From an uncultured Bacteroidales bacterium (GTDB lineage: Bacteria > Bacteroidota > Bacteroidia > Bacteroidales > P3): DNA of 64,000 bases. Shown here piece after piece: positions 1 to 64,000 of the stretch. A program made the position numbers and the translations under genes. The notes under the pieces are model-generated. The model saw only the letters and a list, made by a program, of their open reading frames with translations. It did not search any database and was not told the origin of the DNA. Position 1 is the stretch's first letter. Each line of letters begins with the position of its first letter. The stretch is from the NCBI GenBank assembly GCA_900318835.1, contig ONLW01000012.1:1-64000 (forward strand), read 5' to 3'.

Positions 1-107
1 AGATACGAAATTCAAGCCCCGGACAGTACTTTTCTTTCATAAACAAATGTGCTTAAAGTAATTACAATTTAAATTAACAATAATTAAGAGACACTAGTGA
101 TTTTCCG

Positions 108-115
108 TATCTTTG
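108..115 (+). promoter_or_regulatory. Bacteroidetes -7 box upstream of the nuclease-like gene
   Basis: TATCTTTG matches the TAnnTTTG -7 consensus. No convincing TTG -33 box is seen. It lies 43 bases before the chosen ATG at 158 and argues against the earlier in-frame start at 113. Confidence 0.6.
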
Positions 116-157
116 CATCATCAAACAATAAGACCAAATAGAAGCACCGACAAAATA

Positions 158-1423
158 ATGAAAGTGGCAGAGACAATAGGCAATGTATATCTTTGGAAAC
201 GGCAGAAAACACTGTTCCTCTGTTCGAAGCATGCACCGCTGGCCTGCTATCGTAAAGTGTTTCATTGGGTGGAGAGTTTTGATAAATGGGGATGCGCCGT
301 GTGTTTTAATACATCGGAACTGGAAGAGGAGGTGCTGAAAGCATTGCTGGTATGGCGTGTGCCCACCGTGCTGGTGGTGACAAAACGGTTCCGAGACAAC
401 TATAATGTGCAGATAGAGCAGGCACTGAAGGAGAATCGCCTGCTAATTATGGAACTGAAAATAGAGGAGAGCGACGGGAAAAGATTTACTGCAAGGATTC
501 GCAACCAGTATGTCATAGATCAAGTTCAGCATATTGTATGCGGTTACATCAATCCGAATGGCAGCATCTTTGGTTTGTTGGCGGGGCATAACAACGTTAC
601 ATATCTTGTTGACCGCAAGGCATTGAAAGCTGCAGAACCTAAACCTAAACCTTTCCGTTGGACGGTGGCTGAGGACAAACGCCTGCTGCGAATGTTCTAT
701 GAAGACATGGGTATCCATGCGATACATAGGGCCATCAACCGCCCTTACAGCACCATCTACAGACGCATCAAAGCGCTTACTATGAACGACGAGGTGCTGA
801 AAGGCCGCGAGTTCGAGGATTATGTGGTAGACTTTTTTGATCTGCCACACAATACGCAACTCGCACTAAAAGAATGGCGTGGAGACAAGGCGTTGACCGG
901 CATTTATCCCGAGAACAACAGCGCTCCTGACCTAATCTTTGAATATGACGGCCAACGGTTTGCCATCGAGTGTAAGTGGCGTAACCATATGCCCAAAGAC
1001 ATAGAGAAAGAGTTGTTGCCATCTGACAAGCAACACTTCTTCTTGCAGTATGCTAAGGAATATTCTTTACCGGTTTATATGCTTCTCGGCATAGGAGGCT
1101 TGCCTTCCGACCCCGACAGACTCCATCTTGCTCCTATCACAGGACCCCTATCCCTTACTGCCCTTCTGCAAAACGAGATCAGCACCTCCTCCGATATTCT
1201 ACGACAAATTCAATCGGTCGAATCCAAACAGAAACAATTTCCGCAACACGTATACGAATTACGAAAGCTTTACCCCAATGCCTACAAACCTTGGTGCGAA
1301 GAGGAAAACAACCTCCTTGCGAAACTGCGTAAAGAAGGAAAAACAGTCAAAGACCTATCCACGCTTTTTCAACGCAATTCTGGCGGCATTAGGTCGAGGT
1401 TGCGAAAGTTGGGGGTGGAGTAG
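158..1423 (+). CDS. PD-(D/E)XK nuclease-like protein with two HTH segments
   Basis: A 421-residue protein of unknown specific function. The centre carries a restriction-endonuclease-like core: GREFED near 216, Asp258 in the APDLIF strand, then Glu271 and Lys273 in IECKW, the D...ExK arrangement of PD-(D/E)XK nucleases. Ahead of it (about 163-209) is a Myb/HTH-like stretch beginning KPFRWT, and the last 40 residues (YKPWCEEEN...) look like a second HTH of the same kind. The N-terminal 150 residues are not recognised. The start at 158 is preferred over 113 because the -7 box sits at 108-115. No methylase is adjacent, so a classical restriction pair is not supported; a defence, repair or mobile-element role are all possible. 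It is a single gene ended by a hairpin terminator. Confidence 0.7.
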   Translation: MKVAETIGNVYLWKRQKTLFLCSKHAPLACYRKVFHWVESFDKWGCAVCFNTSELEEEVLKALLVWRVPTVLVVTKRFRDNYNVQIEQALKENRLLIMELKIEESDGKRFTARIRNQYVIDQVQHIVCGYINPNGSIFGLLAGHNNVTYLVDRKALKAAEPKPKPFRWTVAEDKRLLRMFYEDMGIHAIHRAINRPYSTIYRRIKALTMNDEVLKGREFEDYVVDFFDLPHNTQLALKEWRGDKALTGIYPENNSAPDLIFEYDGQRFAIECKWRNHMPKDIEKELLPSDKQHFFLQYAKEYSLPVYMLLGIGGLPSDPDRLHLAPITGPLSLTALLQNEISTSSDILRQIQSVESKQKQFPQHVYELRKLYPNAYKPWCEEENNLLAKLRKEGKTVKDLSTLFQRNSGGIRSRLRKLGVE

Positions 1424-1466
1424 TAGCGATAAAGGTTTTTCATAAACCCTATTTTTAATGTGAAGC

Positions 1467-1496
1467 GGGCAGCCATGCGTGGCGGCCCCTTTTTTG
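1467..1496 (+). terminator. Intrinsic terminator after the nuclease-like gene
   Basis: A 9-bp stem, GGGCAGCCA against TGGCGGCCC with one mismatch and a TGCG loop, is followed by a T tract. Confidence 0.75.
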
Positions 1497-1564
1497 CTCC
1501 ATTTTAGTAATTCATTATATTGAAGGCATTTTTGATACGCCGAATGTCAAGTTAATGCTGGGTG

Positions 1565-1948
1565 CTATCTGGTGATGAACCAGCCAATCTCGGGACGCAG
1601 GGCGAAGGTCTCCGGGTCTTGGGCGATGCCTACGAAGCCGGTCCAGAGAGTGATGTCGGTCGTCTGGTTGTTGCCGTCCTGGAACATGACGGGCACCATC
1701 GAGAGCTCGGGTGGCAGGTCGTGGGCACCGTCGTAGAGTCCTTCGAGGCTGTTGCGAAAGAACTCGGATGGCTCGTTTTTCCAGTATTCGTCATGGATAT
1801 CCATGTTGTTGTATGGATAGAACTTCACTATCCATCCGTCGGCCAGCGTCTTGGGGTCACCGCACATCTCATGTTTGAGTTCGTGCCATTTTTTATTGAT
1901 GCAGCAAAATATTTTTTGTGGTGTGGGGAAAAATATGTATCTTTGCAC
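1565..1948 (-). pseudogene. DUF4419 C-terminal remnant
   Basis: The reading frame encodes GWIVKFYPYN, then PELSMVPVMFQDG, TGFVGIAQD and LRPEIGWFI, the pattern seen at the end of DUF4419 proteins, which are normally about 300 residues or more. Only about 110 residues of that family remain. The first residues (MQRYIFFPTPQK) are simply the reverse complement of the sod promoter, so the 5' part appears to have been lost. No promoter of its own is seen. A short expressed protein cannot be excluded, but truncation is the simpler reading. Confidence 0.55.
1912..1945 (+). promoter_or_regulatory. Promoter of the sod-comM operon
   Basis: TTG at 1916-1918, 19 bases of spacer, then TATCTTTG at 1938-1945: a canonical Bacteroidetes sigma-ABfr-type promoter. 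The leader is about 30 bases. Confidence 0.8.
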
Positions 1949-1979
1949 TTTAAAATAATAACATTAAACAGATAGAATT

Positions 1980-2573
1980 ATGAAAGACTTGATGCCTGTA
2001 AACGGACAATTCGAGATGCCCACGCTGCCTTACGAAGGACTGGGTACCATTATCAGCAAAGAGACGCTCTTGTTCCACCACGGGAAGCACTTGAAAGCTT
2101 ACGTGGACAACCTCAACAAACTATTGCCCGGCAGCGGATTGGAGAATCTGCCGCTGACGGAAGTTGTGAAGAAGTCCGAAGGCGGTATGTTCAATAATGC
2201 AGGACAGGTGCTGAATCATGCGATGTATTTTGAGCAGTTCAGCAATACCACTAAGGCTATGAGCTCAAAGTTTGCAGCCCTGCTGGAACGTGATTTCGGT
2301 TCAGTGGAAGCCTTCAAGAAGGAATTCGAAACAAAGGGCGCCACTTTGTTCGGTAGCGGATGGGTGTGGCTTTCAGCTGACGCCCAAGGCAAGCTAGTCA
2401 TCACGCAGCAGAAAAACGCCGAGAATCCCGTCACCATGGGTCTTACTCCCCTGCTGACCTTCGACGTGTGGGAGCACGCCTATTACCTCGACTACCAGAA
2501 CCGTCGTGCCGACTATCTCGCCGCCCTGTGGCAGATTGTCGACTGGGCCATCGTTGAGGACCGCTTATGTTAG
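1980..2573 (+). CDS. sodB: Iron/manganese superoxide dismutase
   Basis: A cytoplasmic enzyme of 197 residues that dismutates superoxide to oxygen and hydrogen peroxide. The four metal ligands are visible: His33 (FHHGKH), His80 (NHAMYF), Asp162 and His166 (DVWEHAYY). The GSGWVWL signature is also present. Length and layout match the Fe/Mn family; in Bacteroidales these enzymes are often cambialistic, and metal preference cannot be read with certainty here, so sodB versus sodA is nominal. It is transcribed from the promoter at 1912-1945. Its last codons overlap the ATG of the following ComM-like gene by 7 bases, so the two are probably co-translated. Confidence 0.95.
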   Translation: MKDLMPVNGQFEMPTLPYEGLGTIISKETLLFHHGKHLKAYVDNLNKLLPGSGLENLPLTEVVKKSEGGMFNNAGQVLNHAMYFEQFSNTTKAMSSKFAALLERDFGSVEAFKKEFETKGATLFGSGWVWLSADAQGKLVITQQKNAENPVTMGLTPLLTFDVWEHAYYLDYQNRRADYLAALWQIVDWAIVEDRLC

Positions 2574-4105
2574 TCAAGACTTACGGTAGCGCCATCCTTG
2601 GCGTGAACGCACTGACGGTCACTGTGGAGGTGAATGTTGGTGACGGTGTGGGTTTCTTCATGGTGGGTCTGCCGGACAACGCCGTGAAGGAGAGTGCCCA
2701 GCGCATCTCGTCGGCCTTCGAGGAGAGCGGCTTCCGCATCCCCGGCAAGCGTATCGTAGTGAACCTGGCTCCCGCAGACTTGAAAAAAGAAGGCACCGCT
2801 TACGACCTCACCATCGCCATCGGTGTGTTAGGCGCCCTCGGAATGGTGAAAGCCGACGAGATGGAGCGCTATGTCATCATGGGAGAGCTGGGCTTGGACG
2901 GCACCCTACGTCCCATCAAGGGAGTGCTGCCCATCGCCATCGAGGCCCGCAGACAGCAGTACAAAGGCATCATCGTCCCTGCGGAGAATGCCCGCGAGGC
3001 AGCTATCGTCAACAACCTGGAGGTCTATGGCGCCACCAGCCTCAAGGAGGTGGCCGACTTCCTCAACGGCGAGGGTTCCATCGAACAAACCATCATGGAC
3101 ACCCGTGCCGAGTTCGCCCGTTCGCTGAATAACTACGAATACGACTTCTCCGACGTCAAAGGGCAGCTCACTGTGAAGCGCTGCCTCGAAATTGCCGCTG
3201 CCGGTGGCCACAACGCCATCATGATAGGCCCTCCGGGCAGTGGTAAGACCATGCTGGCCAAGCGTATGCCTGGCATCCTACCTCCGCTGACCCTCAGCGA
3301 GTCTTTGGAGACCACGCAAATACACTCCGTGGCAGGCCTCATGCGCAAGGAGGATGCGCTGATAGCGGTACGTCCTTTCCGAGCCCCGCATCATACCATC
3401 TCGGACGTTGCCTTGGTAGGTGGGGGTGCCAACCCCAAGCCTGGCGAGATCTCGCTGGCGCATAACGGAGTTTTATTTCTGGACGAGCTGCCGGAGTTCA
3501 AGCGGACAGTATTGGAGGTGCTGCGGCAACCCATGGAGGAGCGTCGCGTGACCATCTCGAGAGCCAAGATGACCATCGACTACCCCGCCGCTTTCATGCT
3601 TATCGCCGCCATGAACCCCTGCCCCTGCGGCTACTACAATCATCCCACCATCCCCTGCACCTGCCCCCCGGGATCCGTCAAGCGCTACCTCAACAAGGTC
3701 AGCGGTCCCCTGATGGACCGCATTGACATACATATCGAGGTGACGCCGGTACCCGTCAGTCAGCTGAACAAGGTGGAAAAAGCCGAGAGCAGCGCCGCGA
3801 TAAGAGAGCGTGTTGTCGCCGCCCGCGCCATACAGACGGCCCGTTTTGCCAACACTCCAGGTGTCCATTGCAACGCCCAGATGGGTAGCAAGCTGACGCG
3901 CCAGTACTGTGCCCTCACCGACGAATGCCGCAACATCATGGAGATGGCGATGAACCGCTTAGGACTCAGTGCCCGCGCCTACGACCGCATCCTCCGTGTT
4001 GCTCGCACCATTGCCGACCTCGAAGCAGCACCTGACATAAACCCTGACCACCTCCGCGAAGCCATTACCTACCGTTCATTGGACCGAGATAGTTGGGGTA
4101 AATAA
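2567..4105 (+). CDS. comM: YifB/ComM family Mg-chelatase-like AAA+ ATPase
   Basis: A 512-residue protein with the ComM layout. An N-terminal Lon-protease-like fold (about 1-170) is followed by an AAA+ module with Walker A GPPGSGKT near 221-228 and Walker B VLFLDELPEF near 300. A Cys-rich loop (MNPCPCGYY...CTCPPG, about 346-366) and a C-terminal Mg-chelatase subdomain follow. In other bacteria ComM is a hexameric helicase that promotes branch migration during natural transformation; YifB orthologues occur widely in non-competent species too. It overlaps sod by 7 bases, an unusual pairing that suggests coupling rather than shared function. A TfoX-like gene lies 0.8 kb away, on the other strand. 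Confidence 0.93.
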   Translation: MLVKTYGSAILGVNALTVTVEVNVGDGVGFFMVGLPDNAVKESAQRISSAFEESGFRIPGKRIVVNLAPADLKKEGTAYDLTIAIGVLGALGMVKADEMERYVIMGELGLDGTLRPIKGVLPIAIEARRQQYKGIIVPAENAREAAIVNNLEVYGATSLKEVADFLNGEGSIEQTIMDTRAEFARSLNNYEYDFSDVKGQLTVKRCLEIAAAGGHNAIMIGPPGSGKTMLAKRMPGILPPLTLSESLETTQIHSVAGLMRKEDALIAVRPFRAPHHTISDVALVGGGANPKPGEISLAHNGVLFLDELPEFKRTVLEVLRQPMEERRVTISRAKMTIDYPAAFMLIAAMNPCPCGYYNHPTIPCTCPPGSVKRYLNKVSGPLMDRIDIHIEVTPVPVSQLNKVEKAESSAAIRERVVAARAIQTARFANTPGVHCNAQMGSKLTRQYCALTDECRNIMEMAMNRLGLSARAYDRILRVARTIADLEAAPDINPDHLREAITYRSLDRDSWGK

Positions 4106-4107
4106 CA

Positions 4108-4770
4108 ATGATTATGAACTTTACCAATAGACCAAATCCTAATGAAGCGTTCCCAAACCCAAACCTTCCACGCCTCTGTTTCATCAAGAATGTGGTGAAA
4201 AATCCTAATATCATCATTGGTGATTATACATATTATGACGATGTGGATGGTGCAGAACAATTCGAGAAGCACGTCACTCATTTTTATGATTTCATTGGCG
4301 ACAAACTAATTATTGGGAAGTTCTGTGCTATTGCTAAGGGTGTGGAGTTTGTGATGAATGGTGCCAATCATAGAATGGACTGCGTTACAACCTATCCGTT
4401 CTACATTATGGGTGGAGATTGGGGAAGTGCCATTGCACCCGTAAAGGACGAGTTACCTTTGAAAGGGGATACAGTTATTGGTAATGATGTATGGATAGGA
4501 CAAAATGTAACGATTATGGCAGGAGTTCATATTGGGGATGGCGCTATCATAGGAGCCAACTCTGTCGTGGCAAAAGACATTCCACCGTATGCTGTTGCTG
4601 TGGGCAACCCCTGTTACGTTGTCAAAAAGCGATTTGATGATGAATTGATTGATTTGTTGCTCAAACTAAGATGGTGGGATAAAGAAATTGAGGAAATAGA
4701 AAGAATAATGCCAATTCTTTCCTGCGGCGATTTAGAAAAGGTAAAGATCGAATTAAAAGCATTTCTATAA
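4108..4770 (+). CDS. Vat-type xenobiotic O-acetyltransferase
   Basis: A 220-residue left-handed beta-helix acetyltransferase. The hexapeptide region includes IIGKFCAIAKGVEF, GDTVIGNDVWIG, VTIMAGVHIGDGAIIGANSVV and the family signature MNGANHRMD, whose His88 matches the catalytic His of streptogramin A acetyltransferases. The C-terminal RFDDELIDLLLKLRWWDKEIEEI tail is also Vat/CatB-like. Known members acetylate streptogramin A or chloramphenicol with acetyl-CoA; many chromosomal relatives have no proven resistance role. The gene is clearly more AT-rich than comM just upstream, which suggests recent transfer. Met3 (4114) is an equally good start. Confidence 0.85.
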   Translation: MIMNFTNRPNPNEAFPNPNLPRLCFIKNVVKNPNIIIGDYTYYDDVDGAEQFEKHVTHFYDFIGDKLIIGKFCAIAKGVEFVMNGANHRMDCVTTYPFYIMGGDWGSAIAPVKDELPLKGDTVIGNDVWIGQNVTIMAGVHIGDGAIIGANSVVAKDIPPYAVAVGNPCYVVKKRFDDELIDLLLKLRWWDKEIEEIERIMPILSCGDLEKVKIELKAFL

Positions 4771-4846
4771 GGAAGTACATCGCCTCGTCGCCCTATTCTC
4801 CGCTACCAAGGGCAATATCGACAAAGTCGGGAATAGATACTTCCTT
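4769..4846. repeat. 9-bp inverted repeat after the acetyltransferase gene
   Basis: AAGGAAGTA (4769-4777) begins within the stop codon and is mirrored by TACTTCCTT (4838-4846) across 60 bases. There is no T tract, so it is not a clear terminator. One frame inside (VALFSATKGNIDKVGNRYF) looks faintly protein-like but is too short to assign. Confidence 0.4.
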
Positions 4847-4869
4847 AAAATTTCATTTCTTGCTTGACT

Positions 4870-5235
4870 TCATCGCTCGTTTTCTCGCTTCGGGATTGTG
4901 AGCGAATTCCTTTCCCTCTCGGCTTTTTTAGGTTTGGGGGCGGGGAGCGCGGCGCAGGTGGCCTTCACTAAGGATGAGAGGTGGTCATGGTCGTCGACAT
5001 CCTCGATGTAGAAGTAGGGCTTCGCACCGTCGTAGGGCGGACGCATATCTTCGTTGCGGAGCAGTTGGCGACCCGTCTCTGTGGGCTTCAGGTAGAATCC
5101 GTTGTCGCAGATAAGGCCGAAAATCTTGTCGTTGCAGTAGATGCCGAAGTCGCCAAACATCTTCTTTGCTTCGATATTTCCCGCACCACTGCATTGGTCA
5201 ACGATATATTGTACAAAATCAGGATTTGATGCCAT
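4870..5235 (-). CDS. TfoX N-terminal domain protein
   Basis: 121 residues from the MASNPDFVQYI start. The TfoX/Sxy N-terminal domain is recognisable: KKMFGDFGIYCNDKIFGLI, then FYLKPTETGRQLL, PYDGAKPYFYIEDVDD and a helix LSSLVKATCAAL. The tail is Lys/Arg-rich. TfoX in gammaproteobacteria activates competence genes, but stand-alone N-terminal domains are common elsewhere with unknown roles. An upstream in-frame Met at 5313 exists, but the 5235 start overlaps the ogt stop by 17 bases, as expected for a coupled last gene of the cupin-ogt-tfoX operon, so it is preferred. Confidence 0.82.
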   Translation of the reverse strand: MASNPDFVQYIVDQCSGAGNIEAKKMFGDFGIYCNDKIFGLICDNGFYLKPTETGRQLLRNEDMRPPYDGAKPYFYIEDVDDHDHLSSLVKATCAALPAPKPKKAERERNSLTIPKRENER

Positions 5236-5713
5236 GTTGATATGTTGATACATTGATACGTTTTCCGCTCTCCAATAGGAGTAGCTGACTTTTGCGCTCA
5301 AATCCATAGGCATATCCCGTCAAGGAACCGTCGGAGCCGACGACACGGTGGCAGGGGATGATGATGGCGATGGGATTCCTGCCTACCGCACCGCCCACAG
5401 CCTGTGCCGACTTGCATCCGATACGCCGCGCGATGTCTCCATACGTCGTCGTTTGTCCATACGGAATGTCCATTAGCTCGAACCAAACTCTTCGCTGGAA
5501 CAGCGTACCAAAGGGTGCCACCTGTGGGGTGAGGTCTGGCTTCTCTCCGTTGAAATAGCAGTCGAGCCAACGTCGTATCTCTTCCAATATCGGGACAGTT
5601 GGAGATGACACCTCTATGGGTGTGTCGGAGAAGCGTAACTCCTTCAACGACTCACCGTTGCTGGTTATCGTAAGCATTCCGAGGGGCGAATCGTATTGTG
5701 CTTGGTAGGTCAT
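5219..5713 (-). CDS. ogt: Methylated-DNA--protein-cysteine methyltransferase
   Basis: A 164-residue suicide repair protein that transfers the alkyl group from O6-alkylguanine to its own cysteine. The catalytic PCHRVVGSDGSLTGY motif is intact, with Cys121, and the DNA-binding helix region FQRRVWFELMDIPYGQTTTYGDIARRIG precedes it. The ATG at 5713 overlaps the upstream cupin stop by 4 bases (ATGA), which fixes the start over the longer frame to 5812. Length is typical of Ogt/Ada C-terminal proteins without the N-terminal Ada domain. Confidence 0.95.
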   Translation of the reverse strand: MTYQAQYDSPLGMLTITSNGESLKELRFSDTPIEVSSPTVPILEEIRRWLDCYFNGEKPDLTPQVAPFGTLFQRRVWFELMDIPYGQTTTYGDIARRIGCKSAQAVGGAVGRNPIAIIIPCHRVVGSDGSLTGYAYGFERKSQLLLLESGKRINVSTYQHGIKS

Positions 5714-6051
5714 TTGGAGGTTTGCTCTGGTACCACGGCGAAGAAGGTCAGCGGCTCGGTGGCGCTGGCATTGATGAGCGAGTGGCTGTGACCCTTTGGG
5801 CAGTAGTGGCACTGGCCGGGGACGAGGCGCTCCTCTCCATCATCATATAAGCATCGGGCCTTACCGCTGAGGATGTAGATAATCTCGCTGTTGGTCTCGT
5901 GGCTATGGTAGCCGATGGAGCAGCCCACATCCAGCCGTCCACGCATAATCTTGTTCTGTCCGTCGTTGAAGGTGCGGAACAATGTGTCGCCCTCGCCGCC
6001 CTTGAACTGCGGGTTGGACACCTCTTGAATCTCGTTGAAATCTATAACCAT
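5710..6051 (-). CDS. Small cupin-domain protein
   Basis: A 113-residue single-domain cupin. Motif 1 is GYHSHETNSEIIYILSG and motif 2 is VPGQCHYCPKGHSHSLIN; the His and Glu residues are suited to binding one metal ion. No enzymatic subfamily can be named from this alone. It is first in a three-gene unit with ogt (4-bp overlap) and a TfoX-like gene, downstream of a -7 box at 6093-6100. The ogt linkage hints at handling of a reactive small molecule but does not prove it. Confidence 0.88.
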   Translation of the reverse strand: MVIDFNEIQEVSNPQFKGGEGDTLFRTFNDGQNKIMRGRLDVGCSIGYHSHETNSEIIYILSGKARCLYDDGEERLVPGQCHYCPKGHSHSLINASATEPLTFFAVVPEQTSK

Positions 6052-6092
6052 GTTGATATATTTCTATTTATGATGAGTCGGTTTTTAAAATG

Positions 6093-6100
6093 CAAAAATA
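6093..6100 (-). promoter_or_regulatory. -7 box of the cupin-ogt-tfoX operon
   Basis: On the minus strand this reads TATTTTTG, 41 bases before the cupin ATG. No good -33 TTG is present at the usual spacing. Confidence 0.55.
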
Positions 6101-6136
6101 CAAATTTTTGGCAATATAAAGAAGGATTGCAAAAAA

Positions 6137-6457
6137 CTACCGCATGAGGGAGGAGAAGTAGATAGCAACTGCTATCTGCAAGAGCAGAATGGCGGGCACC
6201 CCGTAACGGAATTTCTTGTGGCGGGTTTTGTGGCGGAAGAGGTACATGGCCAGGAGGGCGGCGGGGGAGCCGCCGAAAGCAGCGAGGAAGAGCAGCGAGG
6301 CCTCGGGGATGCGACGGGAGAGGCGGTCGTTGTGGCGGGCACTCCCACCACCCCTACGGCCGTTGTGGACAGCTTTCCACTTGTCGAGGCCATAGACAAG
6401 GAAGGTCAGCAGGTTGACTGCAATGATATAGGATAGCAGGAGGCGAGAGTTTATCAT
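6137..6457 (-). CDS. DUF1294 membrane protein
   Basis: A 106-residue inner-membrane protein. It shows the DUF1294 pattern: VYGLDKWKA after the first membrane helix, RIPEASLLFLAAFGGSPAAL in the middle, then YLFRHKTRHKKFRYGVPA and a last helix (ILLLQIAVAIYF). Function of the family is unknown; in other proteins the domain follows a cold-shock domain. It starts 22 bases after the neighbouring membrane-protein gene and could be co-transcribed with it. Confidence 0.88.
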   Translation of the reverse strand: MINSRLLLSYIIAVNLLTFLVYGLDKWKAVHNGRRGGGSARHNDRLSRRIPEASLLFLAAFGGSPAALLAMYLFRHKTRHKKFRYGVPAILLLQIAVAIYFSSLMR

Positions 6458-6479
6458 TACTTATGATTATCAAGAGGAA

Positions 6480-7247
6480 TCAAGGTGTTGGGTCGCTAGT
6501 TCCGCAGTTTTTTGTTTCTTGGAGTATATGGTTATACTGATCTATAGTGAGAGGATGTAGATGAAAATGTTTCAGCAGATACACCATCATGTCAACAACT
6601 TCCGAGATATCATCTTGTGGGATGTCCCAACTATTAAAACGTGCCTGCAAAAACATTGGTGATATGCCAATGTATTTAAATGGGGCTTTGTCTCTTGCAA
6701 ATACCTCCCAGTCATGCATAAAATCATCTGTGAACCCTCCGTCTTTATTGTAAGGCGATGGATAGTCTGCTAGTGGGGCATAAATGATGGTCAAGAAAAT
6801 ACGCTTCAGCGTCTTATGTGTTATTTTAGGTGAAGCGTCAACGTCCTCTTGATAACACAGTTGAAATTCAATACCATGTATTTGTGCCACCCAAATGTTG
6901 CCGTTGAGCCGGACTTTGATATTTGCCATGGGGAGAAAAGCGTTGGCCTTTTTGTCAAGTTTGTCGTACTGGACAAATGACTGGACATAAGAAGCGATTC
7001 CCAGGGCAATCGAAACAAATAATCCTGGAATTATTCCTACTGCAAGAATAGTCAGTGGATTGGTTTTTCCTGGGGAGAAAAGAAAAGCCGCATATATAAA
7101 TGCGATAAATATTAGGCTCAATTCTAATGACACGATGGCAACACGTTTGACCCATTGCCACTTTGAAGTGAAATGTACTGCATAGTCAGGGTGTTGTATC
7201 AACATTGTTAGTCCCCATTTTTTGCCATCAATATATCCTCGAAACAT
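6480..7247 (-). CDS. Hypothetical protein with two membrane helices
   Basis: 255 residues, not recognised. Two hydrophobic helices (about 37-57 and 65-87, the second containing IIPGLFVSIALGIASYV) precede a soluble C-terminal part of about 165 residues. The base composition is more AT-rich than in both neighbours, a sign of separate origin. A second Met at residue 15 (MLIQHPDYAV) is a possible start. It sits 46 bases downstream of the large anchored protein gene. Confidence 0.65.
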   Translation of the reverse strand: MFRGYIDGKKWGLTMLIQHPDYAVHFTSKWQWVKRVAIVSLELSLIFIAFIYAAFLFSPGKTNPLTILAVGIIPGLFVSIALGIASYVQSFVQYDKLDKKANAFLPMANIKVRLNGNIWVAQIHGIEFQLCYQEDVDASPKITHKTLKRIFLTIIYAPLADYPSPYNKDGGFTDDFMHDWEVFARDKAPFKYIGISPMFLQARFNSWDIPQDDISEVVDMMVYLLKHFHLHPLTIDQYNHILQETKNCGTSDPTP

Positions 7248-7293
7248 AAAATGATAGGTCTGTTGGTTGTTATTAAGTGGTGGATGCTATGGA

Positions 7294-9648
7294 TTACAAT
7301 CCCCTGGTTGCACGGGGCGCGGTGGAGATTACCGCACTACGAGGTCGGATATTGGAGGCACTACTTGGTCGGGGCTGGGCACTTGTCGGTTTGTCGGTTT
7401 TAGGTGTTGTGCTGCCTTGGGGTTTGCTGGTTGACGGTATTGCGGTGTTTTTTTGCCTTGACGGGCTGTCGGGTGTTGTTACGGGATCGGTGGCGGCAGG
7501 CCGTTCGTAGTCGGTGGGAATGTAGCTGCCGCGGTTTTGCTTGTAGCCCGTCATCTTGTTAACACGGCTGATGCGGGAGGAAAGGTTGTGGCCACCGGTG
7601 GTGAGCAGGTCGTTGTAGGTGACGATGAGCGACGAGGTCTTCATATAGCGCCCCGCATTGCCCTTCAAGTTGGCGGCATACCAGTTTTTCACATTGCCGA
7701 GGTCCATACCTATCAAGTCGAGGTTATTTTTGCCCACCTCGCGCATCAACAGGTTTATTTTGCGGGCACGGAGATAAGTGTTATAACTCTCTCGGTCATT
7801 GACCTTCACCCCACGGGGATAAGAAAGATAGCGCGCCAGTTTCTTGAATTGCTCCTCAGAGAGACCATTCAGCATACCCTTCACCTCCTGAATGTAGCGA
7901 CTGACACTTGCTTGGGTATTGTGACGCACATTCTGATAGATGTGGTCACGATTCTCGTCGCTGTAGGAGAAGCTGTGCTGCTGCTCATTGTCGTGCAGCT
8001 GCTTGTCGACCTGCTCCTTTTGGTAGTTTCTAAAGCTACGATGTGCGAGGCTGTCAGCCAGCAAGGCTATCTCCTCGCCGCTGAGACCGCGAATCCTGTT
8101 GAGCAGCTCCGTCGTGGGCTGGTAGAGCAAGAAGGGCTTGTTCTTCGGGAACGACGGATAGGTGTCGCCGGAATAGCTAATGTTGTTGTCGATAAAGAGC
8201 TGGTAGAGGGCGGTGTACTGCACCACGCGAGCGAGGGCGGTACAGCCGAGGGTGGCGAAGTAGTGGTAGGCCTGCGCCTCGTAGCGGTAGCCTATCGACT
8301 GACTCCTTTCCTGTGAATTGAAATAACTGACGGGCAGCGAGCCGGTGCGCCCCAAAGTGTATATGGTATAATTTTGCAGGCGGGACGCCTGCGCACCAGC
8401 GGCTTGGCGGTCGATAGCATACATCGCACCGGCGGTGTTCCAGTTGTAGACGAGTTCGTTGAGGCCCAGCTTGCGGAAGAGGGGGCGGTCGAAGGGGTAG
8501 TAGCCAGGCTCGGGGTAACGGTAGTAGCTCTCCTGGATGGTGCCGCGTTCCGACCAGTCCTTGAGCAGTACGTCGGTGATGGTCATTAGGTCGCCGAACT
8601 CGGTGTTCTCCAGCTCGCGGCTGAGGTAGGTGGGGCACCAGTCGCGACCGTTGTTCATCTTGCCCGCCATCAGGTCGTTGATGTCGAGGCTCTGCGACAG
8701 CTCCTTTTCGGTAGTGGAAGCCAGCAGTAGAATGCTCTCCACCTGCAACGGAGGCAACTCGTACAGCAGCGACTGACGCTCACGACCGATGATGACTAGC
8801 GTGCTGCTGTCGGCAAGGGCACCGAGGATTAGGTCGGCATCCAGCGTGAACTGCCGGATGTCGCCTAACTGCGGGGCGATATCGGTGCCTTTAGCCACTG
8901 CCCACGCCACAAACCCTGGCTTCTGGCTGAAGTAAACGCCTCGCGCTTTCTGTGCGAAGAGGTCGGGAACGGTCAGCACAGTATTGGTATCGTCGAGGTG
9001 GACGAATCCTTCGCCCTCCACTATAAACCAATTGTTGAACTCTTCCAGTGTAATCTGGTAATCAAGACTGGGAACGCAGACGTCCCCGTCTGCACCAGCC
9101 TCATTTTTGACAAAATACCGCCGTCCGTGTTCCGCCGGCAGCGTCATCACCGCGGGCTTGTAATCACTGAAGAAGAGCTCGCGGCTGAGCCGCCGTATCA
9201 ACCCCGCGCAGTTCTCCTGCGTGGCGTTGGCGAGCAGGATGACCACGTCGGTCACATAGCCATCGTAGCCGATGGGATGTTTCTTTATCTGTGTCTTATG
9301 CTTGAACTTGGCGAAGATTGGCGCGATGGAGTCCGTCTCGAAATGCGGCGGAATGTCGGTGAGCAGGATCATGCGGCTGCTGTCGGCGAACGACGCCATT
9401 CCGATGGTTTGGTAGTGGAAGCGGAATTTCTTGCGGAAGTCCTTGTAGATGGAATCCGCCGCCCCTGCCGCCTCTGTGCCCTCGATTGTCACCGCCTGGT
9501 TGGGGATATACTCGTAGTCGAACAGTTTCGCGCTCTCTCTTTTCACGCTCTCCCCTATCGACGTCCGCGATATTACGAATATACCCACCCCGACGATTGC
9601 CAGCACGTCCACCAGCCAGAGGAGTGTTTTATGGGATTTCTTTGTCAT
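7294..9648 (-). CDS. Large membrane-anchored protein of unknown function
   Basis: 784 residues from the MTKKSHKTLLWLV start. One N-terminal signal-anchor helix (LLWLVDVLAIVGVGIFVI) places the rest in the periplasm. The body is not recognised; it includes a segment rich in acidic and aromatic residues (ESYYRYPEPGYYPFDRP, about 390). The last 90 residues are a Ser/Thr/Pro/Lys/Arg-rich disordered tail. Two short G+C-rich palindromes are inserted in frame, giving AAGAQASRLQ and AGADGDVCVP. The start at 9648 is chosen over 9714 because the -7 box (9659-9666) lies between them; this leaves only a few bases of leader. Confidence 0.75.
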   Translation of the reverse strand: MTKKSHKTLLWLVDVLAIVGVGIFVISRTSIGESVKRESAKLFDYEYIPNQAVTIEGTEAAGAADSIYKDFRKKFRFHYQTIGMASFADSSRMILLTDIPPHFETDSIAPIFAKFKHKTQIKKHPIGYDGYVTDVVILLANATQENCAGLIRRLSRELFFSDYKPAVMTLPAEHGRRYFVKNEAGADGDVCVPSLDYQITLEEFNNWFIVEGEGFVHLDDTNTVLTVPDLFAQKARGVYFSQKPGFVAWAVAKGTDIAPQLGDIRQFTLDADLILGALADSSTLVIIGRERQSLLYELPPLQVESILLLASTTEKELSQSLDINDLMAGKMNNGRDWCPTYLSRELENTEFGDLMTITDVLLKDWSERGTIQESYYRYPEPGYYPFDRPLFRKLGLNELVYNWNTAGAMYAIDRQAAGAQASRLQNYTIYTLGRTGSLPVSYFNSQERSQSIGYRYEAQAYHYFATLGCTALARVVQYTALYQLFIDNNISYSGDTYPSFPKNKPFLLYQPTTELLNRIRGLSGEEIALLADSLAHRSFRNYQKEQVDKQLHDNEQQHSFSYSDENRDHIYQNVRHNTQASVSRYIQEVKGMLNGLSEEQFKKLARYLSYPRGVKVNDRESYNTYLRARKINLLMREVGKNNLDLIGMDLGNVKNWYAANLKGNAGRYMKTSSLIVTYNDLLTTGGHNLSSRISRVNKMTGYKQNRGSYIPTDYERPAATDPVTTPDSPSRQKNTAIPSTSKPQGSTTPKTDKPTSAQPRPSSASNIRPRSAVISTAPRATRGL
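8376..8392. repeat. In-frame GC-rich palindrome 1
   Basis: GCAGGCG and CGCCTGC separated by 3 bases, flanked on the coding strand by GCTGGTGC. It encodes QASRLQ inside the large unknown protein and resembles the palindrome at 9076. Confidence 0.5.
9076..9093. repeat. In-frame GC-rich palindrome 2
   Basis: GCAGACG and CGTCTGC around a 4-base loop, again preceded by GCTGGTGC on the coding strand. It encodes ADGDVC. It has the same design as the copy at 8376 with different stem bases. Confidence 0.5.
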
Positions 9649-9658
9649 TTTCGGTTTG

Positions 9659-9687
9659 CAAAAGTACGACTTTTTTCTGAAACCCAA
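9659..9687 (-). promoter_or_regulatory. Promoter of the large anchored protein
   Basis: Minus strand: TTG at 9687-9685, 18-base spacer, TACTTTTG at 9666-9659. The ATG follows 10 bases after the -7 box, so the transcript would be nearly leaderless. Confidence 0.7.
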
Positions 9688-9706
9688 CAGCCTCGGAGAA
9701 ATAATT

Positions 9707-9737
9707 TTGGTCAAATCAAAATAAGTGTGTATTTTTG
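9707..9737 (+). promoter_or_regulatory. Promoter of the structured RNA / methylase module
   Basis: TTG at 9707-9709, 20-base spacer, TATTTTTG at 9730-9737. It is divergent from the promoter at 9659-9687, with only about 20 bases between the two. Confidence 0.75.
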
Positions 9738-9742
9738 CAGTC

Positions 9743-9937
9743 GCAAACGGGGAGAAATCCGTTTGCCGAGAGAAAGCATTTGCATATTCATAGAACGTCC
9801 TTGAAGTTTGGCCGCAGATAGACGTATTTACAGAATAGAGCAGATGTCCATTTTACGTGGATGTCTGAATTGTCTGTAAATACGGGTTAGGCCAAACACC
9901 CAAGGACGTGGACGAGGAAGATGTCCACGTTTTTTTT
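9743..9937 (+). ncRNA. Highly structured leader or small RNA (about 195 nt)
   Basis: Three hairpins lie between a promoter and a terminator. P1 pairs GCAAACGG (9743-9750) with CCGTTTGC (9759-9766). P2 is a 115-nt irregular hairpin: ACGTCCTTG/CAAGGACGT (9795/9901), GTTTGGCC/GGCCAAAC (9806/9890), a 12-bp stem 9823-9834/9873-9884, and a 10-bp apical stem 9841-9850/9858-9867 that pairs fully if two G-U pairs are allowed. P3 is the terminator at 9906-9937. The frame contains no plausible gene. Size and the long, bulged hairpin recall 6S-type RNAs such as 6S-Flavo, but I cannot confirm this; a regulatory leader of the methylase gene is equally possible. Confidence 0.7.
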
Positions 9938-10000
9938 GTCCTGCATGGGACTGGGTGTTTGGGTTAGCTGTACGTTCGATGAATGCACGTATAACTAACC
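9894..10000 (+). promoter_or_regulatory. Alternative pairings in the methylase leader
   Basis: AAACACCCA (9894-9902) can pair with TGGGTGTTT (9952-9960) and GGAC (9904-9907) with GTCC (9938-9941), which would trap the terminator in a larger fold. A further hairpin pairs GGTTAG (9962-9967) with CTAACC (9995-10000), with TACGT/ACGTA inside, and ends 10 bases before the methylase ATG. Confidence 0.5.
9906..9937 (+). terminator. Intrinsic terminator overlapping the main hairpin
   Basis: ACGTGGAC (9906-9913) pairs with GTCCACGT (9923-9930), followed by eight T. Its first four bases are also the last bases of the P2 stem, so the two structures compete. Confidence 0.8.
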
Positions 10001-10010
10001 GTCTGACCCA

Positions 10011-11027
10011 ATGGTAACACGCACATCACGGCTGCAAGGCAGCAAAAAGAAACGGGACGACGAATACTACACGTTGTTCCAAGATATAGCCGACGAGGTG
10101 AGTCACTACTTGCCTCAACTGCGCAGCAAACGCATTCTCTGTCCATGCGATTGGGACGAAAGTTACAATGAGGAGATTGTATACAAAGAGGAAGGCTATG
10201 TGCTGGGGCGTGGATTGTTTGGTCCCGAAGGAACAATAAAGAATATCGACATAGCCAAAACACGCGAGAAGATAGAGAAGCGGATGGATTTGGTGAAATG
10301 CCAATTCGTCTACTATCTGCTCAATCAAGCAGAGGAATGGGGTATTAAGTCAATTAGCGTAAGCGGCTATAATCCACAGACAGGCGAGGGGGTGCGATAC
10401 CAGGATATCGATTACAGCTATTACGATGTTATCATCACCAATCCACCATTCAGTCAATTTGATGAGTTTATCGACCTAATGGTGAAAAATGGCAAGGAGT
10501 TTCTGGTAATAGGGCCCCAGACGGCACCAACAGAGAAGAGTATCATTCGGCATTTCCAAGAGGGGAATATCAGAGTTGGATATCACTACCATTTAAGTGG
10601 TTTCAAACGCCCAGATGGAACAACGCTACCCAAACAGCATAACACTCCACGCAGCTGCATGTGGTACACCAATTTACAGGTGGAGCAGGAGTCAAAGGAA
10701 CTCACGCTGATGGCATCATACCACGATAATCCAGAGAAATATCCAAAGTATGTGAATTATGATGCCATTGAGGTTCCAACAGTGGCAGATATTCCCAATG
10801 ACTATTACGGAGAAATGGGCGTTCCCATTACCTTTATGCAGAAATACAATCCTGAACAGTTTGAAATAATAGGATCTAGTCGTCAGTTGGGCAGGAAAAT
10901 GAAAGACTGTGTTGGGAAAGATGCTGTATACGTTCAGGGAGGTGTTCGATTCTACTTAGATGAAGGCAATAACCACTACAAATGTCTTTGGGACAGAATG
11001 GTCATCAAACGGAAAAAGGAGGACTAA
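10011..11027 (+). CDS. EcoRI-family DNA adenine methyltransferase
   Basis: 338 residues, the usual length for the EcoRI methylase family, which methylates adenine N6 in DNA using S-adenosylmethionine. The catalytic motif IV is clear as IITNPPFSQFDEF (about 142-154), after an N-terminal ILCPCDWDESYNEE segment; the C-terminal DRMVIKRKK is also family-like. M.EcoRI modifies GAATTC, but the specificity of this protein cannot be inferred. The gene is more AT-rich than the surrounding chromosome. It is 3 bases upstream of a DUF262-HNH nuclease gene, so the two form one unit behind the structured leader. Confidence 0.88.
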   Translation: MVTRTSRLQGSKKKRDDEYYTLFQDIADEVSHYLPQLRSKRILCPCDWDESYNEEIVYKEEGYVLGRGLFGPEGTIKNIDIAKTREKIEKRMDLVKCQFVYYLLNQAEEWGIKSISVSGYNPQTGEGVRYQDIDYSYYDVIITNPPFSQFDEFIDLMVKNGKEFLVIGPQTAPTEKSIIRHFQEGNIRVGYHYHLSGFKRPDGTTLPKQHNTPRSCMWYTNLQVEQESKELTLMASYHDNPEKYPKYVNYDAIEVPTVADIPNDYYGEMGVPITFMQKYNPEQFEIIGSSRQLGRKMKDCVGKDAVYVQGGVRFYLDEGNNHYKCLWDRMVIKRKKED

Positions 11028-11030
11028 TTT

Positions 11031-12128
11031 ATGACAGTAAAGGATTTATACGAGAAGGTAGTCAACGGTGTTATCATCAGCGATATTGAGTTGCAACGTG
11101 CCATTGTATATGACGCCGACAAGCAAGCGAAGGTGATAGATAGCATTTATCACGAAATTCCCTTGCCTGCATTCTACCTATGGCAGCGTGAAGATGGCAA
11201 ACTTGAAGTGCTGGACGGTAAGCAACGCATCGAGTCCATCAAGAAATTCATGCAAGGAAACTTGTTGTACAATGGCAAGTCATGGAAAGAATACGCCTAC
11301 AATAGTGACCTGCAACAGGTGGTGAACAACACCGAGTTGACCACCATCATCTGTAGCGGTACGGAAGAGAAGAAACGTGAGATATTCAAACGCATCAACA
11401 CTCTTGGTGTGGCTCTCTCAAAGTTCGAAGTACTCAACGGATTGTACCACGGCAATTACATCGAGGGACTGAACGATTACTTCGCCCACGATGCTAATGT
11501 CCGCAAGGTATTACCCGGTGCAACGCTTGACCGAGGCGATAACAAATACCACTTGCTTGAGTACATCTACTATGTGCGTAATGGGAATGTGTTCCCCAAG
11601 AGAGGTGAACTGGACGACTATGTGCAGCAACACAAGGACGAGTCGTTTAACGAAGAGTTGAAGAAAATAAAGCCTTACATCAGTTTCATACGCGACATCT
11701 TTGGTGATGCGTCCAAGATTGGATCGACTCTAAAATTCAAACTGGCTGTGAAATACATCAAAAACCGCTCCATCTGGTTGCAGAACAAAGACGACATCTG
11801 CAAGGATTGTAATGCTTTCATCAAAAGTGACGGCTACAAGCTGTCGTCCAGCAAGGAAGAGGATATCGAAGCCATGATACTCGGTATTGTAGGCAACTTG
11901 CGGGTAGACCCCAAACGTCTGTTTACTGCTGACGACAAGAAGGAATTGCTCTCCCAGCTCTCGCCTAACGAACAGGGACTATATGAATGCAAGAAATGTC
12001 ATCAGCATTTTACATCAGATGAACTCACAGTTGACCATATCAACCCATGGAGCAAAGGAGGTAGGACTGTACTCTCGAATGCTCAATTGATTTGTAGGGC
12101 GTGCAATAGCAGTAAAGGAAATCAATAG
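11031..12128 (+). CDS. DUF262-HNH endonuclease
   Basis: 365 residues. The N-terminal DUF262 (ParB/GmrS-like) domain holds EVLDGKQRIESIKKF near 60-75, the DGQQR-type motif thought to bind nucleotide, and IFKRINTLGVALSKFEVLNG. The C-terminus is a complete HNH finger: CKKCHQHF, TVDHINPWSKGG, SNAQLICRACNSSKGN, with two CxxC pairs and the catalytic Asp-His. Related DUF262 proteins are restriction factors such as GmrSD and BrxU. Paired with the upstream EcoRI-type methylase it reads as the nuclease half of a two-gene modification/restriction module; that pairing is inferred from spacing and shared low GC. Confidence 0.87.
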   Translation: MTVKDLYEKVVNGVIISDIELQRAIVYDADKQAKVIDSIYHEIPLPAFYLWQREDGKLEVLDGKQRIESIKKFMQGNLLYNGKSWKEYAYNSDLQQVVNNTELTTIICSGTEEKKREIFKRINTLGVALSKFEVLNGLYHGNYIEGLNDYFAHDANVRKVLPGATLDRGDNKYHLLEYIYYVRNGNVFPKRGELDDYVQQHKDESFNEELKKIKPYISFIRDIFGDASKIGSTLKFKLAVKYIKNRSIWLQNKDDICKDCNAFIKSDGYKLSSSKEEDIEAMILGIVGNLRVDPKRLFTADDKKELLSQLSPNEQGLYECKKCHQHFTSDELTVDHINPWSKGGRTVLSNAQLICRACNSSKGNQ

Positions 12129-12132
12129 GTAA

Positions 12133-12210
12133 TTATCTCCACCCACCGGTGGCACCTACATGATAAAGATTGGCAACCATCCCGTCCGAAAGGTGGTGGT
12201 GATTAGGTGA
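12133..12210 (+). pseudogene. Remnant of a T9SS C-terminal sorting domain
   Basis: Directly after the HNH gene a 25-codon open stretch ends GGTYMIKIGNHPVRKVVVIR and a stop. This is the closing beta-strand pair of a type A T9SS sorting domain. Everything upstream of it is missing and a stop precedes it in frame, so it is the tail of a lost secreted protein. It marks an edge where the methylase-nuclease module replaced native sequence. Confidence 0.7.
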
Positions 12211-12250
12211 CGCCGGAGGGCTATTGAGAGTAACCCCCTGACGGGGTATG

Positions 12251-12280
12251 ACCCCTGCGGATGACCCGCAGGGGTTTATT
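12251..12280 (+). terminator. Terminator after the T9SS remnant
   Basis: ACCCCTGCGG pairs perfectly with CCGCAGGGGT around a 5-base loop, followed by TTATTG. A weaker C/G hairpin (12233-12247) lies just before it. Confidence 0.7.
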
Positions 12281-12351
12281 GTTTATAAAGAACCTAGCGG
12301 CGGGACGCATTGAGTTTTTTAACCTAAAAAGTGTTAAACAACCAATAGTAT

Positions 12352-12430
12352 GCACCTACTTAACTCTTTCATTTCTAGGGGATGATAAAGGGTTGAGTAA
12401 GGGAAGAGTAAGAGAAGAGTAAGAGAAGGT
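12352..12430 (-). repeat. 11-bp-phased intergenic array, copy A
   Basis: GAGTAA recurs at 12395, 12406 and 12417, exactly 11 bases apart. Read on the minus strand the units (CTTACTCAACCCTTTATC) align with copy D (CTTACCCAACTCTTTACC), so it is the same family inverted. CCTACTTAAC at 12354-12363 is mirrored by GTTAAGTAGG at 12484-12493. The rest of the 12281-12515 gap holds no gene. Confidence 0.6.
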
Positions 12431-12515
12431 GGCTTTTGGGGTTGATTATCAATCTGCTACAAGCGTGTTTTTTAAAAGGTTATGTTAAGTAGGAATGGCC
12501 GAATTTTAACATTTC

Positions 12516-13106
12516 TTACGGGGTAATGAGGCCGATGTGCTGCATCATCTCGCGGTAGTAGGCGGCTTTCTCGTCCAGCTTCATAGGGTAGGCGCGGGAG
12601 GAGGAAGGCATGCGCCAGAGACGCATCGAGCGGCCAGCGAGGGTGAACTCGTTGTAAGAGCCCATCGCGGGGACGGGGACGCCATAATCCTCCGTCAGGA
12701 CCGAAAAACTCTTCTGGCCGGTGCAGACGATATCATTGCATAGCGGTATCTTTGAGCGCAGCGCTGGGATATCGGTCTTCTCGACAATCTCGAGGTCTTT
12801 GTCGGAGGCGTTGCCGCTCAACCGGCGCACGGCACAGGCAGTGTCAAATATCGCTATTCCGCGCTCTTCCAGCAAGGCCTTGATGTCCTCCATACGGAAG
12901 GTCTTATGCTCCGCATCCACCAATCGTTGCGAGTCGCCGTAGAACACCAAGCCGAATATCTCCCACATCATATTGGTGCGGTTGGGGTAGAAGAAATCCA
13001 TGCACCAGCGTTTCCTCGGCGGCGGAAAGCTGCCGAGCATCAGCAGCCGCGCATTCGGCGGCAGGAAGGGTTGCAGAGGATGACGTTCTATGTCCGGCTT
13101 ATCCAT
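12516..13106 (-). CDS. Uracil-DNA glycosylase-fold protein
   Basis: A 196-residue protein of the UDG superfamily, close to the hypoxanthine/deoxyinosine glycosylase type. The N-terminal motif is MLGSFPPPRKRW followed by FFYPNRTNMMWEIF, and the C-terminal motif RMPSSSRAYPMK takes the place of the usual SPA loop. These enzymes excise deaminated bases; the exact substrate is not readable. It is the last gene of the asnS-ybaK-glycosylase run, 9 bases after the frameshifted ybaK. Confidence 0.8.
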   Translation of the reverse strand: MDKPDIERHPLQPFLPPNARLLMLGSFPPPRKRWCMDFFYPNRTNMMWEIFGLVFYGDSQRLVDAEHKTFRMEDIKALLEERGIAIFDTACAVRRLSGNASDKDLEIVEKTDIPALRSKIPLCNDIVCTGQKSFSVLTEDYGVPVPAMGSYNEFTLAGRSMRLWRMPSSSRAYPMKLDEKAAYYREMMQHIGLITP

Positions 13107-13115
13107 ATCAACGTA

Positions 13116-13606
13116 TCAACAAACAGTTAGGACGGCAAGCGTCCCCTTGGCAGCGCGCAGGAGGTCGGCAGGGACGAGGTGAAACTGGAGGCCTCGCTGA
13201 CCGGCGCTGCAATAGACGCTCTCGTGTTCCATCAGGCTCTGGTGGAACCAAGTGGGCAGCGCCTTCTTCATGCCAATGGGCGAGCAGCCGCCACGAATGT
13301 AGCTCGTCAGCGGCAGCAGTTCCTTCACATGTATCATCTCCACCTTCTTGTTGCCAGTCACCTTGGCGGCCTTTTTTAGCTCCACCTCCTCGGCCCCGGG
13401 GATGATGCAGACAAAGAGCCCCGTCTTGTCGCCCGCAGCACCAGCGTCTTGAAGATGCGCTCAATAGGTTCGCCCAATACCTCGGCGGTATGTTCGGCGC
13501 CCAGATGATCCTCGTCGACCTCATAGGGGGTGAGTTCGTAAGCTATCTTCAGCTGGTCGAGCAGCCGCGCAGCGTTGGTTTTACGCACACCTTCGGGCAG
13601 TGCCAT
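13116..13606 (-). pseudogene. ybaK: YbaK-type Cys-tRNA(Pro) deacylase, frameshifted
   Basis: Two frames together encode one YbaK protein of about 163 residues that hydrolyses mis-charged Cys-tRNA(Pro). The first frame (from the ATG at 13606) runs [16 protein letters not shown] to IFKTLVLR. The second continues GDKTGLFVCIIPGAEEVELKKAAKV through YIRGGCSPIGMKK to the stop. The switch falls in a run of three C on the plus strand (13432-13434); one additional base there would restore the frame. Everything else looks intact, so this is either a very recent mutation or an assembly error in a homopolymer. It begins at the asnS stop codon. Confidence 0.8.
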
Positions 13607-15009
13607 TAGAACTCGGCGGTCTTGGGGGTGCGGGGGAAGGGGATGACATCGCGGATGTTGGCCATGCCGGTGACGAAGAGCATCAGGCGCTCGAAGCCGA
13701 GGCCGAAGCCGGCGTGCGGGCAGGAGCCGTAGCGGCGTGTGTCGAGGTACCACCACATGTCCTTCATCGGGATGTTCAGTTCGTTGATGCGGGTCATCAG
13801 CTTGTCGTAGTTCTCCTCACGGACGCTACCACCGATAATCTCGCCAATCTGCGGGAAGAGCACGTCGGTGCCCTGCACAGTCTTTCCGTCGTCGTTCTGC
13901 TTCATGTAGAAGGCCTTGATCTCCTTCGGGTAGTCAATCATGATGACGGGCTTCTTGAAATGCTGCTCCACGAGGTAGCGCTCGTGCTCGGAAGCCAGGT
14001 CGACGCCCCAGCTGACGGGGAACTCGAACTTGTGACCCTTGGCGACAGCCTCTTCAAGTATCTTGATACCCTCGGTGTAGGGCAGACGCACGAAGTCGGT
14101 GTCGATGACGCCCTTGAGGCGTTCGATGAGACCGTTGTCAATCATCTTGTTGAGGAATTCCAGATCGTCCATGCAGTGGTCGAGGGCCCATTTGACGCAG
14201 TATTTGATGAACTCCTCTTCGAGGGCGGTGAGCTCGTCGAGCTGGTAGAAAGCCATCTCCGGTTCAATCATCCAGAACTCGGCGAGGTGACGCGGAGTAT
14301 TACTGTTCTCAGCACGGAAGGTGGGACCGAAGGTATAAATCTTACCCAGCGAGGTGGCACCCAGCTCGCCTTCCAGCTGGCCGCTGACGGTGAGGGCGGT
14401 GAACTTGCCGAAGAAGTCCTGCTCCCAGTCGATGGTGCCGTCCTCCTTGCGGGGCGGGTTCTCGGGGTCGAGGGTGCTCACATGGAACATCTCGCCGGCA
14501 CCTTCGCAGTCGCTGGCGGTGATGAGGGGCGTGTGGAAGTAGAAGAAACCGCGCTCGTGGAAGAAGGTGTGGATGGCCATAGCCATATTGTGACGCAGGC
14601 GCATGACGGCGCCGAAGGTGTTGGTGCGGAGGCGCAAGTGGCCAATTTCACGAAGAAACTCCATGCTGTGCCCCTTCTTCTGGAGGGGATAGGTGTTGGG
14701 GTCGGCCTCGCCATAAACGACGATGCTCTCAGCCTGTACTTCGACGGCCTGGCCCGAGCCCTGGCTCTCGACAAGCTTGCCTTCCACGCCGATGCAGGCA
14801 CCGGTGGTGATGCGTTTCAACTCTTCTTCAAACTTCGCGGGGTCGGCGACCACCTGGATATTATGGATAATCGAGCCGTCGTTCACAGCCAGGAAGGCCA
14901 CGTTCTTGTTGCCGCGCTTGGTGCGCACCCAGCCTTTGACACAAATCGATGTGCCGATGAGGGCCGACACATCCTCTTTCAAAAGATACTTAATCTCGTA
15001 GCGTTTCAT
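13606..15009 (-). CDS. asnS: Asparaginyl-tRNA synthetase
   Basis: A 467-residue class II synthetase that charges tRNA(Asn). An N-terminal OB-fold anticodon-binding domain ([25 protein letters not shown]) precedes the catalytic core: motif 2 [24 protein letters not shown] and motif 3 [29 protein letters not shown]. The AsnRS-specific C-terminus is present. It leads a unit with ybaK, which begins at its stop codon, and a glycosylase. A 482-codon open frame on the opposite strand is a shadow of this gene. Confidence 0.97.
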
Positions 15010-15082
15010 AATATATATTGTTTTTTTATTTTCAAAAAAATTTATTAACGCAGTATGGATTGGTTTATTGTGTGACCACGTT

Positions 15083-16618
15083 TTACTTTTTATAAACTGT
15101 GCATTTCAACTGTCCTTCCGTGATGCTGAACTGCAGCACCTGCCAGCAATCCACGGCGTTGCCGTTGGCATCGGTGGCGGGCTTCCAGCCGTTGGGCAGC
15201 TGCTTGGCAATTTCCAGTACTTGATTGGACAACTCGAACAGCACACCTTTGCCTTTTGAAGCGATGTACCACTCGCCGGCTTCGCCGCGGCAGTTGACCT
15301 TGAATCCCAACACAGTTCTGAAAATCATATCCTTGGAGCGAGGGTCGGTCAGTGGGTGGCCGTTGAACCACGCCTGCAGGGTGTCGTCTCCTTCTCGCCA
15401 GGCGGGCAGAGAGGTCGCTTCGGGGAGGTCTTTATAGGTGTCCCGAGCCCCCCAGTGGGCGCAACGGTACACATGCTGCGGGTCGCAGTCGGCGAGAGCG
15501 GCCTGTGGGGCGACGTCGAAATCCGATGGAGTCCAGACGCTCTTCACGATGCGGCCCGAATCAAGCACGATGCGTTGCTGGCGCTCCATGCGGAACTCCT
15601 TCGACCCGAACTCTCCATCGACTTCCTGCCCGTATTCAATCGTCCGCTCGCCGTTCATCCAGAAGGCGAACACCTTGCCGTCCTTAATCCGCTCGGACTT
15701 AAAAATCCAGTCCAGCCCCACGGTATCCTCGTTATGTTCGTAGAACCCCAGTCCCGAGTATAGCGTGATGCTGTTGATGAACAGCGAGTCGTGGCTGATG
15801 CTCCATGTGCAGACGGGCGTTCCGTTGCGCTGGAAATTCTCCCAGTTGAAATAGAACCTCAAGGGGTCGTAGTCGAACAGCGACATCAGCTGCGGGCGGA
15901 AGTCCTGACCCTCGAAGCGCCCCGTGTGGCCGTTGTAGGTCACCTCGTCGTGGCTCATGCCGCTCTGGAAATAGTAGGAAAGATAGAAGTTGTTGAGTAG
16001 GGTTATCATGTATTTGTCCATGAACTCGTGGTCCGAGGTGTCTTTTTCCGTCATGGTCTGCATCCGCTCGAAGTCTTTGCCGGTCACCCACTGGTCGTCC
16101 ACCACTTCACCGTAGCGCACATAGACATAGCGCACACCCTCGCTCTCGACCCTCTCGTCCCCTTCCGTCACCTCGTCGCCAATCTCCAGCACACCGGAGA
16201 ACCAATCGGCTACCACTGCGCCATCGATTTGTGTGGGATGCACCTCCAACGAGGCGATGCCGAAATAACCTGGCGCCGCCAGCGTGTCGCGCCGCTCGCC
16301 CTCGTCGGGCCAGTAGGTGCCTGTGCGGCCGTAGTGGCGGCGGGTGTCGACGTTCACCAGAAACAACTTGCCGTCGCTAATGCGCCAGGTGGCGATGTGG
16401 CCGCGGTAGTTGGCGGTGCTCCAACCCTGGAAGGGCGACTGTGTGTTGGTGCGGATATACAGCACCTGCAGCGGGGAGGGATGGCTCCAATCTACTGCCA
16501 GTTCGTACCTTTTCCCATTATACTCGATATAATCAGGATACTGCTCGGTTGCCTGTGTCTGCCATGAGAAAGCGGTCAAGCACAGGAGAAGTGCTATTAC
16601 TTGTTTACATAGGTTCAT
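15083..16618 (-). CDS. Secreted protein of unknown function
   Basis: 511 residues with a clear signal peptide ([23 protein letters not shown]). The mature part begins [27 protein letters not shown] and is rich in aromatic and charged residues, with several repeats of the strand-like pattern seen in beta proteins. No lipobox or T9SS sorting domain is seen, so it is probably periplasmic. The family is not recognised. It lies 10 bases after manC and may share its transcript, but the functions do not suggest a link. Confidence 0.8.
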
Positions 16619-16628
16619 TGTTTTTTTC

Positions 16629-17720
16629 TTATTTGTCGAAATTTACTTTCGAGTACAGCAGTTGCTGCATCTCCACGTCGTTGGCGAACTTGAAGATTTT
16701 ATCCTCGTTCTTCCGGCGGCAAATCATGATGGTATCGTCGTTGGCGGCAATGATGTAGCCGTCCAGTCCGTCGAGTACCACTATTTTCTCGCCTGGCACG
16801 GCCACCACGCAGTTGCGCGTGTCGTAGGTCAGTGCCACGCCACTAGTTACGGCGTTGCCTGCTTTGTCGTGGCGGAAGACACCGTAGAGTGAATCCCAAG
16901 TCTCCACATCGCTCCAGCCGAAGCTGGCGGCCAGCACATGCACGTTGTCGGCTTTTTCCATGATGCCGTGGTCCACCGAGATGGCTTCGCATTGCGAGTA
17001 AACTTGTTCCAATGAGGCATGGGTGGTGTTGAGTGTCAAGCCGAAGAAACTCTCAGCGATGGCGGGAAGGTAGGTCTCATAGGCCTTGTGTAGCACCGGC
17101 AGGCGCCACACAAGCAAGCCGGTGTTCCAGAAGAACTCGCCGCTGGCAATCATCTGGCATGCCATTTCCACGGGCGGTTTCTCGGTAAAGGTGACGACTT
17201 CGTAGAGGTTGTCTGTTACGGCGGGTTCGCGGAACTGGATGTATCCGTAGCTGGTGTCGGGCTTCACGGGTTGGGCTCCAAAGGTGATGATCCAGTCATG
17301 TTCCTGCACACATTCGATGGCCTGTGTCAGGTTGCGCACGAAGCGTTCGAGCCCGAAGACGGCGTGGTCGGCAGGCGACACGACGACCGTGGCTTCGGGG
17401 TCCATCTGTGCGATGACGGCAGCGGCATAGGCTATGCAGGGGGCCGTATTGCGGCGCAATGGCTCGCCGAGCACCTGCCACGGCATCAAGCCGGGCACCT
17501 GCTCGCGTACGCGGTCGGTATACTGTTCGCCGGTCACTACCACGATATGGTCGCGCTGGCAGATCTTTTCAAAGCGGTCGAAGGTGAGCTGCAGCAGCGA
17601 GCGGCCTGTACCCATGGTGTCTACAAACTGCTTCGGGCAGTCGGTATTGCTGATGGGCCAGAAACGGCTACCTAGACCACCAGCCATGATGATAACCCAG
17701 ATATGTTCGTTGTTGCTCAT
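16629..17720 (-). CDS. manC: Mannose-1-phosphate guanylyltransferase
   Basis: 363 residues; makes GDP-mannose from mannose-1-phosphate and GTP for glycan synthesis. The nucleotidyltransferase signature [15 protein letters not shown] and CPKQFVD are near the N-terminus, PADH near 120, and VVTFTEKPP later. The length matches the short bacterial form without the phosphomannose isomerase domain. The ATG overlaps the thyA stop by 4 bases, so it is translated with thyA. Confidence 0.93.
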
Positions 17721-18511
17721 ACCGAAACTTCGCCTTTGATGTGTGGATGGGGATTGTAGTTTTCGAGAGAGAAGTCCTCGTAGTTGAAGCCGAAAATGTC
17801 GTGGACATCAGGATTAATCTTCATTGTGGGCAGCGGTCGCGGGTCGCGCGTCAGTTGCAGGCGCACTTGGTCGAGGTGGTTCTTGTAGATGTGTGCGTCT
17901 CCGAAGGTGTGGACGAAGGTACCGGGTTCAAGATTGCATACCTGTGCCATCATCATGGTTAACAGGGCATAGCTGGCGATGTTGAACGGCACACCGAGGA
18001 AGATGTCGGCCGAGCGCTGGTACAACTGGCATGACAAACGGCCGTTATCTACATAGAACTGGAACAGGCAGTGGCAGGGGGGGAGGGCCATGTCCTGTAT
18101 CTCGGCGGGATTCCAGGCTGTCACCAGAAGACGGCGGCTGTAGGGATTCTCTTTAATCTCACGTACCACGTTGGCTATTTGGTCTATTGCGCCACCTTTG
18201 CCGTCGGGCCACGAACGCCACTGCGATCCATAGACGGGACCCAGGTCGCCGTTCGCGTCGGCCCACTCGTCCCAGATGCTCACCCCGTGGTCCTTGAGGT
18301 ACTTTATATTCGTCTCGCCGCGCAGAAACCACAGCAGTTCGTAGATGATGCTCCGCAGGTGCAGTTTCTTGGTTGTCAGCAAAGGAAAACCTTGACTGAG
18401 GTTGAATCGCATCTGATAGCCGAAAACGCCGATGGTGCCTGTCCCTGTGCGGTCCAGACGCTCGGTGCCGTGGTCCAGCACATGTTGCAATAGGTCTAGA
18501 TACTGTTTCAT
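17717..18511 (-). CDS. thyA: Thymidylate synthase
   Basis: 264 residues, the same length as E. coli ThyA. It methylates dUMP to dTMP using methylenetetrahydrofolate. The catalytic Cys146 lies in [12 protein letters not shown], with [22 protein letters not shown] following; the folate and dUMP regions ([11 protein letters not shown] near 21, [13 protein letters not shown]) are intact. It is first in an overlapping pair with manC. Its upstream region is AT-rich without an obvious -7 match. Confidence 0.97.
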
Positions 18512-18633
18512 AAATCTGTTTTAAATAACGCTGAAATTATTAAAATGTTGTACCTAGATATAAAAAAATAATTATGCAATTATAATTATGTTAAAAAGAT
18601 AATATAGTACTGTTGCGTTAATTTTTTAACCTT

Positions 18634-18828
18634 TTAAAATAAAGTTAGTTCATTGACATTTTGATTGAGTAGGTCGTTCGCTGGATCTGTAAGTAAGTCT
18701 GCAAGGTCTCTCTTTGTTAGTGCAGAAACACCGAGAATTGTTGCAACTTCTGTAATAGTATAGGGACAATCCCTGCTAGTGGCTTTTATCCGAGCTACAA
18801 TAAGATAGGTACAGATTGCAATCCACAA
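18634..18828 (-). pseudogene. IS4-type transposase C-terminal fragment
   Basis: 64 codons read IAICTYLIVARIKA, YTITEVATILGVSALTKRDLADLL and NQNVNELTLF, the usual end of IS4-family (DDE) transposases in Bacteroidetes. The catalytic part is missing. On its right it meets, within a few bases, the truncated FN3 gene on the other strand. The insertion-sequence end probably lies just left of the stop, perhaps near 18609-18621, but no partner repeat remains. Confidence 0.65.
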
Positions 18829-19397
18829 GTGCGTGGAGCAATGCCATTCGTTTCAATACCCTTGAGTGTGATGCTCCCACTGGCGTAATTGTTGGTGATT
18901 TTACTACTACCAGTGCCAAAATTACTTGGACGGCGCCAGAGGGCGCTACCCGTTTCATCGTCAATTACGGAGTCAGTGGTCACACGCAAGGCACCGGCAC
19001 AAGTGACACTGTCAACGGTGCCAGCTACACCCTCACCGGACTTGAAGCCGACAGGGCGTACGATGTGTATGTGCAGACTATCTGTGCCGATGGCGTGGTT
19101 TCCGACTGGAGCACTGCGGCCGAGTTCACCACTCAGAGTGAACATGGAGGCATCGACGACGTGAACGCTGCCAATGTCAACCTCTACCCGAACCCGGCCA
19201 GCAGCACGGTGACCCTCACGGGCATCGAGGGTGTGGCCATGATAACGGTGGTCGACATGAACGGCCACGAGAATGGTAAATGGACCGTCAACGACGGCAC
19301 GCTTACCATCGACGTCAGCCAGATGTCCCAGGGCGCCTACTTTGTCCGCATCGTGGGCGAGCAGGTGAACGCTATCCGCAAACTCATCATCCGCTAA
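18828..19397 (+). pseudogene. 5'-truncated FN3/T9SS-sorting-domain protein
   Basis: About 190 codons of a secreted protein. SAWSNAIRFNT is the end of one module, followed by a fibronectin type III domain (APTGVIVGDFTTTSAKITW to WSTAAEFTT) and a type A T9SS sorting domain (VNLYPNPASSTVTLTG, GAYFVRIVGEQVNAIRKLIIR). There is no ATG or signal peptide at the left end; the frame runs into the antisense transposase fragment and a stop at 18801. It is therefore the 3' remnant of a larger cargo gene cut by an insertion sequence. It keeps its own terminator. Confidence 0.75.
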
Positions 19398-19416
19398 CCG
19401 CGGCGTAACCTTTGAC

Positions 19417-19454
19417 ACAGAGGGCCCCGCCGAATGGCGGGGCCCTCTGTTTTC
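19417..19454 (+). terminator. Strong terminator after the truncated T9SS gene
   Basis: A perfect 15-bp stem (19417-19431 with 19436-19450) and a GAAT loop are followed by TTTT. Confidence 0.9.
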
Positions 19455-19495
19455 ATTCCCTTAGAATTGTCCGTTGCTCAATATTTAGACATCAT

Positions 19496-19565
19496 TTGTC
19501 CGATAGTTGTCCAATGATTAATCGGACAACTATCGGACAACTACTGGACAACTGACAGACAAAAG
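19496..19565. repeat. 11-bp-phased palindromic array, copy B (variant sequence)
   Basis: A perfect 17-bp inverted repeat (19496-19512 with 19524-19540) consists of TTGTCC/GGACAA units. GGACAACT recurs at 19524, 19535 and 19546, exactly 11 bases apart. The unit sequence differs from copies A and C-G, but period, palindromic centre and position before a promoter are the same. Confidence 0.65.
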
Positions 19566-19637
19566 CACAACCATTAGGAAGATGTACGTGAGGAAAAACT
19601 TAACAAAAACGTAACAATTCCGTAGCGATATTCTTTG

Positions 19638-19645
19638 TACTTTTG
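19638..19645 (+). promoter_or_regulatory. -7 box of the Na/Pi transporter gene
   Basis: TACTTTTG, 54 bases before the ATG. The 19663-19690 leader consists of four AT-rich heptamers (AAGAAAT, AAGAATT, AGAAATT, AATAATC). Confidence 0.65.
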
Positions 19646-19698
19646 CAGCATCGATTTGAATCAAGAAATAAGAATTAGAAATTAATAATCAGAATATT

Positions 19699-21402
19699 AT
19701 GGAAATTTTTCTAGTGTGTTTGAAGCTAGCGGGAGCCTTGGCAGTGTTCCTTTTCGCCATGAAACTGATGAGTGAGGGTCTGCAGAAATATGCCGGTTCG
19801 AAACTGCGCCACATCCTGACCAAGATTACCGGCAAGCCGCTGAGCGGCATTTTGGCCGGTACGGGTGTGACGGCCATCATCCAGAGCTCGACGGCCACCA
19901 CGGTGATGACCGTGGGATTTGCCGGCGCGGGATTGTTGACCCTCGGCGGCGCCATTGCTGTCGTCATGGGAGCCAATATCGGCACCACGGTCACCGCCTG
20001 GATTATCACCCTCTTCGGACTGGGTGGCGGCGATTCGGCCGACAAGGTGCCATTGATGCCCATGGCCATCGCGGCCATCAGCCTCTTCTTCATCTTCTCG
20101 AAAAAGAACAAGATGCAGTACCTCGGCCAAACCATTGTGGGTCTGGCGCTGCTCATCCTCGGCCTCGGCCTGATGGGCGACTCGGTGCCACCATTGGACG
20201 AGGACGTGGCCCACTCCATCGCTGCCTTGGGAGAATATGGATACTGGTCTGTTCTGCTGTTTATTGTGGTGGGAGCCATACTATGTATCATCCTGCAGAC
20301 CTCGTCGGCCATGACGGCTGTCATCCTGCTGATGGCCAGCCAGAACTGGATTAATTTCCCCACGGCCATGGCGTTAGTCATTGGGCAGAACCTCGGCACC
20401 ACGCTGACCGCCCAGGTGGTGGCCATGACCACCGGCACCACCGGCAAGCGCACAGCCCGTGCCCACCTGGTGTTCAACGTAGCCGGTGCCATCATCTTCC
20501 TCATCCCCTTCTATCCGATTTGCCATGGTGTAGAATATATCAGCGGAGAATTGGATAAACTGCTCCCCAATATCCCGCCGATACCTTTGGCTATTACCGT
20601 CTTCCATACGCTCTTCAATGTTGTCACCACCGTCATCTTGGCTTTCTTCATCCCTCAGATTGTAAAGATCGTCACCTGGATGGTGCCTGAAAAGAAGGAA
20701 GAGGGCGAAGAGGAATTCCGTCTCACCTATCTCACGCCCAACCTGCTCTCCACCGCCGAACTTAACATCCAGAGCGCCAAGAGCGAAATCGAGGAGTTTA
20801 GCAAGCGCGTGTTGCGTATGTACACCTTCCTTCCGGGATTGAGGACTGCCAAGAAGGACGAGGAGTTCGAAGCCATCATGGAACGTATCGCCAAGTACGA
20901 GGGTATTACCGACCGTATGGAAATGGAAATCAGCCGCTTCCTTACCAAAGTAGGGTCGGGCGACATTTCCGAACACGGCTCCGAGCGCATCAGCACCATG
21001 TTGCGCATCATCGACAACCTCGAGTCCATTGGCGACACCATCTACCAGATTGCCATGACGCGGCAGAGCAAGCGCGAGGATGCCGTCCACTTCGACGCCG
21101 GCCTCAATGCCAACCTCGAAGAGATGCGTGGATTGGTACAGAAGGCCCTTGACGTGATGGACCGTAATCTCCATGATTATGACCATGTGGACCTCGATGC
21201 CGCCTATGCCGCCGAGCATGCCATCAACAGCTGCCGCGACCGTTTGCGCAAACAGCACCTCGATGCCCTCAAACTGGGAGTCTATGACTACGCCATCGGC
21301 AACGCCTACAGCAGTCTCTACGCACTGTATGAGAAACTGGGCGACTATGTCATCAATGTCTCAGAAGCCATCGACGGCAGCCGCAAGCACAGCGAGGATT
21401 AA
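19699..21402 (+). CDS. Na+/phosphate cotransporter family protein with PhoU-like tail
   Basis: 567 residues. Two inverted Na/Pi-cotransporter repeats carry the QSST-type motifs: GVTAIIQSSTATTVM near 55 and ILQTSSAMTAVIL near 197. Several membrane helices fill residues 1-320. The C-terminal 240 residues are a helical PhoU-like domain (EFRLTYLTPNLLSTAELNI onward). Members of this YjbB/NptA group export or import inorganic phosphate with sodium. It is a single gene with its own promoter. Its stop codon lies inside the A-tract that forms the T tract of the opposing gene's terminator. Confidence 0.92.
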   Translation: MEIFLVCLKLAGALAVFLFAMKLMSEGLQKYAGSKLRHILTKITGKPLSGILAGTGVTAIIQSSTATTVMTVGFAGAGLLTLGGAIAVVMGANIGTTVTAWIITLFGLGGGDSADKVPLMPMAIAAISLFFIFSKKNKMQYLGQTIVGLALLILGLGLMGDSVPPLDEDVAHSIAALGEYGYWSVLLFIVVGAILCIILQTSSAMTAVILLMASQNWINFPTAMALVIGQNLGTTLTAQVVAMTTGTTGKRTARAHLVFNVAGAIIFLIPFYPICHGVEYISGELDKLLPNIPPIPLAITVFHTLFNVVTTVILAFFIPQIVKIVTWMVPEKKEEGEEEFRLTYLTPNLLSTAELNIQSAKSEIEEFSKRVLRMYTFLPGLRTAKKDEEFEAIMERIAKYEGITDRMEMEISRFLTKVGSGDISEHGSERISTMLRIIDNLESIGDTIYQIAMTRQSKREDAVHFDAGLNANLEEMRGLVQKALDVMDRNLHDYDHVDLDAAYAAEHAINSCRDRLRKQHLDALKLGVYDYAIGNAYSSLYALYEKLGDYVINVSEAIDGSRKHSED

Positions 21403-21430
21403 AAAAAAGCCCCGCTAGGAGCGCGGGGCT
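21400..21430 (-). terminator. Terminator of the pyridoxamine kinase gene, shared with the opposing stop
   Basis: AGCCCCGC (21408-21415) pairs with GCGGGGCT (21423-21430). Read on the minus strand the stem is followed by eight T. It contains the kinase stop codon and abuts the transporter stop, so two convergent genes end within 30 bases. Confidence 0.85.
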
Positions 21431-22274
21431 AAAGTAAATCCAAACATTTTTCAATGGGGATACCGAGGCAGAGGTCTTTCTGATCCCGGTTTCTTTCAAT
21501 GAGGTTGGAGACGACGGTCATGGCCGTCTGGGTACTGTCTTTCAACGTCTCGCCATTCATGAGGTGACCGATGAGGACAGCGGAGAAGATGTCGCCGGTG
21601 CCATGGAAGGCCATAGGGATTTCCTCGTAGTCGATACGGAAATAGGGACCCTCTTTGCCCCGCTGTCGAAAGCCCTCCAGTGGCCAGTCGCTGCGGCGAC
21701 CTATGACACAACGTTGGCCGTCGACACACGCGCTGGTGATGACGGCAGCTTTGGCACCGAGGTTGATAATACCGTCGAGCATGTCACAGGCCTCGTCCCA
21801 ACTCATGCCTTCCGTGCAATAGGGTTTGCCTGTGAGGTAGCAGGCTTCGGTGTAGTTGGGGAAGGTGAGGTCGGCCACGGCAACCATTTCTTTCATTAGA
21901 GCCACCTGGGTGTCGCTAATGCCGTTATAGAGGCGGCCGCCGTCACCCATGATGGGATCAACAAAGACTGCGGTCCCCTCGTTCTGTAGCTGGCGGCAGT
22001 AGGAAGCGACAAGGGTGGCCTGTTCCTCGCTGAACATGAGACCGGTGCATACCGCGTCGAAACGGAATCCCAATTGACGCCACACGGGGATGGTGCCACG
22101 CATATAGTCGGTGGTCTCAAGGATATTGAAGTGACCATAGTCCAATGTATTGGACACCAATGCGGTGGGGAGATTGTAAGTGGTATGTCCCAAATTGGTG
22201 AGGATAGGCAACATGGCCACCATACCCACATGACTGTAGCCCACCACGTCGTTTATGAGGAGAATCTGTTTCAT
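21429..22274 (-). CDS. pdxY: Pyridoxamine/pyridoxal kinase
   Basis: 281 residues of the ribokinase-like PdxK/PdxY family, which phosphorylates pyridoxal or pyridoxamine in B6 salvage. Visible are VVGYSHVGMVAMLPIL at the N-terminus, VFVDPIMGDGGRLY in the middle, LTFPNYTEACYLTG and the anion-hole/catalytic FHGTGDIFSAVLIGHLMNG, whose Asp is the general base. The symbol is approximate, since PdxK and PdxY cannot be separated here. Confidence 0.9.
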   Translation of the reverse strand: MKQILLINDVVGYSHVGMVAMLPILTNLGHTTYNLPTALVSNTLDYGHFNILETTDYMRGTIPVWRQLGFRFDAVCTGLMFSEEQATLVASYCRQLQNEGTAVFVDPIMGDGGRLYNGISDTQVALMKEMVAVADLTFPNYTEACYLTGKPYCTEGMSWDEACDMLDGIINLGAKAAVITSACVDGQRCVIGRRSDWPLEGFRQRGKEGPYFRIDYEEIPMAFHGTGDIFSAVLIGHLMNGETLKDSTQTAMTVVSNLIERNRDQKDLCLGIPIEKCLDLL

Positions 22275-22336
22275 ATTTTTGATAACGTGGTTTTCCTTTT
22301 TTTATTGCTCGCAGGGCTGCGTCCTAAAACTTATAC

Positions 22337-23044
22337 TTATGCTTCGATGTTGAAGCCAATGCTGAAGGAGGGACCGCTGTGGAAGTAGAAGGTGTTGGAA
22401 CGAGAACCACTGGTGTTGGTTGGGAGGAGGCTGAAACAATCGGCCTTCATCTCAATGCCAAGCCTGAAATAGCGCGTGTCGAACTCGTAACCTACTCCGC
22501 AGATATATCGAAGGTCATGGGCATTCAAACGTTGGATAGTCCCTTCGTCGAGGTCTTTATTTAACGAGGTGAAGTCGAAATTGTAGCTAAGTCCGGAGGT
22601 GAGATAGAGTTGTCGGTCACCCCATCGGAAAGGAATCCACTTGACATCGACGGTCATCTCACCGCACACGTTTACAACATTGTAGTCGGTAGTAGACGAG
22701 GTGGGGAAACTTAGGCTCGACGGCTCCCAGGTACAACTGAAAACCGACACTCCCGGCATAGCACGCAGACGGAAGTGGTCCCCCATCCGGAAATCCCCTA
22801 TCACAGAGACACGGATGCCGGATTCATAGAACGAATGGTTGCCCTCTTTCAGGGCATACGCTTCACCTCCTTGAGTGTAGTAGAGGTCGACCCAGTTCTC
22901 GGTGAAACCCCAATGAAGACCATAGAGCACCTTTTTGTTGTTAAAACCTCCAAGCTCCTGCTCTTGCGCGTGGATCGACTGGGAAAGAATCGACAGAAGG
23001 GAAATACAAAGCAGCAGTGCTGCCTTTTTGATGTGTTTTACCAT
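22337..23044 (-). CDS. PorT-like outer-membrane beta-barrel protein
   Basis: 235 residues with a signal peptide ending SIHAQE. The mature protein opens with KKVLYGLHWGFTENWVDLYY and continues as alternating strands ending in an aromatic-rich FYFHSGPSFSIGFNIEA, typical of small Bacteroidetes barrels. The pattern is close to PorT, an outer-membrane T9SS component, but I cannot separate PorT itself from general PorT-family proteins. It is divergent from rmuC; 22275-22336 holds only the kinase leader. Confidence 0.65.
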   Translation of the reverse strand: MVKHIKKAALLLCISLLSILSQSIHAQEQELGGFNNKKVLYGLHWGFTENWVDLYYTQGGEAYALKEGNHSFYESGIRVSVIGDFRMGDHFRLRAMPGVSVFSCTWEPSSLSFPTSSTTDYNVVNVCGEMTVDVKWIPFRWGDRQLYLTSGLSYNFDFTSLNKDLDEGTIQRLNAHDLRYICGVGYEFDTRYFRLGIEMKADCFSLLPTNTSGSRSNTFYFHSGPSFSIGFNIEA

Positions 23045-23227
23045 GATGTGAAAGATTTAAATTGAACATTAATTATTTATGCATTTTGCATCAATGGTAT
23101 TCAATCCCTCATCATGGTGTCTTTTGGGTTGTACTTTTTTTTGCACATATTAACGGCTCTTGGGGGGAAATATTGCCTGCTGGACAAAATAATTTTTGAG
23201 AAAAAACAAATATTTAAAACTTTTTTG

Positions 23228-23235
23228 TATCTTTG
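23228..23235 (+). promoter_or_regulatory. -7 box of rmuC
   Basis: TATCTTTG, 23 bases before the ATG at 23259. It shows that the in-frame start at 23196 is upstream of transcription. Confidence 0.7.
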
Positions 23236-23258
23236 CAGCCTCAAACAAAGACCAAATT

Positions 23259-24737
23259 ATGGCTACCACAATCATCATAGCTATCATAGCCCTCGCAACG
23301 GGAGTGCTCGCCGGGATGCTTATTGCAGGGCGCGGGAAGAACGCCATCAACGCCGAGAAGCAGAGCCTCGAAGCACAGCTTGCCGCTGCCAGACAAAGTC
23401 ACGCCACAGAAACGGCCCTCCTCAACAAACAACTGGAGACGCAAAAAAATGATGCGGCAAAAGCCCTCGAAGACTACAAGGTCGAATCAGACAAGCGACT
23501 GGCCGACTACAAGGAGGAGGTACTCAAGCGACATAACACTGTAGTGGATGAACTCAAGCAAAACCACCAACATTTTGTTGAGGAACAGGACCGCCGTCAC
23601 CGAAGCGACACCGAAGCATTGGAGAAACGTTTCGCCGACACCATCAAAGCCCTCCGCGAGCAGGTGGAGAACACCACCAACACCATGCTCAAGCAGCGTC
23701 AGGAAGAGTTTTCCGACGCCAGTGCCAAGAACATCGACAGCATCGTCAAGCCCCTTAAGGAGACCATTGACAAGATGAAGGAGGAGATGGCCAAGAATTC
23801 GACCGTGCAGACCACCATGAGTGCTGAAATCAAGACCAACATGGAGCACATGATACGCCAGAGCATCGAGGCCCAGCGGAGCGCCGAGGAGCTGACGCGC
23901 GCCTTCAAGCACGAGTCAAAAACACAGGGCGACTGGGGCGAGGTCATCCTCAGCAACCTGCTGGAGAAACAGGGCTTCACTGAGGGCAAGGACTTCGAGA
24001 CCCAGATGGTGATGCGCGACGAGAACGGCAACACTATCCGTCCCGACGAAGGGGAGAATCTGCGTCCCGATGTGCTCCTCCACCTTGACGACAAACGCGA
24101 CGTCATCATCGACTCCAAAGTCTCCATGACCGCCTATATCGACTTTGCCAATGCTGAGGACGAGCTCACACGCCGCCACTTCCTCAAAGAGCACATCAAC
24201 AGTCTGAAGAAACATGTCGACGAACTCTCGGCCAAGAACTACACACAGTACCAAATCACCCCCCATCTCGACTTCGTCATCATGTTTGTTCCGCAGCCAC
24301 CAGCCTTGTGGGTAGCCCTTAACGAGGAGCCTTCTCTCTGGCAGGATGCTATGCTGAAGAAAGTCTTCATCGCCGACGAACAGACCCTCTACGCCGCCCT
24401 GCGCATCATCCGCATCACCTGGACCCACATTGACCAAGAGCAGAACCACCGCCGACTCTACGAACTGGCACAGGAGATGATTGAGCGCACCGGTAATTTC
24501 CTAAAAGAATACGACTCCATCGGGGAAAACCTGCAGGATGCTCTCAACGCCTTTGAAAGCAGCCGCAAGAAACTTCTCCCTGGTGGCCGAAGCATCAGCA
24601 CCACCGCCAACCAGATTCTCAAACTCGGCATCGAAAACCTAAAAGCCAGCAAAGGCAAGAAAGGCGCAGCCATCATCCCTAACGAATACCTCGACAGCTC
24701 CCTCAACCTCCCCACTGCCGAACCCGAAGCAGAATAA
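23259..24737 (+). CDS. rmuC: DNA recombination protein RmuC
   Basis: 492 residues. One N-terminal membrane helix (TTIIIAIIALATGVLAGMLIA) is followed by a long coiled coil (about 30-210) and the RmuC nuclease-like domain. That domain has GDWGEVILSNLLEKQGFTEGKDFETQ, LRPDVLLHLDDKRDVIIDSKVSM (a PD-(D/E)XK-type core) and FVIMFVPQPPALWVAL. RmuC limits inversions at short inverted repeats in E. coli. It is a single gene with its own -7 box. Confidence 0.93.
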   Translation: MATTIIIAIIALATGVLAGMLIAGRGKNAINAEKQSLEAQLAAARQSHATETALLNKQLETQKNDAAKALEDYKVESDKRLADYKEEVLKRHNTVVDELKQNHQHFVEEQDRRHRSDTEALEKRFADTIKALREQVENTTNTMLKQRQEEFSDASAKNIDSIVKPLKETIDKMKEEMAKNSTVQTTMSAEIKTNMEHMIRQSIEAQRSAEELTRAFKHESKTQGDWGEVILSNLLEKQGFTEGKDFETQMVMRDENGNTIRPDEGENLRPDVLLHLDDKRDVIIDSKVSMTAYIDFANAEDELTRRHFLKEHINSLKKHVDELSAKNYTQYQITPHLDFVIMFVPQPPALWVALNEEPSLWQDAMLKKVFIADEQTLYAALRIIRITWTHIDQEQNHRRLYELAQEMIERTGNFLKEYDSIGENLQDALNAFESSRKKLLPGGRSISTTANQILKLGIENLKASKGKKGAAIIPNEYLDSSLNLPTAEPEAE

Positions 24738-24763
24738 AAAAACTTCAATATAAGGATTTTTTG

Positions 24764-24771
24764 TATATTTG
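24764..24771 (+). promoter_or_regulatory. -7 box of nagB
   Basis: TATATTTG, 74 bases before the ATG. No TTG lies at the standard distance. Confidence 0.55.
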
Positions 24772-24845
24772 CACCTTGAAAGGGTGTTTTATACGCCCAT
24801 ACAAAACAAAGCAATACACTATATATCAATTTAATAGTAACTATT

Positions 24846-25667
24846 ATGCGCGTTATTATTACAAAAGACTACGACGAAATGTCGGTCTGGGCCGCCAATT
24901 ATGTGGCCAAGAAAATCATTGATTTTCACCCCACGGCAGAGCACCCCTTTGTCCTCGGATGCCCCACCGGTAGTTCACCCCTAGGACTGTACCAGCATCT
25001 AGTGAAGCTCAACAAAAAAGGTGTGTTGAGTTTCCAGAACGTGGTGACTTTCAATATGGACGAGTATGTAGGACTTGACGTCAACCACCCCGAAAGCTAC
25101 CACTCATTCATGTGGAACAACTTCTTCAACCATATCGACATCAAGAAGGGAAACGTCCATATTCTCGACGGCAACGCGAAAGACCTGATGGCCGAGTGCA
25201 AACACTATGAAGAAATGATTGCCGACGCTGGCGGCGTTGATCTCTTCATGGGAGGTGTAGGTCCCGATGGTCACATCGCCTTCAACGAGCCTGGATCCTC
25301 TCTGGCCAGCCGCACCCGCATCAAGACGCTGACCACCAACACCATCCAGGCCAACTGCCGCTTCTTCGACAACGACGAGTCCAAGGTCCCCAAGCAGGCC
25401 CTTACCGTCGGAGTGGGTACCGTGATGGATGCCCGCGAGGTTCTCATCCTTTGCAACGGTCCCAAGAAAGCCCGTGCCCTGCGCCACCTGATTGAGGAAG
25501 GCGTCAACCACATGTGGACCAGCAGCATGCTGCAGATGCACCCCCATGCCGTGGTGGTGTGCGACGAGGAAGCTTCTGTCGAACTCAAAATGAGCACCTA
25601 CGATTACTTCAAGGACAAACAGCGCATCGAAGGCTCCATCGAAGAATTCATCAACCTTTACAAATAA
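24846..25667 (+). CDS. nagB: Glucosamine-6-phosphate deaminase
   Basis: 273 residues; converts glucosamine-6-phosphate to fructose-6-phosphate and ammonia in amino-sugar catabolism. Motifs include LGCPTGSSPLGLY, FNMDEYVGLDVNHPESYHSFMW with the catalytic Asp, and MGGVGPDGHIAFNEPGSSLASRTRIKTL with the catalytic His and Glu. It is 4 bases from the following DUF4954 gene, so the two are co-transcribed, suggesting a shared amino-sugar role. Confidence 0.96.
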   Translation: MRVIITKDYDEMSVWAANYVAKKIIDFHPTAEHPFVLGCPTGSSPLGLYQHLVKLNKKGVLSFQNVVTFNMDEYVGLDVNHPESYHSFMWNNFFNHIDIKKGNVHILDGNAKDLMAECKHYEEMIADAGGVDLFMGGVGPDGHIAFNEPGSSLASRTRIKTLTTNTIQANCRFFDNDESKVPKQALTVGVGTVMDAREVLILCNGPKKARALRHLIEEGVNHMWTSSMLQMHPHAVVVCDEEASVELKMSTYDYFKDKQRIEGSIEEFINLYK

Positions 25668-25671
25668 GCCT

Positions 25672-27447
25672 ATGGCCACCAATTATCGTAATCTTACAGC
25701 AAACGAAATAAACCAACTGGAACGGCAGGGCAACCAAGCCGACAATTGGTCTACCGTACGTGTGGCCGAACCCTTCCATGTTGAATGCGTGAGAAACAGC
25801 ACCTTCGAGGGTGCTGTTTCTCTTGGCATCATAGAGCCTGAAACCCACAACGAAGGAGCACTCACTCTCCATGAAGGCATCTTCAACTCCACCTTCCGCA
25901 ACACCACCGTAGGCGACCATCCCGCCATCCGCAATGTCCACATGATTAGCGGCTACACTCTTGGCAACAACGTCCTGCTTTTCAATATCAACGAGATGAC
26001 CTGTGATCCCGATCACCTCTCTTGGCTCGAGCCCATGAACGAGAACGGCGGCCGCCGTATCCTCCCCTTCGGAAGCATGACCATTGGCGACGCCTATATG
26101 TGGGCACGCTACCGTGGCCGCAAGAGATTCATGGAAAAACTCGAACAGTTCACCCGCGACCTGCTGGCCTCCCCCGAAGGTCGCTACGGACAGGTGGGAG
26201 ACGGCTGCGTCGTCAAGAATACCAATCGGCTGCACAACGTCGTCATCCGGTCGACTGACATCGACCGCACAGTGGTCGACGGTTGCATCGTGCTCAGCGA
26301 TGGCGTCATCGGCTACGGATGCACCGTGGAGAACGGAATTATTGCCGAGCGCTTCCTGCTGGGCGAGCACGTGCACCTGGAATTCGGTTTGCGCCTGAAC
26401 GATACCGTGGTGGGAGACAACAGTACGTTGGCGCGCTGTGAGGTGGGCAACAGCATCATCTTCCCCGCCCACGAACAACACCATAACAACTCGTTCCTCA
26501 TCGCCGGTCTCATCATGGGACAGAGCAACATTGCCGCCGGCGGCACCATAGGTTCCAACCACAACAGCCGCACCGCCGACAACGAGTTGGCCGCTGGCCG
26601 AGGTTTCTGGCCAGGCCTCTGTTGCTCCTTCAAGCACAGCAGCCGCTTCGCATCCTACTGCCTGCTGGCCAAGGCCGATTACCCCGCCGAATTGAACATC
26701 ACGCTACCCTTCGCATTGGTTAACAACAACATCAACAAGGACCAACTCGAAGTGATGCCTGCCTACTGGTGGATGTACAATATGTACGCCATGGACCGCA
26801 ACAGCAAGAAGTTCGCCAAACGCGACAAGCGCAAACTCAAGGCCCAGCACATCGAGTTCGACAGTCTGGCTCCCGACACCGCCGAGGAGATACTCCTCGG
26901 CATAAAGCAGTTGCGCGCCTGGATGGCCGCCTCTACTTCCGATACCGTCTATGCTCAGGGGCAAGAGAAGAGCAAGCGTCCCACGGTAGTGCTGAAAGCC
27001 AACGAAGGCCTCAAAGCCTACGAAGACATGCTCGTTTTCTACGCCATGAAGACGCTGGAAGGTGAAAGGTCAAAGGTCAAAGGTGAGAGGTTAAATGACT
27101 GGGTCAATATCGGAGGCCAGCTCGTCACCAGACCCGACATGGAACAACTCATCACCGATGTGGAGAATGGCACCATCGGCAGTTGGCACCAGCTGCACGA
27201 GCGCATGGACACCCTATGGGAGGCTTATCCCGCCCAGCGCGAGGCTCACGCTTACGGCGTCCTCTGCCGCTTGGCAGGAGTCGACGGACTCACCGATGAC
27301 CTTTGGCAGTGCTACCGGCAGCGCTACGATGAAATACTGGAATTTATAGAAGAGCAAAAAGTAGCCAGCCGCCACAAGGATGAGGTGAATCCTTTCCGCA
27401 ACATGACCTATTGGGACGATGACGAACGCGCCGCCGTCCTCGAATAA
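25672..27447 (+). CDS. DUF4954 left-handed beta-helix protein
   Basis: 591 residues of the Bacteroidetes DUF4954 family. The central part is built of hexapeptide-like turns (VKNTNRLHNVVIRSTDIDRTVVDGCIVLSDGVIGYGCTVENGI), then FIIPA-type repeats and AGGTIGSNHNSRTADNELAAGRGFWPGL, suggesting a sugar-nucleotide or acyltransferase-like beta-helix. No catalytic assignment is known. Linkage to nagB points to amino-sugar metabolism. Four 7-bp units at 27064-27091 (GAAAGGT, CAAAGGT, CAAAGGT, GAGAGGT) are inserted in frame and encode the odd segment ERSKVKGERL. Confidence 0.85.
   Translation: MATNYRNLTANEINQLERQGNQADNWSTVRVAEPFHVECVRNSTFEGAVSLGIIEPETHNEGALTLHEGIFNSTFRNTTVGDHPAIRNVHMISGYTLGNNVLLFNINEMTCDPDHLSWLEPMNENGGRRILPFGSMTIGDAYMWARYRGRKRFMEKLEQFTRDLLASPEGRYGQVGDGCVVKNTNRLHNVVIRSTDIDRTVVDGCIVLSDGVIGYGCTVENGIIAERFLLGEHVHLEFGLRLNDTVVGDNSTLARCEVGNSIIFPAHEQHHNNSFLIAGLIMGQSNIAAGGTIGSNHNSRTADNELAAGRGFWPGLCCSFKHSSRFASYCLLAKADYPAELNITLPFALVNNNINKDQLEVMPAYWWMYNMYAMDRNSKKFAKRDKRKLKAQHIEFDSLAPDTAEEILLGIKQLRAWMAASTSDTVYAQGQEKSKRPTVVLKANEGLKAYEDMLVFYAMKTLEGERSKVKGERLNDWVNIGGQLVTRPDMEQLITDVENGTIGSWHQLHERMDTLWEAYPAQREAHAYGVLCRLAGVDGLTDDLWQCYRQRYDEILEFIEEQKVASRHKDEVNPFRNMTYWDDDERAAVLE
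27064..27091 (+). repeat. Four-unit heptamer array in the DUF4954 gene
   Basis: GAAAGGT, CAAAGGT, CAAAGGT, GAGAGGT, contiguous and inside the coding frame. Confidence 0.75.
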
Positions 27448-27458
27448 CCCCACTTCCA

Positions 27459-27526
27459 CCCCTCCCGACGGGGAGGGGCTGGATGAGGAAGAAAAAAAGC
27501 CGCTCTCATTCGGGAGCGGCTTTGTA
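27459..27526. terminator. Bidirectional terminators between DUF4954 and rpsT
   Basis: CCCCTCCC/GGGAGGGG (27459-27478) forms a first hairpin without a T tract. The second, AAAGCCGCTC/GAGCGGCTTT (27496-27523), has T-rich sequence on both outer sides and can serve both convergent genes. Confidence 0.75.
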
Positions 27527-27551
27527 CTTTTCAAGGATTCGCTGTGTCGAT

Positions 27552-27803
27552 TTACATAGCGTTAACTTGACGCATGCACTTCGACTTCAGGTTGGAAGCT
27601 TTGTTCTTGTGGATGATGCTGCGTTTGGCAAGCTTGTCGATGATGCTAATCATCTTGGGCAGACGCTCGGTAGCCACGGCCTTGTCTTCCAGAGCACGGA
27701 AGTCGCGCAGAGCGTTGCGCATGGTCTTGGCGTAGTATCTGTTCTCAACTCTTCTTTTTTCGCTCGAGCGAATTCTCTTTTTTGCAGACTTGTGGTGTGC
27801 CAT
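27552..27803 (-). CDS. rpsT: 30S ribosomal protein S20
   Basis: 83 residues, highly basic, starting MAHHKSAKKRIRSSEKRRVENR and carrying IDKLAKRSIIHKNKASNLKSKC near the end, the S20 pattern. It binds 16S rRNA in the small subunit. It is transcribed behind tRNA-Glu from the promoter at 28004-28033; no intervening terminator is evident. Confidence 0.97.
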   Translation of the reverse strand: MAHHKSAKKRIRSSEKRRVENRYYAKTMRNALRDFRALEDKAVATERLPKMISIIDKLAKRSIIHKNKASNLKSKCMRQVNAM

Positions 27804-27845
27804 AAATTAATTGTTGTTCTTCTTATTATTATTTATTCTTCTCAG

Positions 27846-27920
27846 TACCGCGTGCGGGATTCGAACCCGCGATTTTGAGAATGAAAATCTCACGTCCTGG
27901 GCCAGCTAGACGAACGCGGC
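27846..27920 (-). tRNA. tRNA-Glu (anticodon TTC)
   Basis: 75 bases on the minus strand with acceptor arms GCCGCGT/ACGCGGT (first pair G-U), D arm TTCGTCTAGCTGGCCCAGGA, anticodon loop TTTTCAT giving TTC, and T loop GGTTCGAATCC. CCA is not encoded. The layout matches bacterial tRNA-Glu. It heads a transcript with rpsT. Confidence 0.95.
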
Positions 27921-28003
27921 ATCACTTCTTGTGTCCCAACCGAATCATCTAAAAACATTTCGAATTCATTTTTTCGGTTAGATTTTCTCATCAAAAGCGG
28001 GTG

Positions 28004-28033
28004 CAAAAGTACGAACATTTTCCGATATGGCAA
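28004..28033 (-). promoter_or_regulatory. Promoter of tRNA-Glu and rpsT
   Basis: Minus strand: TTG at 28033-28031, 19-base spacer, TACTTTTG at 28011-28004. Confidence 0.8.
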
Positions 28034-28071
28034 AATTTTTTTCAACGCCATCGGTTGATATCTTTCCATTT

Positions 28072-28776
28072 CTACTCGCTATCTGCCTGAAAACGAAAGC
28101 CTAAACGCTTACCTGTCACCAGCATTTTTTTATCAAAATTGCTTCTCATCTCACCCACCGAGACAAGCTTAACTTCGTCGTACGGAGGGGTCAGAAGATC
28201 AAAATTGGTGGTGTATTCGATGGCCGATTCGACAATTCCCTGGACGCTCTCCGGCGTCACTGTCGAGGTGTTGAAATTGGTGTACAACATGCCCAGCTCA
28301 CGCTTGCCCTCGATAAAGTAGTGCTTCTCGTTGTTGACAAACACACGCCCAATCATGTAGCCCAAATCGTTGTCACGTTGATATATAAAACTATCGGCCA
28401 AGAAGTTATAGATATGAATCACACCGCAATAGCTCCTCCGTGGATCCTCTCTAACGTAGGGGGTCTTCATCACCTGATGGTCGCGCGAGAACTCGAAAAC
28501 ATTGGTATGCATCATAAACAGCAGAACGTCGCCCGCGAACATCACTTCGAACTCGAAGTCACCACGGTCGGTAAACTCGAACGCCACCTGGCGGCCCTCC
28601 TGACGGCAACGGTCGCGGAAGAGTTGAATCAGTTCGCGCGTTTGCCTGCGGAAAATCTCGAAGGTCTCCTTCGTGGCATCAAATACATTCTGTTTCAGCT
28701 CGCTTTTCGTGAAAACGAGGTCCTTGAGAGAATCTTTCAGTTCCATAAAAAGTTTCCTTTCTTTCAACTTGCTCAT
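28072..28776 (-). CDS. Conserved hypothetical protein
   Basis: 234 residues, soluble, without signal or membrane helix. It starts MSKLKERKLFMELKDSLKDLVF; Met11 (28746) is an alternative start. A central block (FEFTDRGDFEFEVMFAGDVLLFMMHTNVFEF...RSYCGVIHIYNFLADSF) looks like a well-packed alpha/beta domain and the whole gene has host-like composition, suggesting a conserved Bacteroidales protein. I do not recognise the family. It is divergent from the ECF sigma gene across a 349-bp regulatory gap. Confidence 0.78.
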   Translation of the reverse strand: MSKLKERKLFMELKDSLKDLVFTKSELKQNVFDATKETFEIFRRQTRELIQLFRDRCRQEGRQVAFEFTDRGDFEFEVMFAGDVLLFMMHTNVFEFSRDHQVMKTPYVREDPRRSYCGVIHIYNFLADSFIYQRDNDLGYMIGRVFVNNEKHYFIEGKRELGMLYTNFNTSTVTPESVQGIVESAIEYTTNFDLLTPPYDEVKLVSVGEMRSNFDKKMLVTGKRLGFRFQADSE

Positions 28777-28862
28777 AACGCGGAACGACCTTTTTTATTG
28801 TCCAGACTCTTCTGTTTTTTATCCCGAAAAAGCGCTTTCATAAACATCTGATCACAAATACC

Positions 28863-28956
28863 TTCTACCCACCAACTCTTACCCATCTCTTTACCATCAC
28901 CTAACCAACTCCTACCATGGTAGGAGTTGGTTAGGAGTTGATAGGTGATTCATAGG
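28863..28956 (+). repeat. 11-bp-phased palindromic array, copy C
   Basis: TACC/AACC units at 28866, 28880, 28892, 28903 and 28913 lead into a perfect 36-bp palindrome (28900-28935), with mirrored TAGG units at 28921, 28932, 28942 and 28953. It lies 90 bases before the sigma-gene promoter. The remainder of 28777-29125 is AT-rich and holds no gene. Confidence 0.75.
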
Positions 28957-29020
28957 CAGTTAGAGACTAGGTAAAATTAGTCATTGGAGGGGTATTTTTT
29001 AACTTTTTTCTTTTTTTTAC

Positions 29021-29049
29021 TTGCATGTTAAAAAAAAGTTGTATCTTTG
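29021..29049 (+). promoter_or_regulatory. Sigma-gene promoter with CATGT box
   Basis: TTG at 29021-29023, CATGT at 29024-29028, an A tract, then TATCTTTG at 29042-29049. CATGT is exactly 13 bases from the -7 box, as at 38037 and 52017. Confidence 0.75.
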
Positions 29050-29125
29050 CAGCCGAAATCATGTAGAACCAAACAGGATTGAATGAAGCAATCGTATCAG
29101 TTTTAACCCCCTAAAATAGAGGAAT

Positions 29126-29719
29126 ATGACGGACGTAAAAATCAGACAACTGTCAGACAATGAACTGATTCTGCGCTACCAAGAAGGCGATGCATCTTGT
29201 TTTGAAGTGCTCCTCGAGCGCTACCAAGCCAAGGTGTATGGCTACATTTTTTCTGTAGTGAAAGAGAAAGAAACAGCGGACGATATCTTTCAGGACACCT
29301 TCTACAAGGTTATCGTCACCATCAATTCCGGCCTCTATAAAGACGAGAACAAGTTTGTACATTGGGTGATGCGTATTGCGCATAATCTGATTGTGGATTA
29401 CTTCCGTCGCAACAACAAGATGCCCATGGTACCCAACAAGCCCGAGGGCGATGTGGTTGACAACCTGAAGGTTCAGGACGAGAACGCCGAGCATGCCATC
29501 ATGAAGAAGCAAACCAGCGCTAACATCCGCAAGCTTGTGAAGATGCTCCCTGCCGAGCAGCGTCGCGTGGTCATCCTGCGCCACTATGGCAAGTGCGACT
29601 TCAAGGACATCGCCGCCCGTACCGGCGTGAGCATCAACACGGCCCTCGGCCGCATGCGCTACGCCATCATCAACCTACGCCGCTTGGCACAGGAAAACAA
29701 TATGTATATTGAACTATAA
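29126..29719 (+). CDS. ECF-type RNA polymerase sigma factor
   Basis: 197 residues with sigma region 2 (FEVLLERYQAKVYGYIFSVVKEKETADDIFQDTFYKV, about 24-63) and region 4 (LPAEQRRVVILRHYGKCDFKDIAARTGVSINTALGRMRYAIINLRR, about 143-190). Regions 1 and 3 are absent, as in extracytoplasmic-function sigma factors. No anti-sigma gene is adjacent. In Porphyromonas an ECF factor (SigP) drives T9SS genes; whether this is its counterpart is unproven, but its promoter shares a box with a T9SS cargo gene and the PorE-like gene here, which makes the link worth testing. Confidence 0.9.
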   Translation: MTDVKIRQLSDNELILRYQEGDASCFEVLLERYQAKVYGYIFSVVKEKETADDIFQDTFYKVIVTINSGLYKDENKFVHWVMRIAHNLIVDYFRRNNKMPMVPNKPEGDVVDNLKVQDENAEHAIMKKQTSANIRKLVKMLPAEQRRVVILRHYGKCDFKDIAARTGVSINTALGRMRYAIINLRRLAQENNMYIEL

Positions 29720-29754
29720 GCAGACAATAGTCAGTAGTTAAGCAGATAAGTAGA

Positions 29755-30495
29755 TTGATTAGTAAAAATAAACTGAAGGAATTGGCCGCCTACCGCCTGC
29801 AGAAACGTTGCGACGAGGAGGCGGTTTTTGTTGTCGAAGGGCCCAAGATGGCTTCCGAGGCGATGGCGTCGGGTTTCGTCATCAAGGTGGTATGCGCTAC
29901 AGCGGAATGGCTGTCGGATTACGCCGACAGCATGGTGGCCGAAGAGACCTTCGAGGTGAGTCCTGCAGAATTGGAAAGGCTTTCCAACTTCAAGACAGCC
30001 AATCAGATATGGATGCTTTTGGAGAGGAATAGGGAATGCAGAAAGTGGAATGCGGAAAGTGGTCTTACGCTGGCACTCGACAAGATACAGGATCCCGGAA
30101 ACATGGGCACCATGCTGCGGACAGCCGATTGGTTCGGCGTGCGCCATGTGGTGTGCAGCCGCGACACCGTCAGTTGCTACAACCCCAAGGTGGTTCGGTC
30201 GACCATGGGAGCCATATTCCGCACAAAAGTGGAGTACGTTGACCTGCCCAGATGGCTAGCCAACTGCAACATGCCCGTCTTCGGAGCCTCGTTGCAGGGC
30301 AAATCCATTGTCGGCAGGGACGCCGCCTCTCTCAACGAGGCAGTATTGCTCATTGGCAACGAGAGCCGCGGCATTTCCGAAGAGGCTATGGCTCAGGTGA
30401 CTGACCCCGTGCTCATTCCCAATATTGGCGGCACCGCCGAAAGCCTCAACGCAGCTGTGGCTGCAGGAATTCTGATGAACTGGATGACAAAATAG
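29755..30495 (+). CDS. SpoU/TrmH family RNA 2'-O-methyltransferase
   Basis: 246 residues from a TTG start; no ATG is available upstream before a stop. Family motifs are DKIQDPGNMGTMLRTADWFG, LLIGNESRGISEEAM and IPNIGGTAESLNAAVAAGILMNWM, the knotted SPOUT methylase core. These enzymes methylate ribose in rRNA or tRNA. A 28-bp array of heptamers (30033-30060) adds the in-frame segment RECRKWNAESG just before motif 1. It lies 5 bases before thiL, so thiL and pcm probably follow on the same transcript. Confidence 0.92.
   Translation: MISKNKLKELAAYRLQKRCDEEAVFVVEGPKMASEAMASGFVIKVVCATAEWLSDYADSMVAEETFEVSPAELERLSNFKTANQIWMLLERNRECRKWNAESGLTLALDKIQDPGNMGTMLRTADWFGVRHVVCSRDTVSCYNPKVVRSTMGAIFRTKVEYVDLPRWLANCNMPVFGASLQGKSIVGRDAASLNEAVLLIGNESRGISEEAMAQVTDPVLIPNIGGTAESLNAAVAAGILMNWMTK
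30033..30060 (+). repeat. Four-unit heptamer array in the SpoU methylase gene
   Basis: GGAATGC, AGAAAGT, GGAATGC, GGAAAGT: two 14-bp copies, in frame. Confidence 0.7.
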
Positions 30496-30500
30496 TATTT

Positions 30501-31526
30501 ATGGAACAACTACAATATCAAGAAGGAAGAACAGAGATTGGACAATTGGGCAAGGTAGCCCTCATCGACCGACTGACAGCCGACACTGGCTGTCAAGGCG
30601 ACGACGCTGCCGTGCTTGGCAAAGGCAAGAAACGCACCCTTGTCACAGTGCAAACCTTAGTGGAAGGTGTGGATTTCGACATGATGTACACTCCACTCAA
30701 ACACTTGGGATACAAATCTGTAGCCGTGGCCATAAGCAACATTGCCGCCATGAACGGCGCACCGCGCCATGCACTGGTATCCCTCGCCGTAAGCAACCGC
30801 TACTCGGTGGAGGCCCTCGACGAACTCTACGCCGGTGTCCGCCTCTGCTGTGATCGCTACAACGTGAGCCTCATAGGTGGCGACACACGAAGCACGAGAG
30901 CTGGCATGGTTCTGACTGTCACAGCGATAGGGGATGCCGACGAGGACAAGATTGCCTACCGCAGCGGAGCCAAACACAACGACCTCATCTGCGTCAGCGG
31001 TGACCTCGGCAGTGCCTATGCGGGCCTGCTTGTGCTTGAGCGCGAAAAAGTCACCTACCAGGCCAACCCCAACTTCCAGCCTGACCTCGACGGCTTCGAC
31101 TATGTGCTGGAACGTTTTCTCAAGCCCGAGCCCAGAATGGATATCGTGAAAAAACTGGCTGAAAAAGAAGTGGTGCCGACCTCGATGACCGACGTCAGCG
31201 AAGGACTGGCCGACAGCCTATTGCACCTCGGCAAGGCCTCTGGCTACGGCTGCGAGGTATATGAAGAAAGACTACCTATAGACTATCAATGTTCGCGCGT
31301 ATGCTCGGAGATGAGCAAGAACATGCTGCCCGTGAGTTGCGCCCTCAATGGCGGCCGTGACTACGAATTGCTCTTCACCGTGGACCAGAAAGATTATGAG
31401 AAAATCAAGACCATGGAGGGCATCCACATCATCGGCTACGTCACCGAGAAGGGCATGCCCAGCGTGATGGTCACACCGCAAAACACTACCATCGAACTCC
31501 GCGCACAAGGCTTTACCAAGCAATGA
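30501..31526 (+). CDS. thiL: Thiamine-monophosphate kinase
   Basis: 341 residues; phosphorylates thiamine monophosphate to the active diphosphate. Motifs: GDDAAVLGKGKKRTLVTVQTLVEGVDF near 33-59, GYKSVAVAISNIAAMNGAPRHALVSLAV, LIGGDTRST, and DVSEGLADSLLHLGKASGYGCEVYEERLPI. Length is typical. It is in line with the SpoU methylase gene and overlaps pcm by 4 bases. Confidence 0.95.
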   Translation: MEQLQYQEGRTEIGQLGKVALIDRLTADTGCQGDDAAVLGKGKKRTLVTVQTLVEGVDFDMMYTPLKHLGYKSVAVAISNIAAMNGAPRHALVSLAVSNRYSVEALDELYAGVRLCCDRYNVSLIGGDTRSTRAGMVLTVTAIGDADEDKIAYRSGAKHNDLICVSGDLGSAYAGLLVLEREKVTYQANPNFQPDLDGFDYVLERFLKPEPRMDIVKKLAEKEVVPTSMTDVSEGLADSLLHLGKASGYGCEVYEERLPIDYQCSRVCSEMSKNMLPVSCALNGGRDYELLFTVDQKDYEKIKTMEGIHIIGYVTEKGMPSVMVTPQNTTIELRAQGFTKQ

Positions 31527-32188
31527 CACGACAGGACACATTCAAACATAAAGGATTACGAAAACAAATGGTCGAGGCCCTGAGAGCCAAGGGCATCGAC
31601 GATACAGCAGTGCTGCGAGCCATGGAAGAGGTGCCGCGTCACTGGTTTATCGATAGTGCACTAGACACCTTCGCCTATGAAGACAGGGCTCTGAAAATCA
31701 ACTGCGATCAGACCATCTCGCACCCTTCCACCGTAGCCATGCAGAGCCAGTTACTCAACGTACAACCCGGCATGAAGGTGCTGGAAATTGGCACCGGCAG
31801 TGGCTATCAAGCCGCCATCCTCAGCAAGATGGGAGCCAAAGTCTTCAGCGTCGAACGACAGAAAGGGCTCTTCGACAAGACCCGCGCGCTGCTCACGGAT
31901 CTGGGTTTCCGGGTGCGCTGCTTCCTAGGTGACGGCTACCAAGGGTTGCAGGAGGTAAACTACGGCCCCTATGACCGCATCATCGTCACCTGCGGTGCCC
32001 GCGAAATACCCACGGCACTGATGCAGCAACTCAAGGAGGGCGGCATTATGGTCATCCCCCTCGACGACGAGAATGGTCAGGAAATGTTACGAATCACCAA
32101 GGAGGGAGAGGAAAGTGAGAAATGGAAAGTGGAAAGATTTGGTGCCTACAGCTTTGTACCCATGCTCGACGGCCGCCAAATGCGCTAG
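31523..32188 (+). CDS. pcm: Protein-L-isoaspartate O-methyltransferase
   Basis: 221 residues; repairs isoaspartyl residues in aged proteins with S-adenosylmethionine. Motifs are DQTISHPSTVAMQSQLLNVQPGMKVLEIGTGSGYQAAIL and VTCGAREIPTALMQQLKEGGIMVIPL. Four heptamers (32110-32137) insert the charged segment EESEKWKVERF before the C-terminal strand. It overlaps thiL at its start (ATGA) and the opposite-strand gene at its stop by 4 bases. Confidence 0.94.
   Translation: MTRQDTFKHKGLRKQMVEALRAKGIDDTAVLRAMEEVPRHWFIDSALDTFAYEDRALKINCDQTISHPSTVAMQSQLLNVQPGMKVLEIGTGSGYQAAILSKMGAKVFSVERQKGLFDKTRALLTDLGFRVRCFLGDGYQGLQEVNYGPYDRIIVTCGAREIPTALMQQLKEGGIMVIPLDDENGQEMLRITKEGEESEKWKVERFGAYSFVPMLDGRQMR
32110..32137 (+). 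repeat. Four-unit heptamer array in pcm
   Basis: GGAAAGT, GAGAAAT, GGAAAGT, GGAAAGA, contiguous and in frame. Confidence 0.7.
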
Positions 32189-32547
32189 CGCAGAATGAAA
32201 TGCTGCTTCGAGAGACGAGAATTGGACACAGCAAGCCCTACGGAGAAGAGGTCGATGGTAGCCTGCCATTGCAGGTCGGCAATGATTGACTGCCAACGCG
32301 TTTCATCACGATGAGGGTGGTCGATGACAAGGAAGCAACCATCATGTGTGTCCAATGTGGCAGTATCGGCAGAGCGGTCAGCAGCGACATTGTACCGACG
32401 CTCCAATCGCCATACCACCTCGGCAAAACGCCCATGCGGAGCCCCATCTGCACGCGAGAAAAGCACCTCAGTGTAGAGCCCATAGACGAAAGGAGAATGC
32501 AGGTTGAACTGCGTCTTGGCACGAAGAAAATGTTGCAGCCGATTCAT
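32185..32547 (-). CDS. Shortened class I methyltransferase-like protein
   Basis: 120 residues. The N-terminus (MNRLQHFLRAKTQFNLHSPFVYGLYTEVL) and C-terminus (WQSIIADLQWQATIDLFSVGLAV...LSKQHFILR) match the two ends of a Bacteroidetes SAM-methyltransferase family of about 230-260 residues. The SAM-binding core between them is missing, though the frame is open throughout. It may be an internally deleted relic or a non-catalytic derivative. A -7 box at 32552-32559 ends only 5 bases before the ATG. Confidence 0.6.
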   Translation of the reverse strand: MNRLQHFLRAKTQFNLHSPFVYGLYTEVLFSRADGAPHGRFAEVVWRLERRYNVAADRSADTATLDTHDGCFLVIDHPHRDETRWQSIIADLQWQATIDLFSVGLAVSNSRLSKQHFILR

Positions 32548-32551
32548 GGTG

Positions 32552-32559
32552 CAAAGATA
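32552..32559 (-). promoter_or_regulatory. -7 box at the shortened methyltransferase gene
   Basis: Minus strand TATCTTTG, ending 5 bases before the ATG; transcription would begin at or near the start codon. Confidence 0.5.
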
Positions 32560-32565
32560 CAAAAT

Positions 32566-32593
32566 AAAGTTTAAAGTTTAGAGTTCAAAGTTT
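32566..32593 (+). repeat. Four-unit heptamer array before gldD
   Basis: AAAGTTT, AAAGTTT, AGAGTTC, AAAGTTT, ending 7 bases before the gldD ATG. Confidence 0.75.
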
Positions 32594-32600
32594 CAACGTA

Positions 32601-33260
32601 ATGAGAATCAAGAATATACTAGTCGCATTATTCATCTCAACCATACTGGTGGCGTGTGGAGGAAATGACTATTCGCCCAAGCCGAAAGCATACCTCCGCA
32701 TTGACCTGCCGGAACAACACTACTGGCTGGTCGACACCCTGCGCCTCCCTAGCGACACCACCATCATTGTCAACGGCGACACACTATCTTTCGGCAAACA
32801 AGCCAAGTCCCACAAGACTTTCCCCTTCATCTTCGAAGCCAATGAATGCGTGAAACTGGCAGAGAAAGACGCCCCCAAAGGCGAAGTGTGGTTGGATCTG
32901 AACTATCCACAGTGGGATGGTGTAGTGTTCCTTACTTACAAGCATCTGCGTTCATCTGGCGATTTGCGCGGACAGATCGACACCTCGTCGCGCATGCTCG
33001 AGAAACACTACCCATTCGCCTCAGGCATCGACGAACAGGTCTTCGAGAGCGACGACCATACGGTGCATGCCGTCAAATGGCGCCTCAAAGGCAAGAATGT
33101 GGCCTCCACCTACCAGTTCTATGCCACCGATTCGGTCCGCCACTTCCTCCGCGGAGCCGTCTTCATCAACCACGCTCCCAACAACGACTCCATTGCACCG
33201 GTGCTCGACTACATACACCACGACCTCGACCGCCTCATCGAGACCCTCCGCTGGCGGTAA
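32601..33260 (+). CDS. gldD: Gliding-motility/T9SS lipoprotein GldD
   Basis: 219 residues. A lipoprotein signal (ILVALFISTILVAC) places Cys19 as the lipidated residue. The mature part follows GldD closely: YSPKPKAYLRIDLPEQHY, VWLDLNYPQWDGVVFLTYK, FASGIDEQVFESDDHTVHAVKW, VRHFLRGAVFINHAPNNDSIAPVLDYI and HDLDRLIETLRWR. GldD is needed for gliding in Flavobacterium and is widespread with T9SS. It sits upstream of mrdA-rodA, separated by repeat copy D. Confidence 0.9.
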   Translation: MRIKNILVALFISTILVACGGNDYSPKPKAYLRIDLPEQHYWLVDTLRLPSDTTIIVNGDTLSFGKQAKSHKTFPFIFEANECVKLAEKDAPKGEVWLDLNYPQWDGVVFLTYKHLRSSGDLRGQIDTSSRMLEKHYPFASGIDEQVFESDDHTVHAVKWRLKGKNVASTYQFYATDSVRHFLRGAVFINHAPNNDSIAPVLDYIHHDLDRLIETLRWR

Positions 33261-33309
33261 GGTCCCATCTTCTCAATATCCATAAACAACAAGAAATCAA
33301 TATGGTGTA

Positions 33310-33375
33310 CTCATCAAGTCTTACCCAACTCTTTACCATCCCCTACACATCCCTTATCACGGTAAGTGATGGTGG
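33310..33375 (+). repeat. 11-bp-phased palindromic array, copy D
   Basis: Units TACC, TACC, TACA, TATC at 33322, 33334, 33344 and 33355, with an imperfect mirrored half (ACCATC/GATGGT). It is followed by GATGAGAAAAAATAT at 33393, also present after copy F. It lies 80 bases before mrdA. Confidence 0.6.
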
Positions 33376-33451
33376 ACAAATGATAAATGGCTGATGAGAA
33401 AAAATATGTTTTATGGGGCAATAATTCACATGCGGGCGCGTTATAGTTATT

Positions 33452-35314
33452 ATGTCGAACCAGTTTGCCGACCGGAGCCATGTGGTGAAGATTATCTTCA
33501 TCGTCATCGGGGCGCTCTTCATAGGACGTCTAGCGATACTGCAACTATTTAATCCTGAATACAGAGAGAAGGGGGAGCAGCAGTCGCTTCGCAACGTGAC
33601 ACAATACCCCGCCCGCGGTTTCATCTATGACCGCCACGGCGAACTGCTGGTGCACAACGAAGCCGTCTACGACCTCATGGTCATCCCCCGCATGGTGAAG
33701 AACCTTGACACGGCCTACTTCTGCCAGTGTCTCGGCATCACGCGCGACGACTTCGACGACCGCATGCAGAAGGCCCGCACCTACTCGCCCTATTCGGCCT
33801 CCATCTTCATAAAACAAATCTCGAAAGAAGATTATGCAAAATTCGAGAACAAGATGTTCCGTTTCAAGGGGTTCTACATCTCGCAACGTACGCTGAGAAT
33901 CTACGACCGCCCCATCGCGGCACAAGTGCTGGGCTATGTAGGCGAGGTGGACCAAGCTGACCTCGACCGAGACTCCTACTACAAACGTGGCGACTACATC
34001 GGCAAGAGCGGCCTTGAAAAAAGCTACGAGGAGGTGCTCCGCGGCATCAAGGGGAAAAAAGTCATGCACGTAGACGTTCACAATCGCGAAATAGGTCCCT
34101 ACCAGCATGGCAAGTTCGACACCCTTCCCACCGAAGGTTGCAACCTCTACACCACCCTCGATGCCAACCTCCAGACCTATGCCGAGGAGCTGATGGCAAA
34201 CAAACGCGGCTGCGTGGTGGCTATCGAACCCTCAACAGGCGAAATCCTCGCCATGGTCTCCGCCCCCACCTACGATCCCAACCTCCTCGTGGGACGCATC
34301 CGCGGCAAGAACTACATCATGCTCAACAGCGACATCTCAAAACCCATGCTTAACCGCGCCCTCATCGGACAGTATCCTCCGGGAAGCATCTTCAAGGTGG
34401 CACAGTCGATGGTGGCCCTCGACCTCGGCGTCATCAACCCTGGTAGTGGTTTCGCCTGCGAGAAGAGTCTTGTAGGTTGCCACAACCATCCCTCGGCACG
34501 CTCGGTGCAGGAGGCCATCAAGATGAGCTGCAACCCCTACTTCTACCAAGTCTATCGCCGTGTCATCCAGCAGGGTAAGTACAAAAATATCTATAAGGAT
34601 GCACAATACGGTCTCACCATCTGGCACGACTATATGTTACGCTTCGGCTTCGGACAAAAGATTGATATTGACCTGCCCAAGAGCGGCATGTCGAGTGGAA
34701 ACATCCCCGACACAGCCTTCTACAACCGCTGGTACGGCAAAGAGCGCTGGGCATTCTCCACCATCTACTCCAACTCCATCGGCCAGGGCGAAGTCACCGT
34801 GGTCCCCATCCAGATGGCCAATCTAGCCGCCATTGTAGCCAACCGAGGCTACTATATCACACCCCACATGGTGCGCTTCTACGGCCCCGACTCCGTGCAG
34901 AACGAGGAATACCACAAGCGCCATGAAACGGGTGTCGACAAGAAATACTTCGACATAGCCGCCGCCGGCATGTACGATGTGGTGCATGTAGCAGGCGGCA
35001 CGGCTCGTCGCGCACGGGTCGACGGGCTCGACATCTGCGGCAAAACCGGCACCGCCGAAAACTACGGCAACGACCACTCCGTCTTCATCTGCTTCGCTCC
35101 CAAGGACAATCCCAAAATCGCCATGGCCGTCTATGTAGAGAACGCACAGGGCGGCGGCGGCACTTGGGCAGCCCCCATCGCGGGTCTACTGGTGGAGAAA
35201 TACCTCAACGGCGAGGTGAAGCGCAAAGACGTCGAGAAAATGTACAAAGAAATCAACCCCTGCCAAAAGCTCCCGCTCACCCGTAGGGTCAAAAAAGCCA
35301 AGAAGAGAGGATAA
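33452..35314 (+). CDS. mrdA: Penicillin-binding protein 2
   Basis: 620 residues. One N-terminal membrane helix (IIFIVIGALFIGRLAILQLF), a dimerisation domain starting at RGFIYDRHGELL, then the transpeptidase domain. Active-site motifs: Ser312 in YPPGSIFK, SNS within TIYSNSIGQGE, and KTGT in CGKTGTAENYG. It cross-links peptidoglycan for side-wall elongation together with RodA, encoded 4 bases downstream. Confidence 0.96.
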   Translation: MSNQFADRSHVVKIIFIVIGALFIGRLAILQLFNPEYREKGEQQSLRNVTQYPARGFIYDRHGELLVHNEAVYDLMVIPRMVKNLDTAYFCQCLGITRDDFDDRMQKARTYSPYSASIFIKQISKEDYAKFENKMFRFKGFYISQRTLRIYDRPIAAQVLGYVGEVDQADLDRDSYYKRGDYIGKSGLEKSYEEVLRGIKGKKVMHVDVHNREIGPYQHGKFDTLPTEGCNLYTTLDANLQTYAEELMANKRGCVVAIEPSTGEILAMVSAPTYDPNLLVGRIRGKNYIMLNSDISKPMLNRALIGQYPPGSIFKVAQSMVALDLGVINPGSGFACEKSLVGCHNHPSARSVQEAIKMSCNPYFYQVYRRVIQQGKYKNIYKDAQYGLTIWHDYMLRFGFGQKIDIDLPKSGMSSGNIPDTAFYNRWYGKERWAFSTIYSNSIGQGEVTVVPIQMANLAAIVANRGYYITPHMVRFYGPDSVQNEEYHKRHETGVDKKYFDIAAAGMYDVVHVAGGTARRARVDGLDICGKTGTAENYGNDHSVFICFAPKDNPKIAMAVYVENAQGGGGTWAAPIAGLLVEKYLNGEVKRKDVEKMYKEINPCQKLPLTRRVKKAKKRG

Positions 35315-35318
35315 ACGT

Positions 35319-36575
35319 ATGTATCAAGAGAAAATAAAAGTGGATTGGGTGACCATCTGGCTCTATTTGGGCATCATGCTCTTCGGATGGCTCAATATCT
35401 ATGCCGCAGGATACGACGAGACACACGCCTCGATTTTCGATTTCTCCGTGCAGCACGGCAAACAGCTCATCTGGATGGCCGTGGCGCTGCTGCTTGCCGT
35501 GGTCATCGTCTTCACCGAACCACGCGTCTTCTCCAACACAGCCTACCCCATCTACGGCGTCATGCTGGCATTGCTGGTGGTGACGCTCTTCATCGCCACC
35601 GTCACCAAAGGCGCCACCTCATGGATTAACTTCGGAGCCTTCAAATTCCAGCCCTCTGAGTTCGCCAAGTTCGCCACCGCCTTAGCGGTAGCCAAATACC
35701 TGTCGACCATAGGCATCGACATGCGCGACATGCGCACCAAACTGGTGGCGTCAACGCTCATAGCCATCCCTGCAGCACTCATTCTCCTCCAGCACGACAC
35801 AGGCTCGGCCCTCGTCTTCGTTGGCTTCATCTTCCCGCTCTACCGGGAAGGTCTTTCCGGCAACTTCCTGATCATTGGCGTAGCAGCCATAGCCCTCTTT
35901 GTATTGGCTCTGCTCATCAACAAATACATCCTCCTTGCCATCCTCCTTGCCACCGGATTGTTCTACCTCTTCGTGTGGCTCAACAAGCGCTCCATACGCG
36001 ACTACTGGCGTGTGGCGGCCGTTTTCGCCTGCTGCGCCATGTTTGTTTTCTCGGTCGACTTCATCTTCAACAACGTCCTTGAGCCCCACCAGCGCGGCCG
36101 CATCGATGTGCTGTTGGGAAAGACTGAAGACCTGCAAGGATCGGGCTACAACGTCAACCAATCAAAGATTGCCATCGGTTCCGGTAGTTTTTTTGGCAAA
36201 GGGTTTCTTCACGGCACTCTCACCAAGGCCGATTTCGTGCCCGAACAGGAGACCGACTTCATCTTCTGCACCGTGGGCGAGGAGTGGGGCTTCCTAGGAT
36301 CCTCAATCCTCGTGGCGCTCTACGTCTTTCTCCTCGTGAGGCTCGTCAACATGGCCGAACGTCAACGGTCGCCCTTTGCCCGCATCTACGGATACTCCGT
36401 GGCCAGCATCCTTTTCATTCACCTCTTTGTCAACGTAGGCATGGTGCTCGGGCTGGTGCCCGTCATCGGCATTCCCCTGCCCTTCTTCAGCTATGGAGGC
36501 TCCTCGCTCCTGGCCTTCACCATCCTGTTATTCATATTCATACGCCAAGACGCATCTAAAAACCAATTGTTGTAA
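35319..36575 (+). CDS. rodA: Rod-shape SEDS glycosyltransferase RodA
   Basis: 418 residues with about ten membrane helices. SEDS signatures are present: WINFGAFKFQPSEFAKFATALAVAKYL, LLQHDTGSALVFVGFIFPLY, and VPEQETDFIFCTVGEEWGFLG followed by GIPLPFFSYGGSSLL. It polymerises glycan strands with PBP2 and follows mrdA by 4 bases; clpX starts on the base after its stop. Confidence 0.96.
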   Translation: MYQEKIKVDWVTIWLYLGIMLFGWLNIYAAGYDETHASIFDFSVQHGKQLIWMAVALLLAVVIVFTEPRVFSNTAYPIYGVMLALLVVTLFIATVTKGATSWINFGAFKFQPSEFAKFATALAVAKYLSTIGIDMRDMRTKLVASTLIAIPAALILLQHDTGSALVFVGFIFPLYREGLSGNFLIIGVAAIALFVLALLINKYILLAILLATGLFYLFVWLNKRSIRDYWRVAAVFACCAMFVFSVDFIFNNVLEPHQRGRIDVLLGKTEDLQGSGYNVNQSKIAIGSGSFFGKGFLHGTLTKADFVPEQETDFIFCTVGEEWGFLGSSILVALYVFLLVRLVNMAERQRSPFARIYGYSVASILFIHLFVNVGMVLGLVPVIGIPLPFFSYGGSSLLAFTILLFIFIRQDASKNQLL

Positions 36576-37799
<1,224 letters not shown>

Positions 37800-37822
37800 C
37801 AAATCACATAAAATCGACACAG

Positions 37823-37847
37823 CTCCCCTACCCCAGGGGAGTTTTTT
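37823..37847 (+). terminator. Terminator of the mrdA-rodA-clpX operon
   Basis: CTCCCCT pairs with AGGGGAG around ACCCC, followed by six T. Confidence 0.85.
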
Positions 37848-37861
37848 ATACCCTAACCTCA

Positions 37862-37930
37862 CACAAACCACCTACCAAAACCCTACCAACTCCTAACCAA
37901 CTCCTACCATAGTAGGAGATGATAGGCCGT
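37862..37930 (+). repeat. 11-bp-phased palindromic array, copy E
   Basis: TACC/AACC units at 37873, 37884, 37895 and 37906, exactly 11 bases apart. CTCCTAC/GTAGGAG forms the centre (37901-37918) and a mirrored TAGG follows at 37923. The rest of 37931-38168 is an AT-rich promoter region without genes. Confidence 0.75.
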
Positions 37931-38036
37931 TCATTAAGTTAAAAAACGCCCATTTAACGTTTATTAGGAAAGTTCACCTGCCATTTTTCGCACAATATTT
38001 TTTTTCGAAAAAATGAGCTCAAAATATTTTTTTCAC

Positions 38037-38062
38037 CATGTCGAAAAAAAAACGTATCTTTG
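38037..38062 (+). promoter_or_regulatory. CATGT-type promoter of the T9SS cargo gene
   Basis: CATGT at 38037-38041, nine A bases, then TATCTTTG at 38055-38062. There is no TTG -33 box. It has the same spacing as at 29024 and 52017. Confidence 0.7.
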
Positions 38063-38168
38063 TTTTTTGAAATAAACATCCTCACCCCTATTATTCACAG
38101 AGAGTGAATACTTTATACCCAGAAATACAAAGATATAAAATATATAAAAACCCTAAAAAATATAAACA

Positions 38169-40556
38169 ATGAAGAAAACCTTTACGTTTTTCGCAGCCAT
38201 GGCCATGCTGGCCTCTGTGAGTTTCGCCCAGAACGGGAAGTTGCTCCGTCAGGCTGCCCAAAGAATGGTGATTGCCCCCGGCAATTTCCAGAAAGTCACG
38301 AAGGCAACAAAAGATGCCAACTGCGACCCCATTACCGCCATGCCATGGGAAGAGGGTTTCGAAAACGGCACCGACTGCTGGACCTTCACACAAGCCCACG
38401 ACACCATGGGTTTCGTTGCCTACCCCAACAACTCACAGTATCAGTATGCCCACAGTGGCACCTATTACCTTCTTGGCACCTACAGCGACAACTACAACGT
38501 CAGCCAATGGGCCGTGTCGCCTGCCATCACCCTGCCCGCCGAAGCTGATGACTTCACCCTATCTTATTACATCTGGATGAATGTGTACGATGGAATCTCA
38601 ACCAATTACGAGGTGCGTATCTCAACCAGTAACGCCGACACTGCCAGTTTCACCACCGTACTTTTCAGCGAAAGCGGTTCAAGCCACAACGCTTATGTAA
38701 AGCGGACCCTTTCACTGGGCAGCTACGCGGGTCAGACCATCCGCATCGCCTTCCACAACAAGACCGGAAGAGGTGGTGACGCCATGTTCTTGGACGACAT
38801 TCGAATTGGACCTCTTGCCATTCCCGAGCTGACACTCTCCGGCCCCACTGCCGCCCCAACTAACGTCCCCATCACCTTCGTGGCTACCTGCGACTTTAAC
38901 ACCTTCACATGGACTGTTGACGGCAACACCGCCAGTACCACCGGAGACACCCTCACCACCACCTTCAACACCGTTGACGTGCACGAAGTGATTGTCAGTG
39001 TTTCCAACGCCGTCGGCACCGTGAGTGACACCATTAATATTGAAATCTTCAGCTGCGAGGATATCACCCTACCCTACACACCCAATTTCAACGGCGGCAT
39101 CGGCTGCTGGGATACCGTGTGCGACTCCATCCACGGTACTGGCTGGTTTGCCAGCGTTGATATGTTCGCCGACACCCCCATAGGCCAGGTTCTCTCCATA
39201 TCAGCCTACGATCCCTATGGCATAGGCTGGTTTATGGATATCCCCGTTGACAACTGGCTCATCAGTCCAGAAATAACGATGCCCGCTTCCGGCACCCACG
39301 AAATTGCTTGGCAGGTAAAGCCCATCGATTCTGACTATGATGGCGACCATTACGGCGTCTACGTCATCAATGGAGAAAACGCCATCCTCCTTTATGAGGA
39401 AAGCCTCACTGGCATGACCAATTGGAACAAACGTATTATTGGCATCCCCGACAGCATCACCGGAACCTTCCAAGTGGCTTTCCGCCACTTCGACAGCGAG
39501 GGTGGTTATGTCATCATTCTTGACAGCATCCAGATTCGCGACCTTACTGCCCCTGAGGTGAGCGTTGTCGGCCCTATCTTTGCTGAAACCAACGACCCGG
39601 TGACCTTCACCGCCGCCAGCGGCACCGCCATCAACTATGAGTGGACCGTTGACGGCGAAGTCGCCAACACCACCGGCAACACTCTGACCACCACTTTCAC
39701 AACTGTCGGTAACCATACCGTCCAGGTTGTGGGTATCAACAGCGTGGGCCGTTCCGCTGCCGCCACCCTCACCGTCAACGTCTTCTCTTGTGATGCCGTC
39801 ACCGAATTCCCCTGGATCGAGGACTTCGAGGACGCTACCGGCTACGACTGCTGGAAATTTATCGATGCCGATGGCGATGGCTACAACTGGACTACCGACT
39901 ATCTGCGCACCTCAAGCACTCCCGCTGCCCACAACGGCAGCCGCGGCATGGCCGCCTCCGCCTCCTATGCTTCCGCCCCTCTCCATCCCGACAACTGGAT
40001 GATTCTCCCCGCTATGACTCTGCCCGAAGGTTCCAATTTAATCCTCAGCTGGTTTGAAAAAGGACAGGATGTCAATGACTTCGCCGAGAAATACAGCGTC
40101 TACATCTCCACCACCGGTCGCCAAATAAGCGACTTCACCGCTGCCGCCTACACCACCACAACCCGTAACGAATGGAAAGGCAACAACCTTGAACTTGCCC
40201 AATATGCTGGTCAGACCATCTATATCGCTTTCCGTCACTACGACTGCACCAACATGTTCTATCTTGACATCGACGACATCAAGGTTAGCAACGAGCGCGT
40301 GGGTATCGATGACATCGACAACCACATCCTCAGCCTCTACCCCAACCCCGCCAGCCAGATGGTTGCCGTCAACGCCGAGGGTATCGAGGGTAACGTCACT
40401 GTCCAGATTGTTGACCTCAACGGCCGCGTGATGATGCAGCAGCAGGGTGCCGCACAGAGCTTCCGCTTCGACGTCAGCACTCTCGCCCAGGGTGCCTACT
40501 TCGTCCGCATGACCGGCGAAAACATCAACGCCGTTCGTAAACTCATCGTGAAGTAA
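38169..40556 (+). CDS. T9SS cargo protein with adhesin (choice-of-anchor J) and PKD-like domains
   Basis: 795 residues. A signal peptide (MKKTFTFFAAMAMLASVSFAQ) leads to alternating modules: three jellyroll/cleaved-adhesin domains, each opening near an aromatic-acidic PWEEGFE or PWIEDFED motif or its equivalent, and two Ig/PKD-like linkers (FTWTVDGNTASTTGDTLTTTF and YEWTVDGEVANTTGNTLTTTF) that are near copies. The end is a type A T9SS sorting domain: LSLYPNPASQMVAVNAEG, ALSTLAQGAYFVRM-like strand and NAVRKLIVK. It is probably exported and attached to the surface; ligand unknown. Similarity of the linkers suggests internal duplication. Confidence 0.88.
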   Translation: MKKTFTFFAAMAMLASVSFAQNGKLLRQAAQRMVIAPGNFQKVTKATKDANCDPITAMPWEEGFENGTDCWTFTQAHDTMGFVAYPNNSQYQYAHSGTYYLLGTYSDNYNVSQWAVSPAITLPAEADDFTLSYYIWMNVYDGISTNYEVRISTSNADTASFTTVLFSESGSSHNAYVKRTLSLGSYAGQTIRIAFHNKTGRGGDAMFLDDIRIGPLAIPELTLSGPTAAPTNVPITFVATCDFNTFTWTVDGNTASTTGDTLTTTFNTVDVHEVIVSVSNAVGTVSDTINIEIFSCEDITLPYTPNFNGGIGCWDTVCDSIHGTGWFASVDMFADTPIGQVLSISAYDPYGIGWFMDIPVDNWLISPEITMPASGTHEIAWQVKPIDSDYDGDHYGVYVINGENAILLYEESLTGMTNWNKRIIGIPDSITGTFQVAFRHFDSEGGYVIILDSIQIRDLTAPEVSVVGPIFAETNDPVTFTAASGTAINYEWTVDGEVANTTGNTLTTTFTTVGNHTVQVVGINSVGRSAAATLTVNVFSCDAVTEFPWIEDFEDATGYDCWKFIDADGDGYNWTTDYLRTSSTPAAHNGSRGMAASASYASAPLHPDNWMILPAMTLPEGSNLILSWFEKGQDVNDFAEKYSVYISTTGRQISDFTAAAYTTTTRNEWKGNNLELAQYAGQTIYIAFRHYDCTNMFYLDIDDIKVSNERVGIDDIDNHILSLYPNPASQMVAVNAEGIEGNVTVQIVDLNGRVMMQQQGAAQSFRFDVSTLAQGAYFVRMTGENINAVRKLIVK

Positions 40557-40585
40557 AAATCCCAGGATTACTTAGGAATCCTCAA

Positions 40586-40613
40586 GGGGATGTCCCTTAG
40601 CGGGGACATCCTC
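40586..40613 (+). terminator. Hairpin between cargo gene and deoxyhypusine synthase gene
   Basis: GGATGTCCC (40588-40596) pairs with GGGACATCC (40603-40611). The T tract is weak, so termination may be partial. Confidence 0.5.
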
Positions 40614-40647
40614 TTCCAAAGAAAAAGAGATAAAAAAGATAAACGAT

Positions 40648-41685
40648 ATGGAAAAGAAAGACCTCCTGAAAGAAACCGTCAAGCACATTGACATCAAGAA
40701 GTATGACAGTACCGAGCTTATCGACGCCATGCGCCACATGAGCTTCACCAGCCGCGACACCGCCCGTGCCGCCGACATCCTCTGTCAGATGCTGGCTGAG
40801 AAAGACTGCACCAACATCCTGACCATCGCTGGCTCGACCTCGGCGGCAGGTTGCATGCAGGTGTATGTGGACATGGTGCGCAACAAGATGATTGACGCTG
40901 TGGTCAGCACCGGTGCCAGCATCATCGACATGGACCTCTTCGAGGCCCTCGGCTACAAGCACTACATCGGCACCAAGGAGAACGTCATCCCCGACACAAA
41001 ACTCCGCGAGCTCTACATCGACCGCATCTACGACACCTTCATCGACGAAGAAGAACTGCAGGCTTGCGACCAGGCCACCTGCGACGTCGCCGACCTCCTC
41101 GAGCCCCGTCCCTACTCCAGCCGCGAGTTCCTCTACGAGGTGGGCAAATGGCTCGCCAACGGTCACGGCGTGAAGAAGGACAGCCTCATCCAAACCTGCT
41201 ACGAGTGCGGTGTGCCCATCTTCTGCCCTGCCTTCAGCGACAGTAGTGCCGGCTTCGGCATCGGCAAGCACCAGTGGCTCCGCAAGAAAGCTGGCAAGCC
41301 TTATGTGAGTATTGACAGCGTGTGCGATTTCCTCGAGCTCACCGAAATTAAGATGAACTGTCCCGAGAGCGGCCTCTTCATGGTCGGCGGCGGCACCCCC
41401 AAGAACTTCGCACAGGACACCGTCGTCTGCGCCGAAATTCTTGGCAAAGAGGTTCCCATGCACAAGTATGCCATCCAGATCACCGTGGCCGACGTCCGCG
41501 ACGGCGCCTGCTCCTCCAGCACCCTCCTCGAGGCCGGCAGCTGGGGCAAGGTCAGCGAGGAACTGCAGCAGATGGTCTATGCCGAAGGCACCACCGTCAT
41601 CCCCGCCATCGTTAGCTACGCCTACCACAACGGCGACTGGAAGAACCGCGAGTACAAGAACTGGCAGAAGCTCTTCCAGAAATAA
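40648..41685 (+). CDS. Deoxyhypusine synthase-like protein
   Basis: 345 residues of the deoxyhypusine synthase family. NAD-binding patterns STSAAGCMQVYVDMV, DAVVSTGASIIDMDL and FMVGGGTPKNF are present. The lysine that forms the covalent intermediate is kept as Lys301 in EAGSWGKV. In eukaryotes and archaea the enzyme modifies eIF5A; bacteria lack eIF5A, and some bacterial members act as homospermidine synthases, so a polyamine role is more likely here. No spermidine genes are nearby. Confidence 0.9.
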   Translation: MEKKDLLKETVKHIDIKKYDSTELIDAMRHMSFTSRDTARAADILCQMLAEKDCTNILTIAGSTSAAGCMQVYVDMVRNKMIDAVVSTGASIIDMDLFEALGYKHYIGTKENVIPDTKLRELYIDRIYDTFIDEEELQACDQATCDVADLLEPRPYSSREFLYEVGKWLANGHGVKKDSLIQTCYECGVPIFCPAFSDSSAGFGIGKHQWLRKKAGKPYVSIDSVCDFLELTEIKMNCPESGLFMVGGGTPKNFAQDTVVCAEILGKEVPMHKYAIQITVADVRDGACSSSTLLEAGSWGKVSEELQQMVYAEGTTVIPAIVSYAYHNGDWKNREYKNWQKLFQK

Positions 41686-41700
41686 ACCGGCTTATACCTT

Positions 41701-41738
41701 AGAAAGACAGTCCCTTCCCTGCGAGGAACTGTCTTTCT
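41701..41738 (+). terminator. Hairpin after the deoxyhypusine synthase gene
   Basis: AGAAAGACAGT pairs with ACTGTCTTTCT across 16 bases that can fold further (TTCC/GGAA). It is followed by CCCTTAAAA rather than a clean T tract. Confidence 0.6.
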
Positions 41739-41768
41739 CCCTTAAAAAAACAATAACAAGCGTATCCC

Positions 41769-43487
41769 ATGTACATTGGTCGAAAACTATTAATTCTTGC
41801 CGCCTGCACCACCTTTCTCTTTTCGTGCACAAAAGAGGAGGCCGTGGGCGATGGGATGATAGAAATTTTTGCGGAGACGATGGGTGGCGGAAGCAAAGTG
41901 ATGCTCGACGGAGTCAATTCCACATGGGTCGATGGTGACTCCATCCGCATCAACAGCGACAAGGTGGTGGTAGAAAGAATCAATAGCCGTGCTTATATCA
42001 GATATGCCCATCCTCAATCGGTCAACCGTGCCGTCTATCCCGCCTCGCTGGCCAGTGGCACTCTGAGCAGCGACAATGTTACCCTTACCTTTCCGGCCTA
42101 TTACCATTACCGCACTGACGGCAGCGGACACCAGCTCCTGGATCTCCCCATGGCCGCCCGTTCCGAGGGCGATGCTGCCCTTCGGTTCAATCATCTCACC
42201 GGAGCCCTCTACGTCACCGTGACCAACACCGCCAATGTCACCCTGACCCTCCAATCCGTCACTATCTCCAGTAATCGCTACAAACTCAACGGCACCCGTA
42301 GCGTTGACTTGAACGATTTGGAAAACTTCGGCAGCGCCACCAGCAGCGTGGAAAACGAACGTTCTGTCACCCTTGTCTTTGACAATGGCTATTCCCTTGA
42401 AAGTAGCGAATCGGTCAAGGTGATGATTCCAATCATGCCTGTGGGGGGAAATGGGGACAATCTCTTCACGATTAAAGTAAAATCTTTTGCATCCGGACAA
42501 ACCACTTCTTATTTATATAGCAGATCACAACCATCCGGTAGTGACCATACTCTTGCCCGAAATCAGTTAGGTTATGCTCCTGCCGATATTACTGCTAGTG
42601 GTTCTACACCAGTACTAGAGTACAATAGTGGAGTGTATTTGATTCACACTCCATTGGACTTTAAAATGATGGTGGATGCTATACAAAATTCATGGCTTGC
42701 AAATAATGCCCAATATAGCATCACAGAAGATATTGACATGTCAGAAACCCCCGTCACCCCTATCACCAATAGTTCATTTATCGGTACCATTGACGGCGGT
42801 GGACATACTGTTAGCAACCTAACAATCAACAGTATTAAACAAAGCGGGACATGCTACTGTGCACTCTTTTCCAATGCAGGATCAGGTATTATACTGACAA
42901 ATCTTCACCTGAATGGATTAATACTGAATGCACAAGATGTTGGAAGTTCGACTCTTATAATAGCAGGACTGATTTCGGACATTGCGAGTGGTGGTACATT
43001 GACACTGAGCAATTGCTCCGTCAGCATCAGTTCTGTTAACACCAGTAGTGCCACTAGTACCATCTATTTTGGAGGCCTATTGGGAAATGTGGAAGCCGTA
43101 ACAAACTTCACGAACTGCCATGTTTCGGCTTTGTCCAACATAAATGTAAATGGAGGTGCCCTTTATTGCGGTGGACTGATAGGGTATCATGGGTCAACAA
43201 AATCCACCATGACATCCTCTTCTTGGAATGGAAATCTTGTCCTCACATCATCCTCAACCATCCGTGCAGGAGGCTTGATTGGATTCAAAAGTACACAATC
43301 TTTTAAAAGCACAGATTGCGAAGTATCTGGTTCTATTAACGCACAAGCGAATGGAGTAACCAATTATCTTGGGGCTCTCATCGGTCAATATACTTCTAAA
43401 AACTCTGCTGACATCACAAACCTAACCAAATCAATCACTCTCACATTGAACAACTCTTCTATTGTCGACAACAACTTTGGAAACTAA
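41769..43487 (+). CDS. Surface lipoprotein with fimbrillin-like and GLUG-repeat regions
   Basis: 572 residues. A lipoprotein signal ends at Cys20 (TTFLFSC). Residues 25-270 resemble the N-terminal part of Bacteroidales fimbrillin/Mfa-type proteins (HPQSVNRAVYPAS, FPAYYHYRT, RFNHLTGALYVTVTN). Residues 310-560 are GLUG-type repeats with FIGTIDGGGHTVSNL, FGGLLGNV, YCGGLIGY and RAGGLIGF. The half before about 42470 is G+C-rich like its neighbours and the half after is AT-rich, so the gene looks like a fusion of parts of different origin. It is followed 15 bases later by a short gene. Confidence 0.8.
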   Translation: MYIGRKLLILAACTTFLFSCTKEEAVGDGMIEIFAETMGGGSKVMLDGVNSTWVDGDSIRINSDKVVVERINSRAYIRYAHPQSVNRAVYPASLASGTLSSDNVTLTFPAYYHYRTDGSGHQLLDLPMAARSEGDAALRFNHLTGALYVTVTNTANVTLTLQSVTISSNRYKLNGTRSVDLNDLENFGSATSSVENERSVTLVFDNGYSLESSESVKVMIPIMPVGGNGDNLFTIKVKSFASGQTTSYLYSRSQPSGSDHTLARNQLGYAPADITASGSTPVLEYNSGVYLIHTPLDFKMMVDAIQNSWLANNAQYSITEDIDMSETPVTPITNSSFIGTIDGGGHTVSNLTINSIKQSGTCYCALFSNAGSGIILTNLHLNGLILNAQDVGSSTLIIAGLISDIASGGTLTLSNCSVSISSVNTSSATSTIYFGGLLGNVEAVTNFTNCHVSALSNINVNGGALYCGGLIGYHGSTKSTMTSSSWNGNLVLTSSSTIRAGGLIGFKSTQSFKSTDCEVSGSINAQANGVTNYLGALIGQYTSKNSADITNLTKSITLTLNNSSIVDNNFGN

Positions 43488-43502
43488 AAATTTACGAAGC
43501 CT

Positions 43503-43706
43503 ATGACAAAGAAAAAATATACTCCGCCCATTTTGATAGTAGCTTCTTTCCATGTGGAAAGGGGATACGCGGAGAGTGGGGGAGGTCTTGTGTCGCAAAT
43601 GGGGTTTTTGCAGTTGTTGTTCTATCAGGGGAATCCGAGCAGAGAGATTGAATCCTTCAACACGCACAGCACGTGGACAGAGGGCACCGACGGCTTCTGG
43701 CAATAA
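43503..43706 (+). CDS. Short protein following the GLUG lipoprotein
   Basis: 67 residues, MTKKKYTPPILIVASFHVERGYAESGGG... Short genes with a basic start, a Pro-containing strand and a VE(R/Q)G(Y/F)A(x)S motif commonly follow fimbrillin-type lipoprotein genes in Bacteroidales; their role is unknown. No signal peptide or membrane helix is evident. The 15-base spacing suggests one transcript with the lipoprotein gene. It ends 5 bases from the convergent gene. Confidence 0.55.
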   Translation: MTKKKYTPPILIVASFHVERGYAESGGGLVSQMGFLQLLFYQGNPSREIESFNTHSTWTEGTDGFWQ

Positions 43707-43711
43707 TGCTC

Positions 43712-44236
43712 TCAGCGTTTGAGCATCACCCACGTCAGATAGGCTGCGACTGTCAGTATTCCCACCCCCAACAGTTTTGGCATCCAGGTCGCCAGCAGCA
43801 GCACCGCTCCCAGCAGCAGCAATACTCTTGATGCAAGTCTTTTTTCTTTAGGCATAGCCATCCGCGCCTGACGGTAGTTTCTCCAGAGGGACTGCCATTT
43901 TGGCATGTTCATCCACTGCCGCAAGCGGCTCATGGTCCGTCCCTGATGGTCCACAGTCTCGGCCTTGGTGACAGGCAACTCCTTTACCTTCACACGAATA
44001 ATCTTTGAATAGGGCTTACCCTCCACATGCGCCGTGAGGGTTAGCCGCGTGCGACCCTTCGAGCGGTTGAGGCGGAAGCGCTTGTCGCCAGCCAGCTCAA
44101 GGGGGATCATGCTGGCTTTGTAGCCGTTGTCAATAGTCAACTCGACGCTCGAGGCATCCGGGCAGTTCCAGCGCACCTCCACAATATCGCCTTCGGTGAC
44201 CGTCGTGCGGTCGGTGGTAAAAGTCATTCGTTCCAT
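43712..44236 (-). CDS. Hypothetical membrane-anchored protein
   Basis: 174 residues, not recognised. The N-terminal 85 residues look like an Ig-type beta sandwich (MERMTFTTDRTTVTEGDIVEVRWNCPDASSVEL...GRTRLTLTAHVEGKPYSKIIRVKV). A basic Trp-rich linker and two C-terminal hydrophobic helices (VLLLLGAVLLLATWMPKLL and LGVGILTVAAYLTWVML) follow. A sensor or scaffold role is possible but not shown. It is divergent from the S46 peptidase gene. Confidence 0.72.
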   Translation of the reverse strand: MERMTFTTDRTTVTEGDIVEVRWNCPDASSVELTIDNGYKASMIPLELAGDKRFRLNRSKGRTRLTLTAHVEGKPYSKIIRVKVKELPVTKAETVDHQGRTMSRLRQWMNMPKWQSLWRNYRQARMAMPKEKRLASRVLLLLGAVLLLATWMPKLLGVGILTVAAYLTWVMLKR

Positions 44237-44299
44237 ATTGTTTTTTTTTCATAATAATCAAAAAATGTGCCAAGATTTACCGCGCTGGAAATCAATGGC

Positions 44300-44375
44300 T
44301 GATACCTATCAAGTCTTACCCAAGTCTTTACCATCTCCTACCCATCCCTTACCATGGTGGGAGATGGTAGGTCGG
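44300..44375 (+). repeat. 11-bp-phased palindromic array, copy F
   Basis: TACC units at 44303, 44317, 44329, 44339 and 44350, a central ACCATGGT and mirrored GGGAGATGG. GATGAGGAAAAAATAT follows at 44398. It lies 40 bases before the S46 promoter. Confidence 0.65.
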
Positions 44376-44414
44376 TTGCAGGGTGGAGATTGGATGAGAT
44401 GAGGAAAAAATATT

Positions 44415-44444
44415 TTGCCATTCCATTCAATTTTCGTATCTTTG
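44415..44444 (+). promoter_or_regulatory. Promoter of the S46 peptidase gene
   Basis: TTG at 44415-44417, 19-base spacer, TATCTTTG at 44437-44444. Confidence 0.8.
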
Positions 44445-44469
44445 CATTTTAAAAATAAAATATAAAAAC

Positions 44470-46581
44470 ATGAAGAAACTACTCGCAATCTTAGTATTAT
44501 CAACCCTTTCGTTGCCTTCCTTCGCCGATGAGGGCATGTGGATTCCAATGCTACTGCAGCGCAACGAGGCCGCCATGCAGAAGGCTGGCATGCACATCTC
44601 GGCCCAAGACATCTACGACATCAACCATGCCTCGCTCAAGGATGCCATTCTCCTTTTCGGTGGTGGATGCACGGGCGAGTTGGTCAGCGACGAAGGTCTG
44701 CTGCTCACCAACCACCATTGTGGCTATAGCTACATCGTGAAACACAGTTCGGTGGAGCACGACTATCTGACCAATGGATTCTGGGCCATGAGCCGCGACC
44801 AGGAGATTCCCTGTCCCGGCCTCAGTGTGACGCGTCTGGTACGCATGGAGGATGTCACCGAGCAGGTTCTCGCGGGTGTCGACGACGAGACCACTGAGCC
44901 CGACCGCGAGAAGATTGTGGCCAAAAATATCGCTGCCATCACGGCCAAAGCTGTCGAAGGCACGCACTACAAGGCAATTATTAAACCGTTCTATTACGGC
45001 AATCAGTACTTCATGTATGTCAACGAGGTTTTCACCGACGTGCGTCTGGTGGGAGCTCCTCCGAGCAACATTGGCAAGTTCGGTGGCGACACCGACAACT
45101 GGATGTGGCCGCGCCACACGGGTGACTTCTCTATGTTCCGCGTCTATGCCAAGGATGGCAAGCCCGCCGACTTCAGTGAGGACAACACTCCCTACCGCCC
45201 GTTGAAGCACCTTGAGATTAGCCTCAAGGGCATTGACGAGGGCGACTTTACCTTCGTCTTCGGCTATCCCGGCACCACACGACGCTATGTGACGCACGAC
45301 GCTGTTGACCTGGCTGCCAATGTCGAGAACCCCGTGCGCATCGCTTTGCGCGACATCCGCCTGGCCCACTACAATGCCGCCATGCAGCAGTCGCCCGCTC
45401 AGCGCTTGAAATATGCCTCACGAGTGGCTTCCATCGCCAACGGCTGGAAGAAATGGCAGGGCGAGACCCTCGGCATCGAGCGTCTCCGTGGTGTGGAGCA
45501 GAAGATAGAGCAGGAAGAGACCTTCCGCCGTTGGGCCGAAGACAAGCCTGAATACCGCCATGTGCTTGACCAATTGGAGGACAACTACACCCGTCTGCGC
45601 GAGGTGGAGGTTGAGTGGACCTACTTCAACGAGGCTTTGCTGGCCAGCGACTTCATGAACCGCGCCATGCACCTGTGGCAGATTACCCGCAACAGCGACA
45701 CCGCCCTCGTGGCCAAAATGCGTGCCGATAGCAAGAAATACTTCGAAGACTTTGACAAGCACTCGCCCATCGACGAGGCTATCTTTGAGGAGACCTTCCT
45801 TTACATGTGGGAGCGTGGCTTCGCCTCGTTCCTGAATGCCAACCACTACCAGACCGATGCCGATGTGGAGGCCATGCTGAAGAAGACCTACCAGAAGTCG
45901 GTTCTCAACAATCCCCAAAAACTGACGAAGCTTCTCAATATGGAGCGCAGCAAAATGCTCAACGCCATCCGTAAAGATCCCGCTTTCGAGCTCTTCATGG
46001 AGGCTTACACCTTCTGCTACAGCGATAGCAAGCGTCAGACCTACAACCAAGCCGACGACAATATCCAGCGCCTCATGCGTACCTACATCAAGGGTATGAT
46101 GGAGCAGTACCCCGACTCGAACTTCTTCCCCGATGCCAACCTCACACTGCGCGTGGCCTACGGCCATGTCGAAGGCTTCAAGCCCAAGGATGCCACCTAT
46201 TACACCGCCTACTCTACCATCGAGGGTATCATGGAAAAGGAGAATCCACATGTCTATGACTACCGCGTGGAGCCCCGGCTCAAGGAACTTTGGCAGCATA
46301 AGGACTACGGTCAGTATGCCAACAAAAAAGGCGAGTTACCCGTAGCCTTCATCGCCACCAACCACACCACCGGCGGCAACAGTGGCTCTCCCGTGCTCAA
46401 CGCCGACGGCCAGCTCATCGGCATCAACTTCGACCGCTGCTGGGAGGGCACCATGAGCGACCTCCTCTTCGACCCCGCCTACTGTCGCAACATCTCGCTC
46501 GACATACGCTACTGCCTCTTCATCATTGACAAGTTCGCCGGTGCCCGCCACCTGGTCGACGAGATGACGCTGGTAAATTAA
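44470..46581 (+). CDS. S46 family dipeptidyl-peptidase (DPP11-like)
   Basis: 703 residues with a signal peptide (LLAILVLSTLSLPSFA). The catalytic triad is visible: His83 in LTNHHCGYSYI, Asp219 in WPRHTGDFSMFRVY, Ser638 in GGNSGSPVL. S46 enzymes are periplasmic dipeptidyl-peptidases that feed amino-acid fermentation in Bacteroidales. Arg656 in INFDRCWEGTMSD corresponds to the residue that, as I recall, marks DPP11 (Asp/Glu-preferring) rather than DPP7, so acidic specificity is inferred. The stop codon lies in AT-rich heptamers. A C25 peptidase gene follows in line. Confidence 0.93.
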   Translation: MKKLLAILVLSTLSLPSFADEGMWIPMLLQRNEAAMQKAGMHISAQDIYDINHASLKDAILLFGGGCTGELVSDEGLLLTNHHCGYSYIVKHSSVEHDYLTNGFWAMSRDQEIPCPGLSVTRLVRMEDVTEQVLAGVDDETTEPDREKIVAKNIAAITAKAVEGTHYKAIIKPFYYGNQYFMYVNEVFTDVRLVGAPPSNIGKFGGDTDNWMWPRHTGDFSMFRVYAKDGKPADFSEDNTPYRPLKHLEISLKGIDEGDFTFVFGYPGTTRRYVTHDAVDLAANVENPVRIALRDIRLAHYNAAMQQSPAQRLKYASRVASIANGWKKWQGETLGIERLRGVEQKIEQEETFRRWAEDKPEYRHVLDQLEDNYTRLREVEVEWTYFNEALLASDFMNRAMHLWQITRNSDTALVAKMRADSKKYFEDFDKHSPIDEAIFEETFLYMWERGFASFLNANHYQTDADVEAMLKKTYQKSVLNNPQKLTKLLNMERSKMLNAIRKDPAFELFMEAYTFCYSDSKRQTYNQADDNIQRLMRTYIKGMMEQYPDSNFFPDANLTLRVAYGHVEGFKPKDATYYTAYSTIEGIMEKENPHVYDYRVEPRLKELWQHKDYGQYANKKGELPVAFIATNHTTGGNSGSPVLNADGQLIGINFDRCWEGTMSDLLFDPAYCRNISLDIRYCLFIIDKFAGARHLVDEMTLVN

Positions 46582-46605
46582 GAATTAATATTAAGGAGGG
46601 GTGAA

Positions 46606-49600
46606 ATGAAACAACTCATCTTTTTCATAGGGCTTGTACTGTCTGTCGGCACCGTCTCGGCCCAGAAAGAAACCACCATCCGCATCCTCAACGATGACTA
46701 TTCCTCTTTGCGGATGGAAATTGCTACCGGCACCCTCACCGCTGGTGAAACCACCCTCAATATGGTGCCGTTCAGCACCCTCAACATCGAGGGTTGCATT
46801 CCCTCGTCCCTCATCGCCGAACCCACCCTGCCGGTGCTTTCGCGGATGATAGAGGTGCCTCTGTGCGAGGGTTTTGAGGTGGAAATCACGGATGCAGTCT
46901 ATGACACCGTCGACCTGCAGCTCCGACACCAGGTGGTTCCCGCACAGGCTCTGCGCAGCAAGAGCGACACCCTGTTTCACCCCATCCGCATGATTGAGGG
47001 CATCTATGATGCCAATAAGTTCTACGGCCAGTGTGAGGCTATGGTCGAGGCTGTGGGCATTGCCCGCGACCGTCGCCTGGCCCGCCTCCAGTTCTCGCCT
47101 GTGCGCTATAACCCTGTGAGTGGCCAGGTCATCGTCTGCCGTCACGCCACGGTGACGGTCCGCTACCAAGGGACCGACCGCAAAGCCACAGAGGAACTGT
47201 TCAACCGCTACTACTCGCCGACTTTCAACAATGGCGCCAATGCCATCAACAAGCTTTATCCCAAAGGCGTTCGCACTACTGCTCCCGTGCGCTACCTTAT
47301 TGTGGCCCACAGTATGTTCCGCAATATGCTCGACGGATTCGTCCAATGGAAACAGCGCAAAGGTTTCCGCACCGATATCGTCTACACCGACAACCCTGCC
47401 GTGGGCTCCGACACTACCTCCATCAGCAACTACATCAAGAGTCTCTATACCAATGCCACCGCTGCCGACCCTGCACCCACCTATGTGCTGTTGGTGGGCG
47501 ATGTGGAGCAGTTGCCGCCTTTCAACGCCCATGTCACTTCGCCAAGCAGCGCCCACGTCACCGACCTCTACTATATGACTTGGACTGTCGGCGACCATAT
47601 CCCCGACTGCCACTACGGCCGTTTCTCAGCGCAGAACGAGTCGCAGCTGGTGCCACAGATTGAGAAGACACTCATGTATGAACAGTACACTTTCGCCGAC
47701 CCGTCGTTCCTCGACCGTGCGGTGATGGTGGCTGGCGTCGACCGGGGCAATGATGACGACTACGGCTACACCCATGCCGACCCTACCATGGACTACGCCA
47801 TCACCAACTATGTCAACGGTGCACACGGTTGGAGCGATGTGCGCTACTTCAAAAACAATACCTCCATTGTGCCGCAAGGCGTCACCAATGTCACCGTGGC
47901 CAGCAATGCCAGCAGCATGTCGGACATTGTGCGCACTTACTACGACCAGGGCGCAGGTTTAATCAACTATAGCGCACACGGTAGCGCCACTAGCTGGGGC
48001 ACTCCCAACTTCACCACCTCGCATGTCAGCCAGATGACCAACAACCAGAAATTCGGCCTGATGATAGGCAACTGCTGCCTCACCAACAAGTTCGAGGAGA
48101 CTACCTGCCTTGGAGAAGCCCTCCTCCGCAAAAGCAACTATGCTGGCGCTGTGGGCTACATCGGTGGCAGCAACAGCACTTATTGGGGAGCTGACTTCTA
48201 CTGGGCCGTGGGTGTGCGCAGCAACATCAGCGATTCCATGTCTATGGCTTACAATGCCAACCACCTTGGTGTATACGACCGCACCTTCCACACCCACAAT
48301 GAGAACTTTTCCAACTGGTGCACCACCCTGGGTTCTATGGTGATGCAGGGTGACATGTCCGTTGAAGCATCGTCCACATACTCCGACTATAAACACTATT
48401 ACTGGGAGATCTATCACTTGATGGGCGACCCGTCAGTGATGCCTTACATGACGCAGGCCGACACGATGCCCGTGACGGTTGCGTCGTCGGTAACCTTCGG
48501 CACCACCACGCTGCCCTTAACAGTGGTCCCTAACGCCTATGTGGCTCTTGTCGACACCTCAAACTACACCCTGATTGCGGCCGCCTATGCCAATAACAAC
48601 GGCAGCGCTGTTCTGACACTGCCTGTGAACTTGACTATAGGAACCTATCTATTGGCCGTCTCGGCACAGCAATACCGCACTGCTTTCCGTCCTCTTCAGG
48701 TGTTCCAGCCTGTCGGTGCCTTCCCCATAGTCACCACTATCGTCCCGTCATCTCTCAATGCAGGCGATACTGTAGCTCTGACATTGCATATCGAGAACCG
48801 TGGCACCGAGACTGCCTACGCCATCGCCATTTTCCTCACCAGTGGCAATCCTCTGCTGACCCTTTCCTCCCCCACACTCCAAATCGACAGCCTGCCTATG
48901 GGTGCCGCTGTCGACCTCGCCTCAGTTGTCAGCGCTTACATCTCAGACAATGCTCCCGACAGCACTTTCGTTGACATCAGCGCTGTCGCTACCTGGACAG
49001 GCTCCGCCAATCTCGGAAGCAGTAACACCATACGCCTTTGGCTCCTCGCGCCGATACTCAGCATTTCTTTCTCAAACGACTATCCATCCCTGTTCCCTGG
49101 CACCTCCTCCACACTCATTGCCACCCTGCATAACAGTGGTAACGCACCTACACGCGTGTACGATTTGTCTTTCACCTCCCCTACCGCCATGCTCCCCATC
49201 AGTAACGTCTCGTCATTCTCTCTGGCCGCCAACAGTGACACTGCCATAGGCCTCTCCTTGCAGGCCGATGCCCAGTTGCCACAGGGTATCACTATTCCCG
49301 TAACATATCATTTCGGTTCCCTCAACGGAAACCTTCCCGTATATATCGGCCCCTCCTATGCCGAGAACTTCGAGGGAGACCAGATTCATCTTCCGGGGTT
49401 CGACAACAGTTCCATCCATCCTTGGTTCGTTACCACTCCCACCGCCTATGAAGGCATCCATAGCATACGCTCGGACGTAAACATGGACAACTACGACACC
49501 TCCGAGATGTCCTTCAGCCTCACTGTTGTCACCGCCGACAGCTGTAGTTTCTACTACAAGGTGTCGTCGGAAGAGAACTACGACAAATTCTTCTTCATCA

Positions 49601-50451
49601 TCGATGGCGAAGAACAGTTCGATGCCTCGGGCGAGACGGACTGGATTCGAGCCAGTTTCTTCCTCAACGCAGGACAACATACCCTGACTTTCCGTTACAT
49701 CAAGGATGTTAGCCGCAGCCTTGGTAGCGATTGCGCCTGGATTGACAACCTCGTGCTACCTCATGTGTCGCACTCCGTCACCTTCAGCCATGTTGATGGC
49801 TGTGTCGGTGCCCCGCTAACGGTGTTGGGAGATACCATCAACACCGACAATCCCGGCAATGGTGCCCGAACCGCCACCGCCACCGACGGTAGCGTAACCA
49901 TCGTCGACTACTCCATCAACGCCTCCATCCACTCTACCACAGAACTCATCGTCTGCGACACCCTGAACTGGAATGGTACGACATACACCTCCTCGACCTC
50001 TCTGCTCGACACATTGCCCTCGGTCTACGGCTGCGACAGCATCGTTGACATCACCCTCACGGTGAACCACTCCTCTGTGGGTGACACCCTTGAAGTGGCC
50101 ACCGCAGCCACCACCTATGAATGGTACGGCGCCGCCTATAGCACTTCTGGCACCTACCAGCAGGTGTTCACCAACAGCCAGGGATGCGACAGCACCATTA
50201 CCCTCCTACTCACCATCAATGGTACACAGGGCATTGCCGAAATACAATATTCGGGAATCACCATTTACCCCAATCCCACCACAGGCTTCGTGCAATTCTC
50301 CCAGCGTCTCGCCGAGGTAGTGATCTACGACGCTGTGGGCCGCGAATGTTTGCGCCAAAGCAACGTCAACCAACTCGACCTCACAGACCTCGCGCCTGGA
50401 ATCTACACCCTCCGTACAAACAGCCACGCCTATCGGATAGTGAAACAATAA
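46606..50451 (+). CDS. Gingipain-like C25 cysteine peptidase with T9SS sorting domain
   Basis: 1281 residues. A signal peptide (LIFFIGLVLSVGTVSAQ) and a propeptide-like region of about 220 residues precede the C25 catalytic domain (about 225-600). His458 in NYSAHGSATSWG and Cys491 in IGNCCLTNKF are spaced 33 apart, as in gingipain R (444/477). Ig-like, CARDB-like and jellyroll segments follow, and the end is a type A sorting domain (ITIYPNPTTGFVQF...LAPGIYTLRTNSHAYRIVKQ). It is exported by T9SS, a secreted or surface protease of unknown specificity. It is probably co-transcribed with the S46 peptidase gene 24 bases upstream. Confidence 0.92.
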   Translation: MKQLIFFIGLVLSVGTVSAQKETTIRILNDDYSSLRMEIATGTLTAGETTLNMVPFSTLNIEGCIPSSLIAEPTLPVLSRMIEVPLCEGFEVEITDAVYDTVDLQLRHQVVPAQALRSKSDTLFHPIRMIEGIYDANKFYGQCEAMVEAVGIARDRRLARLQFSPVRYNPVSGQVIVCRHATVTVRYQGTDRKATEELFNRYYSPTFNNGANAINKLYPKGVRTTAPVRYLIVAHSMFRNMLDGFVQWKQRKGFRTDIVYTDNPAVGSDTTSISNYIKSLYTNATAADPAPTYVLLVGDVEQLPPFNAHVTSPSSAHVTDLYYMTWTVGDHIPDCHYGRFSAQNESQLVPQIEKTLMYEQYTFADPSFLDRAVMVAGVDRGNDDDYGYTHADPTMDYAITNYVNGAHGWSDVRYFKNNTSIVPQGVTNVTVASNASSMSDIVRTYYDQGAGLINYSAHGSATSWGTPNFTTSHVSQMTNNQKFGLMIGNCCLTNKFEETTCLGEALLRKSNYAGAVGYIGGSNSTYWGADFYWAVGVRSNISDSMSMAYNANHLGVYDRTFHTHNENFSNWCTTLGSMVMQGDMSVEASSTYSDYKHYYWEIYHLMGDPSVMPYMTQADTMPVTVASSVTFGTTTLPLTVVPNAYVALVDTSNYTLIAAAYANNNGSAVLTLPVNLTIGTYLLAVSAQQYRTAFRPLQVFQPVGAFPIVTTIVPSSLNAGDTVALTLHIENRGTETAYAIAIFLTSGNPLLTLSSPTLQIDSLPMGAAVDLASVVSAYISDNAPDSTFVDISAVATWTGSANLGSSNTIRLWLLAPILSISFSNDYPSLFPGTSSTLIATLHNSGNAPTRVYDLSFTSPTAMLPISNVSSFSLAANSDTAIGLSLQADAQLPQGITIPVTYHFGSLNGNLPVYIGPSYAENFEGDQIHLPGFDNSSIHPWFVTTPTAYEGIHSIRSDVNMDNYDTSEMSFSLTVVTADSCSFYYKVSSEENYDKFFFIIDGEEQFDASGETDWIRASFFLNAGQHTLTFRYIKDVSRSLGSDCAWIDNLVLPHVSHSVTFSHVDGCVGAPLTVLGDTINTDNPGNGARTATATDGSVTIVDYSINASIHSTTELIVCDTLNWNGTTYTSSTSLLDTLPSVYGCDSIVDITLTVNHSSVGDTLEVATAATTYEWYGAAYSTSGTYQQVFTNSQGCDSTITLLLTINGTQGIAEIQYSGITIYPNPTTGFVQFSQRLAEVVIYDAVGRECLRQSNVNQLDLTDLAPGIYTLRTNSHAYRIVKQ

Positions 50452-50461
50452 ACTCACAAAT

Positions 50462-50494
50462 GAAAGCCGCCAACCTCATCGGTTGGCGGCTTTC
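50462..50494 (+). terminator. Terminator after the C25 peptidase gene
   Basis: A perfect 14-bp stem (50462-50475 with 50481-50494) with a TCATC loop. T-rich sequence on both outer sides suits either strand. Confidence 0.8.
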
Positions 50495-50545
50495 GTAATT
50501 GATAGCAGCAGTATTGTCTTAACTGCAGTCTAATTACCTATTCTA

Positions 50546-51493
50546 TCAAAGTAGTTTTTTCTTCAGGTTGAGAATCATGTCGTCCGTCATCTTCTCAAGG
50601 TCGTACTGGGGGTTCCAGCCCCACTCGTTGCGGGCGCAGCTGTCGTCCATATTGTCGGGCCAGGAGTCGGCAATGGCCTGCTTGATGGGCTCGGGCTCAT
50701 AGACCATTTCAAAGTTGGGGTAGCGTTTCTTGATGACCTCGTAGATAGTCTCAGGACCGAAGCTCATGGCAGTGACGTTGAAACTGTTGCGGTGCACCAG
50801 CTTGGTGGGGTCGGCCTCCATGATGTCGATCATGGCCTTCTGGGCATCGGGCATGTACATCATGTCCATAAGGGTGCCCTTCTTCAGTGGGCAGACGAAC
50901 TTCTCACCCTTGACGGCAGCGTAGTAAATCTCGACGGCGTAGTCGGTAGTGCCGCCGCCGGGGAGGGTCTGGTAACTGATGAGGCCCGGGAAGCGGACGC
51001 TGCGAGTGTCGACGCCGAAGCGGGTGAAGTAGTAGTCGCTCAGCAGCTCGCCGGTCACCTTGGTCACGCCGTAGATGGTGTTGGGGCGCTGAATGGTGTC
51101 CTGCGGAGTGTTGACATGAGGAGTCGAGGGACCGAAGGCACCGATGCTCGACGGCGTGAAGACGGCGCAACCGAACAAGCGGGCCACCTCAAGGCAGTTC
51201 ACAAGCGAGCCGATACCCACATTCCATCCCAGCATGGGGTTGAGTTCAGCGGTGGCGCTGAGGATAGCTGCCAGATTGTAGATGGTGTCGATGTTGTACT
51301 GCTTCACGGCAGTGGCAATCTGCATGATCTGAGTCGAATCGATGCGCTCCACGGGGCCACGCTCGTAAGGATCGCCCTTCAGCGGACGCAGGTCGCTGCA
51401 CACCACATTGTTGTCACCATAGATGTCTCTCAAATTACGTGTCAGCTCACTGCCAATCTGGCCGCCGGCACCGACGATAAGAATCTTTTTCAT
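50546..51493 (-). CDS. SDR-type L-threonine 3-dehydrogenase-like epimerase
   Basis: 315 residues from MKKILIVGAGGQIGSEL; the earlier Met at 51529 lies in a non-conserved extension. The NAD-binding GAGGQIG, a catalytic Ser/Thr region TPSSIGAFGPSTP, and YGVTK supplying Tyr and Lys identify an extended short-chain dehydrogenase. The sequence is close to the UDP-epimerase-like threonine dehydrogenases that oxidise threonine to 2-amino-3-ketobutyrate. Threonine as substrate is inferred from family resemblance. It has a minus-strand -7 box 80 bases upstream. Confidence 0.85.
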   Translation of the reverse strand: MKKILIVGAGGQIGSELTRNLRDIYGDNNVVCSDLRPLKGDPYERGPVERIDSTQIMQIATAVKQYNIDTIYNLAAILSATAELNPMLGWNVGIGSLVNCLEVARLFGCAVFTPSSIGAFGPSTPHVNTPQDTIQRPNTIYGVTKVTGELLSDYYFTRFGVDTRSVRFPGLISYQTLPGGGTTDYAVEIYYAAVKGEKFVCPLKKGTLMDMMYMPDAQKAMIDIMEADPTKLVHRNSFNVTAMSFGPETIYEVIKKRYPNFEMVYEPEPIKQAIADSWPDNMDDSCARNEWGWNPQYDLEKMTDDMILNLKKKLL

Positions 51494-51573
51494 TGTTATC
51501 CGAATTATTAATCTCTTTATAACAAACAATATATCATATCATTGCACCGCCTAGGGTGTCACAATAACGCCCA

Positions 51574-51581
51574 CAAAGATA
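51574..51581 (-). promoter_or_regulatory. -7 box of the threonine dehydrogenase-like gene
   Basis: Minus strand TATCTTTG; no TTG at the usual spacing. Confidence 0.6.
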
Positions 51582-51848
51582 CAAAATAAAATCAATACCA
51601 CACACATTTTTTTCTCACCATCTCCGGCCTGCTTCCGTATGGGACATGGCCAGCGTGTGACATGCTCGCGAGATCCACAGAAATGCCCTTGTCAGGGTAA
51701 CGAAAAACCTGCCGGTACAATAGTCCCTTCCCCATATTAGATTTTAACATTTTTTATGTTAACCCCACATTGCTATATCTACAATAGCCACCCATTTTTG
51801 TAGCAATCCACAATTTTCACACATAATGCATTGTACCTGATAGCAATA
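51582..51848. other. Intergenic region with small inverted repeats
   Basis: No gene is seen. TTAACAT/ATGTTAA (51744/51756) and ATTGCTA/TAGCAAT (51769/51801) are short dyads that could bind regulators. 51620-51720 is more G+C-rich and could be degraded coding sequence, but no family is recognisable. Confidence 0.4.
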
Positions 51849-51912
51849 AAACACTTACCAACTCCTTACCAACACCTAACCAACTCCTACCGCAGTAGGT
51901 GTTGATAGGGTT
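51849..51912 (+). repeat. 11-bp-phased palindromic array, copy G
   Basis: TACC/AACC units at 51856, 51867, 51878 and 51888. CAACTCCTAC (51882-51891) faces GTAGGTGTTG with one mismatch, and a mirrored TAGG follows at 51906. Confidence 0.7.
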
Positions 51913-52016
51913 GTCACAAGGTATTACAGTTTAACAGTTATTAACATTTTATATCGACTATATGTCAACCTGAAATGGTTCACGCTATAAATAGCTGGTG
52001 TGGTAATTTTTTTTTT

Positions 52017-52042
52017 CATGTCGGAAAAAAATTGTATTTTAG
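52017..52042 (+). promoter_or_regulatory. CATGT-type promoter of the PorE-like gene
   Basis: CATGT at 52017-52021, 13 bases including seven A, then TATTTTAG at 52035-52042, a one-base departure from the -7 consensus. The leader is about 90 bases. Confidence 0.55.
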
Positions 52043-52135
52043 CATTTTGAATTGGCGCATTAAATCAACCACAAAGGTCATTTAATGAGTTGATTGATAT
52101 ATTAATAGAAATAAAAAGAAAACTTGGATATATAT

Positions 52136-54904
52136 ATGAAAACACTCAAAAAAGGTCTCTTCCTACTCTTCACAGCCATGCTGATGGCCTCCGGTGCCTA
52201 TGCGCAGAAAAGTCTTGCCGCCAAGGCCGACGAACTCTTCGACCAGAACCGATTCATCGAAGCCGTGAGGGAATATGAGGCCGCCTACGAGAAAATCAAA
52301 GACAATAAAGCCGAGAAGAGCCGCATCTATTTCCAAGTCGCGGAGTGCTACCGTTTGACCTACAACTACCCCCGTGCCGAGCGCATCTACAAGCGTCTGG
52401 CCGACGAGGAGTACTACAAGAGCGAGCGTAAACTTTATTTCAACTTGGCCGAGATGTGCCGTTTCCAGGAGAAGTTCGACGAGGCCGAGCTATACTACTC
52501 AAAATACCTTGAGCAGGAACCCAAAGACAACTATGCCGCCAAGCGTAAGGAGTCGCTCGTCTATGTCAACCAGTTGGCCAATAACCGCACACGCCACACG
52601 TTGGCCAAGATCTCCGAATGGTGCACCGACTTCAATGACTTCGCCCCGCGTTTTGTAGGCAACGACACCACCAAGATAGTTTTCACCTCGGCTCGCTTCC
52701 CTGAGGGCGAGGAACAGGGCAAGGACCCCTGGACCGACCAAGCCTATTCCGACATCTATATGGTCTACATGGACCGCAACGGTCAATGGAATTCTTCTCC
52801 CGAACCTTGGGACAAGAGCGGGAAAATCAACACTGCCGTGAACGAGGGTGAGCCTTCCTTCACCCCCGACGGCAACACGGTTTTCTTCTCGCGCTGCGAC
52901 ATTCGTGAAAACGAAACTGTGCGCTGCCGTGTCTACACCTCGGTCCGCACTCCCCAGAACCTTGACGACAAGGACAAGAAAAAGAAAACCGTAAAGAAAA
53001 AGACCCCCAAGAAGAAACCCGCCAAAGGCAGGAAGAAAGGCGCCGGAGATGACGATAGCGCTGTCGAGGAAGAGCAAAACACCAACGCCGAGGAGCCCAA
53101 GCCCGGAGAGTGGTCCGAGCCCACCTACGTCCACCTTGGCGACACGAACTACACTTTCCTCTACCCAGCCATCAGCAGCGACGGCCTGACGCTCTACTTC
53201 TCATCGAATATGCCCGGTGGATTCGGCGATTATGACCTCTGGCGCGCCACCCGCAAATCGACTGCCGATGACTTCGGCCGTCCAGTCAACCTCACCTCCA
53301 GCATCAACACTCCCGGCAAGGAAATCATGCCGGTGCTGAGAAACGACTCGCTGATGTATTTCTCCTCCAACGGTCACCCCGGCGTAGGCGGACAAGACCT
53401 CTTCTCCACCAAACTGGGCGCCACTGGCCGCTGGTCGGTACCGGAAAATCTCGGCATCCCCATCAACTCGTCCTATGACGAAATGTCCATCGTGTTCTAT
53501 CCCGACGGGTCGCAGCGCAACACCCTCGAACGCGGCTATTTCTCCTCCAACCGCCCCTATACCGACCCGCACAACCGTAGCAAACAAAACGAGAACCGCA
53601 GCACCCAGAATCCCCCCATCAACGACAATATCTTCTACTTCGAACTTCCAGGTCTCAACTACGCCATCCAGGGCACTGTGCGCGACGAAAAGTCGATGCA
53701 ACTCATGAGGGATGTCCGCATCCGCCTTGTAGGCTCCGACGGCAGTACCTCCGAGACCCGCACCGACAAGAAAGGTTTCTATAAGTTCGACAGCACCATC
53801 ATCCATCGCGACGTGGTCTACAAGATGTACCTATCAAAGCAGAGCTACTACAGCGTGGAAGGTTCCGAGAGCACCCGTGGCTACAACACCAACAAGACCC
53901 TCGTGCACGATTTCCGCATGGAGCCTGTGCCGCGTCGCCCCATCATCCTGCCCAAGATCAACTTCGAGCTGGCCAAGACTGACCTTCAGGCGCAGTTCAT
54001 GGACTCCCTCATGGACCTTTACCTCGTCATGGAGAACAACCCCAACCTAGTGGTTGAAATCCGCTCACATACCGATTGCCAACCCTATGTGGGCCTAACC
54101 AACGACACCCTCTCGCAGCGCCGCGCCCAAAGCGTGGTCGACTATCTGGTAAACCGCGGTATCGAGCGCGAACGTCTCGTAGCCAAAGGATATGCTGAGC
54201 GCGTGCCCCGTGTACTCGACGAGGACGTCACCGTCAACTACAACGGTCAGAAATACGAATTCTCCGCAGGCACAGTGTTGGAATGCGACTACATCGCCAC
54301 CCTCAAAGGTGACCACCAGCAGGCAGCCCACTCGCTCAACCGTCGCATTGAATTCCTTGTATTGCGCGAAGACTATGTGTCGCGCAAACTCGTGGACAAT
54401 CTTACTGCCGACAGTAAGTCGAAAGACGAGCAGGGCAAGGTGGTCGACCTTGTGGAGCGCCGTCCCGATGACGACGAGCCCAATATAGCCCCCACCATCA
54501 TCCATGACGAGAGTACCGTTTATGTCACCATGATCAACTCCACCCGAGGCGAAATCACCTGCATTGCCAACGGCTTCCAGATTCCCATGCTCATTGATGA
54601 GCGCTACTCCGAGCCCATCGCCATCTCATGGGAGGAGGCCATGAACCTACTCTACCAGCAACGCATCACCAAGGAGGACTTCCCCCTGCGCGACCAGTCG
54701 TTCGACCCCGAGGGCAACATCCTCGACCGCGCCACCATCCTACTCAAAAGCATGCAGATTGGAGAACAACGCCGCGAGAATGTTGAGGCTATCGTGGTCA
54801 AAGGCATCGACTACAAATTCATCATCAACCGCGTCGGCCTGCAACAGTTCGGCAACTACGAGTTCGATAAACAACGCTCGAAGCTGATTTTCCTGGATGA
54901 GTAG
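52136..54904 (+). CDS. PorE-like OmpA-family protein with a C-terminal retropepsin-like domain
   Basis: 922 residues from ATG 52136; a TTG at 52124 is less likely. Order of parts: signal peptide (LLFTAMLMASGAYAQ); TPR helices (about 25-150); PD40/beta-propeller (about 165-490), interrupted by a Lys-rich then acidic loop (about 281-320); carboxypeptidase-regulatory-like fold from YAIQGTVRDEKS (about 508-600); OmpA peptidoglycan-binding domain (INFELAKTDLQ, VEIRSHTDCQ, LSQRRAQSVVDYL). The first four match PorE, a T9SS component. The last 137 residues look like an aspartic-protease (retropepsin) fold with the DTG triad changed to Asp821-Glu-Arg. It overlaps miaA by 8 bases. Confidence 0.8.
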   Translation: MKTLKKGLFLLFTAMLMASGAYAQKSLAAKADELFDQNRFIEAVREYEAAYEKIKDNKAEKSRIYFQVAECYRLTYNYPRAERIYKRLADEEYYKSERKLYFNLAEMCRFQEKFDEAELYYSKYLEQEPKDNYAAKRKESLVYVNQLANNRTRHTLAKISEWCTDFNDFAPRFVGNDTTKIVFTSARFPEGEEQGKDPWTDQAYSDIYMVYMDRNGQWNSSPEPWDKSGKINTAVNEGEPSFTPDGNTVFFSRCDIRENETVRCRVYTSVRTPQNLDDKDKKKKTVKKKTPKKKPAKGRKKGAGDDDSAVEEEQNTNAEEPKPGEWSEPTYVHLGDTNYTFLYPAISSDGLTLYFSSNMPGGFGDYDLWRATRKSTADDFGRPVNLTSSINTPGKEIMPVLRNDSLMYFSSNGHPGVGGQDLFSTKLGATGRWSVPENLGIPINSSYDEMSIVFYPDGSQRNTLERGYFSSNRPYTDPHNRSKQNENRSTQNPPINDNIFYFELPGLNYAIQGTVRDEKSMQLMRDVRIRLVGSDGSTSETRTDKKGFYKFDSTIIHRDVVYKMYLSKQSYYSVEGSESTRGYNTNKTLVHDFRMEPVPRRPIILPKINFELAKTDLQAQFMDSLMDLYLVMENNPNLVVEIRSHTDCQPYVGLTNDTLSQRRAQSVVDYLVNRGIERERLVAKGYAERVPRVLDEDVTVNYNGQKYEFSAGTVLECDYIATLKGDHQQAAHSLNRRIEFLVLREDYVSRKLVDNLTADSKSKDEQGKVVDLVERRPDDDEPNIAPTIIHDESTVYVTMINSTRGEITCIANGFQIPMLIDERYSEPIAISWEEAMNLLYQQRITKEDFPLRDQSFDPEGNILDRATILLKSMQIGEQRRENVEAIVVKGIDYKFIINRVGLQQFGNYEFDKQRSKLIFLDE

Positions 54905-55802
54905 CCTCATCACCATCCTCGGACCTACGGCCACCGGCAAGACCGCCCTGGCCGCCGAGGTGGCTTGCCGCCTGGGTGGCGAGATTATCAGTGCCGATTC
55001 GCGGCAGGTTTTCCGCGGCATGGACATCGGCACGGGTAAGGACCTCGCTGACTACGACCTCCACGGCACACACATTCCTTATCATCTTATAGATATATGC
55101 AATCCCGGCGAGGAGTACAGTGCTTATCGCTTTCTGCGCGACTTCTGTGCCGCCTATGACGACATCGTCTCGCGCGGACGCCAGCCTATCCTCTGTGGTG
55201 GTACCGGACTTTATATCGACGCCGTAGTGCGTGGCTACCGACTGGCCGACGCGCCGATGGACGAAGAGTATCGTCGCTCGCTCGAGGCTTTCTCTGATGA
55301 GGAGCTTACAGAGCGTCTGGCCTCTTATATCAAACTGCATAACCATACCGACACCGAGACTCGCGAACGCCTGGTACGCGCCCTCGAGATTCAGGAGTTC
55401 GCCCTCGCCCACCCCGAGGCCTGTACTCAGGCACCGGAAATGGAGCATCGCATCTACGGACTACTGCTGCCACGCCAGGTGGTCATCGACCGCATCGAGG
55501 CCCGCCTGCGCCGCCGCATGGACGAGGGCATGACCTCCGAGGTGCAACGGCTGCTGGACGAGGGGGTGAAGCCCGAGCGGCTGATGCGCTACGGCCTCGA
55601 GTACCGCCACGTCACACGTTTCCTGACAGGCGAGTGTACGCAGGAGGAACTTTTCCGCGACCTCTTCACCGACATCCGTCGCTTCGCCAAGCGCCAGATG
55701 ACCTGGTTCCGTCGCATGGAACGCAACGGAGTCGTCATCCACTGGATCGACGGCACACTACCGCTCGAGGAGAAAGCAGAGATTATCGTAAAAGCATTAT
55801 GA
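54897..55802 (+). CDS. miaA: tRNA dimethylallyltransferase
   Basis: 301 residues; adds the dimethylallyl group to A37 of tRNAs reading UNN codons. The P-loop GPTATGKTALA, ISADSRQVFRGMDIGTGK, LCGGTGLYIDAVVRGY and the C-terminal RFAKRQMTWFRR are all present. It overlaps the PorE-like gene by 8 bases and the next lipoprotein gene by 4, so all three are coupled. Confidence 0.96.
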   Translation: MSSLITILGPTATGKTALAAEVACRLGGEIISADSRQVFRGMDIGTGKDLADYDLHGTHIPYHLIDICNPGEEYSAYRFLRDFCAAYDDIVSRGRQPILCGGTGLYIDAVVRGYRLADAPMDEEYRRSLEAFSDEELTERLASYIKLHNHTDTETRERLVRALEIQEFALAHPEACTQAPEMEHRIYGLLLPRQVVIDRIEARLRRRMDEGMTSEVQRLLDEGVKPERLMRYGLEYRHVTRFLTGECTQEELFRDLFTDIRRFAKRQMTWFRRMERNGVVIHWIDGTLPLEEKAEIIVKAL

Positions 55803-56338
55803 TTAAAACAAGACATTTACTATTTGTTGCGGCGCTGTTGCTTATGATGGGTGCTTGCAACACACAAAAGACGCCACAGGTGGAGGGTCACTACACCTAT
55901 GAGCATTCTTTTAGCTATGACATGGACGGGAATCACTTCGACGTGAGTGAGACTGGCACGATGGACTTCTACGCTGATGGTACGGCGCTCGACTCGGCAA
56001 GGCAGGTGTACAATGTCACGCTTGCTGACGGCGATACAGTGACCTGGGTGTACAACTACATCAGCCCCAGTCGCTGGCGGGTGGAGGGTGACACGCTATT
56101 CTTCGCCGGCGTTAAAGAGGGCTTCCGCATGGAAGTGATCGAGAACGAAAACCAAAACCAAAACGAAAACATAGAGTTGGCGCAGAAGATTAGCGACATG
56201 TATAGCGGCAGTATCGACTACGAGTACAAGTTCCACATCGACACGCTGACGACCGAGAAGTTGCAATGGAGTTTCACCTACCGCGACGGGCACAGCGACA
56301 CATGGACATTCTATCGTGAATTGGAAATTGAGAATTGA
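55799..56338 (+). CDS. Small lipoprotein of unknown function
   Basis: 179 residues starting at the ATGA overlap with miaA. The lipoprotein signal ends at Cys20 (ALLLMMGAC). The mature part is strand-rich (HYTYEHSFSYDMDGNHFDVSETGTMDFYADGTA) and reads like a lipocalin-type small beta protein. Two repeat arrays shape it: four hexamers at 56144-56167 encode ENQNQNEN, and four heptamers at 56318-56345 supply its last residues and the stop codon. Family not recognised. Confidence 0.75.
   Translation: MIKTRHLLFVAALLLMMGACNTQKTPQVEGHYTYEHSFSYDMDGNHFDVSETGTMDFYADGTALDSARQVYNVTLADGDTVTWVYNYISPSRWRVEGDTLFFAGVKEGFRMEVIENENQNQNENIELAQKISDMYSGSIDYEYKFHIDTLTTEKLQWSFTYRDGHSDTWTFYRELEIEN
56144..56167 (+). 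repeat. Four-unit hexamer array in the lipoprotein gene
   Basis: AACGAA, AACCAA, AACCAA, AACGAA; it encodes alternating Asn/Gln/Glu. Confidence 0.65.
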
Positions 56339-56345
56339 AAATTAT
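56318..56345 (+). repeat. Four-unit heptamer array containing a stop codon
   Basis: GAATTGG, AAATTGA, GAATTGA, AAATTAT. The TGA in the third unit ends the lipoprotein gene. Confidence 0.7.
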
Positions 56346-56384
56346 GAGAAGTGTGTGCTGGGGGAAAAAAAACAAACGAGAACA

Positions 56385-56864
56385 ATGAAACTGCTGAAAG
56401 AAATACTGGGATACCTCCTCGGCGGGGTGCTCTTTGTGGGGCTGATGCCGACGGTGATGTGGCTGGTGTCGGGGTTGCCGCCGATTGTGCATATCGGCGC
56501 GCTGAGGGCCTCCGTCACGAAGGTGCTGATGCTGGGCGGCCTGGCGTTGAGCGTCTGGACCATCGTCTATATGAAGCGCCGCGGCAAGGGCAACCCGATG
56601 GATGCCTTCGGCCATGAGGTGGCGCCGCGCACGCAGCACCTGATGACCGACGGTCCCTACCGCCTTAACCGCAACCCGATGCTCACCGGCACGCTTCTCT
56701 ACCTCGCCGGCGTGGTCGTCTGGCTGTGGACCTGGCAGTCGGCAGTAGTCTGGGTGGCCTTCCTGGCGGTGATGCTGGTGCAGGTCTTCAGCGAGGAGCG
56801 CCGCCTGAGCCGCGACTTCGGCGAGGAATACGACGCCTACCGCCGCCGCACCCGCAGGTTTTGA
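56385..56864 (+). CDS. Isoprenylcysteine methyltransferase-like membrane protein
   Basis: 159 residues from MKLLKEILGYLLGG; the earlier in-frame start at 56316 lies within a repeat array. It has about four membrane helices and the C-terminal signature of the ICMT/PEMT-like group: HLMTDGPYRLNRNPMLTGTLLYLAGV and FSEERRLSRDFGEEYDAYRRRTRRF. Bacterial members are putative SAM-dependent methyltransferases with unknown substrates. Confidence 0.83.
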   Translation: MKLLKEILGYLLGGVLFVGLMPTVMWLVSGLPPIVHIGALRASVTKVLMLGGLALSVWTIVYMKRRGKGNPMDAFGHEVAPRTQHLMTDGPYRLNRNPMLTGTLLYLAGVVVWLWTWQSAVVWVAFLAVMLVQVFSEERRLSRDFGEEYDAYRRRTRRF

Positions 56865-56881
56865 GAAGAAAGAGCGGAACT

Positions 56882-57361
56882 TTAAGAATCGGCCTTGAAT
56901 AAGATTAAACTATCTTTCACCCAGGTTCGCTCAAAGGTCGTATCTGCCAAAAAGTCAATCTCTGTATGGGTGATTCTCACAATGTGTCCGACTGGCGTTT
57001 CTTCCTCCGCCAAAGCATTCTCATACATCGCATTCGTTGGATACCCCTTTTCATAGGTTAAATCAACAACTTTCCCAACATACAAACGGGAAACCTCCTT
57101 CTTGTCCAGATAAACCCAACATTGATAAACCGTGTCCGCAACCGCGTAGGTGAACGCAACCGGGTATCCCTGTCGACGGACTTTTTCTCCTATAGTCTGG
57201 ACAAGAGCCTCGGTCTTAGCGGGATTTTTGTTAATTCTATGCCTAGAGACTCCCAACCCAACTATTTTTGGAACATAATAGATAAGCAGAGCCACTATAA
57301 GGACAATCCTTCCATACCTCCACACCTTGTCAGCTGAGATTTTATTTCTTTTGTTAGGCAT
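56882..57361 (-). CDS. Hypothetical protein with one membrane helix
   Basis: 159 residues from MPNKRNKISADKVWRYG; Met1 of the longer frame (57400) is less likely. One helix (IVLIVALLIYYVPKIVGLGV) anchors a small C-terminal domain (GYPVAFTYAVADTVYQCWVYLDKKEV...). AT-rich compared with both neighbours, suggesting later acquisition. No family recognised. Confidence 0.6.
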   Translation of the reverse strand: MPNKRNKISADKVWRYGRIVLIVALLIYYVPKIVGLGVSRHRINKNPAKTEALVQTIGEKVRRQGYPVAFTYAVADTVYQCWVYLDKKEVSRLYVGKVVDLTYEKGYPTNAMYENALAEEETPVGHIVRITHTEIDFLADTTFERTWVKDSLILFKADS

Positions 57362-57430
57362 AGTTTTCAAAAACAACAGTCTTAAAGTAAACGCTATCAA
57401 ACAGGAAATATTGTAGCACTTGCCCGATTC

Positions 57431-57461
57431 TTGCCTAATTGCAAAAAATAATGTATTTTTG
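57431..57461 (+). promoter_or_regulatory. Promoter of the GNAT gene
   Basis: TTG at 57431-57433, 20-base spacer, TATTTTTG at 57454-57461, 23 bases before the ATG. Confidence 0.7.
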
Positions 57462-57484
57462 CAGTCGGTTTTACAATCAAGACA

Positions 57485-58012
57485 ATGGAAACAGAACGAA
57501 TACTTTTTCGCCTGTGGCGCGACGACGATGCCGAAACGCTATACAAATATGCTTCCGACCCCGAGGTGGGACCGCGCGCGGGATGGCCGCCGCACAAGAG
57601 CGTAGAGGAGAGCCTCGAGATCATCCGCACCATTTTCCATAGCGACCACATGTGGGCCATCGAACTCAAAGAAACCGGTGAGCCCATCGGTTGCATGGGC
57701 TACATGATCCACGGCGAGAGCAACATCGACATCGGCGAGAACGATGCCGAGGTGGGCTACTGGGTGGCGCGTCCCTACTGGAACCGCGGCATCTGCACCG
57801 AAGCGCTGCGCCTACTGATAGACTATTGTTTTAAAGAGAAAGGCTTCCGCACCCTCTGGGCCGACTACTTCCCCGACAACCCCGCCAGCGGCAAGGTGAT
57901 GGAGCACTGCGGCTTCCGCGACACCGGCAAAGTCAACCGCTGCAGCCGCCTCCAGCTCGGCAGCGACCGCCCAGTAAAAATAATGCGTTTGGATTCTACT
58001 CCGGCAGTTTAA
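57485..58012 (+). CDS. RimJ/RimL-type GNAT acetyltransferase
   Basis: 175 residues. METERILFRLWRDDDAETLYKYASDPEVG at the start, ENDAEVGYWVARPYWNRGICTEALRLLIDYCF for acetyl-CoA binding, and FPDNPASGKVMEHCGFRDTG near the end are typical of the RimJ/RimL acetyltransferase_3 group. Substrate unknown. The last 17 bases overlap the convergent transporter gene. Confidence 0.9.
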   Translation: METERILFRLWRDDDAETLYKYASDPEVGPRAGWPPHKSVEESLEIIRTIFHSDHMWAIELKETGEPIGCMGYMIHGESNIDIGENDAEVGYWVARPYWNRGICTEALRLLIDYCFKEKGFRTLWADYFPDNPASGKVMEHCGFRDTGKVNRCSRLQLGSDRPVKIMRLDSTPAV

Positions 58013-59051
58013 TCTCCTTGAAGCGACTCTGACGCTTCTGCCAGCGTTCGCGGGCATACTGCTGCATGTCGGCCACCTCGTCACTCTCGTCGATAATTTC
58101 GAGGCCGAAGATGGTCTCGATGATGTCCTCCAGCGTGATGATGCCTTGGAAGGAGCCGAACTCGTCGATGATGCCGGCAATCTGCTCTTTGTGCTTCAAG
58201 AGGCTGTCCCAGATGTCAGCCACCGACATCTCCTCGTTGTAGAGGGGTATCGTGCGTTTAATTTCGCCGAGGGTCTTCTTGAAGTGGTCTTCGGCCAGTT
58301 CCTCAAGGGCCTCACTGCGGAGCACATAGCCGGTGATGAAATCCTCCTCGTCGGCATAGACAGGGATGCGCGAGAAATGGGAGTATTCGTCGTTGCGGTA
58401 GAAGTCCTTGAGCGTCATGCTCTCAGGAGCCGTGGCGGCGACGACACGAGGCGTCATCACGTCGTAGGCCTTGATGTCGTTGAGCTTGATGACATTCTGG
58501 ATAATCTTGTTCTCGTCCTCGTCGATGACACCCTCGTCCTCACCCATATCGGCCATAGCGGCCACCTCCTCACGGCTTACGGTGGTCTCCTCCTCATCCT
58601 TCTTGGAGATGAGACGTGTGAGCCATTGCACGGCCACCACGATGGGGTAGAGGATGAAGATGAGCACACGGATGGTGTAGGCCGTGAAACCCATGAGACG
58701 GCGCCATTGGCTGGTGCCGATGGTCTTGGGAACAATTTCCGAAAAGACCAGGATAAGCACCGTGGTGACAGCCGAGACCACTCCGAACCATTCGTTGCCG
58801 AAAGCCTCGGTAGTCTGGTAGCCAACGCCGGCAGCACCAATTGTGTTAGCTATAGTATTGAGGCTCAGAATGGCAGCGATGGCGCGGGCATTATCCTGCT
58901 TGTATTCTTTGAACAGGGGGGCGGGCTTGTAGCCCTCGTCCTCGCGCATGGTGATGTAGCTGAGTGGGGTGGACATCAACACTGATTCCAATATCGAACA
59001 AAGGAACGATATCGACATCGCACCTAACAGAAATATAATGAGTAACGCCAT
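57996..59051 (-). CDS. CNNM/CorC-type membrane protein with CBS pair
   Basis: 351 residues from MALLIIFLLGAMSISFLC. The DUF21 membrane domain with about four helices and FSEIVPKTIGTSQWRR (about 1-150) is followed by a CBS pair (DVMTPRVVAATAPESMTLKDF, FSRIPVYADEEDFITGYV, IIDEFGSFQGIITLEDIIETIFG). The short CorC_HlyC tail seen in some relatives is absent. These proteins are linked to magnesium or cobalt efflux. A minus-strand -7 box is at 59075-59082. Confidence 0.9.
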   Translation of the reverse strand: MALLIIFLLGAMSISFLCSILESVLMSTPLSYITMREDEGYKPAPLFKEYKQDNARAIAAILSLNTIANTIGAAGVGYQTTEAFGNEWFGVVSAVTTVLILVFSEIVPKTIGTSQWRRLMGFTAYTIRVLIFILYPIVVAVQWLTRLISKKDEEETTVSREEVAAMADMGEDEGVIDEDENKIIQNVIKLNDIKAYDVMTPRVVAATAPESMTLKDFYRNDEYSHFSRIPVYADEEDFITGYVLRSEALEELAEDHFKKTLGEIKRTIPLYNEEMSVADIWDSLLKHKEQIAGIIDEFGSFQGIITLEDIIETIFGLEIIDESDEVADMQQYARERWQKRQSRFKEIKLPE

Positions 59052-59074
59052 TTCGTCATTAATGTTATAATGTG

Positions 59075-59082
59075 CAAAGATA
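59075..59082 (-). promoter_or_regulatory. -7 box of the CNNM-type gene
   Basis: Minus strand TATCTTTG, 23 bases before the ATG at 59051. Confidence 0.6.
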
Positions 59083-59107
59083 CACAATTATTTCCACATA
59101 GTGGGAA

Positions 59108-62407
<3,300 letters not shown>

Positions 62408-62414
62408 TTAGCTG

Positions 62415-62422
62415 CAAAAATA
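62415..62422 (-). promoter_or_regulatory. -7 box of lacZ
   Basis: Minus strand TATTTTTG, ending 10 bases before the ATG. It is back to back with the rsgA promoter. Confidence 0.6.
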
Positions 62423-62430
62423 CACATTTT

Positions 62431-62460
62431 TTGCCAATTGAAAAAAAATTCGTACTTTTG
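62431..62460 (+). promoter_or_regulatory. Promoter of rsgA
   Basis: TTG at 62431-62433, 19-base spacer, TACTTTTG at 62453-62460. The ATG follows 13 bases later, giving a very short leader. Confidence 0.8.
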
Positions 62461-62473
62461 CATTCTCTAAGCT

Positions 62474-64000
<1,527 letters not shown>

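Follow-up and report, generated by a model that had tools for sequence, protein, structure and literature searches.

A family of structured 5' leader RNAs in Bacteroidota, apparently undescribed, before restriction-modification and many unrelated operons

Organization of the locus

The sequence analysed here is a stretch of 64,000 nucleotides from an uncultured Bacteroidales bacterium (contig ONLW01000012.1 of assembly GCA_900318835.1), hereafter the window. Two neighbouring genes on its + strand encode an EcoRI-family adenine methyltransferase (MTase; 10011–11027; PF13651, E 6e-59; type II MTase by PADLOC) and a partner protein with a GmrSD_N (DUF262) domain and an HNH nuclease domain (11031–12128; PF03235 and PF01844). 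Consisting of an MTase gene and an endonuclease gene, the pair is predicted to be a type II restriction-modification system. Behind the HNH gene, a strong terminator-like hairpin of 11 pairs (12250–12276) likely marks the end of the operon.

Ahead of the MTase gene, motif matching located a Bacteroidota-type promoter, TTTG-N20-TAnnTTTG, on the + strand at 9706–9737, one match compared with 0.04 expected in the 3.2-kb locus; it was absent from the output of a generic sigma-70 scan. Judging from this promoter, transcription probably starts near 9743. The region 9743–9939 was predicted to fold at −81 kcal/mol, compared with −45.2 ± 4.2 kcal/mol for shuffled sequences (z −8.44; 0 of 200 shuffles as good), and z was −8.43 when the leader was extended to the ATG.

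All elements of this leader lie on the + strand. A 5' hairpin, which differs among relatives, is formed at 9743–9766 by GCAAACGG and CCGTTTGC (9743–9750 with 9759–9766). It is followed by a conserved element, AGC(A/G)UUUGCU..UAUUC, designated E (9775–9796), which we presume to be the moving strand. The main hairpin spans 9795–9909 and contains P1 (9795–9803 with 9901–9909), P2 (9806–9813 with 9890–9897), P3 (9823–9834 with 9873–9884, from the fold and covariation) and the apical hairpin P4 (9841–9867). A segment overlapping the end of P3 and the start of P4, designated S (9832–9848), is the predicted partner of E in a pseudoknot, PK1, according to the pairing tests described below. The 3' strand of P1 has the bases ACGT in common with a terminator-like hairpin (9902–9934), which is strong here and in many relatives and runs into eight T (9930–9937). 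The strand just 5' of the T-run, designated T (9919–9930), can pair within the terminator-like hairpin or with the 3' strand of P4 (9855–9866), the latter pairing being designated PK2. A sequence-only reading of this DNA had proposed the promoter, the 8-bp hairpin, the four-stem main hairpin, the terminator with eight T and the four bases common to terminator and main stem, and each was recovered at these positions.

A perfect 11-bp match reaches across the terminator-like hairpin. The strand CCAAACACCCA (9892–9902) can exchange P2 for TGGGTGTTTGG (9952–9962), located 3' of that hairpin, and the duplex of the whole region was calculated at −23.9 kcal/mol. The match contains the alternative pairing of AAACACCCA with TGGGTGTTT that had been pointed out earlier. 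The start-codon-proximal segment (9968–10010) contains a 3' hairpin and a possible second E site (S'), whose pairing with E is weak in the window (−11.2 kcal/mol).

The sequence-only reading had left two identities side by side, a small RNA gene of the 6S-Flavo type and a leader of the DNA modification genes. A search with all Rfam models gave no family at the gathering threshold in the window; around the locus, three chance-level matches appeared at E ≤ 10, with no RF01685 (6S-Flavo) among them, and RF01685 gave 0 matches in the window's genome at E ≤ 1. Identity with 6S-Flavo was therefore rejected. A 6S-type RNA gene would fit the size and the long interrupted hairpin, which had been the argument for it, but the lack of RF01685 matches and the seven family matches in this one genome make it extremely improbable. 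The leader identity was retained on the basis of position and structure.

Distribution of the RNA and the genes behind it

Using the MTase as a query, we found 36 loci in species genomes. An HNH partner lay near the MTase gene in 35 of them, and the exception, L035, stops at a contig edge. An RNA model, R1, was built from 21 leaders, including that of the window, and matched the + strand upstream of the MTase gene in 23 of the 36 loci; R1 itself had been built on 20 of these. Minus-strand R1 matches at true loci were discarded as the palindromic hairpin read in reverse. Among the 31 relatives titled as Bacteroidota, 23 have the model-detected RNA before the MTase and HNH genes, and the other eight show a similar layout by eye; the leaders of L023–L028, L035 and L036 had no match to R1 or to a second model, R2, below E 0.1 and were left out of the counts. 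The RNA was not found before the MTase gene in five loci, four titled as Patescibacteria or Bacilli and one with no group (L029, L030, L032, L033 and L037), where the best R2 match (E 0.18) was away from the gene start. Since the RNA is missing in these relatives not titled as Bacteroidota, it appears, in this small set, to track the host group and not the enzyme pair. In the Bacilli locus L033, a small HTH-like ORF, recognised by eye and resembling a controller protein, lies directly before the MTase gene, where Bacteroidota have the RNA.

These loci bear on the explanation that the RNA serves the nuclease system itself, for instance as a guide or an RNA antitoxin, instead of regulating it. 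Its occurrence before the pair in Bacteroidota would agree with this, as would the HNH domain, which weakly resembles the HNH of IscB and Cas9d, far below the cut-off. However, the five pair relatives not titled as Bacteroidota have no such RNA before the gene, and the family also precedes Dcm, MmeI-like, Tsp45I, AlwI and other restriction-modification genes as well as SusC-like and lipoprotein genes. We consider this explanation very unlikely.

At E ≤ 0.01, R1 matched 24 of 190 genomes of the same family, divergent copies included; this search and the set of MTase relatives are not independent, as some genomes are apparently identical records (e.g., L038 and L014). R2 was built from 23 diverse members of a 29-locus set, with L003, L011, L017, L056, L058 and L067 omitted, of which L058 and L067 are truncated or partial copies. 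At E ≤ 1e-4, R2 matched 128 of 393 genomes of the order and 43 of 395 genomes in a sample of the phylum, and the copy numbers from both searches are lower bounds because scoring was limited to 7 candidates per genome. One carrier of the RNA, Prevotella communis E15-14 (locus L016), is a cultured organism. All 83 loci given to R2 match once each, which is no independent test, as the loci had been fetched through R1 or R2 matches or as MTase relatives. These copies almost certainly form one family of structured 5' leader RNAs of about 165 nt in Bacteroidota, placed before many unrelated operons. This variety of operons and the phylum-wide spread go beyond what the reading of a single sequence could reveal.

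Searches of 20 loci with divergent copies against Rfam 15 detected tRNA and Acido-Lenti-1 only, none of them at the leader RNA, and in five of these loci nothing was found at the leader RNA at E ≤ 1. At L072:5343-5542, two Acido-Lenti-1 matches (RF01687) lie in opposite orientation about 110 nt apart.

The copies are flanked by recurring signals. TAnnTTTG is present at most 200 nt upstream in 59 of the 82 copies with enough upstream sequence, compared with 554 of 4150 random 200-nt stretches. At least four U occur in the last seven model positions in 82 of 83 copies and in 13% of background 7-mers, these positions belonging to the model. A same-strand ATG ORF of at least 60 codons lies no more than 200 nt behind 78 of the 83 copies (raw count); the RNA stands shortly before a coding sequence on its own strand, as the leader identity implies.

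The window's genome contains seven matches to the family, six strong (E ≤ 2e-9) and one weak (1.4e-4). For five of the six strong copies, PADLOC assigned the genes immediately behind to defence or restriction-modification. One of the five is the window leader with its MTase and HNH pair; copies C25 and C35 each precede a type IIG or type I-like MTase with a specificity subunit, C39 a gene for an HKD and Snf2 helicase protein and then a type IIG-like MTase, and C34 Eco57I-like MTases; the first gene behind the sixth strong copy, C22, received no assignment. Among divergent copies in other genomes, L068 precedes a Tsp45I restriction endonuclease and an N4/N6 MTase, L069 a type IIG-like protein with ResIII and Eco57I, L074 two D12 MTases and an AlwI-type endonuclease, and L077 Eco57I/MmeI-like MTases. 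Judged by eye, L083 precedes a type I system, and L085 and L087 a PAPS-reductase/BrxC-like pair.

We then took 60 loci of the order from among the matches listed, approximately in rank order and skipping those at contig ends, and 58 of them gave a first ORF. Among the best 25 of 59 Pfam families in these ORFs were N6_Mtase (7) and Eco57I (7, overlapping with the former), the MmeI MTase domain (4), C5 methylase (3), N6_N4 (3), HSDR_N_2 (2) and GmrSD_N (1), together with Por secretion tails (7), BspA-type LRR_5 (3) and BACON (2). By eye, about 18 of the 58 first ORFs begin a restriction-modification operon. The nearest upstream ORFs of the 58 loci contained no methyltransferase family among the best 25 of 80 PADLOC families (at least 3 members each). 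PDC-S02 proteins of PADLOC were found upstream of 4 of the 58 leaders, for example at L097:1951-2979, which also matches a PD_DExK model, and this recurrence may mark mobile or hot-spot regions.

In 40 loci of the wider phylum inspected by eye, the leader precedes genes for SusC-like transporters, sigma-factor-like proteins, secreted proteins and small proteins. Restriction-modification is thus a strong theme of the family and not its sole one. Related leaders lie about 200–240 nt before SusC-like genes in L177, L179, L181, L183, L188, L196 and L202, and a second similar hairpin-like stretch is present near the start codon in this set (both by eye). The leaders of L106, L111 and L117 are 87–94% alike and precede homologous HTH-like first ORFs of 70 aa. 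The protein of L106 had no Pfam match; such a protein might act together with the RNA or regulate it.

Near-identical leaders also occur before first proteins without BLAST similarity to each other (L078/L079, 99.4%; L102/L104, 97.0%; L182/L186, 96.7%; L083/L085, 93.9%), indicating that the leader has been exchanged independently of the genes. These pairs, several matches near contig ends and the truncated 5' halves of L058 and L167 would also be expected of a mobile or recombining DNA or RNA module, such as a hairpin insertion site, a cassette boundary or part of a retroelement, with cargo genes behind it by chance. Nevertheless, no recombinase or reverse transcriptase recurred in the downstream ORFs by eye (upstream ORFs were scanned with PADLOC only), the window leader had no match among 72,556 plasmid records, and the pseudoknot covariation, the promoter, the U-run and the gene behind 78 of 83 copies point to an RNA. 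We regard such a module as quite unlikely. The truncated 5' halves in L081/L058 and in the viral contig L167 are apparently remnants of deletion or exchange. A phage origin was rejected, as a single viral contig contained the RNA, with the truncated 5' half only, and close relatives of the HNH protein were not found in viral contigs.

Covariation and competing pairings

The alignment comprised 83 copies and 39 modelled pairs; fitting it to the structure of the model favours P1–P4, and the copies had been found with models containing P1–P4 and the U-run. In this alignment, 38 of the 39 pairs vary on both sides (32.3 in shuffles), 90.3% of cells are paired (63.9% in shuffles), and the covariation score is 0.693, compared with 0.225 for shuffled alignments and 0.075–0.110 when the structure was slid by 1–3 columns. 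All seven modelled pairs of P1 and all eight of P2 vary on both sides, with 96.6% and 98.1% of cells paired, respectively, and the inner helix of P4 reaches 99.6%. Stem conservation and covariation among homologous leaders, the check suggested with the sequence-only reading, are thus evident. Of all helices, the local terminator hairpin is conserved least, with 70.5% of cells paired, and its energy is near zero in some copies, such as L138 (0.0 kcal/mol) and L124 (−1.6 kcal/mol) among the 21 of 83 listed. The U-run may therefore have another role in these copies.

We evaluated further pairings with an own-versus-foreign test, in which the pairing energy of two segments of the same leader was compared with that of segments from different leaders, using 26 dissimilar copies and independently of how partners had been fitted in the alignment; each p value stands for a single test. 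P1 (p 1.5e-8) and P2 (p 4.1e-6) served as positive controls. PK1, tested as E with the 5' half of the P3/P4 domain, gave p 7.5e-8, and PK2, tested as T with the 3' side of the domain, gave p 4.9e-7 (26 dissimilar copies each). PK1 rests on the former value, as the test of S with E (p 1.5e-8) was biased by the selection of S as the best partner of E. S also pairs better with its own than with foreign 3' halves of the domain (p 1.2e-4, with P3/P4 pairs included), so that PK1 has a competitor. The terminator pairing, T with the 3' strand of P1 plus its own arm, was weaker (p 0.04). T with that P1 strand alone (p 0.34) and T with E (p 0.83) showed no own-leader preference.

Two candidates were rejected after testing in dissimilar copies: a simple antiterminator formed by E and GGAUAA after P1 (P0; p 0.11), and a GGGU/ACC pairing around the 3' strand of P2 that was convincing by eye (p 0.15).

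Pairings with the spacer before the gene were tested in the same way. The 3' strand of P2 and its junction paired better with the spacer of the same leader than with those of others (p 0.008, 18 dissimilar copies), in agreement with the alternative pairing proposed from the single sequence. E preferred the last 45 nt before its own AUG (p 0.0038, 18 dissimilar copies) and showed no preference for the remaining spacer (p 0.9, 12 copies). In the 65 copies with usable spacer, the best duplex of E with the start region begins a median of 40 nt and ends a median of 17 nt before the AUG. Energies of −15 kcal/mol or lower were reached by 20 of 29 restriction-modification leaders and 9 of 36 others (p 4.5e-5), with restriction-modification status assigned partly by eye; 21% of foreign pairings with restriction-modification E elements also reach this value. 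Outside the restriction-modification leaders, the pairing of E with the start region showed no trend (mean z −0.05). The window leader combines a weak pairing of this kind with a strong pairing of the P2 strand with the spacer. Taken from sequence, T would pair with the 3' strand of P4 or with its own arm, S with E or with its own domain, and E with the start region, so that competing pairings are predicted to touch the terminator or the start region.

These results also bear on a stand-alone small RNA, for which transcription would stop at the T-run and an RNA of about 195 nt would act in trans, for example by pairing E with start regions, whether in its own mRNA or in others, the downstream genes being mere neighbours or targets. 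The RNA's own promoter motif and the T8 after a strong hairpin are in keeping with this, and so are the parts of E that are nearly invariant among copies before unrelated genes and the second E site at a median of about 17–40 nt before the AUG. In contrast, a gene on the same strand closely follows 78 of 83 copies and some copies have no strong terminator hairpin. Action in cis is favoured because E pairs better with the spacer within than between leaders, and we judge a stand-alone small RNA unlikely.

Proposed mechanism and comparison with known systems

We propose that the RNA represents a new class of cis-acting switch leader, and we assign this reading, including the mechanism below, a probability of roughly 0.6. 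Transcription, termination, switching and the direction of control are predictions of this scheme. Transcription from the leader's own promoter would produce the RNA as the 5' part of the operon mRNA. Internal pairing of E with S (PK1) would, together with P1, P2 and P4, yield a compact fold. T would choose between the 3' strand of P4 (PK2) and its own 5' arm, the latter pairing forming an intrinsic terminator, and through this choice of partner the fold would set whether the polymerase stops or reads through. In the restriction-modification leaders a second layer is likely. There, once the polymerase has read through, the segment before the start codon could pair with E and/or the 3' strand of P2; this would disrupt the first fold and might mask the translation start, so that pairing of E with S or with the start region would expose or cover the start. 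Candidate triggers are a ligand, a protein, or the timing of transcription and translation. What speaks most against a scheme built on the terminator alone is that the local hairpin is weak in some copies.

A broader extension of the switch-leader reading is possible but speculative, and we hold it to be improbable on balance. One RNA class would act as a common timing switch for most restriction-modification systems in these cells, and a shared signal (phage entry, a new host, or a cofactor such as SAM/SAH) would license or silence unrelated systems together. The 5' end would move between the internal pseudoknot and the start codon, as an RNA counterpart of C proteins.

To our knowledge, protein controllers account for most of what is known about the coordination of several self-endangering restriction systems in bacteria and their activation on entry into a new host. 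With a phylum-wide RNA leader standing before five different restriction or defence operons in a single genome, control of restriction by RNA would become open to direct test. The family is, moreover, a large orphan one, in a phylum where regulation by RNA has been little explored, and its design, a single 5' strand with two mutually exclusive predicted partners, appears unusual. The importance of the family lies in its spread over the phylum, its link to restriction-modification and the two-partner 5' strand, and is tempered by the mixed genes downstream.

In the part of the source available, FopS are described as trans-acting sRNAs of about 65–70 nt with an R1' seed, nine intergenic, four antisense and one from a 3' UTR (PMC11697453). 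FopS/GibS of Bacteroides resemble the leader RNA in being multi-copy in Bacteroidota, with sigma-ABfr promoters and pairing near the start codon, whereas the RNA described here measures at least some 165 nt and is located in leaders; it is set apart from FopS by this partial description (PMC11697453). The Bacteroidetes motifs listed in the accessible text of Weinberg 2010 (PMC2864571) are 6S-Flavo, Bacteroidales-1, Flavo-1, Bacteroides-1/-2 and GUCCY-hairpin. They are structured RNAs of the same phylum, with GUCC-containing hairpins by name; those with Rfam models did not match the leader RNA, and GUCCY-hairpin and Bacteroides-2 have no Rfam number. As far as its main text was available, PMC2864571 contains neither 'restriction' nor 'methylase'. 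The main texts, as available, of PMC9723704 (Flavobacterium psychrophilum) and PMC7366714 (B. thetaiotaomicron) do not contain 'restriction'. These two papers report, in the same portions, structured or multi-class RNAs such as Rfp11, Rfp13, Rfp15 and Rfp18, from which the leader family is set apart without sequence comparison. Word searches of PMC11109978 and PMC8632094 returned no Bacteroid*, Prevotella, Parabacteroides or Porphyromonas. PMC8040213, in the text available, gives 3161 automatic RNA candidates from human microbiomes, and the leader RNA could be among its supplementary entries. The leader family is apparently undescribed, being absent from Rfam 15 and from the literature searched, with supplements and subscription papers outside its scope.

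Riboswitch and attenuator leaders with intrinsic terminators, such as TRAP/trp and the pseudoknotted preQ1, share with the new RNA the position as a 5' leader, a conserved pseudoknotted fold, mutually exclusive pairings, a U-run and the presence before several operons per genome. The new RNA differs from them in having downstream genes without a common pathway and in lacking an Rfam match, and these genes are too varied to name a ligand. Among the controllers of restriction-modification, C proteins act upstream of type II restriction-modification genes and set their expression. The leader RNA likewise lies upstream of restriction-modification genes; the C protein is a protein, whereas the leader is an RNA.
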